The notes below the pieces were generated by a model that saw only the letters and a list, made by a program, of their open reading frames with translations, ran no database searches and had not been told where the DNA came from. The translations under genes were made by a program, and so were the position numbers. From Prevotella sp. (GTDB lineage: Bacteria; Bacteroidota; Bacteroidia; Bacteroidales; Bacteroidaceae), in assembly GCA_017508965.1 (NCBI GenBank), contig JAFWQT010000043.1:1-53520 (forward strand): a stretch of 53,520 nucleotides of DNA, given 5' to 3'. Below, in pieces: positions 1-53,520 of this stretch. How positions within the stretch are numbered: the first letter of the stretch is position 1; each line of letters begins with the position of its first letter.

Positions 1-219
1 ACGCACGAAGGGGAACTCGCCCGGCAGAGCGTCGGGTGTCTTGAGTTTCAACACATCTTCACGGCGATAGAAGGGCTGCAGGTTGAAGCCCTCGTTGGTT
101 CTCCACACCAGTCGTTTCTGGAAATCCGCTCCCTTCAGGTCGACTTCAATCTTGTCGAGCCATTCCTGACGGGTAGGAGCCTGAAACTCAGTGAAGAGTT
201 TCTCTTTTTGTTGTGTCAT
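1..219 (-). CDS. mutA: Methylmalonyl-CoA mutase small (beta) subunit, N-terminal part, cut by window edge
   Basis: Only the first 73 codons are present; the frame runs open off the left edge. The N-terminus (MTQQKEKLFTEF, then EWLDKIEVDLKGADF and LVWRTNEGFN.QPFYR) matches the start of the small subunit of B12-dependent methylmalonyl-CoA mutase as found in Bacteroidales. With the large subunit this enzyme interconverts succinyl-CoA and (R)-methylmalonyl-CoA in the cytoplasm. It is transcribed away from the decarboxylase genes at 2173-4780, which handle the same intermediate, so the divergent pair makes pathway sense. The ATG at 217-219 is the natural start; a promoter -7 box lies about 60 bp upstream. 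Confidence 0.85.
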   Translation of the reverse strand, partial: MTQQKEKLFTEFQAPTRQEWLDKIEVDLKGADFQKRLVWRTNEGFNLQPFYRREDVLKLKTPDALPGEFPFVR

Positions 220-281
220 AGTTTGATTGTAATAAATATAAGTTGTTTAAATTCAAAAATCAAAAGATTCAAATCCGTTTG

Positions 282-289
282 CAAATATA
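282..289 (-). promoter_or_regulatory. Probable -7 box for mutA
   Basis: TATATTTG on the minus strand fits the Bacteroidetes -7 consensus TAnnTTTG and lies in the AT-rich gap upstream of the mutA start. No clear -33 TTTG is seen at the expected distance. Confidence 0.45.
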
Positions 290-414
290 ACATAAATTTT
301 GAATATACTAAAAGAAAAACAGGAAAATAAATTTTTAACCGTGAAAAATTCAAAAAGTTGTTGTCCAAACGCAAAATAATTGCACAAAAATTATTTAATG
401 AGCAATAATTTAAG

Positions 415-422
415 TACCTTTG
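415..422 (+). promoter_or_regulatory. Probable -7 box for the AspT-type transporter gene
   Basis: TACCTTTG matches TAnnTTTG and would start a transcript about 26 nt before the ATG at 455. The -33 element is not obvious. Transcription from here probably continues through the decarboxylase genes. Confidence 0.45.
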
Positions 423-454
423 CCCCAAATTTTATCGTTAGTTTTATTAAGGTT

Positions 455-2140
455 ATGGATTGGATAATCGATTTGTTTCAAACGACTGACTCGGTAGCGC
501 ACATCGTGTTGTTATACTCAATTGTCATAGCGGTCGGTGTGTTATTGGGAAAGATTAAGTTTGGAGGAATCTCACTTGGAGTCACCTTTGTGCTTTTTGC
601 CGGAATCCTGGCAGGCCACATCGGCTTCACGGCTCCCGTCAACATTCTCACGTTCATTCAGGATTTCGGCCTCGTGCTGTTTGTTTTCATGATTGGTCTG
701 CAGGTGGGACCGGGCTTCTTCGAGAGTTTCGGAGCGTCGGGTGTAAAACTGAACCTGCTGGCTGCCTCGGCCATTTTGCTGAACATCCTGGTGATGTTCG
801 GATGCTACTACATTTTCTTCGACACCAGCAATCCCCATAACCTGCCTATGATGGTGGGTACGCTCTATGGTGCCGTGACCAATACTCCGGGTCTTGGTGC
901 GGCCAACGAGGCGCTCAATACCGTTTTCAGCAGCAATCTGCCGCAGATAGCATCGGGTTATGCCTGTGCCTATCCGCTCGGTGTGGTGGGCATCATCGGT
1001 GCCACGATTGCCGTGCGCTATATCTGCGGGGTTCGTCTGGAGAAAGAAGAAGAGGACCTGGAACGGCTTGAAGGCGAGAATGCCAACGTGAAGCCTCATA
1101 AGATGCATGTGCAGGTATCTAACGCCTATCTGGAGGGCAAGACGCTGATGCAGGTGCACAACTTCCTGAACCGCGACTTCGTGTGCTCGCGCATCCTGCA
1201 CGACGGACACGTGAGCCTTCCCAACCGCGACACTATCTTCCATGTCGGCGACCAGCTCTATGTGGTTTGCGCCGAAGCCGATGCCGAGGCCATCATCGCC
1301 TTCATCGGTCCGCAGATAGAGGTTGACTGGGAGCAGCAGGACCAGCCATTGGTGAGCAAGCGCGTGCTGGTGACCCGTCCTTCGATGAACGGCAAGACGC
1401 TCGGCCAGCTCCACCTGTCGAGGGTACATGGTGTGAATGTGACCCGCCTTACCCGTCAGGGCATGGACATCTTCGCCTCAGCCTCCCTGCCGCTGCAGGT
1501 GGGCGACCGTATTATGGTGGTAGGTCCTGAGGATGCCGTGAACCGCGTGGCCAACATGATGGGTAACTCCATCCGCCGCCTGGATGCGCCGAACATTGCC
1601 ACTATCTTCATCGGCATCATCATTGGTATTATCTTCGGTTCGCTGCCCATTGCCATTCCCGGAATGCCCGTTCCTATGAAGCTCGGTATTGCCGGCGGTC
1701 CGCTCATCATTGCCATCCTGATAGGCCGCTATGGCTATAAGATTCATCTGGTAACCTATACTACTACGTCGGCCAATATGATGCTGCGCGAGATAGGACT
1801 TGTGCTGTTCCTGGCCTCGGTAGGAATCAAGGCAGGTGCCGGATTCTGGGAAACCGTTGCCCAGGGCGATGGCCTGCTCTTCGTGTTAACCGGTTTCCTG
1901 ATAACTATCCTGCCTATATTAATAATAGGTACGGTTGCACGCCTGCGCTATCGGTTCAACTATTTCACCATCATGGGTATGCTGGCCGGCACCTATACCG
2001 ACCCTCCTGCACTGGCCTATGCCAATTCCGTTTGCTCGAAGGAGGCTCCGGCTGTGGGCTATTCCACGGTCTATCCGCTATCCATGTTCCTGCGCATATT
2101 GACGGCGCAGATCATCGTCCTGTTTTTCTGTGGAGCTTAA
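455..2140 (+). CDS. AspT/YidE-family putative transporter with two RCK_C (TrkA_C) domains
   Basis: A 561-residue integral membrane protein with the duplicated AspT/YidE/YbjL fold: hydrophobic halves at about residues 10-185 and 385-555 flank a soluble middle holding two TrkA_C-like domains (about 222-285 and 303-370, each ending in a VGDxxxVVxxxxA pattern). Members known from other bacteria include the aspartate:alanine antiporter AspT and a corynebacterial succinate exporter. The ATG at 455 is preferred over an in-frame TTG at 380 because the promoter box at 415-422 would lie inside the longer form. Its place between methylmalonyl-CoA mutase and the sodium-pump decarboxylase makes a C4-dicarboxylate (for example succinate) substrate plausible; this is inference. 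Confidence 0.8.
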
Positions 2141-2172
2141 ACAATTTATATAATACAATATCTTTTGAACCA

Positions 2173-3129
2173 ATGAAAAAAATACTTTTGGCAATGGTCT
2201 TGTTAGGCTCTTCTGCGATGATGTTCGGCCAGGGTGCCAGAAACATCAAGATCAACGAAGTCCTCACAGACAACAAGGCCAGCGTGCAAGACGAGTTCGG
2301 CCAACATCTGCCTTGGCTGGAATTGGTGAACACTTCCTACAGTACGTACAACATCCGGGGAATGTTCATCACTTCCAACAAGAAGGTGCTCGACAAGAAC
2401 CTTAGTGCACCTCAGCGTATTGCGCTGATGAGTCCTGTTCCCAATGGCGACAACCGCTCCACGCTGTCGGCTCGCCAGCATCTTCTCATCTTCCTGAACT
2501 CCAATCCGACGAAAGGGTTCCTTCATTTCAACGTGAAGGTAACTCCCAATGAGCCGGTATGGATTGCTCTCTACGACGGAAATGGTATCGACCTGATCGA
2601 CTCTGTGAGCGTTCCCGCCCTTGAGGCCGACAAGTCGTTTGCCCGCATCAAAGACGGATTCCAGCAGTGGGACGTGAAGCCCGCTGAGGCCGTCACTCCC
2701 GGCATAGGCAACTATATCGAGATCAACGAGAGCAAGATAGCCCGTCTGAAGCGCGACGACCCTTACGGATTCGGTATCACGGTGCTCTCCATGGGTATTG
2801 TCTTCTTCTGCCTCGCTTTGCTCTATGTGTTCTTCCGTGTGCTTGGCATGATCATCATGCACCAGCGCAGCCTGAAGAAAGCCGGTCAGAAAGCTGCTTC
2901 CGTGCAGCCCGTTAAGGTGGCCGTGAAAACCACCGAGATAGCTGCCGAGGTGGCCCATAAGACGAATGTGGTGCTGAAAGACGGCCTGCATTCGAAGGGT
3001 ATCGACCGCGAAATCTATATTGCCGTTATCTCGATGGCGCTGAAGCAGTATCAGGATGACGTGCACGACGTGGAGAGTGGCATCATCACCATCAAGCCCC
3101 ACCATACCATGTGGAATCGTGACATCTAA
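2173..3129 (+). CDS. OadG-like (delta/gamma) subunit of sodium-pumping decarboxylase, with N-terminal lamin-tail-type domain
   Basis: 318 residues. A signal peptide (MKKILLAMVLLGSSAMMFGQ) is followed by a region with the pattern INEVLTDN...DEFG....WLELVN, which is the look of lamin-tail (LTD) domains; it spans about residues 25-150. A single membrane helix lies at about 198-222 (GITVLSMGIVFFCLALLYVF), as in OadG/MmdD, followed by a basic linker and cytoplasmic tail. OadG-type subunits anchor and assemble the decarboxylase complex. The ORF opens further upstream inside the transporter gene, but ATG 2173 gives the signal peptide. The next gene starts 24 bp downstream. Family assignment rests on architecture plus neighbours. 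Confidence 0.75.
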   Translation: MKKILLAMVLLGSSAMMFGQGARNIKINEVLTDNKASVQDEFGQHLPWLELVNTSYSTYNIRGMFITSNKKVLDKNLSAPQRIALMSPVPNGDNRSTLSARQHLLIFLNSNPTKGFLHFNVKVTPNEPVWIALYDGNGIDLIDSVSVPALEADKSFARIKDGFQQWDVKPAEAVTPGIGNYIEINESKIARLKRDDPYGFGITVLSMGIVFFCLALLYVFFRVLGMIIMHQRSLKKAGQKAASVQPVKVAVKTTEIAAEVAHKTNVVLKDGLHSKGIDREIYIAVISMALKQYQDDVHDVESGIITIKPHHTMWNRDI

Positions 3130-3153
3130 TAACCATTATTATTAATAGAGAAA

Positions 3154-3603
3154 ATGAATAAATACGAATATAAAGTTCAGGGTGTTGACTACACCGTAGA
3201 GATTGAAGATGTGGAAGGTAACGTCGCAAAGGTCAATGTGAATGGAATTCCTTTCGAGGTTGAAATGAAGCAGCCCATCAAGGCCGCTCCGAAGGTGAAG
3301 AAGGTGGAGCCCGCCAAGGTGGCTGCCCCTGCACCTGCAGCACCCGTGGCAGCTCCGGCAGCTCCCGCCGTTTCGGCTGCCGCTGGGGCAGGAGCCAAGG
3401 TGACAGCTCCGCTTCCCGGAACCATTACTGATGTGAAAGTGGCCGTTGGCCAGTCTGTCAATGCTGGTGATGTGGTTGTCGTGCTCGAAGCCATGAAGAT
3501 GCAGAACAACATCGAAGCTGAGAATTCTGGAACCGTGACATCGGTCATGGTCAATAAGGGCGATACCGTTATGGAAGGCACAGTTCTCGTAACTATTGGT
3601 TAA
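3154..3603 (+). CDS. mmdC: Biotin carboxyl carrier subunit of methylmalonyl-CoA decarboxylase (or related biotin enzyme)
   Basis: 149 residues. The C-terminal half (about 78-149) is a biotinyl/lipoyl domain with the biotinylation motif EAMKMQ, where the Lys carries biotin. An Ala/Pro/Val-rich flexible linker (about 45-75) joins it to a short N-terminal domain. The protein shuttles the carboxyl group from the carboxyltransferase to the membrane beta subunit encoded directly downstream (19 bp gap). Naming as MmdC rather than OadA-type carrier rests on the mutase neighbour; both are possible. Confidence 0.85.
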   Translation: MNKYEYKVQGVDYTVEIEDVEGNVAKVNVNGIPFEVEMKQPIKAAPKVKKVEPAKVAAPAPAAPVAAPAAPAVSAAAGAGAKVTAPLPGTITDVKVAVGQSVNAGDVVVVLEAMKMQNNIEAENSGTVTSVMVNKGDTVMEGTVLVTIG

Positions 3604-3622
3604 AAAGTAAATAACAGGAAAA

Positions 3623-4780
3623 ATGTCGTTTACAGAATTCATCATAAACAACTTCAATGAGTTCCTGACCTATACGGGCTTCTCCAATGCCACGTGGCCA
3701 AACCTCATTATGATTGCTGTGGGAGCCTTCTTCATCTGGCTTGCCATCAAGAAAGACTTCGAGCCACTGCTGCTCGTTCCCATTGGTCTTGGCATCATCC
3801 TTGGCAACATTCCGTTCCGCGCTGATGCAGGACTTGAAATCGGCCTCTACGAGGACAACTCCGTGCTGAACATATTCTATCAGGGTGTCCGTCAGGGTTG
3901 GTATCCGCCGCTGGTGTTCCTGGGTATCGGTGCCATGACCGACTTCTCGGCCTTGATTTCCAATCCCAAACTTATCCTCATCGGCGCTGCTGCCCAGTTC
4001 GGTATCTTCGGAGCCTATATGACTGCCCTTGCGCTGGGCTTTGAGCCCAACCAGGCTGCCGGTATTGCCATCATCGGCGGAGCCGACGGCCCCACGGCCA
4101 TCTTCCTTTCCTCGAAGACTGCTCCTAACCTGATGGGTGCCATTGCCGTGTGTGCCTACAGTTACATGGCCCTCGTGCCGGTCATCCAGCCGTTCCTGAT
4201 GCGTCTGCTCACCACCAAGAAAGAGCGCGTCATCAAGATGAAGGCTCCGCGTCATGTCAGCCAGACAGAGCGCATCCTCTTCCCAATCATCGGCCTGCTG
4301 CTCACCACCTTTATTGTTCCCTCGGGTCTTCCGCTTCTGGGCATGCTGTTCTTCGGCAACCTGCTGAAGGAATCGGGCAAGACCACACGTCTGGCCAAGA
4401 CTGCCGGAAGTGCGCTCAACGACATTGTGGTGATGCTGCTCGGTCTCACCGTTGGTTGTTCCACTCAGGCCAGCGAGTTCCTGACCGTGAACACAATCTT
4501 CATCTTCTTCATCGGCGCATGTGCATTCATTGTTGCCACGATGAGCGGCGTGCTGTTCGTGAAGTTCATGAACCTGTTCCTCTCGAAAGACAAGAAGATT
4601 AATCCGTTGATTGGTAATGCCGGTGTGAGTGCCGTTCCGATGGCTGCCCGTATCTCGAACAACCTTGGTCTTGAATACGACCGCCACAACTTCCTGCTCA
4701 TGCATGCAATGGGACCGAACGTTGCCGGTGTGATCGGCTCTGCCGTAGCTGCCGGTGCTCTGCTCGGCTTCCTCTCATAA
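3623..4780 (+). CDS. mmdB: Sodium ion-translocating decarboxylase, beta subunit
   Basis: 385 residues, strongly hydrophobic, with the conserved MmdB/OadB/GcdB signatures GIAIIGGADGPTAIF and, near the C-terminus, GNAGVSAVPMAAR. The subunit decarboxylates carboxybiotin and couples this to sodium export across the inner membrane, so conversion of methylmalonyl-CoA to propionyl-CoA yields a sodium gradient. It is the last of the three decarboxylase genes. The carboxyltransferase alpha subunit is not encoded in the window, which is unusual because it is often adjacent. Confidence 0.92.
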   Translation: MSFTEFIINNFNEFLTYTGFSNATWPNLIMIAVGAFFIWLAIKKDFEPLLLVPIGLGIILGNIPFRADAGLEIGLYEDNSVLNIFYQGVRQGWYPPLVFLGIGAMTDFSALISNPKLILIGAAAQFGIFGAYMTALALGFEPNQAAGIAIIGGADGPTAIFLSSKTAPNLMGAIAVCAYSYMALVPVIQPFLMRLLTTKKERVIKMKAPRHVSQTERILFPIIGLLLTTFIVPSGLPLLGMLFFGNLLKESGKTTRLAKTAGSALNDIVVMLLGLTVGCSTQASEFLTVNTIFIFFIGACAFIVATMSGVLFVKFMNLFLSKDKKINPLIGNAGVSAVPMAARISNNLGLEYDRHNFLLMHAMGPNVAGVIGSAVAAGALLGFLS

Positions 4781-4808
4781 AAATCACATTTGAGGCACAT
4801 TAGTTTTC

Positions 4809-5396
4809 ATGCAGCAGATACCGAAGATTGCAATTGTCGACCCTAACACGCTGGCAGCCATAGGCCTGAAGGGCGTTCTACAGAACGTCATGCCTATTAT
4901 GACGGTTGATTCGTTTGGCACCTTTGCCGAACTCGAGATGAATCATACTGAGGAATATGTGCATTTCTTTGTGGCTATGACCATCGTGCTCGACAATCGC
5001 GACTTCTTCCTTAACTACAGGCGCCGTACCATCGTACTCACTACTTCGGTAGAGTCTATGATGGACGGTTTCCATTGCCTCTGCATCAATGTGCCCGAAA
5101 AACAACTCATACGCTCCCTGCTTTCATTGCAGCAGAGCGCTCACGCTCACGGTCGGAACTTACCTCCCATGCCGAAGGTTCTTCAGCAGAAGGTTCTTTC
5201 CGACCGTGAGATTGAAGTGATGAATCTTATTGTTCAGGGATTTATCAACAAGGAAATTGCTGAACAGCTGAACATAGCCCTTTCAACAGTTGTGACGCAT
5301 CGCCGAAACATCATGGAGAAACTAGGTGTGAAGTCGGTTTCGGCACTTACCATTTATGCGGTCACTCACGGCTATGTTGACATCAGCAAAATCTGA
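4809..5396 (+). CDS. LuxR-type (NarL/FixJ-like) transcriptional regulator with degenerate receiver domain
   Basis: 195 residues. The C-terminus (about 128-195) is a clear LuxR helix-turn-helix: LSDREIEVMNLIVQGFINKE, then a recognition helix around STVVTHRRNIMEKLG. The N-terminus (KIAIVDPNTLAAIGLKGVL) begins like a response-regulator receiver, but the segment after the third strand reads HFFVAMTIVLDN with no Asp at the usual phosphorylation site. It may therefore work without a histidine kinase. It starts 28 bp after mmdB on the same strand, so it may be co-transcribed and could control this locus; the target is unknown. Confidence 0.8.
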   Translation: MQQIPKIAIVDPNTLAAIGLKGVLQNVMPIMTVDSFGTFAELEMNHTEEYVHFFVAMTIVLDNRDFFLNYRRRTIVLTTSVESMMDGFHCLCINVPEKQLIRSLLSLQQSAHAHGRNLPPMPKVLQQKVLSDREIEVMNLIVQGFINKEIAEQLNIALSTVVTHRRNIMEKLGVKSVSALTIYAVTHGYVDISKI

Positions 5397-5419
5397 TGCC
5401 AACACAGCTGTGTGATAAT

Positions 5420-5917
5420 TTAGTAAGCTTTCAGTTTTAGCTTGATCTTAATCGCTTCGTTTGCTTTTTCCCAGTCGGTATCGAGTGAGAACTGCGTGAT
5501 GTATCCCTCGGTTTTCATGTAGGCATTCACGAGGTCTTCATCGGTATCGAAGAACTTGCAGTTTTCAAGACTTGTGCGCTTGAAGAGGTCGACAACGGCT
5601 TTCTTGTCCTTTTTCTTCTCAGCCTTTGCAATCTGGTCGATGAACTGGTTGATGAAGTCGTAGAGAGCGTAGGCCTGGTGGTCGAGCTTGTAGTTGAACA
5701 CCGTGACGCTGCTGTCCTGCATCTGTTCGTAGTAGCGCTGCTTCATATAGTCGAGCGCATCAATCTTGAAGGTGGCAATCTTACGTGTCTGGATGTCTTT
5801 GTCGGTATTGTCGGCCACTTGCTTAGACAGTCGGCGGACTTCCTTCCACACTTCCTGGGCGTGTGTGCTCATTGCGAATGTGCAACTGAGCAACAGTAAA
5901 AATGCAAATTTTTTCAT
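5420..5917 (-). CDS. Exported protein of unknown function
   Basis: 165 residues with a signal peptide (MKKFAFLLLLSCTFAMSTHAQ). The mature part is mainly helical and Lys/Asp-rich, without a motif I recognise. The ATG overlaps the stop of the upstream ABC ATPase gene by 4 nt (ATGA), so it is translationally coupled and is the last gene of the minus operon that begins near 10043. It is convergent with the LuxR-type gene, the two stops being about 24 bp apart. I can only say it is probably periplasmic. Confidence 0.7.
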   Translation of the reverse strand: MKKFAFLLLLSCTFAMSTHAQEVWKEVRRLSKQVADNTDKDIQTRKIATFKIDALDYMKQRYYEQMQDSSVTVFNYKLDHQAYALYDFINQFIDQIAKAEKKKDKKAVVDLFKRTSLENCKFFDTDEDLVNAYMKTEGYITQFSLDTDWEKANEAIKIKLKLKAY

Positions 5918-7392
5918 ACGTGTCTTTTTAAAAATATTTTATGAGTTATACAATCGGGTAATTCTTCAGCATAGTGAGTGACCATAATCATGGTCTTGTT
6001 GCGGCGGCGGCAGAAGGCGTCTATTACATCCTTAACCAGCCGGCGGTTGTTGTCGTCGAGTCCGTGTAGAGGCTCGTCAAGGATGAGCAGTTCGGGGTCT
6101 TTTACGAAAGCCCTTGCCAGCAGCACTAGCCGCTGTTCGCCGCTCGAAAGCTTCATGAACGTGCGTTCTTCCATTCCCTTCAGCCCGAATATGTCCATCC
6201 AGAATCGGCAGATGTCGTATTCTTCTTCGCGCGGCTTCACATAGAGTCCGATGGAGTCTTTCAGTCCGCTTGCCACGATTCGGATGACCGGCAGGTCGCG
6301 CAGGTAGGCCCGGTGCATTTCGGGCGAGACATAGCCGATGTGCTTCTTGATGTCCCAGATGGTTTCGCCCGAACCACGCGGAATGCCGAACAGTTCGATG
6401 TCGCAGGCATAGCTTTGGGGATTGTCGGCACAAATCAGCGAAAGCAGGGTTGACTTTCCGGCTCCGTTGGGTCCGCTCAAAGCCCAGCGTTCACCATTGT
6501 TCACCGTCCAGTCGAAATCCTTCAGGATAGTGCGCTCGCCATAGCGGATGCTCACATGGTTCATCTTTACCACTTCGTGCGACTTGTATTCCCGTTCGCT
6601 ATAGGGCAGACTTAGTATCTGCTGCTCCTTTTCGGGACTCAGCACGCGAGTGGGGTAGGGAGCCCTGGCGGAAAGATATTCGGCGAGCGTCTTCTTGGGA
6701 CTGGTCTTCATGCCGTCTATTTCCACCACATGTGTGATGAACTCGGGAATGTCGTTTGTCTTCGAAAGCACCAGCACGATTTGCAGCGCCCGCTCCTTGG
6801 ATATGGTGGTGAGCAGTTCCTTCAGCTGGTCGCGGGTTTCGGCATCGAGTCCGATGAATGGATTGTCCATAATAAGCACTCGGGGATTGCGCAGGAGCGT
6901 CTTCACGAGCTGGTATTTCCTGGTTTCTCCGCTCGACATCAGTATGACATACTTGTCAAGCAGATGCCCGATGTGGAACAGCTGATACAGGTGCTGCTGC
7001 AATTTGCGGCGCTCAGGGGTGTCTTCGCCCGTCTGCACGAAAGCCTCTTCAAGCAGGGCACCCACGGTTGGCGTCTCGCTGTCAATCTCGGTCTGGTTCC
7101 AGCGCTGCTGCATGAAATAGGGGTTGCGGGTGCCGTACGAGTCGTGGAAGGTGATGTACTGGATATTGTTGCTCACCATCTTGTCGTCCGACGGCGAGAA
7201 ATCATATTCCGGACCGTTTATCAGCAGCGGATGGGCACAGGTTATCATATCTACGAGCAACGACTTTCCGCCGCCGTTCGGACCCACGATAGCGATGTGC
7301 TCGTTATCGCAAAGCTCAAACTGCGCGGGCTCCTTCAGCCGCCATTCGGGCATCCGGGTCACTCCGTTCTCTATCTTGATGATTACCTGCAT
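5914..7392 (-). CDS. Tandem ABC ATPase (ModF/PhrA-like), no membrane domain
   Basis: 492 residues with two ATP-binding cassettes. NBD1 (about 1-235) has Walker A GPNGGGKS and signature MSSGE, but its Walker B reads VLIMDNP, with Asn replacing the catalytic Glu. NBD2 (about 265-490) is canonical: GPNGAGKS, LSSGEQRLVLLARA, LLILDEP and the switch His in VTHY. This layout matches ModF-like soluble double ABC proteins whose roles are poorly known. There is no permease gene nearby. The operon context (ruvC upstream, 7 bp gap) does not settle its function. One hydrolysis-competent and one degenerate site is common in asymmetric ABC proteins. Confidence 0.82.
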   Translation of the reverse strand: MQVIIKIENGVTRMPEWRLKEPAQFELCDNEHIAIVGPNGGGKSLLVDMITCAHPLLINGPEYDFSPSDDKMVSNNIQYITFHDSYGTRNPYFMQQRWNQTEIDSETPTVGALLEEAFVQTGEDTPERRKLQQHLYQLFHIGHLLDKYVILMSSGETRKYQLVKTLLRNPRVLIMDNPFIGLDAETRDQLKELLTTISKERALQIVLVLSKTNDIPEFITHVVEIDGMKTSPKKTLAEYLSARAPYPTRVLSPEKEQQILSLPYSEREYKSHEVVKMNHVSIRYGERTILKDFDWTVNNGERWALSGPNGAGKSTLLSLICADNPQSYACDIELFGIPRGSGETIWDIKKHIGYVSPEMHRAYLRDLPVIRIVASGLKDSIGLYVKPREEEYDICRFWMDIFGLKGMEERTFMKLSSGEQRLVLLARAFVKDPELLILDEPLHGLDDNNRRLVKDVIDAFCRRRNKTMIMVTHYAEELPDCITHKIFLKRHV

Positions 7393-7399
7393 TCAGCTT

Positions 7400-7963
7400 T
7401 TATCTCTTAATTCTTTTCTCGTTCTTCTGCGCGAAATCCTTCCACGACGAATAGTGGCGGGCCGTGCTTTCGGGCCTTGAAGCCTGCATGAAATGGCAGT
7501 AGGCGGCACCCAACGCATCGGTAGCATCCATGAACTGCGGCATATCGTCGGATTTCAGGTTGAGCAGCCGTTGAAGCATACCGGCCACCTGCTCCTTCGA
7601 GGCCTGGCCGTTGCCCGTGATGGCCATCTTTATTTTTAGCGGGGCATATTCGTGGATGGGCACATCGTGCTGGATGGCAGCGGCGATGGCCACACCCTGG
7701 GCACGTCCCAGCTTCAGCATCGACTGCACGTTCTTTCCGAAGAAGGGTGCCTCGATGGCCATTTCATCGGGCAGGAACTCGTTGATGATGCCGGTCACCC
7801 TTTCGAAGATATAGCCCAGGCGCAGATAGGGGTCGCTCTGCTTCCGCATGTCGATAACGCCCATTGCCATCATCTCGGCCCGGTTGCCTTTTACCTTCAG
7901 CAGTCCATAGCCCATCATGTTCGTTCCCGGGTCGATGCCCAGTATGATTTTTTCGCTGCCCAC
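7400..7963 (-). CDS. ruvC: Crossover junction endodeoxyribonuclease RuvC
   Basis: 187 residues. RuvC resolves Holliday junctions with RuvAB during recombination repair. The RNase H-like catalytic acidic residues are seen as [12 protein letters not shown] (first Asp), [10 protein letters not shown] (Glu) and the C-terminal [12 protein letters not shown] cluster. The start is a GTG (7961-7963); no ATG is in frame upstream, and the N-terminal [13 protein letters not shown] fits the family. A gene for an MBL-fold hydrolase ends 15 bp upstream. The C-terminal 20 residues are basic and beyond the usual core. Confidence 0.93.
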
Positions 7964-7978
7964 TTCGCTCTTACTCGC

Positions 7979-8626
7979 TCAATTCTTCAGATACGGATTC
8001 CATTTCATCTCATACTCCAACGTGGTCTGGTTCCCATGTCCGCTGTATAGGGCGGTCTCGGGTGCCAGGCGGTCTTTCATCCGCTTCAGGCTATCCATGA
8101 GCTGCATCCACGAACCGCCGGGGAAATCAGTCCTTCCGACCGACATGTTGAAAAGGGTGTCGCCGGTAAAAGCCACCTTCTCTTCCTTGCAATGGAATAC
8201 GATTCCTCCCGGTGTGTGGCCGGGTGTATGTATGATTTCCAGTGTGTGGCTGCCAAAGCTTATCACGTCGGTTTCGCTCAGGTATTTGCCCACAGGCGGG
8301 ATATAGTCGGCATAATCCATTCCCACCATCGAGCGGGCCTGATCCCTGAGGTTGGTTATCAGGTATTCGTCGCCGGCATGAATCTCGGGATTTATTCCAT
8401 ACGTCAGACTCACGAATCCGTTGCCCATCACGTGGTCAATGTGACCGTGGGTGCAAAGCAGATGAACGGGCTTCAGGCTTTCGCTCTTTATCAGGTTTTC
8501 TATGGCGGCATGCTCTTCGGGATAGAAGGCACCGCAGTCGATGATTACGCACTCACGGGTGTCGTCCCACACCACATAAGTGTTTTCGCCGAACATATTG
8601 CAAACGTATTTCTGAATCTTCAGCAT
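7979..8626 (-). CDS. MBL-fold metallohydrolase (glyoxalase II-like)
   Basis: 215 residues from ATG 8626. The metal-binding HxHxDH motif is THGHIDH (His60-His65), followed by HTPGHTPGG and FTGDTLF, with a last His in YSGHGNQTT. This is the pattern of glyoxalase II-like hydrolases of the metallo-beta-lactamase fold, which often cleave thioesters; the substrate cannot be read from sequence. A longer frame with 11 more residues exists, but ATG 8626 begins the conserved part. It overlaps the 3' end of rsmG by 7 nt, so the two are translationally coupled. Confidence 0.85.
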   Translation of the reverse strand: MLKIQKYVCNMFGENTYVVWDDTRECVIIDCGAFYPEEHAAIENLIKSESLKPVHLLCTHGHIDHVMGNGFVSLTYGINPEIHAGDEYLITNLRDQARSMVGMDYADYIPPVGKYLSETDVISFGSHTLEIIHTPGHTPGGIVFHCKEEKVAFTGDTLFNMSVGRTDFPGGSWMQLMDSLKRMKDRLAPETALYSGHGNQTTLEYEMKWNPYLKN

Positions 8627-9246
8627 GGCAGATATATTAGATGCTTTTGCTTGAACCACTCCTCGTCAAACCAACGGTGGATGTCGTGGATTTCAACAAT
8701 CTTTCGGAAGGGCTGAATCTCCGCCTGGACATCGCCGCCCTTCAGCGCAAACACTCCGTTGCCCAGGGCGTTTTGCTGCTTGTGACCAACGTTTTTCCTC
8801 ACGATTTTCACCAGGTCGGGCAATGGCATAACAGCCCGCGATACCACGAAGTCGAATTTATCCTTCTCGTCTTCGCCCCTCAGATGCACGGCCTCGCAGT
8901 TCTTCAGACCGATGGCCTGGGCAACTTCGGTGACCACACGAATCTTCTTTCCAGTTCCGTCAATCATCTTGAAACGGCACTCGGGGAACATGATGGCAAG
9001 TGGAATGCCGGGGAATCCGCCTCCGGTTCCAAAGTCCAGAATGCGTGTTCCGGGTACGAAATGCAGGGCCTTGGCAATGGCAAGCGAGTGGAGTATATGG
9101 TGCTCGTACAGGTTTTCGATGTCCTTGCGCGAGATGACGTTAATCTTTGCATTCCAGTCGCTATAGAGGTCGTAGAGCGCCTCGTATTGTCTTTGCTGGT
9201 CGGCCGTGAGTTTCGGGAAGTATTTCAGCAGTATGTCGATGTTCAT
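8620..9246 (-). CDS. rsmG: 16S rRNA (guanine527-N7)-methyltransferase RsmG
   Basis: 208 residues. RsmG methylates G527 of 16S rRNA using SAM. The sequence shows the family's N-terminal WNAKINVISRKD and HILHSL segments, the SAM site ILDFGTGGGFPGIPLAI, and FDFVVSRAVMPL. Its ATG overlaps the stop of the upstream DUF3298 gene by 4 nt. Confidence 0.95.
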   Translation of the reverse strand: MNIDILLKYFPKLTADQQRQYEALYDLYSDWNAKINVISRKDIENLYEHHILHSLAIAKALHFVPGTRILDFGTGGGFPGIPLAIMFPECRFKMIDGTGKKIRVVTEVAQAIGLKNCEAVHLRGEDEKDKFDFVVSRAVMPLPDLVKIVRKNVGHKQQNALGNGVFALKGGDVQAEIQPFRKIVEIHDIHRWFDEEWFKQKHLIYLPC

Positions 9247-10043
9247 TTCAACAGTTGATTTAGTTGGCTGTCAGTCAGTTTAATGGTGATTTCGCCTTTC
9301 TCGTGGGGTGCAATTTCCGAGTCAACATAGATGAATGTCATATCGCCGTCGCCCACGATGAAGTTGTCGGTGGCGTAGGGCTCTATGTCGGCAAAGATGC
9401 CGTTGCCCTGCAATTCCTTCAGGCTGGCCACTCCTTCCTTCTTGCATAACTCCTCGATGATGAGCTCCGTAAGTGGCTGTTCGTAGCCTGCCACAAAGAA
9501 ATCTTCGGGTTTCAGAATGCGACCCGACTTCAGTTCTATGTTTTTCACTATCGTTGAACTCACACTATGCTCGCCTCCGCCATAGGTATCGCTCCTGACG
9601 ATATAGCTGACGATTCCTTCGCGGTCGTTCAGAACCGATGAATAGGCGTTGTAGCTGACTTCGTACGACTGGCGATGTTCGCGGTCTCCACGGAAGAGTG
9701 GGGCATAGTCTCTGCGATAGTCGTTGGCAAAGCTGACGATAAACGAATCCACCGCCTGCTTAACCGACACATTATCGCCAAGCAGTCCCATATAGTCGGG
9801 AGTGAGCAGCGAGGCGTGCACGATGCTGTTGTTCAGCGCCTTGCATTCGTCTCCCTTGCCATACATCATGCTCAGATGGATGTGCGCCTTGGGAGAATCC
9901 TCCTCATCGATAAGCAATACGAGGGTATCCACGGTGATGCTATCCAGATTAATAGTTCCAATCTTTGTCACCGTCTTAGGTTCTTTGTTGCCGCAGGCTA
10001 TGAAAACCAGGGCGAAAAGCATTATGAGAATGTTCTTGTTCAT
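9243..10043 (-). CDS. DUF3298/RsiV-like lipoprotein
   Basis: 266 residues. A lipobox (LVFIACG) at about residues 12-18 marks an exported lipoprotein. The C-terminal half contains DTYGGGEHSVSSTIVKNIEL, SGRILKPEDFF and a terminal acidic/beta-rich stretch, which fit the DUF4163-DUF3298 pair found in RsiV-type anti-sigma and related surface proteins. There is no membrane helix or sigma-binding part, so it is not an anti-sigma factor as such. It is the first gene of the minus operon running to 5420, with a -7 promoter box 20 bp upstream. Confidence 0.75.
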   Translation of the reverse strand: MNKNILIMLFALVFIACGNKEPKTVTKIGTINLDSITVDTLVLLIDEEDSPKAHIHLSMMYGKGDECKALNNSIVHASLLTPDYMGLLGDNVSVKQAVDSFIVSFANDYRRDYAPLFRGDREHRQSYEVSYNAYSSVLNDREGIVSYIVRSDTYGGGEHSVSSTIVKNIELKSGRILKPEDFFVAGYEQPLTELIIEELCKKEGVASLKELQGNGIFADIEPYATDNFIVGDGDMTFIYVDSEIAPHEKGEITIKLTDSQLNQLLK

Positions 10044-10062
10044 ATATGCATATATTGCGGTG

Positions 10063-10070
10063 CAAAGTTA
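10063..10070 (-). promoter_or_regulatory. Probable -7 box for the DUF3298-rsmG-MBL-ruvC operon
   Basis: TAACTTTG on the minus strand fits TAnnTTTG and lies 20 bp upstream of the ATG at 10043. No good -33 TTTG is visible. Confidence 0.5.
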
Positions 10071-10341
10071 AAGAATTAATCTGTGAAAACGATTAAATCA
10101 GAGGTTAAAAAGAAAAAAAATCCGAGCATAGGTTCAATTAATTAGTTTCTGTTCATAATTTAATAATGCTCTAATGGTTGGAATAATGTAAAGAAATATT
10201 CGATTTTTGGGCATCAAAACTCGCGAATTATCCAGCAAGCGGTCAGTTGGTCGTAAATTCGTGAGTTTTGGAGCGTTTTGCGTAAGTTTCTGAGAATGAA
10301 ATGCTTGCGGATTTCAGGGCATTTTTCGGCTTGAAAATTGG
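10071..10341. other. Non-coding spacer with a 15-bp imperfect inverted repeat
   Basis: No convincing gene is seen. The notable part is an inverted repeat with arms at 10215-10229 (CAAAACTCGCGAATT) and 10256-10270 (AATTCGTGAGTTTTG), matching at 14 of 15 positions around a 26-nt loop. A short direct repeat GGCTTGAAAA occurs at 10328 and 10341. The 22-bp array begins directly after this stretch. Confidence 0.5.
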
Positions 10342-10517
10342 GCTTGAAAACTTCAAAATCGTTGCATTTAGACTTTAATTGAAGTGCAAATAGACTTTGA
10401 TTTGAAGGTAATTAGACTTTAATTAGTCGGCTTCCAAACTTTAATTGGATTGCTTCCGCCCATCAGAAGAACGCTTTCCGCCCATCAGAAGCCACCCGTT
10501 TAACCATCAGATGGATT
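10342..10517 (+). repeat. Array 1 of 22-bp register repeats (types A and B together)
   Basis: Eight units of exactly 22 bp start at 10342, 10364, 10386, 10408, 10430, 10452, 10474 and 10496. Units 2-4 carry core A (TAGACTTTAATT or one change); unit 1 is a weak A. Units 6-8 carry core B (CCGCCCATCAGAAG or a derivative). Unit 5 is a hybrid: it begins GCTTCC like a B unit and continues AAACTTTAATT like an A unit. Conserved cores occupy about 12-14 bp and the rest varies. The array lies 83 bp past the stop codon of the minus-strand gene at 10600. It is not coding, as 22 is not a multiple of 3. Confidence 0.85.
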
Positions 10518-10599
10518 TTTCTGATAGAAAAAGGCTTTGAAAGTGGTATTCGGATTCCTAGATTTGAAAAACCGATTGTCGTGATTTTTCCTTATGTTT

Positions 10600-12018
10600 T
10601 TACCTTCTTTTCACTTCCAGATAACCCAGTCTGTGGGTAATCCCTTTGCGGTTGAGCGAGCACACTTGATAGATGCCGGCGGGGATTTTCTCGATGGAAG
10701 CATGAGTTCCGCGATAGGGCAGGGTGGCTACGGCAACGCCCGTCAGGCTCTTCACGATGAGAATGTCGGCATCGAGCGTCTTGCCTTTCGGAGGAAGCGT
10801 CAAGTAGCGCCCGTTGTTCTCGAGGAAGGGAAGGTCGGCACGAGGCGTTATCTTAATCTGCGCCCTTTGTTTGTTGCCTGAACCGGCATCTGACGGAAGG
10901 GGAGGAAGTCCGCCCAGCGTGGTGGGAAGCAGGTCCTGATTGTTCCAGATGCGTAGATAGTCGTAGAGTCCTTGCACATTGTCTAACAGGAACTTAGCGC
11001 GGAAGAAGCACTGGCCGAGCCCGTACTGACGGCAGATGGCGAGCTGTCGCTTCACTTCATCGATGCGCCAGTTGCCCTCGTGAGGGTCGAGGAAATAGAT
11101 GCCCAGTCCGGCTGAAACCTCGCGGTGGTAGCTGTTTTCGGCCCAGTTGATGGCAAAGGGATAGAACTGGTTGCCCTTAAAATACATCATGGGGTAGAGC
11201 TGGTCCATCAGGCCCGTGCGCAACCATCCCTGAGCATCCTGGCAAACGGCCGTGTAGGCATTCCATCCGTTACTGCGATAGCGGGGCAGGTCGTCGTATT
11301 TTCCAACCGGTGAGCAGCTTAGCTTCACCTTAGGATTAATGTTCTTGACGGCCCGGTTGATTTTCCTTACGATATAAGTGATGTTCTCGCGACCTGTGGC
11401 ACGTGGCACCTTAATCTTCCAGCCGTCCGGATAACGGATATAGTCGAGGTGAATTCCGTCTACATCGTAGTTTTGCACTACTTCCTGACAGACGCTGGCC
11501 ACCACGTCGGCCGTCTGCGGATGCTCAGGATTCAGGAATCCGTCGGCACCTATTTTGCGCAGGAGCGAAGGGTGTTTCTTTCTCAGGTTCTGGCATCCCG
11601 GGCCGTTCCATTTACCTGCCGGAAGGGTGACAATCCACGCGTGGAGTTCCATTCCCCGCTTATGGCACTCGTCGATGGCAAAGCGCAGCGGGTCGTAGCC
11701 GGGACTTTTGCCGGGATGTCCGGTCATACAAGGGTCCCAGGGTTCCAGACGTGAAGGGTAGATGACAGTTCCGCGGATACGAGTTTGAAGGAGAATAGTG
11801 TTGATTCTGACTTTCTGCAACCGGTCGAGAATGTAGGTAAGTTCGCGTTTTTGCCGTTCTACGGTTTGCGGAGAGTTGGCGTAGGTGGTGGGCCAGTCTA
11901 TTCCTCCGATGGTGGTTAGCCAAACTGCCCTGATTTCCTTTCCCTCGAGATAAGTTTTTTGGGCATTTACGGTCAAAACGCCCGTCATTAAATATAATAA
12001 TGTAATAAATTTCTTCAT
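10600..12018 (-). CDS. Family-10-like glycosylhydrolase (DUF187/GHL10), exported
   Basis: 472 residues from ATG 12018, beginning with a signal peptide (MKKFITLLYLMTGVLTVNAQ). The GHL10/DUF187 TIM-barrel core runs from about 27 to 370: EIRAVWLTTIGGIDWP at the start, GMELHAWIVTLPAG, then VDGIHLDYIRYP with the Asp typical of the family, and MDQLYPMMYFKG. The C-terminal 100 residues look like a beta-sandwich or fibronectin-like module. Members are predicted to act on glycans outside the cytoplasm; substrate unknown. An in-frame start 7 codons upstream is less likely because it weakens the signal peptide. It is divergent from cstA. Confidence 0.85.
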   Translation of the reverse strand: MKKFITLLYLMTGVLTVNAQKTYLEGKEIRAVWLTTIGGIDWPTTYANSPQTVERQKRELTYILDRLQKVRINTILLQTRIRGTVIYPSRLEPWDPCMTGHPGKSPGYDPLRFAIDECHKRGMELHAWIVTLPAGKWNGPGCQNLRKKHPSLLRKIGADGFLNPEHPQTADVVASVCQEVVQNYDVDGIHLDYIRYPDGWKIKVPRATGRENITYIVRKINRAVKNINPKVKLSCSPVGKYDDLPRYRSNGWNAYTAVCQDAQGWLRTGLMDQLYPMMYFKGNQFYPFAINWAENSYHREVSAGLGIYFLDPHEGNWRIDEVKRQLAICRQYGLGQCFFRAKFLLDNVQGLYDYLRIWNNQDLLPTTLGGLPPLPSDAGSGNKQRAQIKITPRADLPFLENNGRYLTLPPKGKTLDADILIVKSLTGVAVATLPYRGTHASIEKIPAGIYQVCSLNRKGITHRLGYLEVKRR

Positions 12019-12036
12019 TTTTGATAAAAATATTTG

Positions 12037-12044
12037 CAAAGGTA
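12037..12044 (-). promoter_or_regulatory. Probable -7 box for the glycosylhydrolase gene
   Basis: TACCTTTG on the minus strand, 18 bp before the ATG at 12018; matches TAnnTTTG. No clear -33 element. Confidence 0.45.
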
Positions 12045-12066
12045 CGCTTTTTTATCGAAATCTTGT

Positions 12067-12074
12067 TATCTTTG
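12067..12074 (+). promoter_or_regulatory. Probable -7 box for cstA
   Basis: TATCTTTG matches TAnnTTTG and lies 27 bp upstream of the cstA ATG. It sits back to back with the minus-strand box at 12037-12044, so the two promoters share about 30 bp and could compete. Confidence 0.5.
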
Positions 12075-12101
12075 CATAACTTTTTAAACTTAAAGGCAGA
12101 A

Positions 12102-13535
12102 ATGATAACTTTTACATTGAGTCTCGTGGCGCTGTTCTTAGGCTATTTGGTCTATGGCAAGTTCATTGAGAAAGTGTTTGGCCCTGACGACAGGGTGACG
12201 CCTGCCATCTCAAAGGCCGATGGTGTTGATTACATTGTACTTCCCGGATGGAAGATTTTCATGATTCAGTTCCTTAATATTGCGGGCACAGGTCCTATTT
12301 TCGGTGCCATCATGGGTGCCAAGTTCGGTCCCGCCGCTTATCTGTGGATTGTGTTCGGATGTATTTTTGCCGGTGCCGTACACGACTATCTCTCGGGCAT
12401 GCTCTCCATCCGGCACGACGGAGCGGGACTCCCCGAACTGGTGGGAAAATATCTGGGCAACACCACCAAGAACGTGATGCTGGTGTTTTCGGTCTTTTTG
12501 CTGATGATGGTGGGCGCAGTGTTCGTCTATAGTCCCGCGCTCATACTGGGCGACATCTGCGGCGAAGGCAACACCTGGGTCTACATCTGGTGTGCCATCA
12601 TCTTCGGTTACTATATCATCGCCACGATGCTGCCCGTCGACAAGATCATCGGGCGCATCTATCCGCTGTTCGCCATTTCAATGCTTTTCATGGCTGTGGC
12701 GCTGATGGCCGTGCTCTTCGTCAAGTGGCCCACGCTGCCCGAGCTGACCGACGGCATCGGCACGATGAACGGCACACCCATATTCCCGGCACTCTTCATC
12801 ACGATTGCCTGCGGTGCCATCAGTGGTTTCCATGCCACTCAGAGCCCGCTCATGGCTCGCTGCGTGAAGTCGGAAAAGATGGGACGCCCCATTTTCTACG
12901 GCTCTATGATTACCGAGGGTATCGTGGCACTCATCTGGGCAACGGTATCGATGTATTTCTTCTACGGCGGAGCCGGACAGGAAATCCTCGGGAAGGCTCC
13001 CGAGATGACTATGGCAGCCCCGAAGGTGGTGACCGTGGTGAGCGAAAACTGGCTCGGACTCTTCGGCGGCATCCTTGCCCTGCTCGGCGTGGTGGCTGCT
13101 CCCATCACGAGTGGCGACACCGCTTTGCGCTCGGCGCGCCTCATCATTGCCGAGTTCCTGCACCTGGAGCAGCACTCCATCAAGAGGCGCCTCTACATCT
13201 GCATTCCTCTTTTTGCCGTCACGCTCGGCCTGCTGTTCTTCAATATCGAGAATCCCGACGGCTTCAACGTGATTTGGAACTACTTCGGCTGGGCCAACCA
13301 GACGCTGGCCGTGTTCACCCTCTGGACCATCACCGTCTATCTGGTGCAGCAGCAGAAGCCCTTCGTGGTGACCTTCCTGCCGGCATTGTTCATGACGGTG
13401 GTGTGTAGTACGTTCCTCGTTGTCTCCAAGAATGCCTTCGGTGCATCTATGAGCGCGGGTTATGTGGCGGCTGTCGTGTCGCTTGTTGTAGCCCTGGTGT
13501 GGTTCTTCTCTTGGTATCGTAAAAACAATAAATAA
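12102..13535 (+). CDS. cstA: Carbon starvation protein CstA family transporter
   Basis: 477 residues, about 12-14 membrane helices. CstA-family signatures are present: GTGPIFGAIMGAKFGP near residue 65, GAVHDYLSGMLSIRHDG near 95-110, and GFHATQSPLMARC near 245. E. coli relatives take up pyruvate or peptides under nutrient limitation; substrate here is not shown. The protein is shorter than E. coli CstA (about 700 residues), matching the shorter form usual in Bacteroidetes. ATG 12102 begins the first helix (MITFTLSLVALFLGYLVYGK); an upstream in-frame start would overlap the promoter. Confidence 0.9.
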   Translation: MITFTLSLVALFLGYLVYGKFIEKVFGPDDRVTPAISKADGVDYIVLPGWKIFMIQFLNIAGTGPIFGAIMGAKFGPAAYLWIVFGCIFAGAVHDYLSGMLSIRHDGAGLPELVGKYLGNTTKNVMLVFSVFLLMMVGAVFVYSPALILGDICGEGNTWVYIWCAIIFGYYIIATMLPVDKIIGRIYPLFAISMLFMAVALMAVLFVKWPTLPELTDGIGTMNGTPIFPALFITIACGAISGFHATQSPLMARCVKSEKMGRPIFYGSMITEGIVALIWATVSMYFFYGGAGQEILGKAPEMTMAAPKVVTVVSENWLGLFGGILALLGVVAAPITSGDTALRSARLIIAEFLHLEQHSIKRRLYICIPLFAVTLGLLFFNIENPDGFNVIWNYFGWANQTLAVFTLWTITVYLVQQQKPFVVTFLPALFMTVVCSTFLVVSKNAFGASMSAGYVAAVVSLVVALVWFFSWYRKNNK

Positions 13536-13556
13536 ATCAACTATAATTTAAAGACT

Positions 13557-14069
13557 ATGAAAAAAATTGCAATGATGGTTGTCGCTCTGGCTATGACGCT
13601 GGGCGCCAGTGCCCAGTTCGAACAGGGCAAGTATTATTTAGGAGCTTCGATGACCAGCTTCGACGCAAGTTATAGCGGGTTGGAAGAGTTCAAGTTGGGC
13701 GTTGACGCCAAAGCAGGTTATTTCTTTATGGACAACCTGATGGCTTACGGTCAGGTGGGTTATAAGCATTACGGACAAGAGGCCATTCCCGATTATTTCA
13801 CGGCCGGTATTGGTGCCCGCTACTACATTGTGCAGAATGGTATTTTCCTGGGTGCCAGCGGAAAGTATATTCACGCCAGCTCAAGCTACAACGACTTCAT
13901 GCCCGGCGTTGAAGTGGGCTATGCTTTCTTCATCAACCGCACGGTAACCATTGAGCCCGCTATCTACTACGACCAGTCGTTCAAGAAGCATTCCGACTAC
14001 AGCACGGTAGGATTCCGTATCGGTATCGGTATCAATCTGTTCCAGAATACGCCCAGCTATTTCAGATAA
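13557..14069 (+). CDS. Small outer-membrane beta-barrel protein
   Basis: 170 residues with a signal peptide (MKKIAMMVVALAMTLGASAQ). The mature part alternates polar and aromatic residues in strands (KAGYFFMDNLMAYGQVGY, GIGARYYI, VGYAFFINRTVTIEPAIYYD) and ends in a short aromatic tail, fitting an eight-strand OmpA/OmpW-like barrel. It begins 21 bp after cstA and may be co-transcribed. No enzymatic motif. Confidence 0.75.
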   Translation: MKKIAMMVVALAMTLGASAQFEQGKYYLGASMTSFDASYSGLEEFKLGVDAKAGYFFMDNLMAYGQVGYKHYGQEAIPDYFTAGIGARYYIVQNGIFLGASGKYIHASSSYNDFMPGVEVGYAFFINRTVTIEPAIYYDQSFKKHSDYSTVGFRIGIGINLFQNTPSYFR

Positions 14070-14087
14070 TCTAAAGCGATATAGGCC

Positions 14088-14936
14088 ATGTTAAGTGTTG
14101 ACGAACTGGAAGACAGACTCATCGACCTGTCTTTTGCTGAAGATATCGGCGACGGCGACCACACCACCTTGTGCTGCATTCCCGAAGATGCGATGGGCAA
14201 GAGTCATCTGCTCATCAAGGAAGACGGAATCCTGGCAGGTGTGGAAGTGGCAAAGAAGGTATTTCACCGCTTCGATCCCGAAATGCAGGTGGAAGTGCTT
14301 ATGGGCGACGGCTCGCGTGTGAAGAAGGGCGATATCGCCATGATTGTCACCGGACGAGTTCGCTCTCTGCTTCAGACGGAGCGCCTGATGCTCAACATCA
14401 TGCAGCGCATGAGTGGTATTGCCACTATGACCGACAAGTATGTGCAGCGCCTGAAGGGAACGAAAACCCACGTGCTGGATACCCGTAAGACCACTCCCGG
14501 CATGCGTATGCTCGAGAAGCAGGCTGTGAAGATTGGCGGTGGCGTGAACCATCGTATCGGACTCTTCGACATGATTCTGCTTAAGGACAACCACGTTGAC
14601 TTTGCTGGCGGCATCACCAATGCCATCGACCGCTGCCACAAGTATCTCAAGGAGAAGAATCTCGATCTGAAGATTGAGATTGAAGTGCGCTCGTTTGACG
14701 AGCTGCAGCAGGTGCTCGATCATGGAGGCGTTGACCGTATCATGCTCGACAACTTCTCGGTTGCCGATACCAAGAAGGCAGTCGACATCATTGCCGGCCG
14801 CTATGAGACGGAGTCGTCGGGCGGAATCACCTTCGACACCATCCGCGACTATGCCGAGCAGGGCGTCGACTATGTATCAGTTGGTGCGCTCACGCATTCC
14901 GTGAAGGGACTCGACATGAGTTTCAAGGCCTGCTAG
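14088..14936 (+). CDS. nadC: Nicotinate-nucleotide pyrophosphorylase (carboxylating), NadC
   Basis: 282 residues. NadC converts quinolinate and PRPP to nicotinate mononucleotide in NAD synthesis. Family signatures are EDIGDGDHTT at the N-terminus, MQRMSGIATMTDKYV, the Arg/Lys-rich DTRKTTPGMRMLEKQAV site, GGGVNHRIGLFDMILLKDNH, and GVDRIMLDNFS. Length is typical. No nadA or nadB gene is nearby. It starts 18 bp after the barrel gene. Confidence 0.96.
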   Translation: MLSVDELEDRLIDLSFAEDIGDGDHTTLCCIPEDAMGKSHLLIKEDGILAGVEVAKKVFHRFDPEMQVEVLMGDGSRVKKGDIAMIVTGRVRSLLQTERLMLNIMQRMSGIATMTDKYVQRLKGTKTHVLDTRKTTPGMRMLEKQAVKIGGGVNHRIGLFDMILLKDNHVDFAGGITNAIDRCHKYLKEKNLDLKIEIEVRSFDELQQVLDHGGVDRIMLDNFSVADTKKAVDIIAGRYETESSGGITFDTIRDYAEQGVDYVSVGALTHSVKGLDMSFKAC

Positions 14937-14962
14937 TCACCTGATAATTCAAATTCAAGAAA

Positions 14963-16366
14963 TTGAACCTAATAAGCATACTATTAGCAACAGCGTTGCA
15001 ATTCTCTTCGCCCGTCAATGACAAAATTACATTGGCGGGCAATTTTGGTGAGCCTCGCCCGCATCATTTTCACGGGGGAATCGATGTGCGCACGGGTATG
15101 TCTGTTGGCAAACCGATTTTTGCAATTGCCGACGGCTATGTGTCGCGCATTACCGTCGGTTTGTACGGTTTCGGCAATGCGCTCTATATTACCCATCCCG
15201 ACGGCCATAGTTCGGTGTATTGTCATCTGAATGGTTTTGTGCCGTCTATCAGGGTTAAGCTTTCAAACTATCGGAAGAAGAACGGCCAGCCCGACGAACT
15301 TGCCGAGTGGCGAAAGTCGCCGCAAGTGCCGGCTGATGTCTATTTCCGTCCTAACGAGATTCCTGTGAGCCGGGGACAGCTTGTTGCCGTCAGCGGAAAT
15401 ACCGGCAGCAGTATGGCTCCACATCTGCATCTTGAGGTGCACGACACGCAGGACTGGGCTATGCGCGACCCGCTTACTTATGTGAGCCAATACCTGACCG
15501 ACACCACGCCGCCTCAGGCACATGCCTTTATGGCCTATCCACAAGCTGGCGAAGGCATCTTCAACGGCAGTTCCAAACCTCAGAATTACGGCTTCGGTTC
15601 TAATCATCTGGAGCGGGTTTTCTATGCCTGGGGCAAAGTGGGTTTCGGACTTTGGGCCAACGACTATATGGAAGGCACATTCCACCACTACGGCATTCAT
15701 CACACCGAACTGCTCATCGATGGCGTTACGATATTCGAAAGCATCGTCGACAGCATTCCGGCATCTATGAACCGCCAGGTGAATTCCTGGGGCGACTATC
15801 TGCATTGGCGTCATCAGAACGTCTGGTATATGAAGTCGTTTGTGGAACCCGGCTGCCAGTTGCCGCTGTTTAAGGTAAATGAAGAAAGGGGAATCTACGA
15901 TTTCAACCAGGAGAAGGAATATTCTGTTGAATACCGCCTGACTGATGCCTTTGGTAACCAGTCGGTTTATTCTTTCCGGGTTGTAGGAAGGCGCGAGCAG
16001 ATTCCGCAGCCCGAACCGCTGAATGCCCGTTGGCTGTTGAAGTGGGACCGCGTTAACAATATCCAGTTCCCCGGAATGCATCTGACGCTGGGAAAGCATC
16101 TGCTGGGGCGCGATGTCGTCTTGCAGCCTTTGGTTACCCGCCAGCCATCCAGTCTCTCCGATGCCTATAGGCTGGCTCCCGAGAGTATGCCTGTCTTCGA
16201 TTGGGCAGAACTGCGCATCAGACTTAATCATGAACCCTCAGATACCACAAAGATATGCATCATTGGAGGCATCCACGAATACCCGGCAATTGTCAGAAAC
16301 GGTTGGGCAATTGCTAAAATAAGGGATTTGGGTGATACGTTCGAAGTGGGGTATCCGTCGGAATAA
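14963..16366 (+). CDS. M23-family metallopeptidase (peptidoglycan endopeptidase type), exported
   Basis: 467 residues. The M23 domain is at about 28-175: HFHGGIDVRTG supplies the first zinc His and Asp, and APHLHLEVHD the HxH motif. The rest (about 180-467) is beta-rich and of unknown role, probably substrate or wall binding. Such enzymes cut peptide cross-links in peptidoglycan, or are inactive regulators. No ATG is available: a TAA lies in frame at 14945, and the first Met is after the catalytic His, so the TTG at 14963 is the likely start; it gives a plausible signal peptide (NLISILLATALQFSS). Confidence 0.85.
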   Translation: MNLISILLATALQFSSPVNDKITLAGNFGEPRPHHFHGGIDVRTGMSVGKPIFAIADGYVSRITVGLYGFGNALYITHPDGHSSVYCHLNGFVPSIRVKLSNYRKKNGQPDELAEWRKSPQVPADVYFRPNEIPVSRGQLVAVSGNTGSSMAPHLHLEVHDTQDWAMRDPLTYVSQYLTDTTPPQAHAFMAYPQAGEGIFNGSSKPQNYGFGSNHLERVFYAWGKVGFGLWANDYMEGTFHHYGIHHTELLIDGVTIFESIVDSIPASMNRQVNSWGDYLHWRHQNVWYMKSFVEPGCQLPLFKVNEERGIYDFNQEKEYSVEYRLTDAFGNQSVYSFRVVGRREQIPQPEPLNARWLLKWDRVNNIQFPGMHLTLGKHLLGRDVVLQPLVTRQPSSLSDAYRLAPESMPVFDWAELRIRLNHEPSDTTKICIIGGIHEYPAIVRNGWAIAKIRDLGDTFEVGYPSE

Positions 16367-16379
16367 AGTGCGGATACCC
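16349..16379. terminator. Hairpin between convergent genes
   Basis: Perfect 9-bp stem GGGTATCCG (16349-16357) with CGGATACCC (16371-16379) around a 13-nt loop. It overlaps the end of the M23 gene and lies before the convergent stop at 16393. There is no strong T run on either side, so a terminator role is inferred from position. Confidence 0.5.
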
Positions 16380-16392
16380 TACGGAAAATAGT

Positions 16393-16935
16393 CTATACGG
16401 TGAAGTTCTCGGGATGCTTCCCGCTGAAATCCTTGAAGTATTCTTTTATCTCGGCCATCTGCTGCTCCACATTCCCGTTGGGGATAATCACCTTCGTGCA
16501 TTGGATGAGTCGCTTTTGGTAGTCGATTCCATACAGCAGAATGGGGAGATTGGCCTTCATGGCGATGAAATAGAAACCCTTCTTCCAGTCGGCATTCGGC
16601 GAACGTGTGCCCTCGGGAGTGATGCAGAGCTTGAATTCGTCCATCTTCTGCGCCTCGGCTGCAAGGTTGTCGGTCATGCTGGTGTGCTTCGAGCGCCATA
16701 CGGGAATGCCGCCCCACTTCCTGAAAATGGGACCTAACGGCCAGAAAAACCATTCTTTCTTCATCAGGAAATTGATATGCATGCCCTCGGCACGCATATA
16801 CACCTGCCCGAGAGCGAAATCCCAGTTCGAGGTGTGAGGTGCAAGTGCAAGGATGAACTTTCGCGGATGCTCTACCGTGATGTTTTTCGTCCATCCCAGT
16901 TTTTTGTACAACAGCCACTTACAGAATTTACTCAT
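16393..16935 (-). CDS. Lysophospholipid acyltransferase-family protein (PlsC-like)
   Basis: 180 residues. It shows the acyltransferase motifs HTSNWD (HX4D, about residue 34) and PEGTRS (about residue 106), with GGIPVWR in between. Enzymes of this family acylate glycerolipid or lipid A-like acceptors at the inner membrane. It is shorter than PlsC proper and lacks an obvious N-terminal helix, so it belongs to the small group annotated as glycerol acyltransferase in Bacteroidetes. A small helical gene lies upstream in the same direction (about 40 bp gap). Confidence 0.82.
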   Translation of the reverse strand: MSKFCKWLLYKKLGWTKNITVEHPRKFILALAPHTSNWDFALGQVYMRAEGMHINFLMKKEWFFWPLGPIFRKWGGIPVWRSKHTSMTDNLAAEAQKMDEFKLCITPEGTRSPNADWKKGFYFIAMKANLPILLYGIDYQKRLIQCTKVIIPNGNVEQQMAEIKEYFKDFSGKHPENFTV

Positions 16936-16976
16936 ACGCGCTGATTTGTTGTTATAAGGATTTGCGTACGAGGCAG

Positions 16977-17249
16977 TTAGTGAAGTGAGGCAATCTGGTC
17001 GATAATCTCGCTGGTCTGCTTGTTGAAGTTGTCGATGAGGTCTTTGAAGTATTCCTTCTTCTTCATTCCGGGTTCCGGATGCGAAATGCGGTTGACGTAG
17101 TCGTTCTGAATCATCAGAATGCTCGACAGCAATGCATTCACATTGTCCTCGCTGGGATTACCATTGTACAACGAGGCGGCCACACACTCAGCAAATAGTT
17201 CGCTGCAGATGTAGTTGATGGTCTTTTTTAAATCTCTTCTGTTTGGCAT
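16977..17249 (-). CDS. Small conserved-looking cytoplasmic protein of unknown function
   Basis: 90 residues from ATG 17249 (MPNRRDLKKTINYICSELF). Mostly helical, no signal peptide or membrane span, no motif I recognise. A longer frame upstream is hydrophobic, AT-rich and overlaps the pfp promoter, so the shorter start is preferred. It lies between the acyltransferase gene and pfp. Confidence 0.65.
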   Translation of the reverse strand: MPNRRDLKKTINYICSELFAECVAASLYNGNPSEDNVNALLSSILMIQNDYVNRISHPEPGMKKKEYFKDLIDNFNKQTSEIIDQIASLH

Positions 17250-17382
17250 ATTATATTGCTTTTTGTTATTTCGATATTGCAAATATAAAAAGAAATTCGG
17301 AAATGTAAGTAAAAGTTTCGGAAAAAATATGTTTTTAATTGAAAAATGAAATAAAACACTCTGATTTATCGCAAAAAAGCCG

Positions 17383-17390
17383 TAATTTTG
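17383..17390 (+). promoter_or_regulatory. Probable -7 box for pfp
   Basis: TAATTTTG matches TAnnTTTG; a transcript would begin about 40 bp before the ATG at 17436. No clear -33 TTTG. Confidence 0.5.
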
Positions 17391-17435
17391 CATGGAGAAA
17401 TCGATTATTCACAAAATAAAATCACGCAAATTATT

Positions 17436-19076
17436 ATGATGGAAAGAAGTGCATTGCAGACGGCACGTGCTGCTTATCAGCCAAAACTGCCAAAAGCTCT
17501 TCAGGGAGCTGTCAAAGTGAAGGAGGGTGAACCCACTCAGAGTGTTGATAACCAGGAGGAAATCAAGAAGCTTTTCCCCAACACCTACGGAATGCCCCTC
17601 ATTGAATTCGAAAAGAGTGACGTTGCCAACACAGCGAAGATGAATGTGGGTGTAATCCTGTCGGGTGGTCAGGCTCCTGGTGGTCACAATGTGATTACCG
17701 GTCTGTTCGACACCATCAAGAAGCTGAACCCCGAGAACCGTCTCTTCGGTTTCATTCTGGGTCCTGGCGGACTGGTGGAGCACAACTATCTTGAGATTAC
17801 TGCCGACTACATCGACGGCTACCGCAACACCGGCGGTTTCGACATGATTGGCTCCGGACGTACCAAACTGGAGAAGGTGGAGCAGTTCGAGAAAGGTCTC
17901 GAGATTATCCGCGAGCTCGACATAAAGGCTATCGTCATCATCGGTGGCGACGACTCCAACACCAACGCCTGCGTGCTGGCTGAGTATTATGCTGCCAAGA
18001 ACTATGGCGTTCAGGTGATCGGCTGCCCCAAGACTATCGACGGCGACCTCAAGAACGACCAGATTGAGACTTCATTCGGTTTCGATACCGCTTGCAAGAC
18101 CTATTCAGAGCTTATCGGCAACATTGAGCGCGACTGCAACTCAGCCCGCAAGTACTGGCACTTCATTAAGGTGATGGGCCGTTCGGCTTCACATATTGCC
18201 CTTGAGTGCGCCCTTCAGTGCCAGCCCAACATCTGCCTCGTTTCAGAAGAGGTGGAGGCCAACGACCTCTCGCTCGACGATGTGGTTACCTATATCGCAA
18301 ATGCTGTTGCCCGCCGTGCTGAAGACGGCAATAACTACGGTACCGTTATCATCCCCGAGGGACTGATTGAGTTTATTCCCGCCATCAAGAAGCTGATTGC
18401 CGAACTGAACGACGTGCTGGCACGCCCCGAGGCTCAGAATCTTACCCGCACCGAGCAGATTGACTTCGTGAAGCAGCAGATTTCCGACGAGAACCTCGCC
18501 GTGTTCAACTCTCTGCCTACGAATGTTGCCCAGCAGCTTGCATTGGACCGCGACCCCCACGGAAACGTTCAGGTATCGCTCATCGAGACCGAGAAGCTGC
18601 TTTCGTCGATGGTTGCCACCAAGCTTGAGCGCTGGCGCAAGACTGGTATGTTCAAGGGTAAGTTCTCTGCTCAGCATCACTTCTTCGGTTACGAGGGACG
18701 CTGCGCTGCTCCTTCAAACTTCGATGCCGACTATTGCTATGCACTCGGAACAAGTGCCGCCCAGCTGATTGCCAACGGCAAGACCGGCTATATGGCCATC
18801 GTGAAGAATACTACGGCTCCCTCGGATGAGTGGAAGGCCGGCGGTGTGCCCATCACGATGATGATGAATATGGAGAAGCGTAACGGCGAGATGAAGCCCG
18901 TTATCCGCAAGGCACTCGTCGAGCTCGAGGGTGCTCCCTTCAAGGAGTTTGCCGCTCACCGCGAGAAATGGGCCCGCGAGACCTGCTACGTTTATCCCGG
19001 ACCAATCCAGTACTGGGGACCCGCAGAAGTTTGCGACCAGCCCACCAAAACGCTGGCTCTCGAGCAGGCTAAGTAA
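17436..19076 (+). CDS. pfp: Diphosphate-dependent fructose-6-phosphate 1-phosphotransferase
   Basis: 546 residues, the length of the long (beta-subunit-like) PPi-PFKs. It phosphorylates fructose-6-phosphate with pyrophosphate and is reversible, serving glycolysis or gluconeogenesis. [10 protein letters not shown] is the N-terminal phosphate loop. GGDDSNTNA has Asp where ATP enzymes have Gly, and [10 protein letters not shown] has Lys before TID; both mark PPi rather than ATP use. [14 protein letters not shown] binds the sugar phosphate. Two adjacent Met codons (17436, 17439) open the gene; an upstream in-frame start would sit inside the promoter. A strong hairpin follows the stop. Confidence 0.95.
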
Positions 19077-19093
19077 TCTGACTGAAGAAAAAG

Positions 19094-19130
19094 GGTGGGG
19101 ACTTGTTCCATACTGAGTCCCCACCTTATT
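19094..19130 (+). terminator. Intrinsic terminator after pfp
   Basis: Perfect 10-bp stem GGTGGGGACT (19094-19103) and AGTCCCCACC (19116-19125) with a 12-nt loop, followed by TTATTTAAT. It lies 18 bp after the pfp stop. Confidence 0.8.
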
Positions 19131-19163
19131 TAATATATATATAAACTACAAACTAATCCATGC

Positions 19164-19967
19164 ATGCCCAAACGTAGCCGTAAGCACCGCCGCAAGAAAT
19201 CCTTCTTCTCGAAGTATCCCAAATGGGCATACTGGGTGGGAGGCATTTCCGTAGTGGCAGTCTACGTCTGGCTTTTCTATTATTTCTTTGTCGGTCCGTT
19301 TGGCTTCAGATGGCGCGCGCTATATGGCGATGCCAACTATCCCGACGGCTACGAAATCCGCGGCATCGACATTTCCCACTATCAGGGCAAGATTGACTGG
19401 GAGCAGCTGCAGAATGCGATGATTGAGAAGTGCCCCTTGCGCTTCATCGTGGTGAAGGGTACCGAGGGCAGTTCAAAAATCGACGAATGTTTCCGCGACA
19501 ATTTCAAGAATGCCCGCGAGTACGGCTACATACGCGGCGCCTACCATTTCTGGAGCAACAAGTCGACGGCCCGCGAGCAGGCAGCCTGGTATCTGAAGAA
19601 TGTGCATCTGAAGAAGGGCGACCTTCCGCCGGTGCTCGATGTGGAACACAAGCCTGCCGACATGAGTGTCGAGGACTTCCAGCGCGAAATCCTCACCTGG
19701 CTTCATATTGTCGAAGATAAGTATCATGTGAAGCCCATCATCTATACTTACTATAAATTCAAGGTGAAATACCTGGGAACGCAGGTCTTCGATGACTATC
19801 CCTACTGGATTGCCCACTACTATGTGGACAAGGTCGACTACGACGGCGAGTGGAAATTCTGGCAGCACACAGATGCAGGCCGTCTGCCCGGTATTAAGGG
19901 ATATGTGGATTTCGACCTCTACAACGGCTCGTTCTACGACTTGAAGCGGCTATGCATTAAAGAGTAG
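19164..19967 (+). CDS. GH25-family lysozyme (muramidase), membrane-anchored
   Basis: 267 residues. A very basic N-terminus (KRSRKHRRKKS) precedes one membrane helix at about 22-45. The GH25 catalytic domain follows: GIDISHYQGKIDW (catalytic Asp), VVKGTEG, GAYHFW, LPPVLDVEH (DxE pair), YWIAHYY, FWQHTD and VDFDLYNG. GH25 enzymes hydrolyse the MurNAc-GlcNAc bond, so this one probably acts on the cell's own wall. Its last 18 bp overlap the 3' end of the convergent prmA gene. Confidence 0.9.
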   Translation: MPKRSRKHRRKKSFFSKYPKWAYWVGGISVVAVYVWLFYYFFVGPFGFRWRALYGDANYPDGYEIRGIDISHYQGKIDWEQLQNAMIEKCPLRFIVVKGTEGSSKIDECFRDNFKNAREYGYIRGAYHFWSNKSTAREQAAWYLKNVHLKKGDLPPVLDVEHKPADMSVEDFQREILTWLHIVEDKYHVKPIIYTYYKFKVKYLGTQVFDDYPYWIAHYYVDKVDYDGEWKFWQHTDAGRLPGIKGYVDFDLYNGSFYDLKRLCIKE

Positions 19968-20816
19968 CATGCACCAGTTGTTCTCGCTGCTGGTCTTCGA
20001 TAGCGAGAGCCCCAGCGAGCCCGCCTTCTCGGCAATCATGATGCCGTCTTCGGCATAGAAGCCGCTCAGTATCAGTATGCCCTCGTGGCTCATCACTTCC
20101 TTCATCGCCGGCATATCGGCCATCAGCACGTTGCGGTTGATGTTGGCCAGCACCACGTCGAATATTCCGCTCACGTGGCTCAGCACACTCTGGTTGCCCT
20201 CCAGCACCTCCATATTCCGAACCCCGTTCAGCTCGGCATTGTGGCGGGCATTCTCCACACTCCATTCGTCGATGTCGTATCCCACCACGCTCTGCGCCCC
20301 CATCTTCGAGGCCACTATGCCCAGTATTCCCGTGCCGCAACCGCAGTCGAGCACCCGCTTGCCTTTCAGGTCCATCTGTAACAGTTGGCCCACGATGAGA
20401 CGGGTGGTCTCGTGCGTGCCTGTACCGAAAGCCTGCTTTGCCTCGATGGTGATGTCAAGCAAATCCTTCCGTCCCGTCAAAACGGCATCAGCCTGGTGCT
20501 TCGTGTCGTGAATCACACACCTGTCGCCCACCACGATGGGCTCGAAGCCCTCATTTTCCCATTGCTCGTTCCAGTCTTTGTCCTCTACCTGGCTCAGGGT
20601 GTAGCTGATTTTCACCCCTTCAACCGGAAAATCCCCGAGCAGTTCGCGCAGCTTACTCTCGTCGAGCATACTCTGCTGCACGTAGCCGTTCAGTCCTTCG
20701 TCGGTTTCCTCAAACGATTCGAATCCGGCCTCCGAAGCCATCGTGGCCAGCAGGTCGCGGCAGTCACCAATCGATGGCGCGTCCTTAATCTGGAAGTTTG
20801 CAACGTAGTATTTCAT
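19950..20816 (-). CDS. prmA: Ribosomal protein L11 methyltransferase
   Basis: 288 residues. PrmA trimethylates ribosomal protein L11. Seen are the N-terminal substrate-recognition part with DWNEQWENEGFEPIVVG, the AFGTGTHETTRL segment, the SAM motif VLDCGCGTGILGIVASKMGA, and DVVLANINRNVL. Length is normal. The gene overlaps the GH25 gene tail-to-tail by 18 bp, and no terminator separates them. Confidence 0.95.
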   Translation of the reverse strand: MKYYVANFQIKDAPSIGDCRDLLATMASEAGFESFEETDEGLNGYVQQSMLDESKLRELLGDFPVEGVKISYTLSQVEDKDWNEQWENEGFEPIVVGDRCVIHDTKHQADAVLTGRKDLLDITIEAKQAFGTGTHETTRLIVGQLLQMDLKGKRVLDCGCGTGILGIVASKMGAQSVVGYDIDEWSVENARHNAELNGVRNMEVLEGNQSVLSHVSGIFDVVLANINRNVLMADMPAMKEVMSHEGILILSGFYAEDGIMIAEKAGSLGLSLSKTSSENNWCMLLFNA

Positions 20817-20839
20817 AATAAAAAGTTAAAAAATCAGTG

Positions 20840-20847
20840 CAAAGATA
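20840..20847 (-). promoter_or_regulatory. Probable -7 box for prmA
   Basis: TATCTTTG on the minus strand, 23 bp before the prmA ATG; matches TAnnTTTG. Confidence 0.45.
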
Positions 20848-20889
20848 TAAAAAATAGGGAAAAACCTATCATGGATTAGGGAAAATCCG

Positions 20890-20897
20890 TATTTTTG
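20890..20897 (+). promoter_or_regulatory. Probable -7 box for the Tyr/Trp-rich protein gene
   Basis: TATTTTTG matches TAnnTTTG, 44 bp before the ATG cluster at 20942. No clear -33 element. Confidence 0.4.
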
Positions 20898-20941
20898 CAT
20901 AATAAATACCCTTAAATTTGCACTTGTTAAAGAGTAAATAC

Positions 20942-21979
20942 ATGATGCGTATGAAAAAGTTACTATTACTGTCAGTCCTTTTAGGTGTATGTGCCGTCAA
21001 TTTGATGGCTCAGGACGATCTGTACTTCACACCCAAAAAGAGTGAGAAGGCAGTTAAGAGCACCAAGAATGTGATGGTCGACGATAACACGCCTGCCTAT
21101 CACGTTGGCACCAACCGGAGCGCCGATGAATACAACCGCCGGGGCAAGTTTGGCAGCTACTACGAGAAGATTGGCACCGACTCGCTGGGCAACGACATCA
21201 TCGAGTTCCATCCTGCTGCCGAAGACTCGCTTGCAGCCTACACCGAGGCCGACAAGAAATACGATGTAGACGAAGACTACAGCTACAGCCGCCGCATGAG
21301 CCGTTTCGACGACTTCTACTGGTACGACCCGTGGTTCTTCGGCCCATACTACAGCTGGCACTCGCCTTGGTGGTACAGCCACTGGGGATGGTACGACCCG
21401 TGGTACTACGGCTGGGGCTATAACGGATGGTACGGATGGTACGACTGGTACGACCCCTACTACTACAGCTTCTACGGCTGGAGATATCCCTACTACTGGG
21501 GACTCTATCCCAGCGGATGGTACTACACGCGTCCTTACTATATCGCCACCACGCGCGTTACCTCGCCCGGAAACTCCATCTCTACCGACCGCTACTATCG
21601 TGGCTACAACACAGCCCGGCACAACGGCGGCTACGGACACTCTACCGGCACAGCCAATTCGCGCAACTGGGGCAACTACTCTTCGTCGGGCAACTACTCT
21701 TCGGGCAACGTGAACCGCGGCTATCGTCGCGACACCCCAACGTTCTCCGGCAACACGGGCGGCACCCGCAGCTCGGGTTCCTACAGCAACAGCCGCTCAG
21801 GCTCGTATAGCGGAGGCTCACACGTGGGCAATCGCAGCTCAGGCACCTATAGCGCACCTGCCACAACCCGCTCCAGCAGCAGCGGTTCCTATAGCGCACC
21901 CAGCAGCTCACGCTCCAGCGGAGGCTTCTCCGGCGGAGGCGGCGGTGGCGGAGGTGGCTCTCATCGCGGACGCCGTTAA
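20942..21979 (+). CDS. Exported Tyr/Trp/Gly-rich low-complexity protein
   Basis: 345 residues from ATG 20942; ATGs at 20945 and 20951 are also possible and the last gives the neatest signal peptide (MKKLLLLSVLLGVCAVNLMAQ). After an ordinary acidic region (about 25-120) comes a block extremely rich in Trp, Tyr, Pro and Asp-Pro steps (about 125-200, for example WYDPWYYGWGYNGWYGWYD). A Ser/Gly/Arg-rich tail of repeated SGSYS-like words follows, ending in a Gly run and RGRR. No domain is recognised. It could be a surface or matrix-like protein held together by aromatic residues; that is inference only. Confidence 0.75.
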   Translation: MMRMKKLLLLSVLLGVCAVNLMAQDDLYFTPKKSEKAVKSTKNVMVDDNTPAYHVGTNRSADEYNRRGKFGSYYEKIGTDSLGNDIIEFHPAAEDSLAAYTEADKKYDVDEDYSYSRRMSRFDDFYWYDPWFFGPYYSWHSPWWYSHWGWYDPWYYGWGYNGWYGWYDWYDPYYYSFYGWRYPYYWGLYPSGWYYTRPYYIATTRVTSPGNSISTDRYYRGYNTARHNGGYGHSTGTANSRNWGNYSSSGNYSSGNVNRGYRRDTPTFSGNTGGTRSSGSYSNSRSGSYSGGSHVGNRSSGTYSAPATTRSSSSGSYSAPSSSRSSGGFSGGGGGGGGGSHRGRR

Positions 21980-21990
21980 TGCCGAAGGTC

Positions 21991-22108
21991 AACACAGAGA
22001 CACGGAGAGACAAAGATACACAAAGAATGAATATTTATCGTTAAGGTTATCGTTAAGGTTATCGTTATCGTTAAAATCCCTCTGTACCTTTGTATCTCTG
22101 TGTTTCAA
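21991..22108. repeat. Dispersed palindromic element E1 (ACACAGAG arms, TTATCGTTAAGG centre)
   Basis: Left arm at 21991-22026 begins AACACAGAGACACGGAG; right arm at 22079-22108 ends GTATCTCTGTGTTTC and partly complements it. Between them TTATCGTTAAGG occurs twice in exact tandem (22035, 22047) with a third partial copy and an extra TATCGTTA. The right arm includes TACCTTTG (22085-22092), a match to the -7 box pointing at the porin gene at 22175. Confidence 0.65.
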
Positions 22109-22174
22109 AAAGAATAACAACCGTGGCATATCTTAAGAAACCGAATTATTAATCATTAAAGCATATAGGTAATC

Positions 22175-23839
22175 ATGAAGAAATATGTTATCGCTATCAG
22201 CATGCTCATCGCCCTGCCGGTAGCAGCTCAGGAAACCTACGAGAACGCTAACATCGTGACCGAAGAACTCAACGGTACGGCACGCTACGTGGGTATGGGT
22301 GGAGCAATGGACGCACTGGGAGCCGACCTCTCAACCATCGCCTCTAACCCTGCAGGAATAGGATTGTTCCGCAGCTCGCAGATAGCAGCCACAGCGGGAC
22401 TCACCACCCAGCAGAATGCCAAAGACTTCCATAATGCCAGCAAGACGCACGCCAATTTCGACCAGATAGGATTCGTGTGGAGCAGCCAGGAAAGCCGCAA
22501 CTCGTTCCTCAACGTGGCATTCAACTACCACAAGAGCCGCGACTTCAACTACATCCTCTCTGCCACACAAGACAATTTAAGGGATATTAAAAGAATAAAA
22601 GCTGATGGTACCGAAGGAGATATGGCCGCCTCCCAGAATGCCCTATCGTATATCAAGGCTATTGGCGACGTGGATGCCGACGGATGGTCTACCATAGCCA
22701 TCAACAAAGGCAAAAACAGTTATTCGGGCGACTTCTACTGGACCAGCCAGCTCGACAACCTCTACTACAACACCTTCATCATGGGCGAGGGTGGAGCAGG
22801 CTTCAACATGGCTAACGGCTACAACATGAACCGCGCCAGCAAGGGTTACATCGGCGAGTACGACTTCGCCCTGAGCGGAAACATCCACGACCGCGTATAC
22901 CTCGGCCTTACCGTCGGCCTGCAAGACGTTCACTACAAGGGCTACAGCGAGTACACCGAGTCGCTTATCGGAGGCGGACAACTTATCGGAAACATCACCG
23001 TCTGCGACGAGCGCAAGATTACCGGTACGGGCTACAACTTCCGCGTGGGAGCCATCTTCCGCCCCATCGAAGACTCAGCCTTCCGCTTCGGCATTTCGTT
23101 CGCCTCACCCACGTTCTACGACCTCACCACCAGCAACTACACCTATCTGGTTAACAATTCACAGGAGCAGAGCGCCTCATACCCCAACTACAGGACCAGC
23201 GACTCCTACGACTTCCGCCTCTACTCGCCCATGAAGCTCGGGCTCAGCTTTGGCCACACCATCGGCAACTACCTCGCCATCGGCGCCGTTTACGAGTATG
23301 CCGACTATGGAGCCACCAACCCGCGCATCAAAGAGGGCGACTACTACGACGGCTATTGGGGCACCTACTACTCGGAGAGCAGCCGCGACCAAGTAATGAA
23401 AGAACACACCGAGCAGACACTCAAGGGCGTCAGCACCATCAAGCTCGGCCTGGAATACAAGCCCACTCCCGAGGTGGCATTCCGCCTGGGCTACAACTAC
23501 GTGAGCCCCATGTACAACTCCAACGGATTCAAGGATGCATATCTCGACTCCTACGGCACCAACGTAGCCTCGGCCACCGACTACACCAACTGGAAGGCCA
23601 CCAACCGCTTCACCCTGGGCTTGGGCTACACCTACGGCAAATTCTTCGCCGACCTTGCCTATCAGTACTGCTCCCAGAGCGGCGACTTCTATCCCTTCAT
23701 GGATGCCTACGTAGACGACTGCAAGGGATATGACGACAATGGCAAGCTGATTGTTGACCAAATAGACAACTACGCCACCAAGACCGAGGTTGACAACAAC
23801 CGCCATCAGTTCCAGCTCACGCTAGGCTACCGCTTCTGA
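22175..23839 (+). CDS. FadL/OmpP1-like outer membrane transport protein
   Basis: 554 residues with a signal peptide (MKKYVIAISMLIALPVAAQ). Directly after it comes the plug-type N-terminus: GTARYVGMGGAMDALGADLSTIASNPAGIGLF, broken here into the recognisable pieces VGMGGAMDALG and SNPAGIGLFRSS, typical of FadL/TodX proteins. The rest is a long beta-barrel with many aromatic strand ends and a terminal Phe (LTLGYRF). Such proteins move hydrophobic molecules through the outer membrane; Bacteroidetes members are often loosely labelled hemin receptors. The substrate is not shown. A strong terminator follows. Confidence 0.85.
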   Translation: MKKYVIAISMLIALPVAAQETYENANIVTEELNGTARYVGMGGAMDALGADLSTIASNPAGIGLFRSSQIAATAGLTTQQNAKDFHNASKTHANFDQIGFVWSSQESRNSFLNVAFNYHKSRDFNYILSATQDNLRDIKRIKADGTEGDMAASQNALSYIKAIGDVDADGWSTIAINKGKNSYSGDFYWTSQLDNLYYNTFIMGEGGAGFNMANGYNMNRASKGYIGEYDFALSGNIHDRVYLGLTVGLQDVHYKGYSEYTESLIGGGQLIGNITVCDERKITGTGYNFRVGAIFRPIEDSAFRFGISFASPTFYDLTTSNYTYLVNNSQEQSASYPNYRTSDSYDFRLYSPMKLGLSFGHTIGNYLAIGAVYEYADYGATNPRIKEGDYYDGYWGTYYSESSRDQVMKEHTEQTLKGVSTIKLGLEYKPTPEVAFRLGYNYVSPMYNSNGFKDAYLDSYGTNVASATDYTNWKATNRFTLGLGYTYGKFFADLAYQYCSQSGDFYPFMDAYVDDCKGYDDNGKLIVDQIDNYATKTEVDNNRHQFQLTLGYRF

Positions 23840-23863
23840 TAACGCATCATACAACATATAACG

Positions 23864-23897
23864 GAAATCCTCTCCTGCATGGAGGGGATTTCTTTTT
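23864..23897 (+). terminator. Intrinsic terminator after the FadL-like gene
   Basis: 12-bp stem (GAAATCCTCTCC at 23864-23875 with GGAGGGGATTTC at 23881-23892, one G-T pair), 5-nt loop TGCAT, then TTTTTG. Confidence 0.88.
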
Positions 23898-23930
23898 GTT
23901 ATCAGTATGGGTACATTCTTTGCGCTCGGC

Positions 23931-24062
23931 AAATAAAGTCTATCTGTTGGTCAATTAAAGTCTATTTGACGGTCAAATAAAGTCTGTTTGATGGTCAAAT
24001 AGAGTCTGTTTGACGGTCGTTTAAAGTCTGTTTGCTGAGCAATTAAAGTATGATTGTGGAAT
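23931..24062 (-). repeat. Array 2 of 22-bp register repeats (type A, reverse orientation)
   Basis: Six units of exactly 22 bp start at 23931, 23953, 23975, 23997, 24019 and 24041. Each has AAWTAAAGTCTR or a close variant (the reverse complement of core A) followed by a variable part, mostly TTTGACGGTC or a near relative. The last unit is more degenerate. The array begins 33 bp after the terminator of the FadL-like gene. The rest of the 23840-24231 gap holds that terminator and a good promoter at 24174-24205. Confidence 0.9.
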
Positions 24063-24173
24063 GATTCAAGCTTTCTATTTCTGAGCGTAGAGATAGTGCT
24101 CCGTTAAACTGAAAAGATGCAGCGTTATAGTTTTGTGGTGGTTACTATGGCAAGTTAAGTTTTTGATGTATCT

Positions 24174-24205
24174 TTTGGATATTTGAAAAGAATTGGGTAA
24201 TTTTG
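24174..24205 (+). promoter_or_regulatory. Bacteroidetes-type promoter, both boxes
   Basis: TTTG (24174-24177), a 20-bp spacer, and TAATTTTG (24198-24205). Matches the TTTG / TAnnTTTG consensus at the expected distance. The ATG at 24232 would have a leader of about 20 nt. Confidence 0.75.
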
Positions 24206-24231
24206 CACGGAAATAGTAAAACGTGATAAAA

Positions 24232-24840
24232 ATGGGATTTTTCAGTAAACTGTTTGGAAAGAAAGAGGACAACGCCGGCGGAATGGAAAACTATATGACG
24301 CTGGTGCGCGTGTACTTCCAGTCGGCTATTGCCGAGAATGTGGGCATCACTAACCTGGCTATGCTGCCCGACTTGCGCGTGTTCAAGACTACGCTGCACG
24401 TGCCTACGGAGCGCAACAAGCTGGGCATTGCCGAGAAGCGCCAGTGCAAGAAGATGCTGAAGGACTTGTATAAGACGAACGACAATTTCTTCGACGAAAT
24501 CGATAAGAGCATCAAGAAGGGATGCCGCAAGATTCAGGACGTGCAGACGTATATGATTCAGTTCCAGAGCTTCAGCAACGACTTGATGATGCTCACCGGA
24601 AACCTGATGAAGTTCAAGCTGCGAGTGCCCAGCTTCTTCAAGTCGGCCATCCGTGCGATGACTGAGAAGACGGTGCACGAAATATTCACGAAGAACGACT
24701 ATACCGACGCGGGTGTGGTGAAGACGGTGCTCGCCATCCGTCAGCTGAACAAGCGGCTGAACTTCTCGGAGCAGTGGGTCACCGACTTCGTGTATCAGGT
24801 GGTGATGCTGGCGAAGAAGGAGCCGAGGAAGAAGGAGTGA
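24232..24840 (+). CDS. Conserved-looking cytoplasmic protein of unknown function
   Basis: 202 residues from ATG 24232 (MGFFSKLFGKKEDNAGG), chosen over a GTG three codons upstream. No signal peptide or membrane span. Rich in Lys, Met and Phe, mostly helical. The N-terminal FFSKLFGKKE is of the amphipathic type that can touch membranes. No family recognised. It has its own strong promoter and is followed by a GC-rich palindrome. Confidence 0.7.
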   Translation: MGFFSKLFGKKEDNAGGMENYMTLVRVYFQSAIAENVGITNLAMLPDLRVFKTTLHVPTERNKLGIAEKRQCKKMLKDLYKTNDNFFDEIDKSIKKGCRKIQDVQTYMIQFQSFSNDLMMLTGNLMKFKLRVPSFFKSAIRAMTEKTVHEIFTKNDYTDAGVVKTVLAIRQLNKRLNFSEQWVTDFVYQVVMLAKKEPRKKE

Positions 24841-24847
24841 CCCCTCC

Positions 24848-24875
24848 CCACTCCCCTCCCGAGGGAGGGGAGTGG
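24848..24875. repeat. G/C-rich perfect palindrome
   Basis: CCACTCCCCTCCC (24848-24860) pairs perfectly with GGGAGGGGAGTGG (24863-24875). It begins 7 bp after a stop codon. It has no following T run. A related palindrome is at 44911-44930, so this is probably a dispersed element that may also stop transcription. Confidence 0.6.
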
Positions 24876-24895
24876 TATGTTTAGAGTTTAATTAT

Positions 24896-25024
24896 AACAC
24901 AGAGATACAGAGTTTTTATTGGGCGGGCTTCGCCCTTGAAATTTAATTTTAAAATTAATTTTTAATATAATTTCGAGCGGAGCGACCAGATAAAAAGTTA
25001 TCGTTAGGGTTATCGTTAGAGTTC
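24896..25024. repeat. Dispersed element E2 (single arm plus TTATCGTTAGGG units)
   Basis: AACACAGAGATACAGAG (24896-24912) resembles the E1 left arm. It is followed by a small hairpin (GGGCGGGCTTCGCCC, 24921-24935), an AT-rich stretch and TTATCGTTAGGG plus a second TTATCGTTAGAG near 24998-25021. No matching right arm is seen, so it looks like a rearranged relative of E1 and E3. Confidence 0.5.
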
Positions 25025-25036
25025 AAAAAGTAAAAA

Positions 25037-26686
25037 ATGAAATACAACAGATTGATGGCCGTTGTGGTGCTTTCATGCGTGGCAGCATGGGCTTCGGCAT
25101 GCACTAATTTTATTGTGGGCAAGAATGCCAGTCAGGACGGGTCGGTGATGTGCACCTATAATGCCGACGACTATGGTATGTTTACCGGACTCTGCCACTA
25201 TGCGGCAGGCACGCATGCGAAGGGCGAGATGCGCCGCATTATCGACTACGATACGCACGAGTGTCACGGGGAGATTCCTGAGGCACCGGTTACTTATAAT
25301 GTAATCGGAAACATCAACGAATACCAGGTGAGCATCGGCGAGACTACCTTTGGCGGTCGCGAGGAGCTGGTGGATTCTACGGGCATCATCGACTATGGCT
25401 CGCTGATGTATCTCGGACTGCAGCGCGCCAAGACTGCCCGCGAGGCTATCCAGGTAATGACGTCGCTGGTGGAGCAGTACGGATTTAATTCGGAGGGCGA
25501 GACCTTCACCATCTGCGACCCCAACGAGGCGTGGATTATGGAGATGATTGGCAAGGGCCCGGGGCGCACGGGTGCCGTTTGGGTGGCCATCCGCATTCCT
25601 GACGATGCCATCTGCGCTCATGCCAACCAGAGCCGCATCACTACGTTTAACCTGAAGGACAAGAAGAACGTGCTCTACTCGAAGGATGTCATCAAGTTCG
25701 CCCGCGAGCAGGGCTTCTTCAGCGGAAAGGACCAGGATTTCTCGTTTAATGCGGCCTACGCTGCTCCCGACTTTGGCGGACGCCGCTACTGCGAGGCCCG
25801 CGTGTGGAGCTTCTTCAATCATTTCTCGACCGACATGAACCGCTACCTGCCCTATGCAATGGGTAAGGAGAAGGATGCCGAGCCGATGCCGCTGTGGATT
25901 ACCCCCAACCACAAGGTGAGCCTGCAGGAGCTGGAGGCTTGCATGCGCGACCACTACGAGGGCACTCCGTTTGCACTCGACGGCGATCTGGGTGGCGGTA
26001 TCTGGCAGATGCCTTACAGGCCCACACCGCTAAGCTTCGAGGTTGACGGAAAGAAATATTTCAACGAGCGTCCCACCAGCACCCAGCAGACGGGATTCTC
26101 GTATGTGGCTCAGCTGCGCGGATGGATGCCCCGTCAGATTGGCGGCATTCTGTGGTTTGGCAACGACGACGGCAACATGGTGGCCTACACGCCCGTGTAT
26201 TGCTCGGCAACCCGTCAGCCTGTGTGCTACAACACGCCCGGGGCCGATGCCGTTACGTTCAACGACCGGAATGCGTTCTGGGTTTGCAACTGGGTGAGCA
26301 ACATGGTTTATCCCCGCTATTCGCAGATGTTCCCGTCGCTGAAGGAGGTTCGCGACTCGCTGGAGCAGAGCTATTTCAAGGAGATTCCGGCCATCGACAA
26401 GAGGGCAGGGGAGCTGCTGGCTGCTTCGGAGCGTGAGGCTGTGGAATATCTTACTGACTATGGATGCCGCAAGGGCGACGAGATGATTTCACGTTGGCGC
26501 CAACTGGCTGTCTATCTCATTGTGAAGTACAATGATATGGCGGTGAAACCCGAAAAGGACGGAAAGTTTGAAACCACTCCCGAGGGACTGGGAGCAAGGG
26601 TGAAGCGTCCGGGATTCCCCGAAGCCACCGCACGCATGCTCATCAGGCAGACCGGCGATAAGTTTGCCGTGCCTGATGAGAAATAA
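25037..26686 (+). CDS. C69-family dipeptidase (PepD-like), exported
   Basis: 549 residues. After a hydrophobic N-terminus, ACTNFIVGKNASQDGS places Cys22 at the expected new N-terminus, where C69 (Ntn-hydrolase) enzymes carry their nucleophile. Later signatures are SIGETTFGG, EAWIMEMIGKGPGR, ANQSRI and YCEARVWSFF. These peptidases cleave dipeptides and some longer peptides, probably in the periplasm here. The stop codon lies inside a 22-bp repeat unit shared with the convergent gene. Length matches Bacteroidetes relatives. Confidence 0.9.
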   Translation: MKYNRLMAVVVLSCVAAWASACTNFIVGKNASQDGSVMCTYNADDYGMFTGLCHYAAGTHAKGEMRRIIDYDTHECHGEIPEAPVTYNVIGNINEYQVSIGETTFGGREELVDSTGIIDYGSLMYLGLQRAKTAREAIQVMTSLVEQYGFNSEGETFTICDPNEAWIMEMIGKGPGRTGAVWVAIRIPDDAICAHANQSRITTFNLKDKKNVLYSKDVIKFAREQGFFSGKDQDFSFNAAYAAPDFGGRRYCEARVWSFFNHFSTDMNRYLPYAMGKEKDAEPMPLWITPNHKVSLQELEACMRDHYEGTPFALDGDLGGGIWQMPYRPTPLSFEVDGKKYFNERPTSTQQTGFSYVAQLRGWMPRQIGGILWFGNDDGNMVAYTPVYCSATRQPVCYNTPGADAVTFNDRNAFWVCNWVSNMVYPRYSQMFPSLKEVRDSLEQSYFKEIPAIDKRAGELLAASEREAVEYLTDYGCRKGDEMISRWRQLAVYLIVKYNDMAVKPEKDGKFETTPEGLGARVKRPGFPEATARMLIRQTGDKFAVPDEK

Positions 26687-26702
26687 AGTCTGACTATTTG
26701 AA
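26681..26702. repeat. Single 22-bp repeat-like unit across two convergent stop codons
   Basis: AAATAAAGTCTG (26681-26692) matches the reverse form of core A exactly as in array 2. The TAA stop of the C69 gene (26684-26686) and the TAG stop of the convergent coiled-coil gene (26694-26696) both fall in the same 22 bp. Confidence 0.5.
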
Positions 26703-27233
26703 TAATGCCACCGTAGCCACCATTGTCACAACGCTGCACACCGTGATGATGGTCAGGCTCACGGCGAGCAGCAATTTCAGCCACGTGGGAATGCGGTTGC
26801 TGCGTTCCTGTGCGGCCTCGCGGCGCTGGTCTATACGGCGTATCATGTTGTTCACGTTTTCCACAAGCTGCCAGTTGTACTGCTCCATTTTGTTGACCAG
26901 CACGTCGAGTTTGTGGGGCACGTCAGCAAGGTCTTCCAGTCGGGTGGCAATCGAGGGGTAGGCCTTCACCTGCTGGTCGAACTGTGCTTTCATCGTGTTG
27001 CTGACGTCGATGAAGGCATCGCGCTCTTCGTTGATAATGTCTTTGAAGGCTTCGCTCTGCTCTACAATCTGGCGCTTCAGTTCGGTGACACTATAATAAG
27101 AGGTGTCCTTGACGTCCTTGAGTGCCTCGCGCAGGGCGTTATCGCTCTCGCCGAGTTCCTTTGCTATTTCCTGTTTGTGGCGACGGAAGAAGTCGCGTAT
27201 CTCAATAAGTACTTCCAGTTCTTCTTTTTCCAT
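26694..27233 (-). CDS. Tail-anchored coiled-coil protein (gene 6 of the tubulin/actin operon)
   Basis: 179 residues. Residues 1-140 are highly charged and helical with heptad-like spacing (for example KDIINEERDAFIDVSNTMK). A single hydrophobic helix at about 152-175 (LKLLLAVSLTIITVCSVVTM) ends the protein, so most of it should face the cytoplasm from the inner membrane. No family recognised. It starts 26 bp after the preceding coiled-coil gene and is the last gene of the operon. A linker or scaffold role for the cytoskeletal partners is inferred. Confidence 0.75.
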   Translation of the reverse strand: MEKEELEVLIEIRDFFRRHKQEIAKELGESDNALREALKDVKDTSYYSVTELKRQIVEQSEAFKDIINEERDAFIDVSNTMKAQFDQQVKAYPSIATRLEDLADVPHKLDVLVNKMEQYNWQLVENVNNMIRRIDQRREAAQERSNRIPTWLKLLLAVSLTIITVCSVVTMVATVALFK

Positions 27234-27259
27234 TATTATTTTTTCTCCTATCTCCTTTC

Positions 27260-27883
27260 TTATTTAATCATCTGCAACTCGGCGGGCGATGTCACCACCC
27301 AGTAGTTGCTCTGTTTCTTAACTATACCTTTGCTTATCAGCTGGAATCCGCGGGCTTCCTTCAGCGGGCATCCCTCGTAGCGCACCACACCCTCGATGGA
27401 GGGGAGCGACTTCAGGCGCATCAGGTCGATGGGGGCAAACTCTCCTTCGGTAGGCGAATTGTAGTGGACGGTGAAGAAGCATTCGTCGCGAAGCTCATCG
27501 TACTGGTCGTTGAAAAGTGCGGTCTCTGCATCGCCTTTGGGTGAGCCGAAGAACCCGTCTTTCAGCTGCTTTGTGGCGGGGCGTGAAGGCATTGGTGCCT
27601 GCTGGGGTGAATTGCCTGAACCGGCAACAGAGGCTGCTATGCGTGCGGGACGCTCCAGTTTGTCGAGCCTTGCCCCGATGGCTTTCAGCTGCTCCGACAC
27701 ATCTGCCTCACGCTGAGCTGAATCCAGCGCCTTGCGGATGGCACGCAGAGAGTCTTCGGTGTCGTAGACGTTCTTTTCAACCTCTTTTTTCAGACGCTGC
27801 ACGTCGAGCAGGATCTTGACGGAGAGTGCCAATGCTGTGGCGGCAATAATCAGTACGATTGCGATGAATTCTGGGCTGTTCAT
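27260..27883 (-). CDS. N-terminally anchored coiled-coil protein with C-terminal globular domain (operon gene 5)
   Basis: 207 residues. One membrane helix at about 6-26 (FIAIVLIIAATALALSVKIL), a coiled coil at about 28-80, a Pro/Ala/Ser linker at about 85-110, then a soluble domain of about 95 residues (FFTVHYNSPTEGEF, VVRYEGCPLKEARGFQLI) that I do not recognise. It begins 9 bp after the giant actin-like gene, so the two are tightly coupled. The layout suggests a membrane adaptor whose soluble domain contacts another operon product; this is inference. Confidence 0.75.
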   Translation of the reverse strand: MNSPEFIAIVLIIAATALALSVKILLDVQRLKKEVEKNVYDTEDSLRAIRKALDSAQREADVSEQLKAIGARLDKLERPARIAASVAGSGNSPQQAPMPSRPATKQLKDGFFGSPKGDAETALFNDQYDELRDECFFTVHYNSPTEGEFAPIDLMRLKSLPSIEGVVRYEGCPLKEARGFQLISKGIVKKQSNYWVVTSPAELQMIK

Positions 27884-27892
27884 ATTCGGGAT

Positions 27893-30800
27893 TTATTTGA
27901 TTGCGTGAAAAATAGCGTTCGACAATTCGTGGATGGCTCCCTTTACGGGGTAGAAGAATAGGGTTTCTTCCAGTCGGTCCTCACCCTCGCTTTCCTCGCG
28001 GCGCTGCTGCAGACCCTTGCGCAGATAGGTGGCAATGTCTTTGTAGCATTCATCGCGGGCAATCTGGAGCGACTGCTTAGAGACGCCGAAGTTGGCATCG
28101 AAGTCGAAGAGGTCGTCGAGTTCGTTGAGCACGAAGTCGAAGAAGGTCTTCACGGCATCTGCCGAGCGGTTGATATAGGTGTCGTCCACGCGGTCGTAGG
28201 TGTCTTCCTTTCCGATGAAATCGGGACCGAATGCCTTCTTGATGACAATCTTGTCGCGGTCGTCGGTCAGAATGTCGCCCAGCAGTCCGCCCTTGCAGGT
28301 GCTCTCCTTTGGATTGCTGCCGCTCTCGAATCCGAGTATCTCAAGGTCTTTGTCGTAGGGCTTGCCTACCACATGCTCGATGATTCGCTTGGTGAATGTT
28401 GCCAGCTGCTGGTTGTCGGTGGTGAGCACGGTGATGAGTTTCGAGCCGTTACCCGAGAACGAGATGTGGCGCGGCATCTCAAGGTTCTTTGCCTTCAGTA
28501 TCTCAGCCACGTGATAGATGATGGCGGAGTAGAACAGGATGAAGATAATCTTGAAGTTCTCGTCGTCTTGCAGCATGTGGTTGAAGTCGACATACTTTGA
28601 ATCCAGTCCGCGCACCATCGAGTTCTCTTTCAGCGTGAAGAGGAACGAGGCCATGTTGGCCGGCTGTACGTTGTTCTCGCTATTGAAGATTGACAGCAAC
28701 TCGGTCAGTTTGTTGTCGGTGAGCACCTTCAGAATCTGCTCCTTGTAGCAGTCGACGATGCCGTTCGACATATCCACGTCGGAGAAGGTGTTCTCGAATA
28801 CGGAGTTGGCAGCGAAGCGGAAGCTCGTCACGTACTGTATTTCTTTATCGCGCGCGAAGGCGATATCAGTGGTGCCGCCACCGATGTCGATGTTCACCAG
28901 GTTGGTGGCGTTGGCATAGCGGCGGAAGAAATACTGTATTGGTGCAGCCGACTCCGACATGTTGGAGGTCTGTGCCGTTGCGAAATACTTGTGGTAGGCA
29001 TTGTTCCAGGTCTCGCGCAGGTTCTTCAGGCGCTTGGGTGCCATACTGATGGGGTAGAACCAGGTGATTTTAACACGCTGAAGGTCGCCCTGCTCGGTGA
29101 GCACTTTGTTGCGGAGCATCAGCATCAGCGTCTCCACATAGCTTTCCATCACGCGCAGTATTTCGCCCTTACCCCACTTGATGTTATAGATGTTGCGGTT
29201 GTAGAGGTAAGATTCGCGCTTGTCGTAGGTGAGCGGGATGTTCACCATTCCGAACGGACGTACTATCTCGTGCCACTTGGTGGTCTGTGCGGCAGAGAGT
29301 ACCGTGCGGGTGGGGAAGTGGAAATCGCTCAGGGCGGTAACGGCCAGCGGCAGGAAGTCGCGTTCCATGAGTGACTGCTCGGCCAGCAGGTCGTCTTGCA
29401 GATGGCGCCCGTTGAACTGAAGCATCGAGGGAGTGAAGAACTCGCTATAGGGCTTTCCGACCTGCTCGTACGAGAAAGTTTGCGAAGTGGGAGCATTGTT
29501 CACCCGGTATTCGATGTGGGTGTTTGAGGTGCCCAGGTCGATGGCGAAGTCGAAGCTGTTCACGCTCTGCTGCTCCTGGAAGACCGGCACAATGACGCCC
29601 TTGTTGCCTTCAGCGTCGCTTACCTCAATATGGTCGAAGTTGCGCTTCTCGATGGTATAGTTCTCGGCCTTGTAGTTGGCGGCGCGGTTCACGTTGCGGC
29701 AGTCCATCATGATGTCGGGCAGCTGCTGGTCGCCCTCGAAGAACTTCAGACTGTAGTTGCGCGAATAGGTTGAAATGCAGCTCACGGTATAGATGGCGTC
29801 CTCCTCCTGCTTGAACCTTACCAGCGGCATAACGAATCCGGCAAAGTCGAACTCGCTCATTCCGCCGATGTTGTGATGTGGGTCGGCCTCGTTCTCGCCG
29901 TAGAAATTGCGTGAATACTCCACGTATTTGTTGCGCGAGTGACTCTTAACGGGAATGCGCAGGGTGGCTTTCACCGAGCCTCCTGCAAGGCGTTCCATCT
30001 CGAACATCGGCATTCCGTCGGGCATAGTGCGCATCAGGTCGTTCACGTCGAAGTATTTGAAGAACAGCGGCTTCAGCGGAAGCAGATAGCTTACTTTCTC
30101 TTCGCCGAGCTGGATGCTGCCGTCGAAATAGTCCTTATTGTTTAATTTATGAGGAACGCGCACGATGGTGTCTTCCATCAGGTCGCCAATGGTGATGAAG
30201 GCGCGGATGGAACCGTCGAAGGGAAGTTCGCGCTTCGAGAGGTTCTGTTCTTCAACCACGCAGGGAGCGGCGTTTATCTTGCCCCAGGTGTCGGTTGTGT
30301 AGAACATGTCGCGATAGCGGTTGCCCGAGTCGATGGGCAGCACAAGCGGCAGTATGTCGACCTCTTTCTTGGTGTCGATGATGAAGTCGCTCTCGCTTCC
30401 ATTATTCACTACCGAGCGCTTCAGCAGGGGATAGCCCAGCACCTCGACGGTGTTGTTCTGGCGTTCGTCCTTCACTTCAATCTCGGAAAGTGAACGTATA
30501 TCGGCATCTGAAATAGAGCGCAGCTGCGACTTCAGCGTGTTATCCGTGATGGCGCGCATCGTCAGCTTCAGGTATTCTTCCACCTCGGGGAAACGTGTGG
30601 CAAAGTCGGGAATCGACTTGCGCAGGATGAACCAGAACTTGATGTATTCAGAATCGCGCTTGTAGAGTGGGTAATAGTCGTCGTCGAACGGAGATGACTG
30701 TCCGAAGTTCAGGCTTTTCGAGACATAGTCGAGCTTGTTGGCATTCGAGAAGAATACCGTAGCGGGTGATGTGGCACCGATGATATTCAGCTCGTCGGGG

Positions 30801-31291
30801 CCTTGCAGGAAGTTCAGCAGATAGATGTTGTGCAGGTCGCCGAAGTTGTAGGCCTGTGCATCGCTCTGCATATACTTCTCCAGGGCATCGCCGAGATAGC
30901 GGTGTCCATCCATCTCGCTCTGCTTCAGTTCCTCAATCATGAGGGCCGAGTCCCACGAGATGATTTCTATCTTGTTCTTGTATTTGTCGATGTTGAAGAA
31001 AATCTCGCCCACATCCAGTGCGTCGCTCACCATTTTGTGGAAGATGGTCTTGCCGTCGAGGTCGGTTTCGTGCGTCTTCTTGTGGGGTGTAGTGACCATC
31101 TTGAAGGCGTTCTTCACCAGGTCGATGCGGGCAAAAGGCGAGGGAATGCTTGTGATTTCATTCCTTGCCGTAGCTCCATCGGGGTCGTCGATGTTGTCGC
31201 GGTTGTTACTGTTGTATGGGAATGAAGGACTTTCGTTCCAGTCGTTGAAAGTGGAAGCTCCTTCGGTGTAGAGTCGGAATATTTTAGACAC
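27893..31291 (-). CDS. Giant protein: unrecognised N-terminal half fused to actin/Hsp70-type ATPase core (operon gene 4)
   Basis: 1132 residues, GTG start at 31291 (a stop lies three codons upstream in frame and no ATG precedes the conserved-looking start). Residues from about 575 hold a full actin-superfamily ATP site: FAIDLGTSNTHIEYRV (phosphate 1, about 577-592), VNIDIGGGTTDIAFARD (phosphate 2, near 795-812), and HISFSGNGSKLITVL (adenosine, near 935-950). The first 570 residues have no domain I know; the start (FRLYTEGASTFNDWNES, IPSPFARIDLVKNAF) looks conserved in style. No signal peptide or membrane span. SrfB-like virulence proteins share a large size and an actin-like fold, so a distant link is possible but unproven. 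Confidence 0.85.
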   Translation of the reverse strand: MSKIFRLYTEGASTFNDWNESPSFPYNSNNRDNIDDPDGATARNEITSIPSPFARIDLVKNAFKMVTTPHKKTHETDLDGKTIFHKMVSDALDVGEIFFNIDKYKNKIEIISWDSALMIEELKQSEMDGHRYLGDALEKYMQSDAQAYNFGDLHNIYLLNFLQGPDELNIIGATSPATVFFSNANKLDYVSKSLNFGQSSPFDDDYYPLYKRDSEYIKFWFILRKSIPDFATRFPEVEEYLKLTMRAITDNTLKSQLRSISDADIRSLSEIEVKDERQNNTVEVLGYPLLKRSVVNNGSESDFIIDTKKEVDILPLVLPIDSGNRYRDMFYTTDTWGKINAAPCVVEEQNLSKRELPFDGSIRAFITIGDLMEDTIVRVPHKLNNKDYFDGSIQLGEEKVSYLLPLKPLFFKYFDVNDLMRTMPDGMPMFEMERLAGGSVKATLRIPVKSHSRNKYVEYSRNFYGENEADPHHNIGGMSEFDFAGFVMPLVRFKQEEDAIYTVSCISTYSRNYSLKFFEGDQQLPDIMMDCRNVNRAANYKAENYTIEKRNFDHIEVSDAEGNKGVIVPVFQEQQSVNSFDFAIDLGTSNTHIEYRVNNAPTSQTFSYEQVGKPYSEFFTPSMLQFNGRHLQDDLLAEQSLMERDFLPLAVTALSDFHFPTRTVLSAAQTTKWHEIVRPFGMVNIPLTYDKRESYLYNRNIYNIKWGKGEILRVMESYVETLMLMLRNKVLTEQGDLQRVKITWFYPISMAPKRLKNLRETWNNAYHKYFATAQTSNMSESAAPIQYFFRRYANATNLVNIDIGGGTTDIAFARDKEIQYVTSFRFAANSVFENTFSDVDMSNGIVDCYKEQILKVLTDNKLTELLSIFNSENNVQPANMASFLFTLKENSMVRGLDSKYVDFNHMLQDDENFKIIFILFYSAIIYHVAEILKAKNLEMPRHISFSGNGSKLITVLTTDNQQLATFTKRIIEHVVGKPYDKDLEILGFESGSNPKESTCKGGLLGDILTDDRDKIVIKKAFGPDFIGKEDTYDRVDDTYINRSADAVKTFFDFVLNELDDLFDFDANFGVSKQSLQIARDECYKDIATYLRKGLQQRREESEGEDRLEETLFFYPVKGAIHELSNAIFHAIK

Positions 31292-31350
31292 GGCTATTTA
31301 TGTTTTCTTTTTTGTTTATTCTTATCACCATTCTTCTGCTGAAGCATCGC

Positions 31351-32748
31351 TTAGAATCCGAATTTCTCCTTGCACAACTGCTCGGTGGCGATGCTGTACA
31401 TCTCCAGCCAGCGGCTTTCCTTGTCGCCCTTTGCCTTTTTCACGGCATTGTTCAGGCGGTCGTAGAACAGGTTGTAGTGGGAAAGCATCGTGAAAACGGA
31501 TTTCGGTTTCTGTCCCACCACCACGTTGAACGGCTCGTCGTTGCATTCAAGGTTGAATAAGTCGAGCGACCTCTTGTTGTCTTTCATCTCGGAAATCCAC
31601 ATCCTGTAGTCCTCGAGGAACGACTTCAGGTTCTGCATGAAGGGAGTGTTATAGAAAGACTCGTCGAAGTTTCCGTTGTTGGCGGCCAGCTTTTTCTTGC
31701 TCACGAAGTCCCATTTGTCGTAGAGGCAGTTGGCCGTCATCATGAACTGAGTGAGGGGCACACGCAGCATAGCGGTCATTTCATCGTAGAAGGAGTCCAT
31801 GTGTACGGTGCGGTGATTATCCTTGATGCCCAGCTCCTTGTTGACAGTCGGTCCTTCGTGATGCTTGTTGGCAAAGTCGATAGCTGCCGAAGCTGCCAGG
31901 AACTCAATCAGATGGGCTGAGTTGCGCTGCTGGGTTCCTCCTTCGTGGTTCTCGTAGGTGTTCGACATATTGTCGGCCAGGAAGTAGAGCGCGTTAATCT
32001 GGTTGTTCTTCGAAATGTTGTTTTCGTAGTAGGCCAGCGCCGACTTTGCCTTAGAGATGAAGGTCGACGAGTCGATCTCGCTCTCCTCGCTCTGCTCAAG
32101 CTTGAAGTAGGGCAGGATAGTGACGGCTCCGATTTCGGCCTTGTTTATCAGGTCGTTGTTGGGGAATTCTTCGCCTGTGCGCAAGGTCTTCAGCAAAAGC
32201 GGGAATCCACTGGCACCCGTTCCGCCGAAGATACTGCTTACGATGAATATCTTGTCGCCCTTCTCGAATGAGTTGGCAAACGTGATGAAATCTTCGGAAT
32301 TTACAATCTGGTTGAGCACCACGCTGCCGATGTTGGGATTTCCCTTGAAACCTACGTTCATGCTCGAGGCCAGGTTCTTCTCTGAGAACAGCATCCGCAT
32401 CATGGCCTGGTTCTTCTTGCTCATGGCGGGCAACTCGATGAACTGCTGGAACTGGCGGTCCTCGGTGTCCTTGATGAGCAGGTTGTAGTTGGGCAGCAGA
32501 CGGTCAATCTTGGTCTTGAAGAACGTTCCGTGACCTTTTTCTGGGAAGGTGAGCTGCTGGCGCAGGGTTCCGTATTTGTTCATCAGGGCAACCGTGCGGG
32601 TGAGGTCGGCATTTGCCGAGTCTGGGTCAATCACAATTGGAACCATTTCGCTCTGCGGAGTCTTAACGCCGGCTGCCAGCATCATGGTGAGTGAACGGAG
32701 CACACGCGAACCGGTTCCGCCTATTCCGAAAACATATAGTTTGGACAT
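31351..32748 (-). CDS. Tubulin/FtsZ-like GTPase, Tubulin_2-type (operon gene 3)
   Basis: 465 residues. The N-terminus VFGIGGTGSRVLRSL (about 6-20) is the glycine-rich first loop of tubulin/FtsZ proteins. SSIFGGTGASGFPLLLKTL (about 169-187) is the tubulin signature, normally GGGTG(S/T)G, here GGTGASG. DPDSANADLTRT (about 41-52) fits the acidic second loop. The family looks closest to the Tubulin_2-type proteins outside the cell-division FtsZ clade. Such proteins may form GTP-dependent filaments. Gaps to neighbours are 54 and 59 bp. ATG start. Confidence 0.85.
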   Translation of the reverse strand: MSKLYVFGIGGTGSRVLRSLTMMLAAGVKTPQSEMVPIVIDPDSANADLTRTVALMNKYGTLRQQLTFPEKGHGTFFKTKIDRLLPNYNLLIKDTEDRQFQQFIELPAMSKKNQAMMRMLFSEKNLASSMNVGFKGNPNIGSVVLNQIVNSEDFITFANSFEKGDKIFIVSSIFGGTGASGFPLLLKTLRTGEEFPNNDLINKAEIGAVTILPYFKLEQSEESEIDSSTFISKAKSALAYYENNISKNNQINALYFLADNMSNTYENHEGGTQQRNSAHLIEFLAASAAIDFANKHHEGPTVNKELGIKDNHRTVHMDSFYDEMTAMLRVPLTQFMMTANCLYDKWDFVSKKKLAANNGNFDESFYNTPFMQNLKSFLEDYRMWISEMKDNKRSLDLFNLECNDEPFNVVVGQKPKSVFTMLSHYNLFYDRLNNAVKKAKGDKESRWLEMYSIATEQLCKEKFGF

Positions 32749-32802
32749 TTTCTTTATTTCGTCGTTATTTTATGAATGATTATCGTTCAGTTTCAATTTG
32801 AA

Positions 32803-33261
32803 TCAGAATGGAGCACGCGGCACGTTGGTGCTTCCCCACTTGATGAGATAGGATATGATGAGGAAGGTGACCATCGAGAGGATCATGTTGGCAAAGCCGA
32901 AGCTGATGCAGTCGTTCTCCATGATGCCGAGCGGTATAAGCTGCCCGGTGGTCTGGTCCATCTTTTCCATCATGCCGTCGAGCAGGTCGCTCAGCACCCA
33001 TCTCCATCCGAGGAAATAGTTGATTAGTCCGTTAACCACCAGGAAGATGCACCATCCCCACCAGTTGTTCAGCTTCGGATGGTTAACCACATAATAGAAA
33101 ATCACGGCTACAAGCAGCGAGATGCCTATCATGGCAAGTCCGATACTCATAAACATGTTGCTTTGCTGGCGTTCTGTAGCCTCACCAGCAAGATAACTGG
33201 CCAGTTCTAAACCAAAGAGATCGTCGAAGAGGCAGTAGATGGTTGTGAAAAATTGTCCCAT
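32803..33261 (-). CDS. Multi-pass membrane protein of unknown function (operon gene 2)
   Basis: 152 residues with three clear membrane helices, at about 37-59, 67-86 and 119-141, and an amphipathic N-terminus (FTTIYCLFDDLFGLELASYL). The loop at about 87-118 is acidic. No family recognised. It starts 9 bp after the vWA gene. It could be the integral-membrane base that recruits the cytoplasmic filament proteins. Confidence 0.75.
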   Translation of the reverse strand: MGQFFTTIYCLFDDLFGLELASYLAGEATERQQSNMFMSIGLAMIGISLLVAVIFYYVVNHPKLNNWWGWCIFLVVNGLINYFLGWRWVLSDLLDGMMEKMDQTTGQLIPLGIMENDCISFGFANMILSMVTFLIISYLIKWGSTNVPRAPF

Positions 33262-33270
33262 ATTGTTGTG

Positions 33271-34476
33271 TTATTTTTTTACGATGTTGAATTTAATGTT
33301 GGCAAGTATCTTGTCGTTCTTGTAGGCATCGGCAATGCCGCCGATGATATACTTGATTCCTGTGGTCTTGTTCAGGTTCTTACGGATGGTTTTGCCCGAG
33401 TCGTCATTCACGGCTTCAATCCAGACAGGCATTTCCTGCTGAATCAGTTTCAGTTGCTCGCCCGAAGGATTCATCTTGCCGTCCATATCGATGGTGAGCA
33501 GATGGGTGTAAGGACTCTGCTGGTCGTCGATTCTTTCAACGGCACCCACACCCACGGTGGCGTTCTGCGTGCGATAGTTCTCGGGGTTCATCACGTAGGT
33601 GTCGTCTTGAAGTGTAGACTGCAGGTTGGCCTTGAGCTTCATGTGGCAGCGGCCCTTGCGGTCGGAACGGCACTCAAGCTGGTTCTTGTGGGCAACGCCA
33701 AACTCATTAGTCATGTCGAAAGAGACGTCGCTGAAGGTGGTGAAGGCACAGTAGTTCTCAATGCCGTGCTTCACCTCGCTGAATGGAATGTTTTTGTTGA
33801 GCCAGGCCAGCACATCGCGGTCGCCGATGACAAACATGAAATACGGACGCTTCACGCCCTCGAGTTCTTCGCCGCCCTTGCTGTAATAGTACATTCCCTT
33901 GAATTCAGACTTCATCCGGAACACCTCAACGCTCAGGTTCTTCAGCTTACGGCGATACTTGGTGAAGGCATTGCGGATGTCAATCTGGCGGTTGATGAAG
34001 AATTTCTCGGCCTCGCCGTCAGGCACGTCGAGAATGCAGTCGCTCACGAAAATGCTTACCGTATTCTTGTTCTGTGTAGCAAGCATCATCTCAATCATCT
34101 GTGCAATATCAGAATTAGCACGGCTTCCGCCTGCTTGCTTGAAAATTTCGGGATTCATGTCGGTGATGAAGCTCTTCAGCGAACCGCCGTAGGGAATCAC
34201 CTGCGTGTTGATGAAATTCAGTTGGGGAGCGCTTTGCGAATAGCTGGCCATCGTGCTTACATAGCTGTAGATGGCGTCTTTCAGTTCGGCGCCAGTACCC
34301 ATGTAACCGTCCATACTGCCTGAATTCTCGATGTAAACCTTGATTTGCGGCTGGGCTTCCTTCAGTTCTGTCTTAACGGTTTCCCACTTCACGACAAGGT
34401 TGTGCTCACGTGGAATGAGCATGTAGATGATAAGCAATAAAATGACGATTGTTGCTGGTATAATGACTTTTTTCAT
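33271..34476 (-). CDS. Membrane-anchored von Willebrand factor A domain protein (operon gene 1)
   Basis: 401 residues. One N-terminal membrane helix (about 4-22) is followed by a vWA-like fold. The metal-site motif DxSxS appears as IENSGSM, with Glu50 in place of the usual Asp, then Ser52 and Ser54. SRANSDIAQMIEMML and VSIFVSDCILDVP supply the later positions. The C-terminal 180 residues are a separate beta-rich region. The helix may be an uncleaved anchor, putting the vWA domain in the periplasm. vWA proteins usually mediate protein contacts. It is the first gene of the operon, with a -7 box 24 bp upstream. Confidence 0.8.
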   Translation of the reverse strand: MKKVIIPATIVILLLIIYMLIPREHNLVVKWETVKTELKEAQPQIKVYIENSGSMDGYMGTGAELKDAIYSYVSTMASYSQSAPQLNFINTQVIPYGGSLKSFITDMNPEIFKQAGGSRANSDIAQMIEMMLATQNKNTVSIFVSDCILDVPDGEAEKFFINRQIDIRNAFTKYRRKLKNLSVEVFRMKSEFKGMYYYSKGGEELEGVKRPYFMFVIGDRDVLAWLNKNIPFSEVKHGIENYCAFTTFSDVSFDMTNEFGVAHKNQLECRSDRKGRCHMKLKANLQSTLQDDTYVMNPENYRTQNATVGVGAVERIDDQQSPYTHLLTIDMDGKMNPSGEQLKLIQQEMPVWIEAVNDDSGKTIRKNLNKTTGIKYIIGGIADAYKNDKILANIKFNIVKK

Positions 34477-34499
34477 AATCGCTTTTAAAATATTGACTG

Positions 34500-34507
34500 C
34501 AAAATTA
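34500..34507 (-). promoter_or_regulatory. Probable -7 box for the vWA-tubulin-actin operon
   Basis: TAATTTTG on the minus strand, 24 bp before the ATG at 34476; matches TAnnTTTG. The -33 region reads CTTTCC rather than TTTG. The gap upstream also holds array 3. Confidence 0.5.
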
Positions 34508-34591
34508 CAAAAAAAGTTGCATTCCGGAAAGATATAACTTCGTTATCTGTCGTTTTTTTAGGTTTTTTATTAGATGCTTTTCTGTGTTTTA

Positions 34592-34701
34592 TCCGTCAGA
34601 ATAGTTTCATCTGCCCATTGGAAGCATCGTTTCCGCCCATTGGAAGCATCGTTTCCGTCCATCAGAAGCAACCCTTCCGCCCAATGGAAGCATCAAAGCT
34701 T
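34592..34701 (+). repeat. Array 3 of 22-bp register repeats (type B)
   Basis: Five units of exactly 22 bp start at 34592, 34614, 34636, 34658 and 34680. Units 2 and 3 are identical. The core is TTTCCGCCCATTGGAAGC or a variant (CATCAGAAGC in unit 4, as in array 1). Within a unit, TTCC and GGAA can pair around the CCCAT segment. The last unit overlaps the final 9 bp of the minus-strand TPR gene, including its TGA stop (34693-34695). Confidence 0.88.
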
Positions 34702-35283
34702 CGCCTTGATTCCAGGCAGCATCTTTCGTATTTGGGTGATGCGGGCCTTCATGTCGGGTGTGTTACGGTATTGTTCGTAGCAGCTTAGTGCGTTCTGGAA
34801 GGCTTCGTGTGCTTTCTCCCAGTCCTCAAGGAACATGTGGCAGAATCCTATCCTGTACCAGGCATCACCCTTTTCATTGTCGTAGCACACCGACAGTTGT
34901 TTCTCGTAGAGTGGGATGCATTGCTTGTAATGGCCGAGGTTGAAGTGACTCTCGGCATCAGCGTAATAGTAAAAGCTTCGCTCGTGGGGGGCATAGGCTC
35001 CGAGTGAGTCAACTACGGCATCGAAATATTGGGTAGATTTTTCGTAATCCCATTCGTAATAATAGCAAACGCCCATATAGGCCTTGAAGCGAGGATTCAA
35101 GTCGTAGGCCTTATCCAGCTTTTGGAATATGAGTAACGCCTCGTGGTATTTACCCGACGAGAAATACTCGATGGCACGTCCTAATTGTTCGGCATCTTCC
35201 GATTTCTGGCGGCGCTGGGCTGATGCGGGTTGCACAGCCAGACAGGCAAGCAGAAGGATGAAAGCAAACAATCTCGTCATCAT
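34693..35283 (-). CDS. Exported tetratricopeptide-repeat protein
   Basis: 196 residues from ATG 35283; a TTG two codons upstream is less likely. Signal peptide (MMTRLFAFILLLACLAVQPASAQ). Then about four TPR-like helix pairs: EQLGRAIEYFSSGKYHEALL, AYMGVCYYYEWDYEKSTQYF, AESHFNLGHYKQCIPLYEK and YRIGFCHMFLEDWEKAHEAF. TPR domains bind partner proteins; the partner is unknown. It follows the M64 peptidase gene by 16 bp and is the last gene of the ftsK-led operon. Confidence 0.8.
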   Translation of the reverse strand: MMTRLFAFILLLACLAVQPASAQRRQKSEDAEQLGRAIEYFSSGKYHEALLIFQKLDKAYDLNPRFKAYMGVCYYYEWDYEKSTQYFDAVVDSLGAYAPHERSFYYYADAESHFNLGHYKQCIPLYEKQLSVCYDNEKGDAWYRIGFCHMFLEDWEKAHEAFQNALSCYEQYRNTPDMKARITQIRKMLPGIKAKL

Positions 35284-35299
35284 GTTCAAAATATAGGAA

Positions 35300-36535
35300 T
35301 TACTCTTTGTCGGTATAGAAACGAATCAGCCTTTCGATGGCTCTCTGGCACACAGGACAGAATTCGGGATGCTCGTTGGTGCGCATCCGGCAGTCTTCAT
35401 AGGCACGATAAACGCCCTTCAAGCTATAGCCAGCACCTTCGCGTAAACCAGCCCCAACAGACTCCATATCCTTCCACTTGCTGTCAAAATCTTTCAGCGT
35501 TGTGATGTTAGGTTCCCACGGCTCGATATCACTTGGATACATGGGAATCTGCTCGTTCTCGTAGGCATATTCGTCGGCTAGTCCGGCAAAAGAATGTCCG
35601 AACTCGTGAACCACCACCGACTTATAGCTTCTGTGGTGCGTCATGCTCAGGTTATAGCTGTTCAATATGCCGCCACCGCCATAGTTGTCGGTATTCACTA
35701 ACACGATAATATGCTCGTAGGGAATTCCTGCAAGCACGTCGTGTAACTGCTTTAGATTTAGTGTGGTTAGGTATCTGTCGCTATAGAAAGTGTCAAAGTG
35801 GCTTCCGAGTGCAGTATCGAGCCAGATTCCATCATGTGGAATGCTTGTCCCGGAATCCTTCGAGGGACTTTTCACGGCTACGATATTGAACCTGTCGCGC
35901 AGTTTCTTGAAGGGCTCATGACTGAATAGTGCTTCCACCGCCGTGTTGACGTCATCAAGGAAAACGTCCATCTCGTGCTGCTGGTATCCTTCTGCCACAT
36001 AGGCGATGTGAATGCAGTTCAGGGTGTCTTTTGATTGTTGGATAATTTCATAAGGAGTTTTATCCTTTCCAATTTGGCGTATAAGTATATCCGAGGGACT
36101 GACGGAGTGGGTGAGTGAGGTCGTTATTTCGCGCCTGTTGTTCCTCAGGTTCACGGTTACGTCAATCGTATCTTTGGGCATAGGAATCAGGAAAACGTTC
36201 TCGAAACTGCGTTGCGAGGTTTCTGCTTCGGGATACGAGAGCCATTCCTGGAAAAGAGTAGAGAATGAATTGGTGTAGATGACCTGCTGTGAACGGTGGT
36301 CGCGCACGATAATCTGGCCGTTGCCCTCCACGGGAAGCTGAGCCAGCCTGTGGCGCTTTCCATACCATCGTGGCATCATGTTCAGCTTGTCCACATAGAT
36401 GTTCTGCTGGCGCGAATTACCGGCAAAAATGTAATCTATGCGTACGGTGGAATCGCGGAAAAATGTATCGAAGTGTTGCGCTTTTGCCGATGGAATGGCA
36501 AAAAAGCCCAAAATGGCAAGAATCAGGAATCTCAT
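35300..36535 (-). CDS. M64-family (IgA peptidase-like) metallopeptidase, exported
   Basis: 411 residues from ATG 36535, which overlaps the upstream stop as ATGA and gives a good signal peptide (MRFLILAILGFFAIPSAKA). The zinc site is VVHEFGHSFAGLADEY near residue 285 (HExxH with a downstream Asp-Glu). Before it come IAYVAEGYQ and VNTDNYGGGGI, both usual in M64 proteins of Bacteroidetes. The C-terminus has a Cys pair (CPVCQRAIERL). The N-terminal 160 residues form the separate M64 N-terminal domain. The name comes from a Clostridium IgA protease, but the substrate in Bacteroidetes is unknown. Confidence 0.88.
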   Translation of the reverse strand: MRFLILAILGFFAIPSAKAQHFDTFFRDSTVRIDYIFAGNSRQQNIYVDKLNMMPRWYGKRHRLAQLPVEGNGQIIVRDHRSQQVIYTNSFSTLFQEWLSYPEAETSQRSFENVFLIPMPKDTIDVTVNLRNNRREITTSLTHSVSPSDILIRQIGKDKTPYEIIQQSKDTLNCIHIAYVAEGYQQHEMDVFLDDVNTAVEALFSHEPFKKLRDRFNIVAVKSPSKDSGTSIPHDGIWLDTALGSHFDTFYSDRYLTTLNLKQLHDVLAGIPYEHIIVLVNTDNYGGGGILNSYNLSMTHHRSYKSVVVHEFGHSFAGLADEYAYENEQIPMYPSDIEPWEPNITTLKDFDSKWKDMESVGAGLREGAGYSLKGVYRAYEDCRMRTNEHPEFCPVCQRAIERLIRFYTDKE

Positions 36536-36912
36536 TTGCGTTTTTGCTTTAGTTCTTTCCATAGATATTTCACATAGTCGTGCTCCCAGTCGCTTTCCTT
36601 GAAGCGCCGGTCGCCGTATTGCAGTATGTCTATGTCTACGGGGATATATCCGTCGTTCGAGTCTTCCTTATTGCGTCCGCAGCTGGTTTCCAGTTGTTTG
36701 AACCATTGTTTCAGTTCCTCATACGGCATATTGGTGGTAATCTGTGCCAGCGCATTTATGTAATAACCGTCGCTTCCATCGATGGGTTTTGTGCGCATGA
36801 ACTGCGTAAACCTGATGTCAGAACCAAACATCCCTCCCAGATACTCGCGTATTGAGAGGGCGTTGTCATGCTGGTTGCAATTAGTTCCTACGGCTATGAT
36901 TACCTTTGCCAT
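36532..36912 (-). CDS. HPPK (FolK)-like small protein, possibly not catalytic
   Basis: 126 residues from ATG 36912, shorter than usual FolK (about 150-160). The fold start AKVIIAVGTN and the DIDILQYGD segment (equivalent to the metal-binding LDLDI of HPPK) suggest 6-hydroxymethyl-7,8-dihydropterin pyrophosphokinase. However, the Arg that normally precedes LDLDI is missing (DGYIPVDIDIL), and the total length is low. It may be a degenerate paralogue rather than the folate enzyme. A longer upstream frame overlaps the LolA-like gene and is not supported. It lies 5 bp after the LolA-like gene. Confidence 0.65.
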   Translation of the reverse strand: MAKVIIAVGTNCNQHDNALSIREYLGGMFGSDIRFTQFMRTKPIDGSDGYYINALAQITTNMPYEELKQWFKQLETSCGRNKEDSNDGYIPVDIDILQYGDRRFKESDWEHDYVKYLWKELKQKRK

Positions 36913-36917
36913 ACTTG

Positions 36918-37511
36918 CTATCTGAGGTCGATTACTTCTGCATTGGGGAAATCCTTTGCGTTGAAGCGGAACTGACTGTCCTTGATTTTCTCTTTCTTGA
37001 ACTTGCTGATGGCAATTTCGCTCCATCCTTTCGCAGTCTTCATCTTCACATAGGTGGGGATGTACTGGTTGTTGATGGTGATATACATCTCGGTTATGGT
37101 GCGCTGCGGGTTGTTGGCCGTCAGGTGTACTTCATATCCGTTGCTGACGGTCTTGCTTGTCATGTCGTAGCCCATGTTGTAGAGATTGATGAAACGGTAG
37201 GGGTTCATCATCTGCTGCTGGGCCTGAGTGGGTGTTGAGACGTTCACCTCTTCGGTAGATGCCATGTAGGTCCATTGCGTCTTACCGTCGTACCACGTCT
37301 TGGCCTGCGGGGTGTTGGCCATGAATTTCTTGCCCTTGATGGCAATGGTTCCGGCAGCATTCCCGTACTTGCCCTTCATCACGAAGAAGGCGGTGGCACC
37401 GCTCTTTGTGTTTACGTTGGCAGCTGTTTTGTCCAATATCTGTTTGGCTGTCTGTGCATTGCCTGTAATGGTTGCAAGCATGCACACGATTGCAAATAAT
37501 ATTCTTTTCAT
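36918..37511 (-). CDS. lolA: LolA-like periplasmic lipoprotein carrier
   Basis: 197 residues with a signal peptide (MKRILFAIVCMLATITGNAQ). The mature protein has the LolA-like pattern: AKQILDKTAANVNTKSG at the start, FFVMKGKYG.AAGTIAIKGKKF strands, TWYDGKTQWTYM, and GWSEIAISKF later. LolA ferries lipoproteins to the outer membrane. Its place directly after ftsK is a frequent Bacteroidetes arrangement. Confidence 0.8.
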   Translation of the reverse strand: MKRILFAIVCMLATITGNAQTAKQILDKTAANVNTKSGATAFFVMKGKYGNAAGTIAIKGKKFMANTPQAKTWYDGKTQWTYMASTEEVNVSTPTQAQQQMMNPYRFINLYNMGYDMTSKTVSNGYEVHLTANNPQRTITEMYITINNQYIPTYVKMKTAKGWSEIAISKFKKEKIKDSQFRFNAKDFPNAEVIDLR

Positions 37512-37573
37512 GTCGTAATCTTTTTAAAGTTAAATTCGTTTCTATGACGTTCAACCCGTGGGAAGGTTTAATG

Positions 37574-40030
37574 TCAGCTCCTGAGCGCCGTCAGCAGCGA
37601 ATCCAGGCTTGCGGGGTCTGTAATCAGCACCTCACGGGGCTTCGAACCCTGTGCCGGTCCTACAATTCCTGCCTTTTCCAGCTGGTCCATCAGTCGTCCC
37701 GCACGGTTATAGCCAATCGCAAACCGACGCTGAATCATACTCGTGGAACCCTGCTGCGAGATGACGATGGCATGCGCAGCCTCTTCAAACAGCGGGTCAA
37801 GGTTGTGGGAGTCGAGGGCGCCTCCAGCCACCATTCCGTCTTCTTCGTCAGTTGAGGGCTCTGGCAACTCCAGGGGCTCCACCGGTCCGGGCTGTTCTTC
37901 GATGAATTTGTTGATGCGCTCCACCTCAGGTGTGTCAACAAAGGCACATTGCACACGCACAGGATCGGTACCTGCAGAGTAGAGCATGTCGCCTCGTCCT
38001 ATAAGCTGGTTGGCTCCCGTTCGGTCGAGAATGGTCTGCGAGTCAATTCGTGCACTCACCTTGAAGGCAATACGTCCGGGGAAGTTGGCCTTGATATTAC
38101 CCGTGATAATCTTCGTGGTGGGTCGCTGGGTGGCTATCACCATGTGGATGCCAACGGCACGTGCCAGCTGGGCGATGCGTGCAATAGGCAGTTCTATTTC
38201 CTTGCCGGCTGTCATAATCAAATCGCCGAATTCATCGATGATCACCACGATGTAAGGCATATAGTCGTGTCCGTCGGTCAGCTTCAGCTTGTGGTTGACG
38301 AATTTGTTGTTGTATTCCTTGATGTTGCGGGCTCCGGCCATCTTCAGCAGGTCGTATCTGTGGTCCATCAGTTTGCAGAGCGAGTTCAGCGTGCGAATCA
38401 CTTTCGTCACATCCGTAATGATGGCTTCTTCCTCTCCGGTGTCGTCGGGAATCTGGGCCATGAAGTGGTTCACAATAGGCGCATAGATAGAGAATTCCAC
38501 CTTCTTGGGGTCGACCAGCACGAACTTCAGCTCGTTGGGATGCTTCTTATATAATAAAGAGGTGATGATGGCATTCAGTCCTACGGATTTACCCTGACCC
38601 GTTGCACCTGCAACCAGCAGGTGGGGGATTTTCGCCAGATCAACCATGAACACTTCGTTCGTGATGGTCTTACCCAATGCCAGCGGCAGTTCCATCGAGG
38701 TTTCCTGGAATTTCCTTGAGTTCAGAATACTCTCCATCGAAACGATGTTGGGTTTGGTGTTAGGCACCTCAATACCTATCGTGCCCTTGCCGGGAATCGG
38801 AGCTATAATTCGGATTCCAAGGGCTGAGAGTGATAGTGCAATGTCGTCCTCAAGATTACGGATTTTAGAGATGCGTACGCCCTCGGCAGGGGTCAGCTCA
38901 TAGAGCGTGATGGTGGGACCCACGGTGGCCGAAATACTTGAAATCTTCACTCCAAACGAGTTCAGCACCTCTATAATACGGTTCTTGTTGGCGGTCTGCT
39001 CCTTCATGTCGATATAGGGCTTACCGTCGTTGTCGTACCGCTTCAGCAAGTCAAGCGTGGGATACTTGTATTTCAGGAAAGGCTCCTTCGGGTTGATGGG
39101 CGTTGAGAGGTCGGGCTCTCCCTGCACACTCTTGCCGTCGGCCTTTTCTCCCTCTTTGGCTACCGTAATGGCCATTTCGCCAATACTGTCGGTTTCATCG
39201 CCTTTCTGCGGTTTTTCCGTTTTCTGCGGCTTGTTATTTTCCTCGGTTTCATCGGGAACGATTTCCAAAGGACTATTGCCCACGTTCGTCAGGTCGATGG
39301 TCTCGCTTGGAGTGGGATCGCCATAGACAGGTGCAGCCTCGGGCTCGCTGTCCTCGTTGGTCATGTTGGTAATCTTGAACTTCACGCGGTCTGTAATGAT
39401 ACTGACGGGGTTCAGGATTTTACGGATAACGTTAATGGTCTCGTTGCTGATATAGGTCAGGAACACGATGGCCACCAGTCCCAATACAACCATCAGTCCG
39501 GGAGAACCAATCACATTTTCAAGCCATTGCATCACGAACACGCCATGATCGCCGCCGGGATTATACACCTGGTCACCCATGATAGGCGTTAGGAACTTGG
39601 CAAAAAGCACCGAGCACCACAGCATGATGACCACCAGCGAAAGAAACCATTTAAAGAGGCTCAATTTCTTATAGGCGCCTGACATACGCAGTCCCACAAC
39701 GGCCAGCAGCACGGGGATGGCAAAGGCTGCCAGACCGAAACAGCGTGAGATGAAGAAGTAGGAGAGCAGGGCTCCCGTGGAGCCGCAGGCATTCATGAAC
39801 TCGCGTTTTTCGTTGGTCCATTCACCAGGACGCAGGTCGAGCACCAGACTCTGGTCGGCCTCTCCCGTTGAGAAATAGCTGATGAATGCAATTGTCAGGA
39901 ATACGGCAAACAAAAACAGAGCGACACCAAAGATGCCGTTGAAAATGTCGCTTTGAAAAAAAGTATTTATGCCGAGAGCTTCCCCGAAAGATTTTGCAGG
40001 ACGGGCTTGCTTTTGCTTTTTCTTTGCCAT
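37574..40030 (-). CDS. ftsK: DNA translocase FtsK/SpoIIIE family
   Basis: 818 residues from ATG 40030. Four membrane helices fill about residues 25-185; a variable acidic linker follows (about 205-300); then the motor: GATGQGKSVGLNAII (Walker A), YIVVIIDEFGDLIMT (Walker B), and VIATQRPTTKIITGNIKANF. The C-terminal gamma winged helix is present (VISQQGSTSMIQRRFAIGYN). FtsK pumps chromosome ends through the septum and activates dimer resolution. An in-frame upstream extension of 17 residues would overlap the promoter box at 40059. It leads an operon with LolA-like, HPPK-like, M64 and TPR genes. Confidence 0.95.
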   Translation of the reverse strand: MAKKKQKQARPAKSFGEALGINTFFQSDIFNGIFGVALFLFAVFLTIAFISYFSTGEADQSLVLDLRPGEWTNEKREFMNACGSTGALLSYFFISRCFGLAAFAIPVLLAVVGLRMSGAYKKLSLFKWFLSLVVIMLWCSVLFAKFLTPIMGDQVYNPGGDHGVFVMQWLENVIGSPGLMVVLGLVAIVFLTYISNETINVIRKILNPVSIITDRVKFKITNMTNEDSEPEAAPVYGDPTPSETIDLTNVGNSPLEIVPDETEENNKPQKTEKPQKGDETDSIGEMAITVAKEGEKADGKSVQGEPDLSTPINPKEPFLKYKYPTLDLLKRYDNDGKPYIDMKEQTANKNRIIEVLNSFGVKISSISATVGPTITLYELTPAEGVRISKIRNLEDDIALSLSALGIRIIAPIPGKGTIGIEVPNTKPNIVSMESILNSRKFQETSMELPLALGKTITNEVFMVDLAKIPHLLVAGATGQGKSVGLNAIITSLLYKKHPNELKFVLVDPKKVEFSIYAPIVNHFMAQIPDDTGEEEAIITDVTKVIRTLNSLCKLMDHRYDLLKMAGARNIKEYNNKFVNHKLKLTDGHDYMPYIVVIIDEFGDLIMTAGKEIELPIARIAQLARAVGIHMVIATQRPTTKIITGNIKANFPGRIAFKVSARIDSQTILDRTGANQLIGRGDMLYSAGTDPVRVQCAFVDTPEVERINKFIEEQPGPVEPLELPEPSTDEEDGMVAGGALDSHNLDPLFEEAAHAIVISQQGSTSMIQRRFAIGYNRAGRLMDQLEKAGIVGPAQGSKPREVLITDPASLDSLLTALRS

Positions 40031-40058
40031 TCGAAGTGTGTTCTTTTTAAATCTTGTG

Positions 40059-40066
40059 CAAAAGTA
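40059..40066 (-). promoter_or_regulatory. Probable -7 box for ftsK
   Basis: TACTTTTG on the minus strand, 28 bp before the ftsK ATG; matches TAnnTTTG. Confidence 0.45.
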
Positions 40067-40109
40067 ATAGATTTTTCGCACATATCGCCATAAAATCGTA
40101 TTTTTTTGC

Positions 40110-40117
40110 TAATTTTG
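40110..40117 (+). promoter_or_regulatory. Probable -7 box for the exonuclease gene
   Basis: TAATTTTG matches TAnnTTTG, 11 bp before the ATG at 40129, giving a very short leader. Divergent from the ftsK box 43 bp away. Confidence 0.5.
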
Positions 40118-40128
40118 CACCGATTTTT

Positions 40129-40758
40129 ATGAAGACTCTATATAAGAAGTTTGACAAAAAACTGATTTCATCGCTCCCTTTGGTGAAATTCGAAGGCAGG
40201 ATAGTGGTGGTTGTCTCCCGGCAGGAGGCCGCTCGTGCTGTTGACTTCCTTCTTTCGCAGCCCATTCTTGGGGTGGATACCGAGACACGTCCCTCGTTTA
40301 AGAAGGGCAATCAGCACATGGTTTCCCTGTTGCAGGTGGCCACTCACGATGTGTGTTTCCTGTTCCGCCTAAACTTTCTTGGGCTTTCCGACGAGATTAA
40401 GCGTCTCATCGAAGATACCACGGTTCCGAAGATTGGACTCTCGTGGCACGACGATATACTGCAACTGAAGAGAAGGGGAGAGTTCAAGCCCGGTTATTTC
40501 GTGGACCTTCAGCAGCATGTGGGCGAGCTGGGAGTCGAGGATTTGTCGCTCCAAAAACTCTATGCCAATTTCTTTGGCATGCGTATTTCGAAGAACCAGC
40601 AGCTCAGCAACTGGGAGGGCGACGTGCTGCAGGATAAACAGAAGGTTTATGCTGCTACCGATGCCTGGGCGTGCATCATGCTTTATGAGGAACTCATGCG
40701 CCTCAAGGCTGAGGGCGACTATCAGCTGATAGACACCGAGAAGCCCGCAGCTGAATAA
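40129..40758 (+). CDS. 3'-5' exonuclease domain protein (DEDDy type, RNase D-like)
   Basis: 209 residues from ATG 40129. It carries the DEDDy set: GVDTETRPSF (Asp and Glu of motif I), KIGLSWHDDILQL (motif II region), and KVYAATDAWACIMLYEEL (Tyr and Asp of motif III). Such enzymes trim the 3' ends of RNA or DNA; there is no HRDC domain, so it is not full RNase D. Upstream frame extension would cover the promoter box. The RlmI-like gene starts 23 bp downstream. Confidence 0.88.
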   Translation: MKTLYKKFDKKLISSLPLVKFEGRIVVVVSRQEAARAVDFLLSQPILGVDTETRPSFKKGNQHMVSLLQVATHDVCFLFRLNFLGLSDEIKRLIEDTTVPKIGLSWHDDILQLKRRGEFKPGYFVDLQQHVGELGVEDLSLQKLYANFFGMRISKNQQLSNWEGDVLQDKQKVYAATDAWACIMLYEELMRLKAEGDYQLIDTEKPAAE

Positions 40759-40781
40759 TTGATGCGAAACGTTAGTTGATT

Positions 40782-41963
40782 ATGTATAAGTCAATATATT
40801 TAAAAAGAGGAAAGGAAGAGAGCCTCCGCAGGTTTCATCCCTGGGTGTTCTCGGGTGCCATTCAGAAAATGGACGAGGGCATCAGCGAGGGTTCCCTGGT
40901 GAGGGTTCTTTCAGAAAAGGGCGATTTTATCGCTGTAGGACACTATCAGATAGGTTCCATTGCGGTACGTGTGCTTTCGTTTAGGGATATCCAGATTGAC
41001 GATGATTTCTGGGAATCGCGCCTGGAGTCGGCTCTTCAGATGCGCCTGGCCCTGGATATTGCAGATAACCCGCAGAACAATACCTACCGACTGGTGCATG
41101 GCGAGGGTGACAACCTGCCGGGACTGGTCATCGACTGCTATGGACCGACGGCCGTGATGCAGGCTCATAGCGTGGGCATTCATCTCTGTCGCAAGTCTAT
41201 TGCTGCTTGTCTTGTCCGTGTCATGGGCAACCGCATCCAGCATGTCTACTATAAAAGCGAGACCACGCTTCCCTTTAAGGCTGAACTGGGACAGGAGAAC
41301 GGCTTTATTGTGGGCAGTTCAGATGATAATACAGCTATCGAGAACGGACTGAAATTCCATGTTGACTGGCTACGGGGCCAGAAGACGGGTTTCTTCGTTG
41401 ACCAGCGTGAGAACCGCTCACTCCTGGAAAGCTATGCCCGTGATAAGAGCGTGCTCAATATGTTCTGCTATACAGGCGGCTTCTCTTTCTATGCCATGAG
41501 GGGTGGGGCCAAGCTAGTTCATTCCGTAGACAGTTCTGCAAAGGCCATCGAACTGACCAATGCCAACGTGGAGCTTAATTTCCCTGGCGACACCCGTCAT
41601 CAGGCTTTCTGCGAAGATGCGTTCCGTTTCCTTGACCGTGCCGCCGATAAATACGATCTCATCATTCTCGATCCTCCTGCATTTGCCAAGCATCGCGCAG
41701 CCCTGCATAATGCCCTGAAAGGCTATACCCGACTGAATCGTGTCGCCCTGGAAGGCATTAAGAAGGGTGGAATACTTTTTACGTTCAGTTGTTCGCAGGT
41801 GGTCACCAAAGAGCATTTCCGTAATGCTGTGTTCACGGCTGCTGCCCAGAGTGGTCGCAAGGTGCGCATTCTGCACCAGCTTCACCAGCCTGCCGACCAT
41901 CCCGTCAATATCTATCACCCCGAAGGCGAATATCTGAAGGGTCTTGTGCTCTACGTAGAATGA
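40782..41963 (+). CDS. RlmI-like SAM-dependent rRNA (cytosine-C5) methyltransferase
   Basis: 393 residues from ATG 40782 (a TTG two codons upstream is in frame). The N-terminal PUA domain (RRFHPWVFSGAI, RVLSEKGDFIAVG) is followed by the methyltransferase: GFFVDQRENR, NMFCYTGGFSFYAM (SAM motif), LIILDPPAFAKHR, and FTFSCSQVV with the catalytic-type Cys. E. coli RlmI methylates C1962 of 23S rRNA. The stop overlaps the tilS start by 4 nt. Confidence 0.88.
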   Translation: MYKSIYLKRGKEESLRRFHPWVFSGAIQKMDEGISEGSLVRVLSEKGDFIAVGHYQIGSIAVRVLSFRDIQIDDDFWESRLESALQMRLALDIADNPQNNTYRLVHGEGDNLPGLVIDCYGPTAVMQAHSVGIHLCRKSIAACLVRVMGNRIQHVYYKSETTLPFKAELGQENGFIVGSSDDNTAIENGLKFHVDWLRGQKTGFFVDQRENRSLLESYARDKSVLNMFCYTGGFSFYAMRGGAKLVHSVDSSAKAIELTNANVELNFPGDTRHQAFCEDAFRFLDRAADKYDLIILDPPAFAKHRAALHNALKGYTRLNRVALEGIKKGGILFTFSCSQVVTKEHFRNAVFTAAAQSGRKVRILHQLHQPADHPVNIYHPEGEYLKGLVLYVE

Positions 41964-43345
41964 AACAAAAGGTATCCGAATACATCCGAAAGAGAGGACT
42001 GCTAAAGCCCGAAGGACACTATCTGGTGGCTTTGAGCGGAGGTGCTGATAGTGTTTGTTTGTTGCTTCTGCTGAAGCAGTTAGGCTATTCTGTTGAAGCA
42101 ATACATTGTAACTTCCACCTACGTGGAGAAGAGTCAGACCGAGATGAGTCTTTTTGCCGTCAGTTATGTGATGAGCAACAGATAAAGCTCCACCTCGTTC
42201 ACTTCGACACGCAGGCCTATGCTCAGCTTCACAAGGTGAGTATCGAGATGGCTGCCCGCCAGCTTCGCTACCGCCATTTTGCCCAGCTATGCTATGATGC
42301 TGAGTTCCAGGGAATATGCGTTGCTCATCATCAGGACGATGTGGTCGAGACCGTACTCATGAATCTCATCCGAGGCACAGGCATCAAGGGACTTTCGGGC
42401 ATCAAGCCGCTTCAGTCCATGAGTTTTCAGTTTAACGGTCAGGATGACAGCACTTTCCAATTGCCAATAATTCGTCCGATGCTGTGTGTTTCTCGCGATG
42501 AAATCACGGATTATTTGAATCAAATGCGACAAACCTATGTAACCGACAGCACCAATCTTATCCCCGATGTCCAACGCAACAAGATTCGTCTGCAGGTGCT
42601 TCCGTTGTTGCGTGAAATCAATCCATCTGTTTCTAGAAATATCGTTGAAACCGCTGAAAATCTGGCGTTTGCCGACGAATATCTGGATGAGAGGGTAGAG
42701 CAGGACATCTGTGGGATGTTCGACGAAATCACGCTGATGGCAGTTCCCAATACCCTTTCTATCCCTGTCAGCAGAGTAAATAGCGAGTATTTACTGTACC
42801 GTATGCTGAATCCTTATGGTTTCACTTCGGCTCAGATTAAGCAGATTTATTCCCGTCTTGATGCTCCTACGGGCACGGAATACTATTCCGATACCCATAT
42901 CCTGGTGTTCGACCGTGGCCGTCTGCTTATCGAAGAAACCGGGAAAAAACCTTTCCGCGAAATGCGTATCCCCGAGGAAGGCATCTATATGATTTCTGAT
43001 GGTGCCAAGATTAAAATAGAACGCTTGCCTCTTGAGGAAGGTTTCCAGATTCCTAGTGCATCTGATGTGATTGTCGTGGATGCCGACAAACTGCAGATGC
43101 CCCTTGTTGTGAGACTTACGAAAGAAGGCGACCGCTTCGTTCCTTTTGGCATGAAGGGCTCCAAGCTGGTCAGCGATTTCCTTACCGATCAGAAACTCTC
43201 ACTTCTGGAGAAGCGCCGCCAACTCGTTATTGCTGATTCCACCGACAAAATCCTTTGGATTGTTTCTCGTCGTCCTGACAATCGTTTCCGCATTACCGAC
43301 ACCACCCGCACTATTCTCCGAATATCATTCATTAAGAGCAAATAG
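41960..43345 (+). CDS. tilS: tRNA(Ile)-lysidine synthase
   Basis: 461 residues. TilS attaches lysine to the C34 wobble base of tRNA(Ile). The PP-loop is ALSGGADSVCLLLL (about 24-37), followed by HCNFHLRGEESDRDE and VAHHQDDVVETVLMNLIRG. The C-terminal TilS domain (PLVVRLTKEGDRFVPFGMKG) is present. It overlaps the RlmI-like gene by 4 nt. The last three codons, including the TAG stop, lie inside the first unit of array 4. Confidence 0.95.
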   Translation: MKQKVSEYIRKRGLLKPEGHYLVALSGGADSVCLLLLLKQLGYSVEAIHCNFHLRGEESDRDESFCRQLCDEQQIKLHLVHFDTQAYAQLHKVSIEMAARQLRYRHFAQLCYDAEFQGICVAHHQDDVVETVLMNLIRGTGIKGLSGIKPLQSMSFQFNGQDDSTFQLPIIRPMLCVSRDEITDYLNQMRQTYVTDSTNLIPDVQRNKIRLQVLPLLREINPSVSRNIVETAENLAFADEYLDERVEQDICGMFDEITLMAVPNTLSIPVSRVNSEYLLYRMLNPYGFTSAQIKQIYSRLDAPTGTEYYSDTHILVFDRGRLLIEETGKKPFREMRIPEEGIYMISDGAKIKIERLPLEEGFQIPSASDVIVVDADKLQMPLVVRLTKEGDRFVPFGMKGSKLVSDFLTDQKLSLLEKRRQLVIADSTDKILWIVSRRPDNRFRITDTTRTILRISFIKSK

Positions 43346-43425
43346 ACTTTGATTGTGATGGAATTAAAGTCTAATTGAGTCCGAATTAGACTATGATTGA
43401 AAGAGAAATAGACTTTAATTCGTAT
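43338..43425 (+). repeat. Array 4 of 22-bp register repeats (type A, one unit inverted in place)
   Basis: Four units of exactly 22 bp start at 43338, 43360, 43382 and 43404. Units 1, 3 and 4 carry TAGACTTTGATT, TAGACTATGATT and TAGACTTTAATT. Unit 2 instead carries the reverse complement (AATTAAAGTCTA) at nearly the same place in the 22-bp frame. The TAG stop codon of tilS (43343-43345) is the first three bases of the core in unit 1. The mazG promoter begins 5 bp after the last unit. Confidence 0.88.
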
Positions 43426-43430
43426 GAAAA

Positions 43431-43462
43431 TTTGCATTTGTGCTTGTTTATTCGTAACTTTG
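43431..43462 (+). promoter_or_regulatory. Bacteroidetes-type promoter for mazG, both boxes
   Basis: TTTG (43431-43434), 20-bp spacer, TAACTTTG (43455-43462); transcript start about 20 nt before the ATG at 43489. Directly next to array 4. Confidence 0.75.
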
Positions 43463-43488
43463 CGCTCAAATAATGATTATTTGCGAAA

Positions 43489-44274
43489 ATGCACACTAGA
43501 GAAGAAAAATTGGAAGCGTTCGGGAGACTGCTCGACGTGCTGGACCGACTGCGGAAAGAATGTCCGTGGGATAGGAAACAGACGAACGAGAGCCTGCGCC
43601 CGAATACTATTGAAGAGGTGTATGAACTTTGTGACGCGCTGATGAAAAACGACCGCCGGGACATCTGCAAAGAGCTCGGGGATGTGATTATGCACGTTAT
43701 GTTCTATGCGAAAATCGGCGAAGAAACGGGCGATTTTGATATAGCAGACGTTTGCAACAAAGAGGCTGACAAGCTGATTTTCCGCCATCCTCATGTTTAT
43801 GGGGAGGCTACGGCCAATACAGCCCAAGAGGTGCTGGAGTCGTGGGAACAAATTAAGCTGAAGGAAAAGGACGGCAACAAGAGTGTACTGAGCGGAGTGC
43901 CCCAGGCTTTGCCTTCGGTCATTAAAGCCTATCGTATTCAGGAGAAGGCCCGTAATGTTGGATTCGACTGGGAGGACAAGGAAGACGTATGGGAAAAGGT
44001 GCAGGAAGAACTCGACGAACTGAAGGCCGAACTGATGCGCGGCGACAAGGAGAAATCCACCCATGAATTGGGCGATTTTCTGTTCTCGGTTATTAATGCG
44101 GCCCGGCTATATAAACTGAATCCCGATACAGCGCTGGAGCATACAAACCAGAAATTCACACGGAGGTTCAACTACATTGAGGAACATAGCATCAAGGCAG
44201 GTAAGCCGCTCACAGAGATGACTTTAGCCGAAATGGATGAACTTTGGAATGAAGCTAAGAAAGAAGAAGGATAA
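43489..44274 (+). CDS. mazG: Nucleoside triphosphate pyrophosphohydrolase MazG
   Basis: 261 residues with two MazG domains. The first has CPWDRKQTNESLRPNTIEE and EEVYELCDAL with ELGDVIMHV. The second has EELDELKAEL and HELGDFLFSVINAARL; the EExxE and ExxD metal ligands are visible in both. It hydrolyses (d)NTPs to monophosphate and pyrophosphate, removing damaged or excess nucleotides. Length is typical of the two-domain enzyme. Confidence 0.95.
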   Translation: MHTREEKLEAFGRLLDVLDRLRKECPWDRKQTNESLRPNTIEEVYELCDALMKNDRRDICKELGDVIMHVMFYAKIGEETGDFDIADVCNKEADKLIFRHPHVYGEATANTAQEVLESWEQIKLKEKDGNKSVLSGVPQALPSVIKAYRIQEKARNVGFDWEDKEDVWEKVQEELDELKAELMRGDKEKSTHELGDFLFSVINAARLYKLNPDTALEHTNQKFTRRFNYIEEHSIKAGKPLTEMTLAEMDELWNEAKKEEG

Positions 44275-44320
44275 TCCTGATGATTTAGATGAAGGAATAT
44301 AAAAATAAGGAATAAATATT

Positions 44321-44884
44321 ATGAGGAAATTACTGTTTATATTGGTTATTGGACTGCTGGTGGGTTTTACGGCTTGCCAGGAGGGAAAAGTCAGTAAGAA
44401 GAACATACAACTGGACTCTCTGACTGAGGACACCATAGAGGATAATGACTCCACGCTATATGGCTTTTGCGGTGAAGGAACCTCGATGAATTCGCTGGAA
44501 TTGATAAGCGACGAGGGTGACACGCTTCAGCTGAGTCTGGCCGACGATACAATCCCGAACGTGAAGGGCGGACTGCAGGTGGGCGACCGTATGGCTGTGC
44601 TTGTGAGGGACTTGGATGTCAAAAACAAGTATGGGTCGGCCTCGTTGGTGATAAACCTCACCACGCTGCTGGGCAAATGGTCGGCACTTGACAAGAGTTT
44701 TGAACTGCAGGAAGGCGGAGTTGTGGTAAGCAACGTAACAGAACCGCGTCCACTTGTGGAATGGAAGATTCTGAACGGTCAGCTGCTGCTCTCATCCGAC
44801 ACTTTCGATATCTTCGAACTGGGTGCCGACTCGCTATATCTGGAGAACAAAACGGGGATATTTGCATATAAAAGGGTAAAGTAG
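44321..44884 (+). CDS. Lipoprotein of unknown function (lipocalin-like)
   Basis: 187 residues. MRKLLFILVIGLLVGFTACQ ends in a lipobox Cys at residue 19. Two beta-rich halves follow; DTLQLSLADDTIPNVKGGLQ and GKWSALDKSFELQEGG recall the lipocalin-like proteins found in Bacteroidetes. It starts 46 bp after mazG, perhaps in the same transcript. Function unknown. Confidence 0.7.
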   Translation: MRKLLFILVIGLLVGFTACQEGKVSKKNIQLDSLTEDTIEDNDSTLYGFCGEGTSMNSLELISDEGDTLQLSLADDTIPNVKGGLQVGDRMAVLVRDLDVKNKYGSASLVINLTTLLGKWSALDKSFELQEGGVVVSNVTEPRPLVEWKILNGQLLLSSDTFDIFELGADSLYLENKTGIFAYKRVK

Positions 44885-44910
44885 AAAAAGAAAAGAAGAC
44901 CCTCCCCCTG

Positions 44911-44930
44911 CCCCTCCCTATAGGGCGGGG
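44911..44930. repeat. G/C-rich palindrome related to 24848-24875
   Basis: CCCCTCCCTATAGGGCGGGG folds on itself with a single mismatch. The preceding ACCCTCCCC also occurs, nearly, before the palindrome at 24848. It lies 27 bp after a stop codon, without a T run. Confidence 0.5.
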
Positions 44931-44975
44931 AGTAGATAGTTATTAGAGATTCCCTCATCACCCATCATCCAAAAC

Positions 44976-45899
44976 ATGGAACCATTTAATGTTTACATAC
45001 TTGGTTGTGGAAGTGCGTTGCCAACGCCAAAGCACATGGCATCGTCGCAAGTGGTGGAGATTCGCGGAAAGCAGTTTCTGGTGGATTGCGGCGAGGGCAC
45101 ACAGCTTCAGATACGTCGTTCACGCATCAATTTCAACAAGATTCAGGCTGTTTTTATTTCCCATATTCACGGCGACCATTGCTTTGGACTGATTGGTATG
45201 ATCAGCACCTTCGGACTTCAGGGGCGCATGTCTCCGCTTCATGTCTATGCTCCTGCCGAACTGGGGCCCATGCTTCAGGCACAGATTGAACTGTTCTGCC
45301 GGCATCTCAGTTTCGAGGTGATCTTCCATGCGGTTGATACTGAGCAGTTTGCCGTTATCTACGAAGACCGCTCGCTGACAGTTAGTTCCGTTCCACTGGA
45401 GCATCGTCTGCCCACCTGCGGGTTCCTGTTCCGTGAAAAGCCATCGCTTCCCCATATCCGCAGGGATATGATTGACTATCTGGAGATTCCCGTTTCTCAG
45501 ATTAACAATATCAAAAATGGAGCAGGGTGGGAGGCCAACGGCAAGACATACACCCATGAAGAACTGACCATTCCATCGGACAAACCCCGCTCATACGCCT
45601 ATTGTTCTGATACCAGATATGTGCCCACGCTGCATGAAATGCTGACGGGTGTTGACCTGCTTTACCACGAGAGCACCTACTGCCAGGACAATCTGCAGTT
45701 GGCCGAAGCCTATTATCACAGCACGGCTGCCCAGGCTGCTACCGTTGCCCGTGATGCCCATGCCGGCAGGCTGTTGCTTGGTCACTACAGTTCTCGTTAT
45801 GCCGATGAAACGGTGTTTTTGAATGAAGCCCGTGCCATATTTCCCGAGAGCTATCTCGCTAATGAGAATGAAGTGATTGAGGTGGGAGTGAGCGGATGA
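44976..45899 (+). CDS. rnz: Ribonuclease Z
   Basis: 307 residues. The metallo-beta-lactamase zinc motif is SHIHGDHCFGL (His63-His68), with GCGSALPTPKH and FLVDCGEGTQLQ before it and YCSDTRY, HESTY and LLLGHYSSRY after it. RNase Z removes the 3' trailer from tRNA precursors. Length and motifs are those of the short bacterial form. Confidence 0.95.
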   Translation: MEPFNVYILGCGSALPTPKHMASSQVVEIRGKQFLVDCGEGTQLQIRRSRINFNKIQAVFISHIHGDHCFGLIGMISTFGLQGRMSPLHVYAPAELGPMLQAQIELFCRHLSFEVIFHAVDTEQFAVIYEDRSLTVSSVPLEHRLPTCGFLFREKPSLPHIRRDMIDYLEIPVSQINNIKNGAGWEANGKTYTHEELTIPSDKPRSYAYCSDTRYVPTLHEMLTGVDLLYHESTYCQDNLQLAEAYYHSTAAQAATVARDAHAGRLLLGHYSSRYADETVFLNEARAIFPESYLANENEVIEVGVSG

Positions 45900-46009
45900 A
45901 CTGAAGGCGCGGATTGAATCTGCCAGGAATGGACAGTACTCTTCCATACACATTAAAAATATCATTTTTACGGATTTTTGCCTTGGAATTGAAAAAAACG
46001 TGGGAAAAG

Positions 46010-46041
46010 TTTGGAACTTTTATTTTTTTTTCCTAATTTTG
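46010..46041 (+). promoter_or_regulatory. Bacteroidetes-type promoter, both boxes
   Basis: TTTG (46010-46013), 20-bp spacer, TAATTTTG (46034-46041). The transcript would start near 46045-46049, so the ATG at 46048 would have no leader; this favours the ATG at 46060 for the next gene. It probably serves the whole 46060-49269 module. Confidence 0.75.
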
Positions 46042-46059
46042 CCCCAAATGAAAATGCGT

Positions 46060-46365
46060 ATGAAGAAGATAATACTCCGATATCTGCTGTGTGCAATGAT
46101 GATTTTGGGGCTTCCCGCCGCAGGGATGGCCGCCATAGAAATCATTGATCAGGAGCCTACGGCTATCACTATCACGCAGACAACCAATAACATTCTGCAC
46201 GTTACCAACGCCAGCGGTCAGGTGCTGAGAATCTATAATGTGGCAGGAAAATGCATTAAGACTTTCAAGGTGGAAGGCGCTGACCGCCAGTACGAAATCA
46301 ACCTTCCTAAAGGTATTTATATCGTGAAGGTGGGAGAAACGGCTCGCAGAATAATGGTTAAATAA
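46060..46365 (+). CDS. Exported miniprotein made almost only of a T9SS-like C-terminal domain
   Basis: 101 residues from ATG 46060; ATGs at 46048 and 46054 are alternatives but fall at the predicted transcript start. A signal peptide (MKKIILRYLLCAMMILGLPA) is followed by about 75 residues resembling the type A sorting domain of the type IX secretion system: LRIYNVAGKCIKTFKVEG, then INLPKGIYIVKVGE and a final basic RRIMVK. Usually this domain sits at the end of a large cargo; here there is no cargo. It may be a real sorting-domain-only protein or a remnant of a larger gene. Confidence 0.65.
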   Translation: MKKIILRYLLCAMMILGLPAAGMAAIEIIDQEPTAITITQTTNNILHVTNASGQVLRIYNVAGKCIKTFKVEGADRQYEINLPKGIYIVKVGETARRIMVK

Positions 46366-46375
46366 TTTTCGTGCC

Positions 46376-47905
46376 TTGTTCAGGAATTTCTGCATACTGC
46401 TCTTCATGGCATGTCTGTTCGTTTCGTGCGAGGAAGAGAAGAAGTATTCAAACAGAGATATTACGATAGAAGCGTTTTCAGAAATGAAAACGCCTTCTTT
46501 TGCTATTAATTCCCGAACCATCAGACAGAAGCTGAAGCTTATCGTGAAGGCTGATACAGGCAAGTTTGCTGCAGAGAAACGAGTGCGCAGCTATTATCGT
46601 GAAAACAATCCCTTCCTATGGATAGACCGTCATGGAATAGATGACAGGGCAGACTCGCTGGTGGCTTATCTGGAGCAGGTGGAGGAAACAGGTATCAGTT
46701 CGGAATTCTACAATGTAAAGTTAATTAAAAGCGACCTGGGCAAACTGCGGGAACTGAAGTTTACCGATGATGATGATGTGAACGCCGTGATGGCGCGCCT
46801 GGAATTCAATCTCACACGGGCCTACATGGTGTATGCGGCCTGCCAGCGCTACGGCTATGTGAACCCCACCTACACGATGAACCATTGTGCCGTGAAGGAT
46901 TCCGATTCCACGCATGTGGAGTATTTCCACGTGTTCGATGTGGCCATGAACCATCCTGGTGAGGATTACTACTCATCTATTATAAATAAGGTGAAGCACG
47001 ACAGCGTGGGACAACTCCTTCAGAGCATCCAGCCGCAAGGGAAACTCTATGCCCGCCTGCTGGAGGAATTGAAGAAGCAGGACCTGACGGCCGACCAGCG
47101 CCGAAAACTGATATGCAATATCGAGCGTTGCCGATGGCAGGTGAAGGACTCACCTGAGCAGCACGAGAAATACGTGATGGTGAACTTACCGGCCTTCAGG
47201 CTCTATGCCCACGACGGAGACTCGCTGCTCACGATGAAGATAGGCATCGGGAAAGACAAGACCCGAACCCCGCTGCTCCATTCCAAGATAAAGCGCATGG
47301 ACATCAACCCCAAATGGTTTGTGCCCAAGAGTATTGCAAAGAACATTGCCGGACGCACAGGCTATCTGCGTCGTAATAATATGTATGTGTTCGACAAGAA
47401 GGAAGGTAAGCTGCCGCCTGAGCGTAGTTCCTACCAGCGGGTGATGGATGGCAAACAGTATATCGTGCAGGCTGGTGGACCGGGAAACTCGCTCGGGCGC
47501 ATCATCTTCCGTTTCGATAACAATTTCAGCGTATATCTGCACGACACCAATTCGCCCTGGATATTCAACAGCAGCCGAAGGGCCGTTAGCCATGGATGTG
47601 TGCGCGTGGAGAAACCCTTTGAACTGGCTGTGTTCCTGCTGAAGAAGAAAGACGACGACCTGATAGAGCGCATACGCTATTCGATGAAGGCCGACCTGAA
47701 TCCCAATGACAACGAGGAAGGCGAGGAGGCAGAAGAGATTGACAACGACATGCTCATCAGCACGGTGAATGTGGACCCCGAGATACCTGTCTTCCTGAGC
47801 TATTTCACCTGCTATCCGCAGAAGAGCGGCGAACTGAGCTATTATAATGATGTGTATGGCTACGACAGGGCCATCCAACGAGAGATGCACAGACTGATAG
47901 AATGA
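46376..47905 (+). CDS. L,D-transpeptidase (YkuD domain) lipoprotein
   Basis: 509 residues, starting at TTG 46376; a stop lies in frame 24 bp upstream and there is no ATG before the lipobox (ACLFVSC). The peptidoglycan-binding-like helical region is at about 60-260. The YkuD domain follows (about 267-430) with YVMVNLPAFRLYAHDGDS at its start and SHGCVRVEKPFELA holding the catalytic Cys408. These enzymes make 3-3 cross-links in peptidoglycan or attach proteins to it. The arrangement is like E. coli YcbB/LdtD. Its stop overlaps the sigma-factor gene by 4 nt, linking wall repair to regulation. Confidence 0.88.
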   Translation: MFRNFCILLFMACLFVSCEEEKKYSNRDITIEAFSEMKTPSFAINSRTIRQKLKLIVKADTGKFAAEKRVRSYYRENNPFLWIDRHGIDDRADSLVAYLEQVEETGISSEFYNVKLIKSDLGKLRELKFTDDDDVNAVMARLEFNLTRAYMVYAACQRYGYVNPTYTMNHCAVKDSDSTHVEYFHVFDVAMNHPGEDYYSSIINKVKHDSVGQLLQSIQPQGKLYARLLEELKKQDLTADQRRKLICNIERCRWQVKDSPEQHEKYVMVNLPAFRLYAHDGDSLLTMKIGIGKDKTRTPLLHSKIKRMDINPKWFVPKSIAKNIAGRTGYLRRNNMYVFDKKEGKLPPERSSYQRVMDGKQYIVQAGGPGNSLGRIIFRFDNNFSVYLHDTNSPWIFNSSRRAVSHGCVRVEKPFELAVFLLKKKDDDLIERIRYSMKADLNPNDNEEGEEAEEIDNDMLISTVNVDPEIPVFLSYFTCYPQKSGELSYYNDVYGYDRAIQREMHRLIE

Positions 47906-48441
47906 AAGAAGAAAAGATTTTGCAGATGCTGGCTCAACCCGAAAAGCAGCGCGAGGCATTCGGGATAATAGTCAGGCAGTATAGCGAACAGCTGTACTGG
48001 AAAATCCGCAATATAGTGCAGGACCACGACGATGCCAACGACGTGTTGCAGAACACGTTCATGAAGGCTTGGATGGCGCTGGGTGATTTCCAGTCGAAGT
48101 CAAAGATTTCAACCTGGCTCTATCGAATTGCCGTGAATGAATCGCTTGACCACCTGCGCAGGCAGAAGACCAAGGTGAGCGCCGACGAGGACATATCCGT
48201 GGCCAACCGCCTGCTGGCCGACGAATACTTCAATGGCGACGAGACCCAGGCCCTGCTGCAACAGGCCATCGCAAAACTGCCCGACGTGCAGCGGACGGTA
48301 TTCACCCTGCGCTACTACGACAATATGAAATACAGCGAGATGAGCCGGGTGATGAACACCTCGGAAGGTGCCTTGAAAGCATCGTATCACATCGCCGTGA
48401 AAAAAATACACGACTACGTTTTAAACTTTTCAAACGATTAA
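47902..48441 (+). CDS. ECF-type RNA polymerase sigma factor
   Basis: 179 residues. Region 2 at about 20-90 (IIVRQYSEQLYWKIRNIV, DANDVLQNTFMKAW, STWLYRIAVNESLDHLRR) and region 4 at about 118-172 (LLQQAIAKLPDVQRTVFTLR, YSEMSRVMNTSEGALKASYH) with no region 1 or 3: a short extracytoplasmic-function sigma factor. It is translationally coupled to the L,D-transpeptidase gene and followed by a probable anti-sigma gene after 28 bp. Confidence 0.92.
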   Translation: MKEEKILQMLAQPEKQREAFGIIVRQYSEQLYWKIRNIVQDHDDANDVLQNTFMKAWMALGDFQSKSKISTWLYRIAVNESLDHLRRQKTKVSADEDISVANRLLADEYFNGDETQALLQQAIAKLPDVQRTVFTLRYYDNMKYSEMSRVMNTSEGALKASYHIAVKKIHDYVLNFSND

Positions 48442-48469
48442 GCGTCAAAAGCATAAATAAACAATAAAT

Positions 48470-48826
48470 ATGAACCGAGAAGAGAAATATCTAAGACAGA
48501 GGTTCGGCAGCGAAACTCCCTTCCAGGTGCCAGAAGACTACTTCAGTAACTTCAGCGCCAAGATGATGGAGCAGCTGCCTGAAACCACGGCCAGGACCGT
48601 AACCCTGCACACTTCGCGATGGCGCAAATGGCGTCCCTATGTGGCTGCTGCCAGCGTGTGTGCCGTCATTTTCGGTGCCGGCTTGTTCTATTCTAACCAC
48701 TTTGCCGAGCCCGCTCCTGTCTATTCTGCTGCCAAGGCTACAGCCGTGGAGAGCAATATCGACCAGGCAGCCGACTATGTGATGATTGACAACGAAGACA
48801 TTTATTCCTACTTAGCCGATTATTGA
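48470..48826 (+). CDS. Single-span membrane protein, probable anti-sigma factor
   Basis: 118 residues. Cytoplasmic N-terminal part (about 1-55), one membrane helix at about 57-76 (YVAAASVCAVIFGAGLFYS), and a short periplasmic acidic tail. It lacks the HxxxCxxC zinc motif of classical anti-sigma factors, so the role rests on topology and its position right after the ECF gene. Its TGA shares one base with the ATG of the next gene. Confidence 0.7.
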   Translation: MNREEKYLRQRFGSETPFQVPEDYFSNFSAKMMEQLPETTARTVTLHTSRWRKWRPYVAAASVCAVIFGAGLFYSNHFAEPAPVYSAAKATAVESNIDQAADYVMIDNEDIYSYLADY

Positions 48827-49269
48827 TGAAGAGAATTTTATTCACTTGCTCCTTCCTGATGTGCATGATTGTAGTATCGGCACAACCAGGTGTCAAGAAG
48901 TTCGACCCGCGCGAGTTTCAGGCCAATCTGGAGCAGTTCATCACCACCGAGGCCGCACTCACGCCACAGGAGGCTGAAGCCTTCTTCCCAGTATTCCGCG
49001 AGTTGCAGAAGAAGCAGCGCATACTGTTCGAAGAGCAGCAGCGCATGCGTCACTTCCGTCCTGCCACGGGTGATGCCTGCCGCGATGCAGTTCTGAAGAG
49101 CGATGAGAACGAATTGCGGATGAAAGAACTGCAGTTGCAGTACCACAAGCGTTTCTTTACCATTCTGCCGCCGGCCAAGGTGTTCGACGTGATAAAGGCC
49201 GAAGCCCGTTTCCATCGCCAGGCATTCAGGCAGATGGCAGGAACCAGACCGCCCAGAAGAATTAAATAG
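48826..49269 (+). CDS. Spy/CpxP-like periplasmic protein
   Basis: 147 residues from ATG 48826 (a TTG just before it is in frame). Signal peptide (MKRILFTCSFLMCMIVVSAQ, directly preceded by the start Met region), then a helical, charged body: FDPREFQANLEQFITTEAAL, LTPQEAEAFFPVFRELQKK and KELQLQYHKRFFTILPPAKV. These resemble Spy/CpxP proteins and the similar Bacteroidetes proteins at the ends of sigma-factor operons, although the LTxxQ repeats are not typical. Probably a periplasmic stress chaperone or sensor. Confidence 0.72.
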   Translation: MKRILFTCSFLMCMIVVSAQPGVKKFDPREFQANLEQFITTEAALTPQEAEAFFPVFRELQKKQRILFEEQQRMRHFRPATGDACRDAVLKSDENELRMKELQLQYHKRFFTILPPAKVFDVIKAEARFHRQAFRQMAGTRPPRRIK

Positions 49270-49274
49270 ACAGC

Positions 49275-49315
49275 AAAACTCTTACTACCCCGAGCGATAG
49301 TAAGAGTTTTTTTTG
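49275..49315 (+). terminator. Strong intrinsic terminator
   Basis: 13-bp stem AAAACTCTTACTA (49275-49287) with TAGTAAGAGTTTT (49298-49310), 10-nt loop, then a T run. It ends the module that starts at 46010. Confidence 0.93.
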
Positions 49316-49348
49316 TGCCTTATCGTTTCCCTTTTCAAATATTTTTAC

Positions 49349-49356
49349 TATATTTG
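49349..49356 (+). promoter_or_regulatory. Probable -7 box for the GH3 gene
   Basis: TATATTTG matches TAnnTTTG, 22 bp before the ATG at 49379. The upstream element reads TTTC (49326-49329), one base off consensus, at a spacing of 19. Confidence 0.55.
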
Positions 49357-49378
49357 CACCAAAATCATTAACCTAAAT

Positions 49379-51946
49379 ATGAAAAGACTGTTTTTAATCT
49401 CCGCGTTGGCGTTTGGCATGCTTACGGCCAATGCCCAGCTGTTGCCTTACCAGAACCCGAACTTGTCGGCCGAAGAGAGGGCCGAAGACTTGTGTTCAAG
49501 ACTTACGCTTGAAGAAAAAGCACTCCTGATGATGGACCGTTCGCCGGCTATTCCACGACTGGGCATCCCCCAGTTTGAATGGTGGAACGAGACGCTTCAT
49601 GGGGTGGGGCGCAACGGTATTGCAACCGTTTTCCCGATCACCATGGGCATGGCCGCCTCGTTCGATGATGCCCTGGTGTATAAGGTGTTTACGGCAGCCA
49701 GCGACGAGGCAAGAGCCAAGAACACAGAAGCCAAAAAGAGCGGTGAAATGGCGCGTTATCGTGGACTCTCGTTCTGGACGCCCAACATCAACATCTTCCG
49801 TGACCCCCGTTGGGGACGCGGTCAGGAAACCTATGGCGAAGACCCCTGGCTGACCACCCGAATGGGACTGGCTGTGGTAAGAGGACTGCAGGGACAGCCC
49901 TTTGACTCTTCTTCCAAGGAAAGTAAATACACCAAGCTCTTTGCATGTGCCAAGCACTATGCCGTGCATAGCGGACCAGAGTGGAACCGCCACTCGTTCA
50001 ACATCGAGAACCTGCCCGAGCGCGACCTCTGGGAGACCTATCTGCCAGCCTTCAAGGCGCTGGTTCAGGAGGGTGATGTCAAGGAAATCATGTGTGCCTA
50101 TCAGAGCATCGACAGCGAGCCTTGCTGCGGCAACACCCGCTATCTGCAGCGAATCCTGCGCGATGAGTGGGGTTTCAAGGGCATCGTCACATCCGACTGT
50201 GGTGCCATCGATGATTTCTTCAAGCCCAACCGCCACAATTTTGTGAAGACTGCCACCGAGGCCTCTTCGCGTGCCGTCATAGCAGGAACCGATGTGGAGT
50301 GCGGAAGCATCTACAAGTCGTTGCCCGAGGCCGTTCGTGAAGGCAAAATCTCTGAGGCGCAGATAGATGTGTCGCTCAAGCGCTTGCTGAAGGGACGCTT
50401 CGAACTGGGCGACTTCGACCCCGATGAACTGGTGGAATGGACCAAGATTCCCTCGAGCGTCATAGCCTGCAAAGCCCACAAGCAGCTGGCTACCGACATC
50501 TCGCGCGAGAGCATCGTGCTGCTGAAGAACAACGGTATCTTGCCGCTCAAGAAGGATACTAAGGTGGTGGTGATGGGACCAAATGCCAACGACTCCACCA
50601 TGCTCTGGGGCAACTATAACGGTCAGCCCAGCCACACGGTTACTATCCTTGAAGGCATCCGCCGCTATATCCCTAATGCCAAGTTTATCCAGGGCTGTAC
50701 GCATACCCGCAACGAGGTGCCTGTCAGCATGTTCAAGTGCCTCACCACGCCCAATGGCAGCCGGGGACTGCAGACAACCTACTGGAATAATGAGCAGATG
50801 GAGGGAGAACCAGCAGCCCAGCTGGTAACCACCGAGCCCATCCATCTCGACAATGGCGGCAACACGGTATTTGCTCCGGGCGTCAACCTTGAGCATTTCT
50901 CAGCACGGTTCGAAGGCATCTTTACCGCCCAGCAGGACGGCGAGCTGCATCTGAACATGCTGAACGACGATGTCATCCGACTCATCTTCAATGGCGACAC
51001 TTTGCTCCAGCGACGCAATGGTCATGGCGTGCGCAATTCCGACCTTACCGTTGATGTGAAAAAAGGCCAGCAGTATCCCATCTGCCTGGATTATATTCAG
51101 GACACCGGACATGCCATGCTTCAGTTCGACCTTTCCATGAAAGACAACAAGTCGCGCGAGGAGATTCTTGCCCAGCTGAAAGATGCCGAGACCGTCATAT
51201 TCGTGGGCGGCATTTCGCCCCGTCTTGAGGGAGAGGAAATGAAGGTAAACGAAGAGGGATTCAAGGGTGGCGACCGCATCAGTATTGAGTTGCCAAAGGT
51301 GCAGCGCCAGCTGATGGCAGAACTGAAGAAGATGGGCAAGCGCGTGGTGTTCGTCAACTGCTCCGGCTCGGCCATCGGCATGGAGCCCGAAACCCAGACC
51401 ACCGATGCCATCCTGCAGGCCTGGTATGGCGGCGAGGCTGGTGGAACGGCTGTGGCAGACGTGCTCTTCGGAACCTGCAACCCGAGCGGAAAACTGCCGG
51501 TCACCTTCTATAAGAATGCCGAGCAGCTGCCCGATTTCCTCGACTACAACATGCGTGGCCGCACCTATCGCTATTTCGAGGGCCAGCCATTGTTCCCGTT
51601 CGGTCATGGACTCAGCTACACCACGTTCAAGTTTGGCAAGCCCACCTACAAGAACGGCAAACTGACGGTTACGCTCAGCAACACGGGCCAGCGTGAGGGT
51701 ACCGAGGTGGTGCAGGTGTATGTGCGTAATCCCCTCGACATCAATGGTCCGCTGAAGACTCTCCGCGCATTCCAGCGTGTAACCCTGAAGCCAGGCGAAA
51801 CCCGCAAGGTGGAAATCCTGCTTCCAAGAGAAAGCTTCGAACTGTGGGACGCCGAGAGCAACACCATGCGCGTGGTGCCCGGCAAGCACGAAATCATGGT
51901 GGGCAACAGTTCGGAAAATCTGCAGAAGATACAGGTAAAGATTTAG
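49379..51946 (+). CDS. GH3-family beta-xylosidase/beta-glucosidase with inserted PA14 domain, exported
   Basis: 855 residues from ATG 49379 with a signal peptide (MKRLFLISALAFGMLTANAQ). GH3 N-terminal barrel (about 25-330): WWNETLHGVGRNG, FWTPNINIFRDPRWGRGQET, CAKHYAVHSGPE, and the nucleophile Asp273 in GIVTSDCGAIDDF. GH3 C-terminal domain follows, split by a PA14-like insert at about 450-600 (FEGIFTAQQDGELHLNMLND), then GGISPRLEGEEM, and a fibronectin III-like end (GTEVVQVYVRNP). The pattern is that of enzymes acting on xylo- or gluco-oligosaccharides from plant polysaccharides. It stands alone, not in a SusCD locus. Confidence 0.9.
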   Translation: MKRLFLISALAFGMLTANAQLLPYQNPNLSAEERAEDLCSRLTLEEKALLMMDRSPAIPRLGIPQFEWWNETLHGVGRNGIATVFPITMGMAASFDDALVYKVFTAASDEARAKNTEAKKSGEMARYRGLSFWTPNINIFRDPRWGRGQETYGEDPWLTTRMGLAVVRGLQGQPFDSSSKESKYTKLFACAKHYAVHSGPEWNRHSFNIENLPERDLWETYLPAFKALVQEGDVKEIMCAYQSIDSEPCCGNTRYLQRILRDEWGFKGIVTSDCGAIDDFFKPNRHNFVKTATEASSRAVIAGTDVECGSIYKSLPEAVREGKISEAQIDVSLKRLLKGRFELGDFDPDELVEWTKIPSSVIACKAHKQLATDISRESIVLLKNNGILPLKKDTKVVVMGPNANDSTMLWGNYNGQPSHTVTILEGIRRYIPNAKFIQGCTHTRNEVPVSMFKCLTTPNGSRGLQTTYWNNEQMEGEPAAQLVTTEPIHLDNGGNTVFAPGVNLEHFSARFEGIFTAQQDGELHLNMLNDDVIRLIFNGDTLLQRRNGHGVRNSDLTVDVKKGQQYPICLDYIQDTGHAMLQFDLSMKDNKSREEILAQLKDAETVIFVGGISPRLEGEEMKVNEEGFKGGDRISIELPKVQRQLMAELKKMGKRVVFVNCSGSAIGMEPETQTTDAILQAWYGGEAGGTAVADVLFGTCNPSGKLPVTFYKNAEQLPDFLDYNMRGRTYRYFEGQPLFPFGHGLSYTTFKFGKPTYKNGKLTVTLSNTGQREGTEVVQVYVRNPLDINGPLKTLRAFQRVTLKPGETRKVEILLPRESFELWDAESNTMRVVPGKHEIMVGNSSENLQKIQVKI

Positions 51947-51952
51947 AATTGG

Positions 51953-52031
51953 AACACAAAGACACAAAGGCACAAAGATTATTTATTATCGTTAGGCCCC
52001 AAAAACTTTGTATCTTTGTGTCTTTGTGTTT
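51953..52031. repeat. Dispersed palindromic element E3 (ACACAAAG arms)
   Basis: Left arm at 51953-51978 (begins AACACAAAGACACAAAGG) and right arm at 52005-52031 (ends ATCTTTGTGTCTTTGTGTTT) are near-perfect inverted copies, with about two mismatches. The 26-nt loop contains TTATCGTTAGG, the unit repeated in E1 and E2. It fills the gap between the convergent GH3 and glyA genes. The stem could end transcription from both sides. Confidence 0.8.
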
Positions 52032-52112
52032 AAATAATAATCAAAATAATCGCGGCAAACTGAGTTTAAATACCCAGAATGCCGCGAATTATTTTTTTGA
52101 GTTAGTGGACTA

Positions 52113-53393
52113 TTAATAAGCGAACAAAGGATAGTTGGCCATTGTCTTGTTCACGCGCTCACGAACGCTTGCAATTACCTGCTCGTTCTCGGGATCGTTG
52201 AGCACTTCCTCAATCAGCTCGGCAATCAGCACCATCAGGTCTTCCTTCGCACCACGGGTAGTGATGGCAGGAGTACCCAGGCGCAGACCGCTGGTCTGGA
52301 AGGCACTACGGCTGTCGAACGGAACCATGTTCTTGTTAACCGTGATATCGGCTGCTACCAGCGCGTTCTCGGCCACCTTACCGGTCAGGTCGGGATACTT
52401 CGTGCGCAGGTCAACCAGCATAGAGTGGTTGTCGGTACCGCCGCTCACGATGTGGAAGCCACGCTTCACCAGCTCCTCGGCCAGCACCTTGGCATTCTTC
52501 TGCACCTGCTTGGCCCACTCCTTGAACTCGGGCTGCAGAGCCTCGCCGAAAGCAACGGCCTTGGCGGCAATCACGTGCTCCAGCGGACCACCCTGCTGAC
52601 CGGGGAATACGGCTGAATTCAGCAGCTGAGACATCTTCTTCACGACACCCTTCGGAGTGGTGTAGCCCCAAGGATTGTCGAAGTCCTTACCCATCAGGAT
52701 GATACCGCCACGTGGACCGCGGAGTGTCTTGTGGGTTGTAGAAGTCACGATGTGGGCATATTTCACGGGGTTGTCGAGCAATCCGGCAGCAATCAGACCA
52801 GCTGGGTGAGCCATGTCGATCATCAGCAGGGCACCCACCTTGTCGGCAATCTCACGCATACGCTTGTAGTCCCATTCGCGGCTGTAGGCCGAGCCACCGC
52901 CGATAATCAGCTTCGGCTTGTGCTCCAGGGCCAGGGCTTCCATCTCATCGTAGTCCACGCGGCCCGTCTCCTTGTTCAGGTTGTAGCCGATGGGGTTGTA
53001 GAGAATACCGGAGGTGTTCACATGAGAGCCATGCGAGAGGTGACCGCCGTGGTCGAGGTTCATACCCATGAAGGTGTCGCCCGGCTTCAAGACGGCCAGC
53101 AGAACGGCAGCGTTGGCCTGTGCGCCAGAGTGAGGCTGCACGTTGGCATATTCGGCTCCGAACAGTTTGCAGACGCGGTCGATGGCCAGCTGCTCCACCT
53201 GGTCAACCACCTGGCAGCCGCCATAATAGCGATGGCCGGGGTAGCCCTCGGCATACTTGTTGGTCAGATACGAGCCCATGGCCTGCATCACCTGGTCGCT
53301 CACAAAGTTCTCACTGGCAATCAGCTCCATGCCTTTCAGCTGGCGCTGATGCTCTTTCTCAATCAACTCGAAGATTTCGTTGTCTCTTTTCAT
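52113..53393 (-). CDS. glyA: Serine hydroxymethyltransferase
   Basis: 426 residues. GlyA interconverts serine and glycine with tetrahydrofolate. Seen are [27 protein letters not shown], the PHSGAQAN segment, HLSHGSHVN, and the PLP lysine in [14 protein letters not shown] (about Lys222). Length is normal. ATG 53393. It is convergent with the GH3 gene and has its own promoter with both boxes. Confidence 0.97.
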
Positions 53394-53436
53394 GTCCTAT
53401 TGGGGTTGTTTTTACACTTTTGTCTGATTGTGGGCA

Positions 53437-53467
53437 CAAAGGTACAAAAAGTTGAGAGCAATACAAA
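53437..53467 (-). promoter_or_regulatory. Bacteroidetes-type promoter for glyA, both boxes
   Basis: On the minus strand, TTTG (53464-53467), 19-bp spacer, TACCTTTG (53437-53444). The leader to the ATG is about 35-40 nt. The remaining 53 bp to the window edge show no gene. Confidence 0.75.
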
Positions 53468-53520
53468 ATAAATTTATTTATTTTTTGCCGAAAGATTCAT
53501 AGCGTCGTTTGAATGGAGCA

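Follow-up and report, generated by a model that had tools for sequence, protein, structure and literature searches.

The operon described here is an FtsZl1-vWA system of the kind predicted by Makarova and Koonin (2010; PMC2875224), with an actin-fold partner. It lies in a stretch of 53,520 nt from Prevotella sp. (GCA_017508965.1, contig JAFWQT010000043.1; this whole stretch is called the window below). Judged from sequence, it appears to be a reduced member of that family, without the motor membrane parts and enzymes found in relatives, but retaining a ZorA-like tail. The features discussed are as follows (membrane spans and topology are by-eye readings).

34500..34507, minus strand: -7-type promoter box TAATTTTG, 23 bp ahead of the vWA start codon
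33271..34476, minus strand: vWA-like protein of 401 aa with a hydrophobic anchor at the N-terminus, probably followed by a periplasmic domain (topology by eye); MIDAS-like ExSGS
32803..33261, minus strand: small multi-pass membrane protein, 152 aa, between the vWA and tubulin genes
31351..32748, minus strand: tubulin/FtsZ-like GTPase, 465 aa, of Tubulin_2 / FtsZl1 type
27893..31291, minus strand: giant ATPase of actin/Hsp70 fold, 1132 aa; an actin-fold domain at the C-terminus is preceded by a long N-terminal region with no assigned role
27260..27883, minus strand: fifth protein of the core, 207 aa, with an N-terminal TM segment, then a variable linker and a conserved domain at the C-terminus
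26694..27233, minus strand: sixth protein, 179 aa; coiled coil and C-terminal TM; a free-standing MotA/ZorA-like tail, MotA membrane domain absent

The preliminary description of a six-gene minus-strand operon holds: six open reading frames, the described set, occupy positions 26694-34476, separated (from the vWA gene to the sixth) by 9, 54, 59, 9, and 26 bp, and the motifs it cited (GGTGASG, DLGTSNT, DIGGGTTD, FSGNGSKL, and ENSGS) are all found in the translations. As for the promoter it placed ahead of the operon, there is a box, TAATTTTG, which we take to be a Bacteroidota-type -7 element; a strict -33/-7 pattern has no match there. Compared with two relatives, all six genes have dN/dS of 0.02-0.19, ratios that are approximate because dS is 0.75-1.6; the fifth gene has the highest dN. 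The genes flanking the operon are not neighbours in congeners.

Conservation of the core and its two NTPases

The comparison covers the 80 best-scoring related loci, which are not a random sample. A giant actin gene (~1,130 residues) lies behind the tubulin-like gene in all 80, and the vWA and small membrane genes are each present in 71 of the 72 loci with at least 2.5 kb of upstream DNA. Across Bacteroidales, the tubulin-like and actin-like genes co-occur. They also adjoin in both cyanobacterial loci examined, so that the giant actin does not, as had been proposed, set the operon apart from FtsZl1 loci; by these comparisons, the tubulin/giant-actin pairing is not peculiar to the window genome. 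Loci of this kind occur in Bacteroidota and Cyanobacteriota, and one locus each was assigned to Spirochaetota and Campylobacterota. Within a sample of 247 genomes of the phylum, seven have tubulin matches, and the five with strong giant-actin matches (one cut by a contig end) are all among these seven.

The window tubulin scores 27.1 bits against Pfam Tubulin_2 (cut-off 27) and 25.1 bits against Pfam Tubulin, under the cut-off of 33. Its AlphaFold model (pLDDT 91) retrieves only FtsZ, CetZ, or tubulin/microtubule entries among the 50 Foldseek matches listed (best E 1.8e-5), with low TM-scores (0.23-0.43). It has an FtsZ-like GTPase domain at its N-terminus with a loop of the GGGTG(S/T)G type (GGTGASG; GGTGA is invariant in 67 of 67 aligned tubulins, as are G10, G11, G13, R15, and G175-A179). 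No long coiled coil follows the GTPase domain, by eye, in the 465-aa sequence or the model; the passages on FtsZl1 in PMC2875224 give this feature for most members, not all.

The giant actin has only sub-threshold Pfam matches (Ppx-GppA, FtsA, MreB). Its AlphaFold model (pLDDT 86) retrieves MreB/Mbl or Hsp70-type entries only, among the 50 Foldseek matches listed (best E 5e-9; TM-scores 0.15-0.20 by query length and 0.30-0.54 by target length; rmsd mostly 10-13 A). The phosphate-1, phosphate-2, and adenosine motifs of the actin/Hsp70 superfamily are present on this actin fold. D585, G587, T588, D802, G804, G805, and D809 are invariant in a 57-row alignment (the window protein and 56 of 73 near-full-length relatives); like the tubulin, the actin thus keeps its nucleotide site in relatives. 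Stricter patterns find phosphate-1 in 74, phosphate-2 in 64, and the adenosine motif in 58 of 75 near-complete actins. The SrfB family also consists of a large actin-like protein encoded in an operon, but Pfam at E<=1 does not match the window protein to SrfB, and this identity was dropped.

This fold is one argument for chaperone-type signalling, in which the Hsp70-like ATPase would act on clients, with the vWA protein as peptide-binding co-factor and the tubulin as a GTPase switch, without filaments. Hsp70-type domains rank beside MreB among the 50 matches listed, peptide binding by vWA domains is found in MoxR systems, and Pfam DnaJ is matched by 2 of 63 open reading frames behind the motor described below. 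However, MreB scores as well as Hsp70 in the same listing, and Pfam finds neither an Hsp70 substrate domain nor GrpE in the six window proteins. The resemblance extends to the GAP1-N2 conflict systems (Kaur et al., 2020; PMC7159879), where tubulin and vWA proteins, and HSP70, have been proposed as NTPase thresholds. In the parts of that paper dealing with them, though, tubulin and HSP70 fall into distinct themes that do not overlap, which occur in Firmicutes and Actinobacteria and include a TRAFAC GTPase, and no proton motor is described, unlike in the relatives here. The combination of TRAFAC GTPase and GAP1-N2 protein is not seen in the window: no P-loop GTPase is among the six proteins' Pfam matches. 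On balance chaperone-type signalling seems unlikely.

The vWA-like window protein, taken singly, has no Pfam vWA match and has ExSGS where the MIDAS has DxSxS; the only PDB matches of the family profile are weak ones to integrin alpha-M I domains (E 0.23-0.56).

A motor-like pair in relatives and a ZorA-like tail in the window

Downstream of the core, the 69 loci with at least 4 kb of DNA encode a MotA-like protein in 60 cases and a MotB-like protein in 54, with both in 54. Gene 6 of these relatives is a MotA/ZorA-like protein, and gene 7 a MotB/ZorB-like OmpA protein with an invariant membrane Asp. The claim that the set has no OmpA protein is thus correct for the window, but only locally. 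Cultured strains with the full operon include Christiangramia sediminis ASW11-100 (L088) and Winogradskyella thalassocola DSM 15363 (L085).

In four of four relatives scanned, gene 7 matches PADLOC ZorB models (best E 1.1e-11 to 5.9e-14) and gene 6 matches ZorA models (best E 3.6e-5 to 6.6e-7), some of the latter matches falling within the coiled coil. The best solved chain for the gene-7 profile is 8VVN_B (E 1.7e-14), ahead of MotB-named chains; 8VVN is type I ZorAB, with ZorB as chain B and ZorA as chain C. Coiled coils rank best for the gene-6 profile, with the ZorA chain 8VVN_C at E 0.005. Pfam gives sub-threshold OmpA/MotB_plug matches for gene 7 and no MotA match in the two gene-6 proteins scanned.

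In the Bacteroidota loci examined, the motor is often followed in the same operon by lipoprotein proteases and nucleases. Pfam matches, counted as enzymes, were obtained for 63 of 83 post-motor open reading frames, in 14 families including Trypsin_2 (22), aspartyl protease (13), Endonuclease_NS (7), SNase (4), and Exo_endo_phos (3), and a lipobox is found by regex in 26 of the 44 adjoining gene 7. Such an operon, holding both a proton-channel-like pair and lipoprotein enzymes, might encode a secretion or envelope-maintenance motor that exports or activates the enzymes in the manner of TolQR or GldLM. The rank of ZorB above MotB-named chains argues against this, as does the lack of a secretin-like family among the 14, and we consider it quite improbable.

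The window has only part of this arrangement. Its gene 6 matches the MotA/ZorA-like profile at positions 307-502 only (E 5.6e-35). A search of the window genome with this profile finds nothing except gene 6, and one with the gene-7 profile finds no match; the genome is only 71% complete, so a motor may be encoded elsewhere. Pairwise dN/dS of the tail among three genomes is 0.03-0.11 (three pairs), pointing to its retention under purifying selection. Of the two membrane-anchored coiled-coil proteins of the preliminary description, an account that was incomplete, one is thus a conserved fifth component of the core, and the other an orphaned ZorA-like tail. In the tree, the window clade (three rows) lies inside a starred clade of 22 rows, 17 of them motor-bearing; one locus, L040, has genes 5 and 6 both as open frames. 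The core can also exist without a motor, none being recognisable in the two cyanobacterial loci or in several from Prevotellaceae.

In many relatives the vWA anchor is followed by a lipoprotein-type Cys. By eye, it is missing in the window protein and in L039, L040, L102, L103, L110, L113, and L116. A tie between loss of this lipid anchor and loss of the motor seemed conspicuous at first, but the motor-bearing L053, L086, L117, and perhaps L080 also lack the Cys, and it is present by regex in 12 motor-less rows, so the pattern is recorded only as an observation.

Known systems and possible function

The link to the FtsZl1-vWA system made at the outset is upheld. The sections of PMC2875224 on that system describe an FtsZ-like protein with a GGTGAS-type loop, a vWA protein (encoded in the operon of most FtsZl1 members, as in the window), and membrane proteins, and place FtsZl1 in cyanobacteria (Bacteroides caccae is in a figure's species key, which does not state the family). 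Those sections mention no giant actin-fold neighbour like the one here, and the OmpA protein, shared with the relatives, is not given there as MotB/ZorB-like with a MotA-like partner. The window set lacks OmpA, which only some FtsZl1 operons have, as well as the P-loop GTPase and kinase.

The same paper predicts membrane or envelope remodelling; here, tubulin and actin filaments would shape the inner membrane, with vWA/OmpA proteins as tethers. Two cytoskeletal superfamilies in one operon and anchors on four of the six window proteins (by eye) are consistent with this. It would leave unexplained the proteases and nucleases of the operons and the patchy occurrence (19 of 151 genomes in the family sample; 7 of 247 in the phylum sample), and the TM-scores of the FtsZ matches are low. 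This, too, we regard as unlikely.

Zorya offers another comparison. In the portions of Mariano et al. (2025; PMC11890865) on ZorAB, the motor consists of a MotA-like protein with a long cytoplasmic tail and a MotB-like protein with a membrane Asp and a peptidoglycan-binding domain, as in the relatives, which also share the feature of modular effectors. The relatives differ in having the tubulin-actin-vWA core ahead of the motor, and the lipoprotein enzymes encoded after the motor (proteases and nucleases) belong to other Pfam families. The window encodes the tail but no motor, and its six proteins give no good PADLOC match to ZorC/ZorD or ZorE (the relatives' post-motor genes, with one exception, were scanned against Pfam); the best E for any PADLOC-listed system is 0.013, and assignment of the window to such a system was rejected. 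On this evidence, with no ZorAB and no Zorya effector in the scans made, the window operon does not appear to be a Zorya system.

The neighbourhoods are not clearly defence islands: an integrase domain is found in 7 of 99 upstream open reading frames, and PADLOC matches are scattered (no control set). Carriage by phages or plasmids as a rule was rejected, with no match in 50,697 phage records and only 6 in 72,556 plasmid records. IMG/VR holds four loci, two of them near-identical; all four have tubulin and actin, and the vWA and membrane proteins are recognised in three. Among six neighbour proteins of these loci, PHROGs identifies an amidoligase and a DNA methyltransferase, and no structural gene.

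The combination in most of the close relatives examined of secreted proteases and nucleases with a motor pair resembling that of a phage-defence system suggests that this may be an envelope defence machine. The reading we favour, at roughly even chances, is an envelope-surveillance machine working like Zorya, in which the tubulin/actin pair would serve as a switch or scaffold in the cytoplasm; its presumed role is defence. Damage or an invader at the envelope would be sensed by the vWA protein and the peptidoglycan-binding subunit, and the small membrane protein and ZorA-like tail would relay the signal to the tubulin-actin pair. Putative GTP/ATP-driven assembly of this pair would set a threshold or build a scaffold. 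Where present, the motor and the lipoprotein protease or nuclease would be directed, within the periplasm, at phage DNA or proteins entering the cell. In the window lineage, sensor, NTPase pair, and tail would persist without motor or local enzymes, and may therefore act alone or with partners encoded elsewhere. We know of no defence phenotype for the tubulin-actin-vWA system. More tentatively, and with somewhat poorer prospects, it might be a distinct class of bacterial envelope immunity, in which a vWA sensor in the periplasm and a proton-driven motor are coupled to a cytoplasmic machine made from both cytoskeletal NTPase superfamilies, tubulin and actin. This machine would license lipoprotein proteases and nucleases of the periplasm; the window would have a motor-free form in which the ZorA-like tail is retained as an adaptor of its own.

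A reviewer of Makarova and Koonin (2010) raised the problem of how an FtsZ-like protein in the cytoplasm could cooperate with vWA and OmpA proteins in the periplasm. Should the OmpA protein be a ZorB-like subunit whose ZorA-like partner extends its tail into the cytoplasm, the two sides of the membrane would be physically connected, and the problem would become testable through one aspartate. Relatives of tubulin and actin would also be joined in one conserved machine across Bacteroidota and Cyanobacteriota, and an orphan system would be tied to phage defence. The motor-free form, under purifying selection in three genomes, is a natural experiment on the core acting alone.

The window operon and its NTPases

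The preliminary description placed six minus-strand genes at 26694..34476, encoding in order a vWA protein, a multi-pass membrane protein, a tubulin/FtsZ-like protein, a giant actin-like protein, and two membrane-anchored coiled-coil proteins (the fifth and sixth); the ORFs, their coordinates and the gaps of 9-59 bp are all borne out in the window sequence, and its claim of a single promoter agrees with the one -7-type box present. The contig (53.5 kb) belongs to a 2.8 Mb genome, 71% complete. Judged by the tubulin gene, the closest named relative among the matches listed is a goat omasum MAG of Prevotella (96%). Compared with this MAG and a second relative, every operon gene has a dN/dS of 0.02-0.19 (dS is 0.75-1.6 and the ratios are rough); all six are therefore maintained.

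The operon is flanked by C69 dipeptidase and M64 peptidase genes (25037-26686 and 35300-36562), each matched in 18 of 20 genomes of the genus (two of the M64 matches are weak); in other genus genomes the two genes are on separate contigs or have at least 170 kb between them. A nearby plus-strand ORF of 205 aa (24223-24840) matches nothing in Pfam, and its one NCBIfam match is below threshold. The pattern TTTG-18/22-TAnnTTTG occurs five times in the whole window, vs. 0.54 expected from shuffles.

For the tubulin model, the structural matches are to FtsZ, CetZ, and tubulin, with E-values that are significant but TM-scores that are low, in keeping with a remark in the 2010 description of FtsZl1 that T6-H7 could not be located there (PMC2875224). 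In the actin model, a long N-terminal region precedes the domain that matches MreB and Hsp70, which is C-terminal; in profile-profile comparison with FtsA-like proteins, the actin scores 96.5% over 56 columns around phosphate-2.

A conserved core in relatives

In the family search, tubulin was present in 19 of 151 genomes, and 18 loci were fetched. The vWA, small membrane, tubulin, and actin genes have one order in most of these, some members of the most divergent loci being assigned by alignment position and length, without a search match. In one locus, L030, the actin is a piece of just 290 aa, and a vWA gene was not found.

In the collection of named species, at least 510 relatives were confirmed, of which the best 80 were kept. 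These are mostly from Bacteroidota, with one locus each assigned to Spirochaetota and Campylobacterota. Two (L043 and L070) are in MAGs labeled Bacillota, but the L043 tubulin is identical to that of L044, from a Porphyromonadaceae MAG, making mis-binning the likely source of the L043 label. Co-occurrence across relatives, proposed as a check in the preliminary description, was found: actin follows tubulin in 80/80, and vWA and membrane protein genes are each present in 71 of the 72 loci with at least 2.5 kb upstream. L110, counted as lacking vWA, does have the gene, overlapped by another ORF; L118 has an unlabeled 230 aa ORF where the membrane protein would stand. A few loci (L091, L114) have an additional ORF within the set.

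Two cyanobacterial plasmid loci were reached via the window tubulin. Each has a tubulin (E 4e-53 and 6e-58), and a giant actin comes next in both (E 2e-46 and 7e-25). One also encodes a lipoprotein of vWA type (E 7e-14) and a homolog of the fifth gene (E 1e-6); no vWA match was found in the other. The small membrane protein is recognizable by position only, and no motor (the MotA/ZorA-like and MotB/ZorB-like pair discussed below) was recognized in either. With tubulin and giant actin together here, the pairing, judged by sequence, reaches beyond Bacteroidota, in these few loci.

In a whole-genome sample of the phylum, tubulin was matched in 7 of 247 genomes (partially and weakly in G365). Among the matches listed by E-value, strong giant-actin matches occur in five genomes, all within these seven. 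In G334, a weak actin match (E 4.4e-5) falls in a 1,302 aa ORF adjoining a divergent tubulin; the locus scan gave this ORF no actin label. The remaining actin matches listed are short, and the seven fetched are ORFs of 409-459 aa, which we take to be FtsA-like.

Several further features were seen in individual loci. The most divergent family locus (L038:4065-13126) encodes a tubulin of 524 aa and an actin-like protein of 1387 aa and, two genes further, a 412 aa zinc-ribbon protein, P-loop GTPase-like by eye, possibly a link to GTPase-type FtsZl1 systems. Cyanobacterial locus L119 (13890-17740) has three consecutive proteins with fifth-gene-like matches (E 1e-6, 0.017, and 7e-5), the third annotated as TM2 domain-containing. 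Many relatives have a Cys after the vWA N-terminal anchor. It is absent in the window, L039, L040, L102, L103, L110, L113, and L116, all motor-less except L103 (unscored, its downstream DNA being too short), and in some motor-bearing loci too.

Downstream genes and the putative motor

In most relatives, three further genes lie downstream of actin. The fifth protein has a TM segment, a linker, and a conserved C-terminal domain. The product of gene 6, in most cases 430-600 aa long, carries the signatures PLYLGLxGTMxGI and AMxAS and ends in a long coiled tail; that of gene 7 (~215 aa) combines FFWxSYxDLMT with an OmpA-like domain. PADLOC matched them to ZorA and ZorB models, respectively (4/4 each), and the gene 7 profile matches 8VVN_B (E 1.7e-14) and 8VVI_A (E 5.5e-5), from structures reported to be ZorAB of type I and type II, respectively. 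Its D15, invariant in 30/30, fits the reported critical Asp of ZorB in the phage-defense system Zorya. Counting against ZorA/ZorB kinship, gene 6 has no Pfam MotA match and gene 7 only sub-threshold OmpA, while the gene 6 profile finds 8VVN_C only at E 0.005, after many coiled coils.

Both genes are present in 54 of the 69 best-80 loci with enough downstream DNA. Four further phylum-sample loci were fetched: L128 and L129 carry both, and none were recognized in L130 or L131. The genes after this pair encode proteases and nucleases, and a lipobox is present in many of them. J-domain-like proteins were noticed by eye here (L082:18297-19181; L043:11727-12722), of interest next to an Hsp70/actin-like ATPase; Pfam DnaJ matches 2 of 63 post-motor ORFs. 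In a Sulfuricurvum MAG (L101:15571-16551), the fifth gene is followed by one whose protein matches Pfam HH_signal (Hedgehog amino-terminal signaling domain) at E 2.5e-13.

The tail is the one part of the ZorA-like protein to which the sixth window gene aligns, and neither a further gene 6 match nor any gene 7 match was found in the window genome (71% complete). The gene 6 match is likewise limited to the tail in the L039 and L040 genomes. On the tubulin tree, a quick tree with several long branches, these three form a starred clade within a starred 22-row clade of which 17 have the motor. Over the whole tree it is present in 62 rows, absent in 21, and unlabeled in 15, implying at least seven changes, four forced by starred branches.

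A possible role

No description of the tubulin-actin-vWA-motor combination was found in the titles and abstract openings searched, which take in few subscription papers or preprints and so do not prove absence; related literature includes PMC2875224, PMC7159879, PMC11890865, PMC12505986, PMC12904381, and PMC9871819.

The analysis shows the gene sets, the folds of the two NTPases, and conservation of residues at their nucleotide sites, and we are highly confident of the anatomy described here. ZorB peptidoglycan binding, ion flow, and the ZorA tail are reported to be important in Zorya defense. In the proposed reading, the vWA protein would act as a sensor, the tubulin-actin NTPase pair at the ZorA-like tail would provide a threshold or scaffold, and the lipoprotein enzymes would attack invaders in the periplasm. 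That the system serves defense we consider about an even chance.
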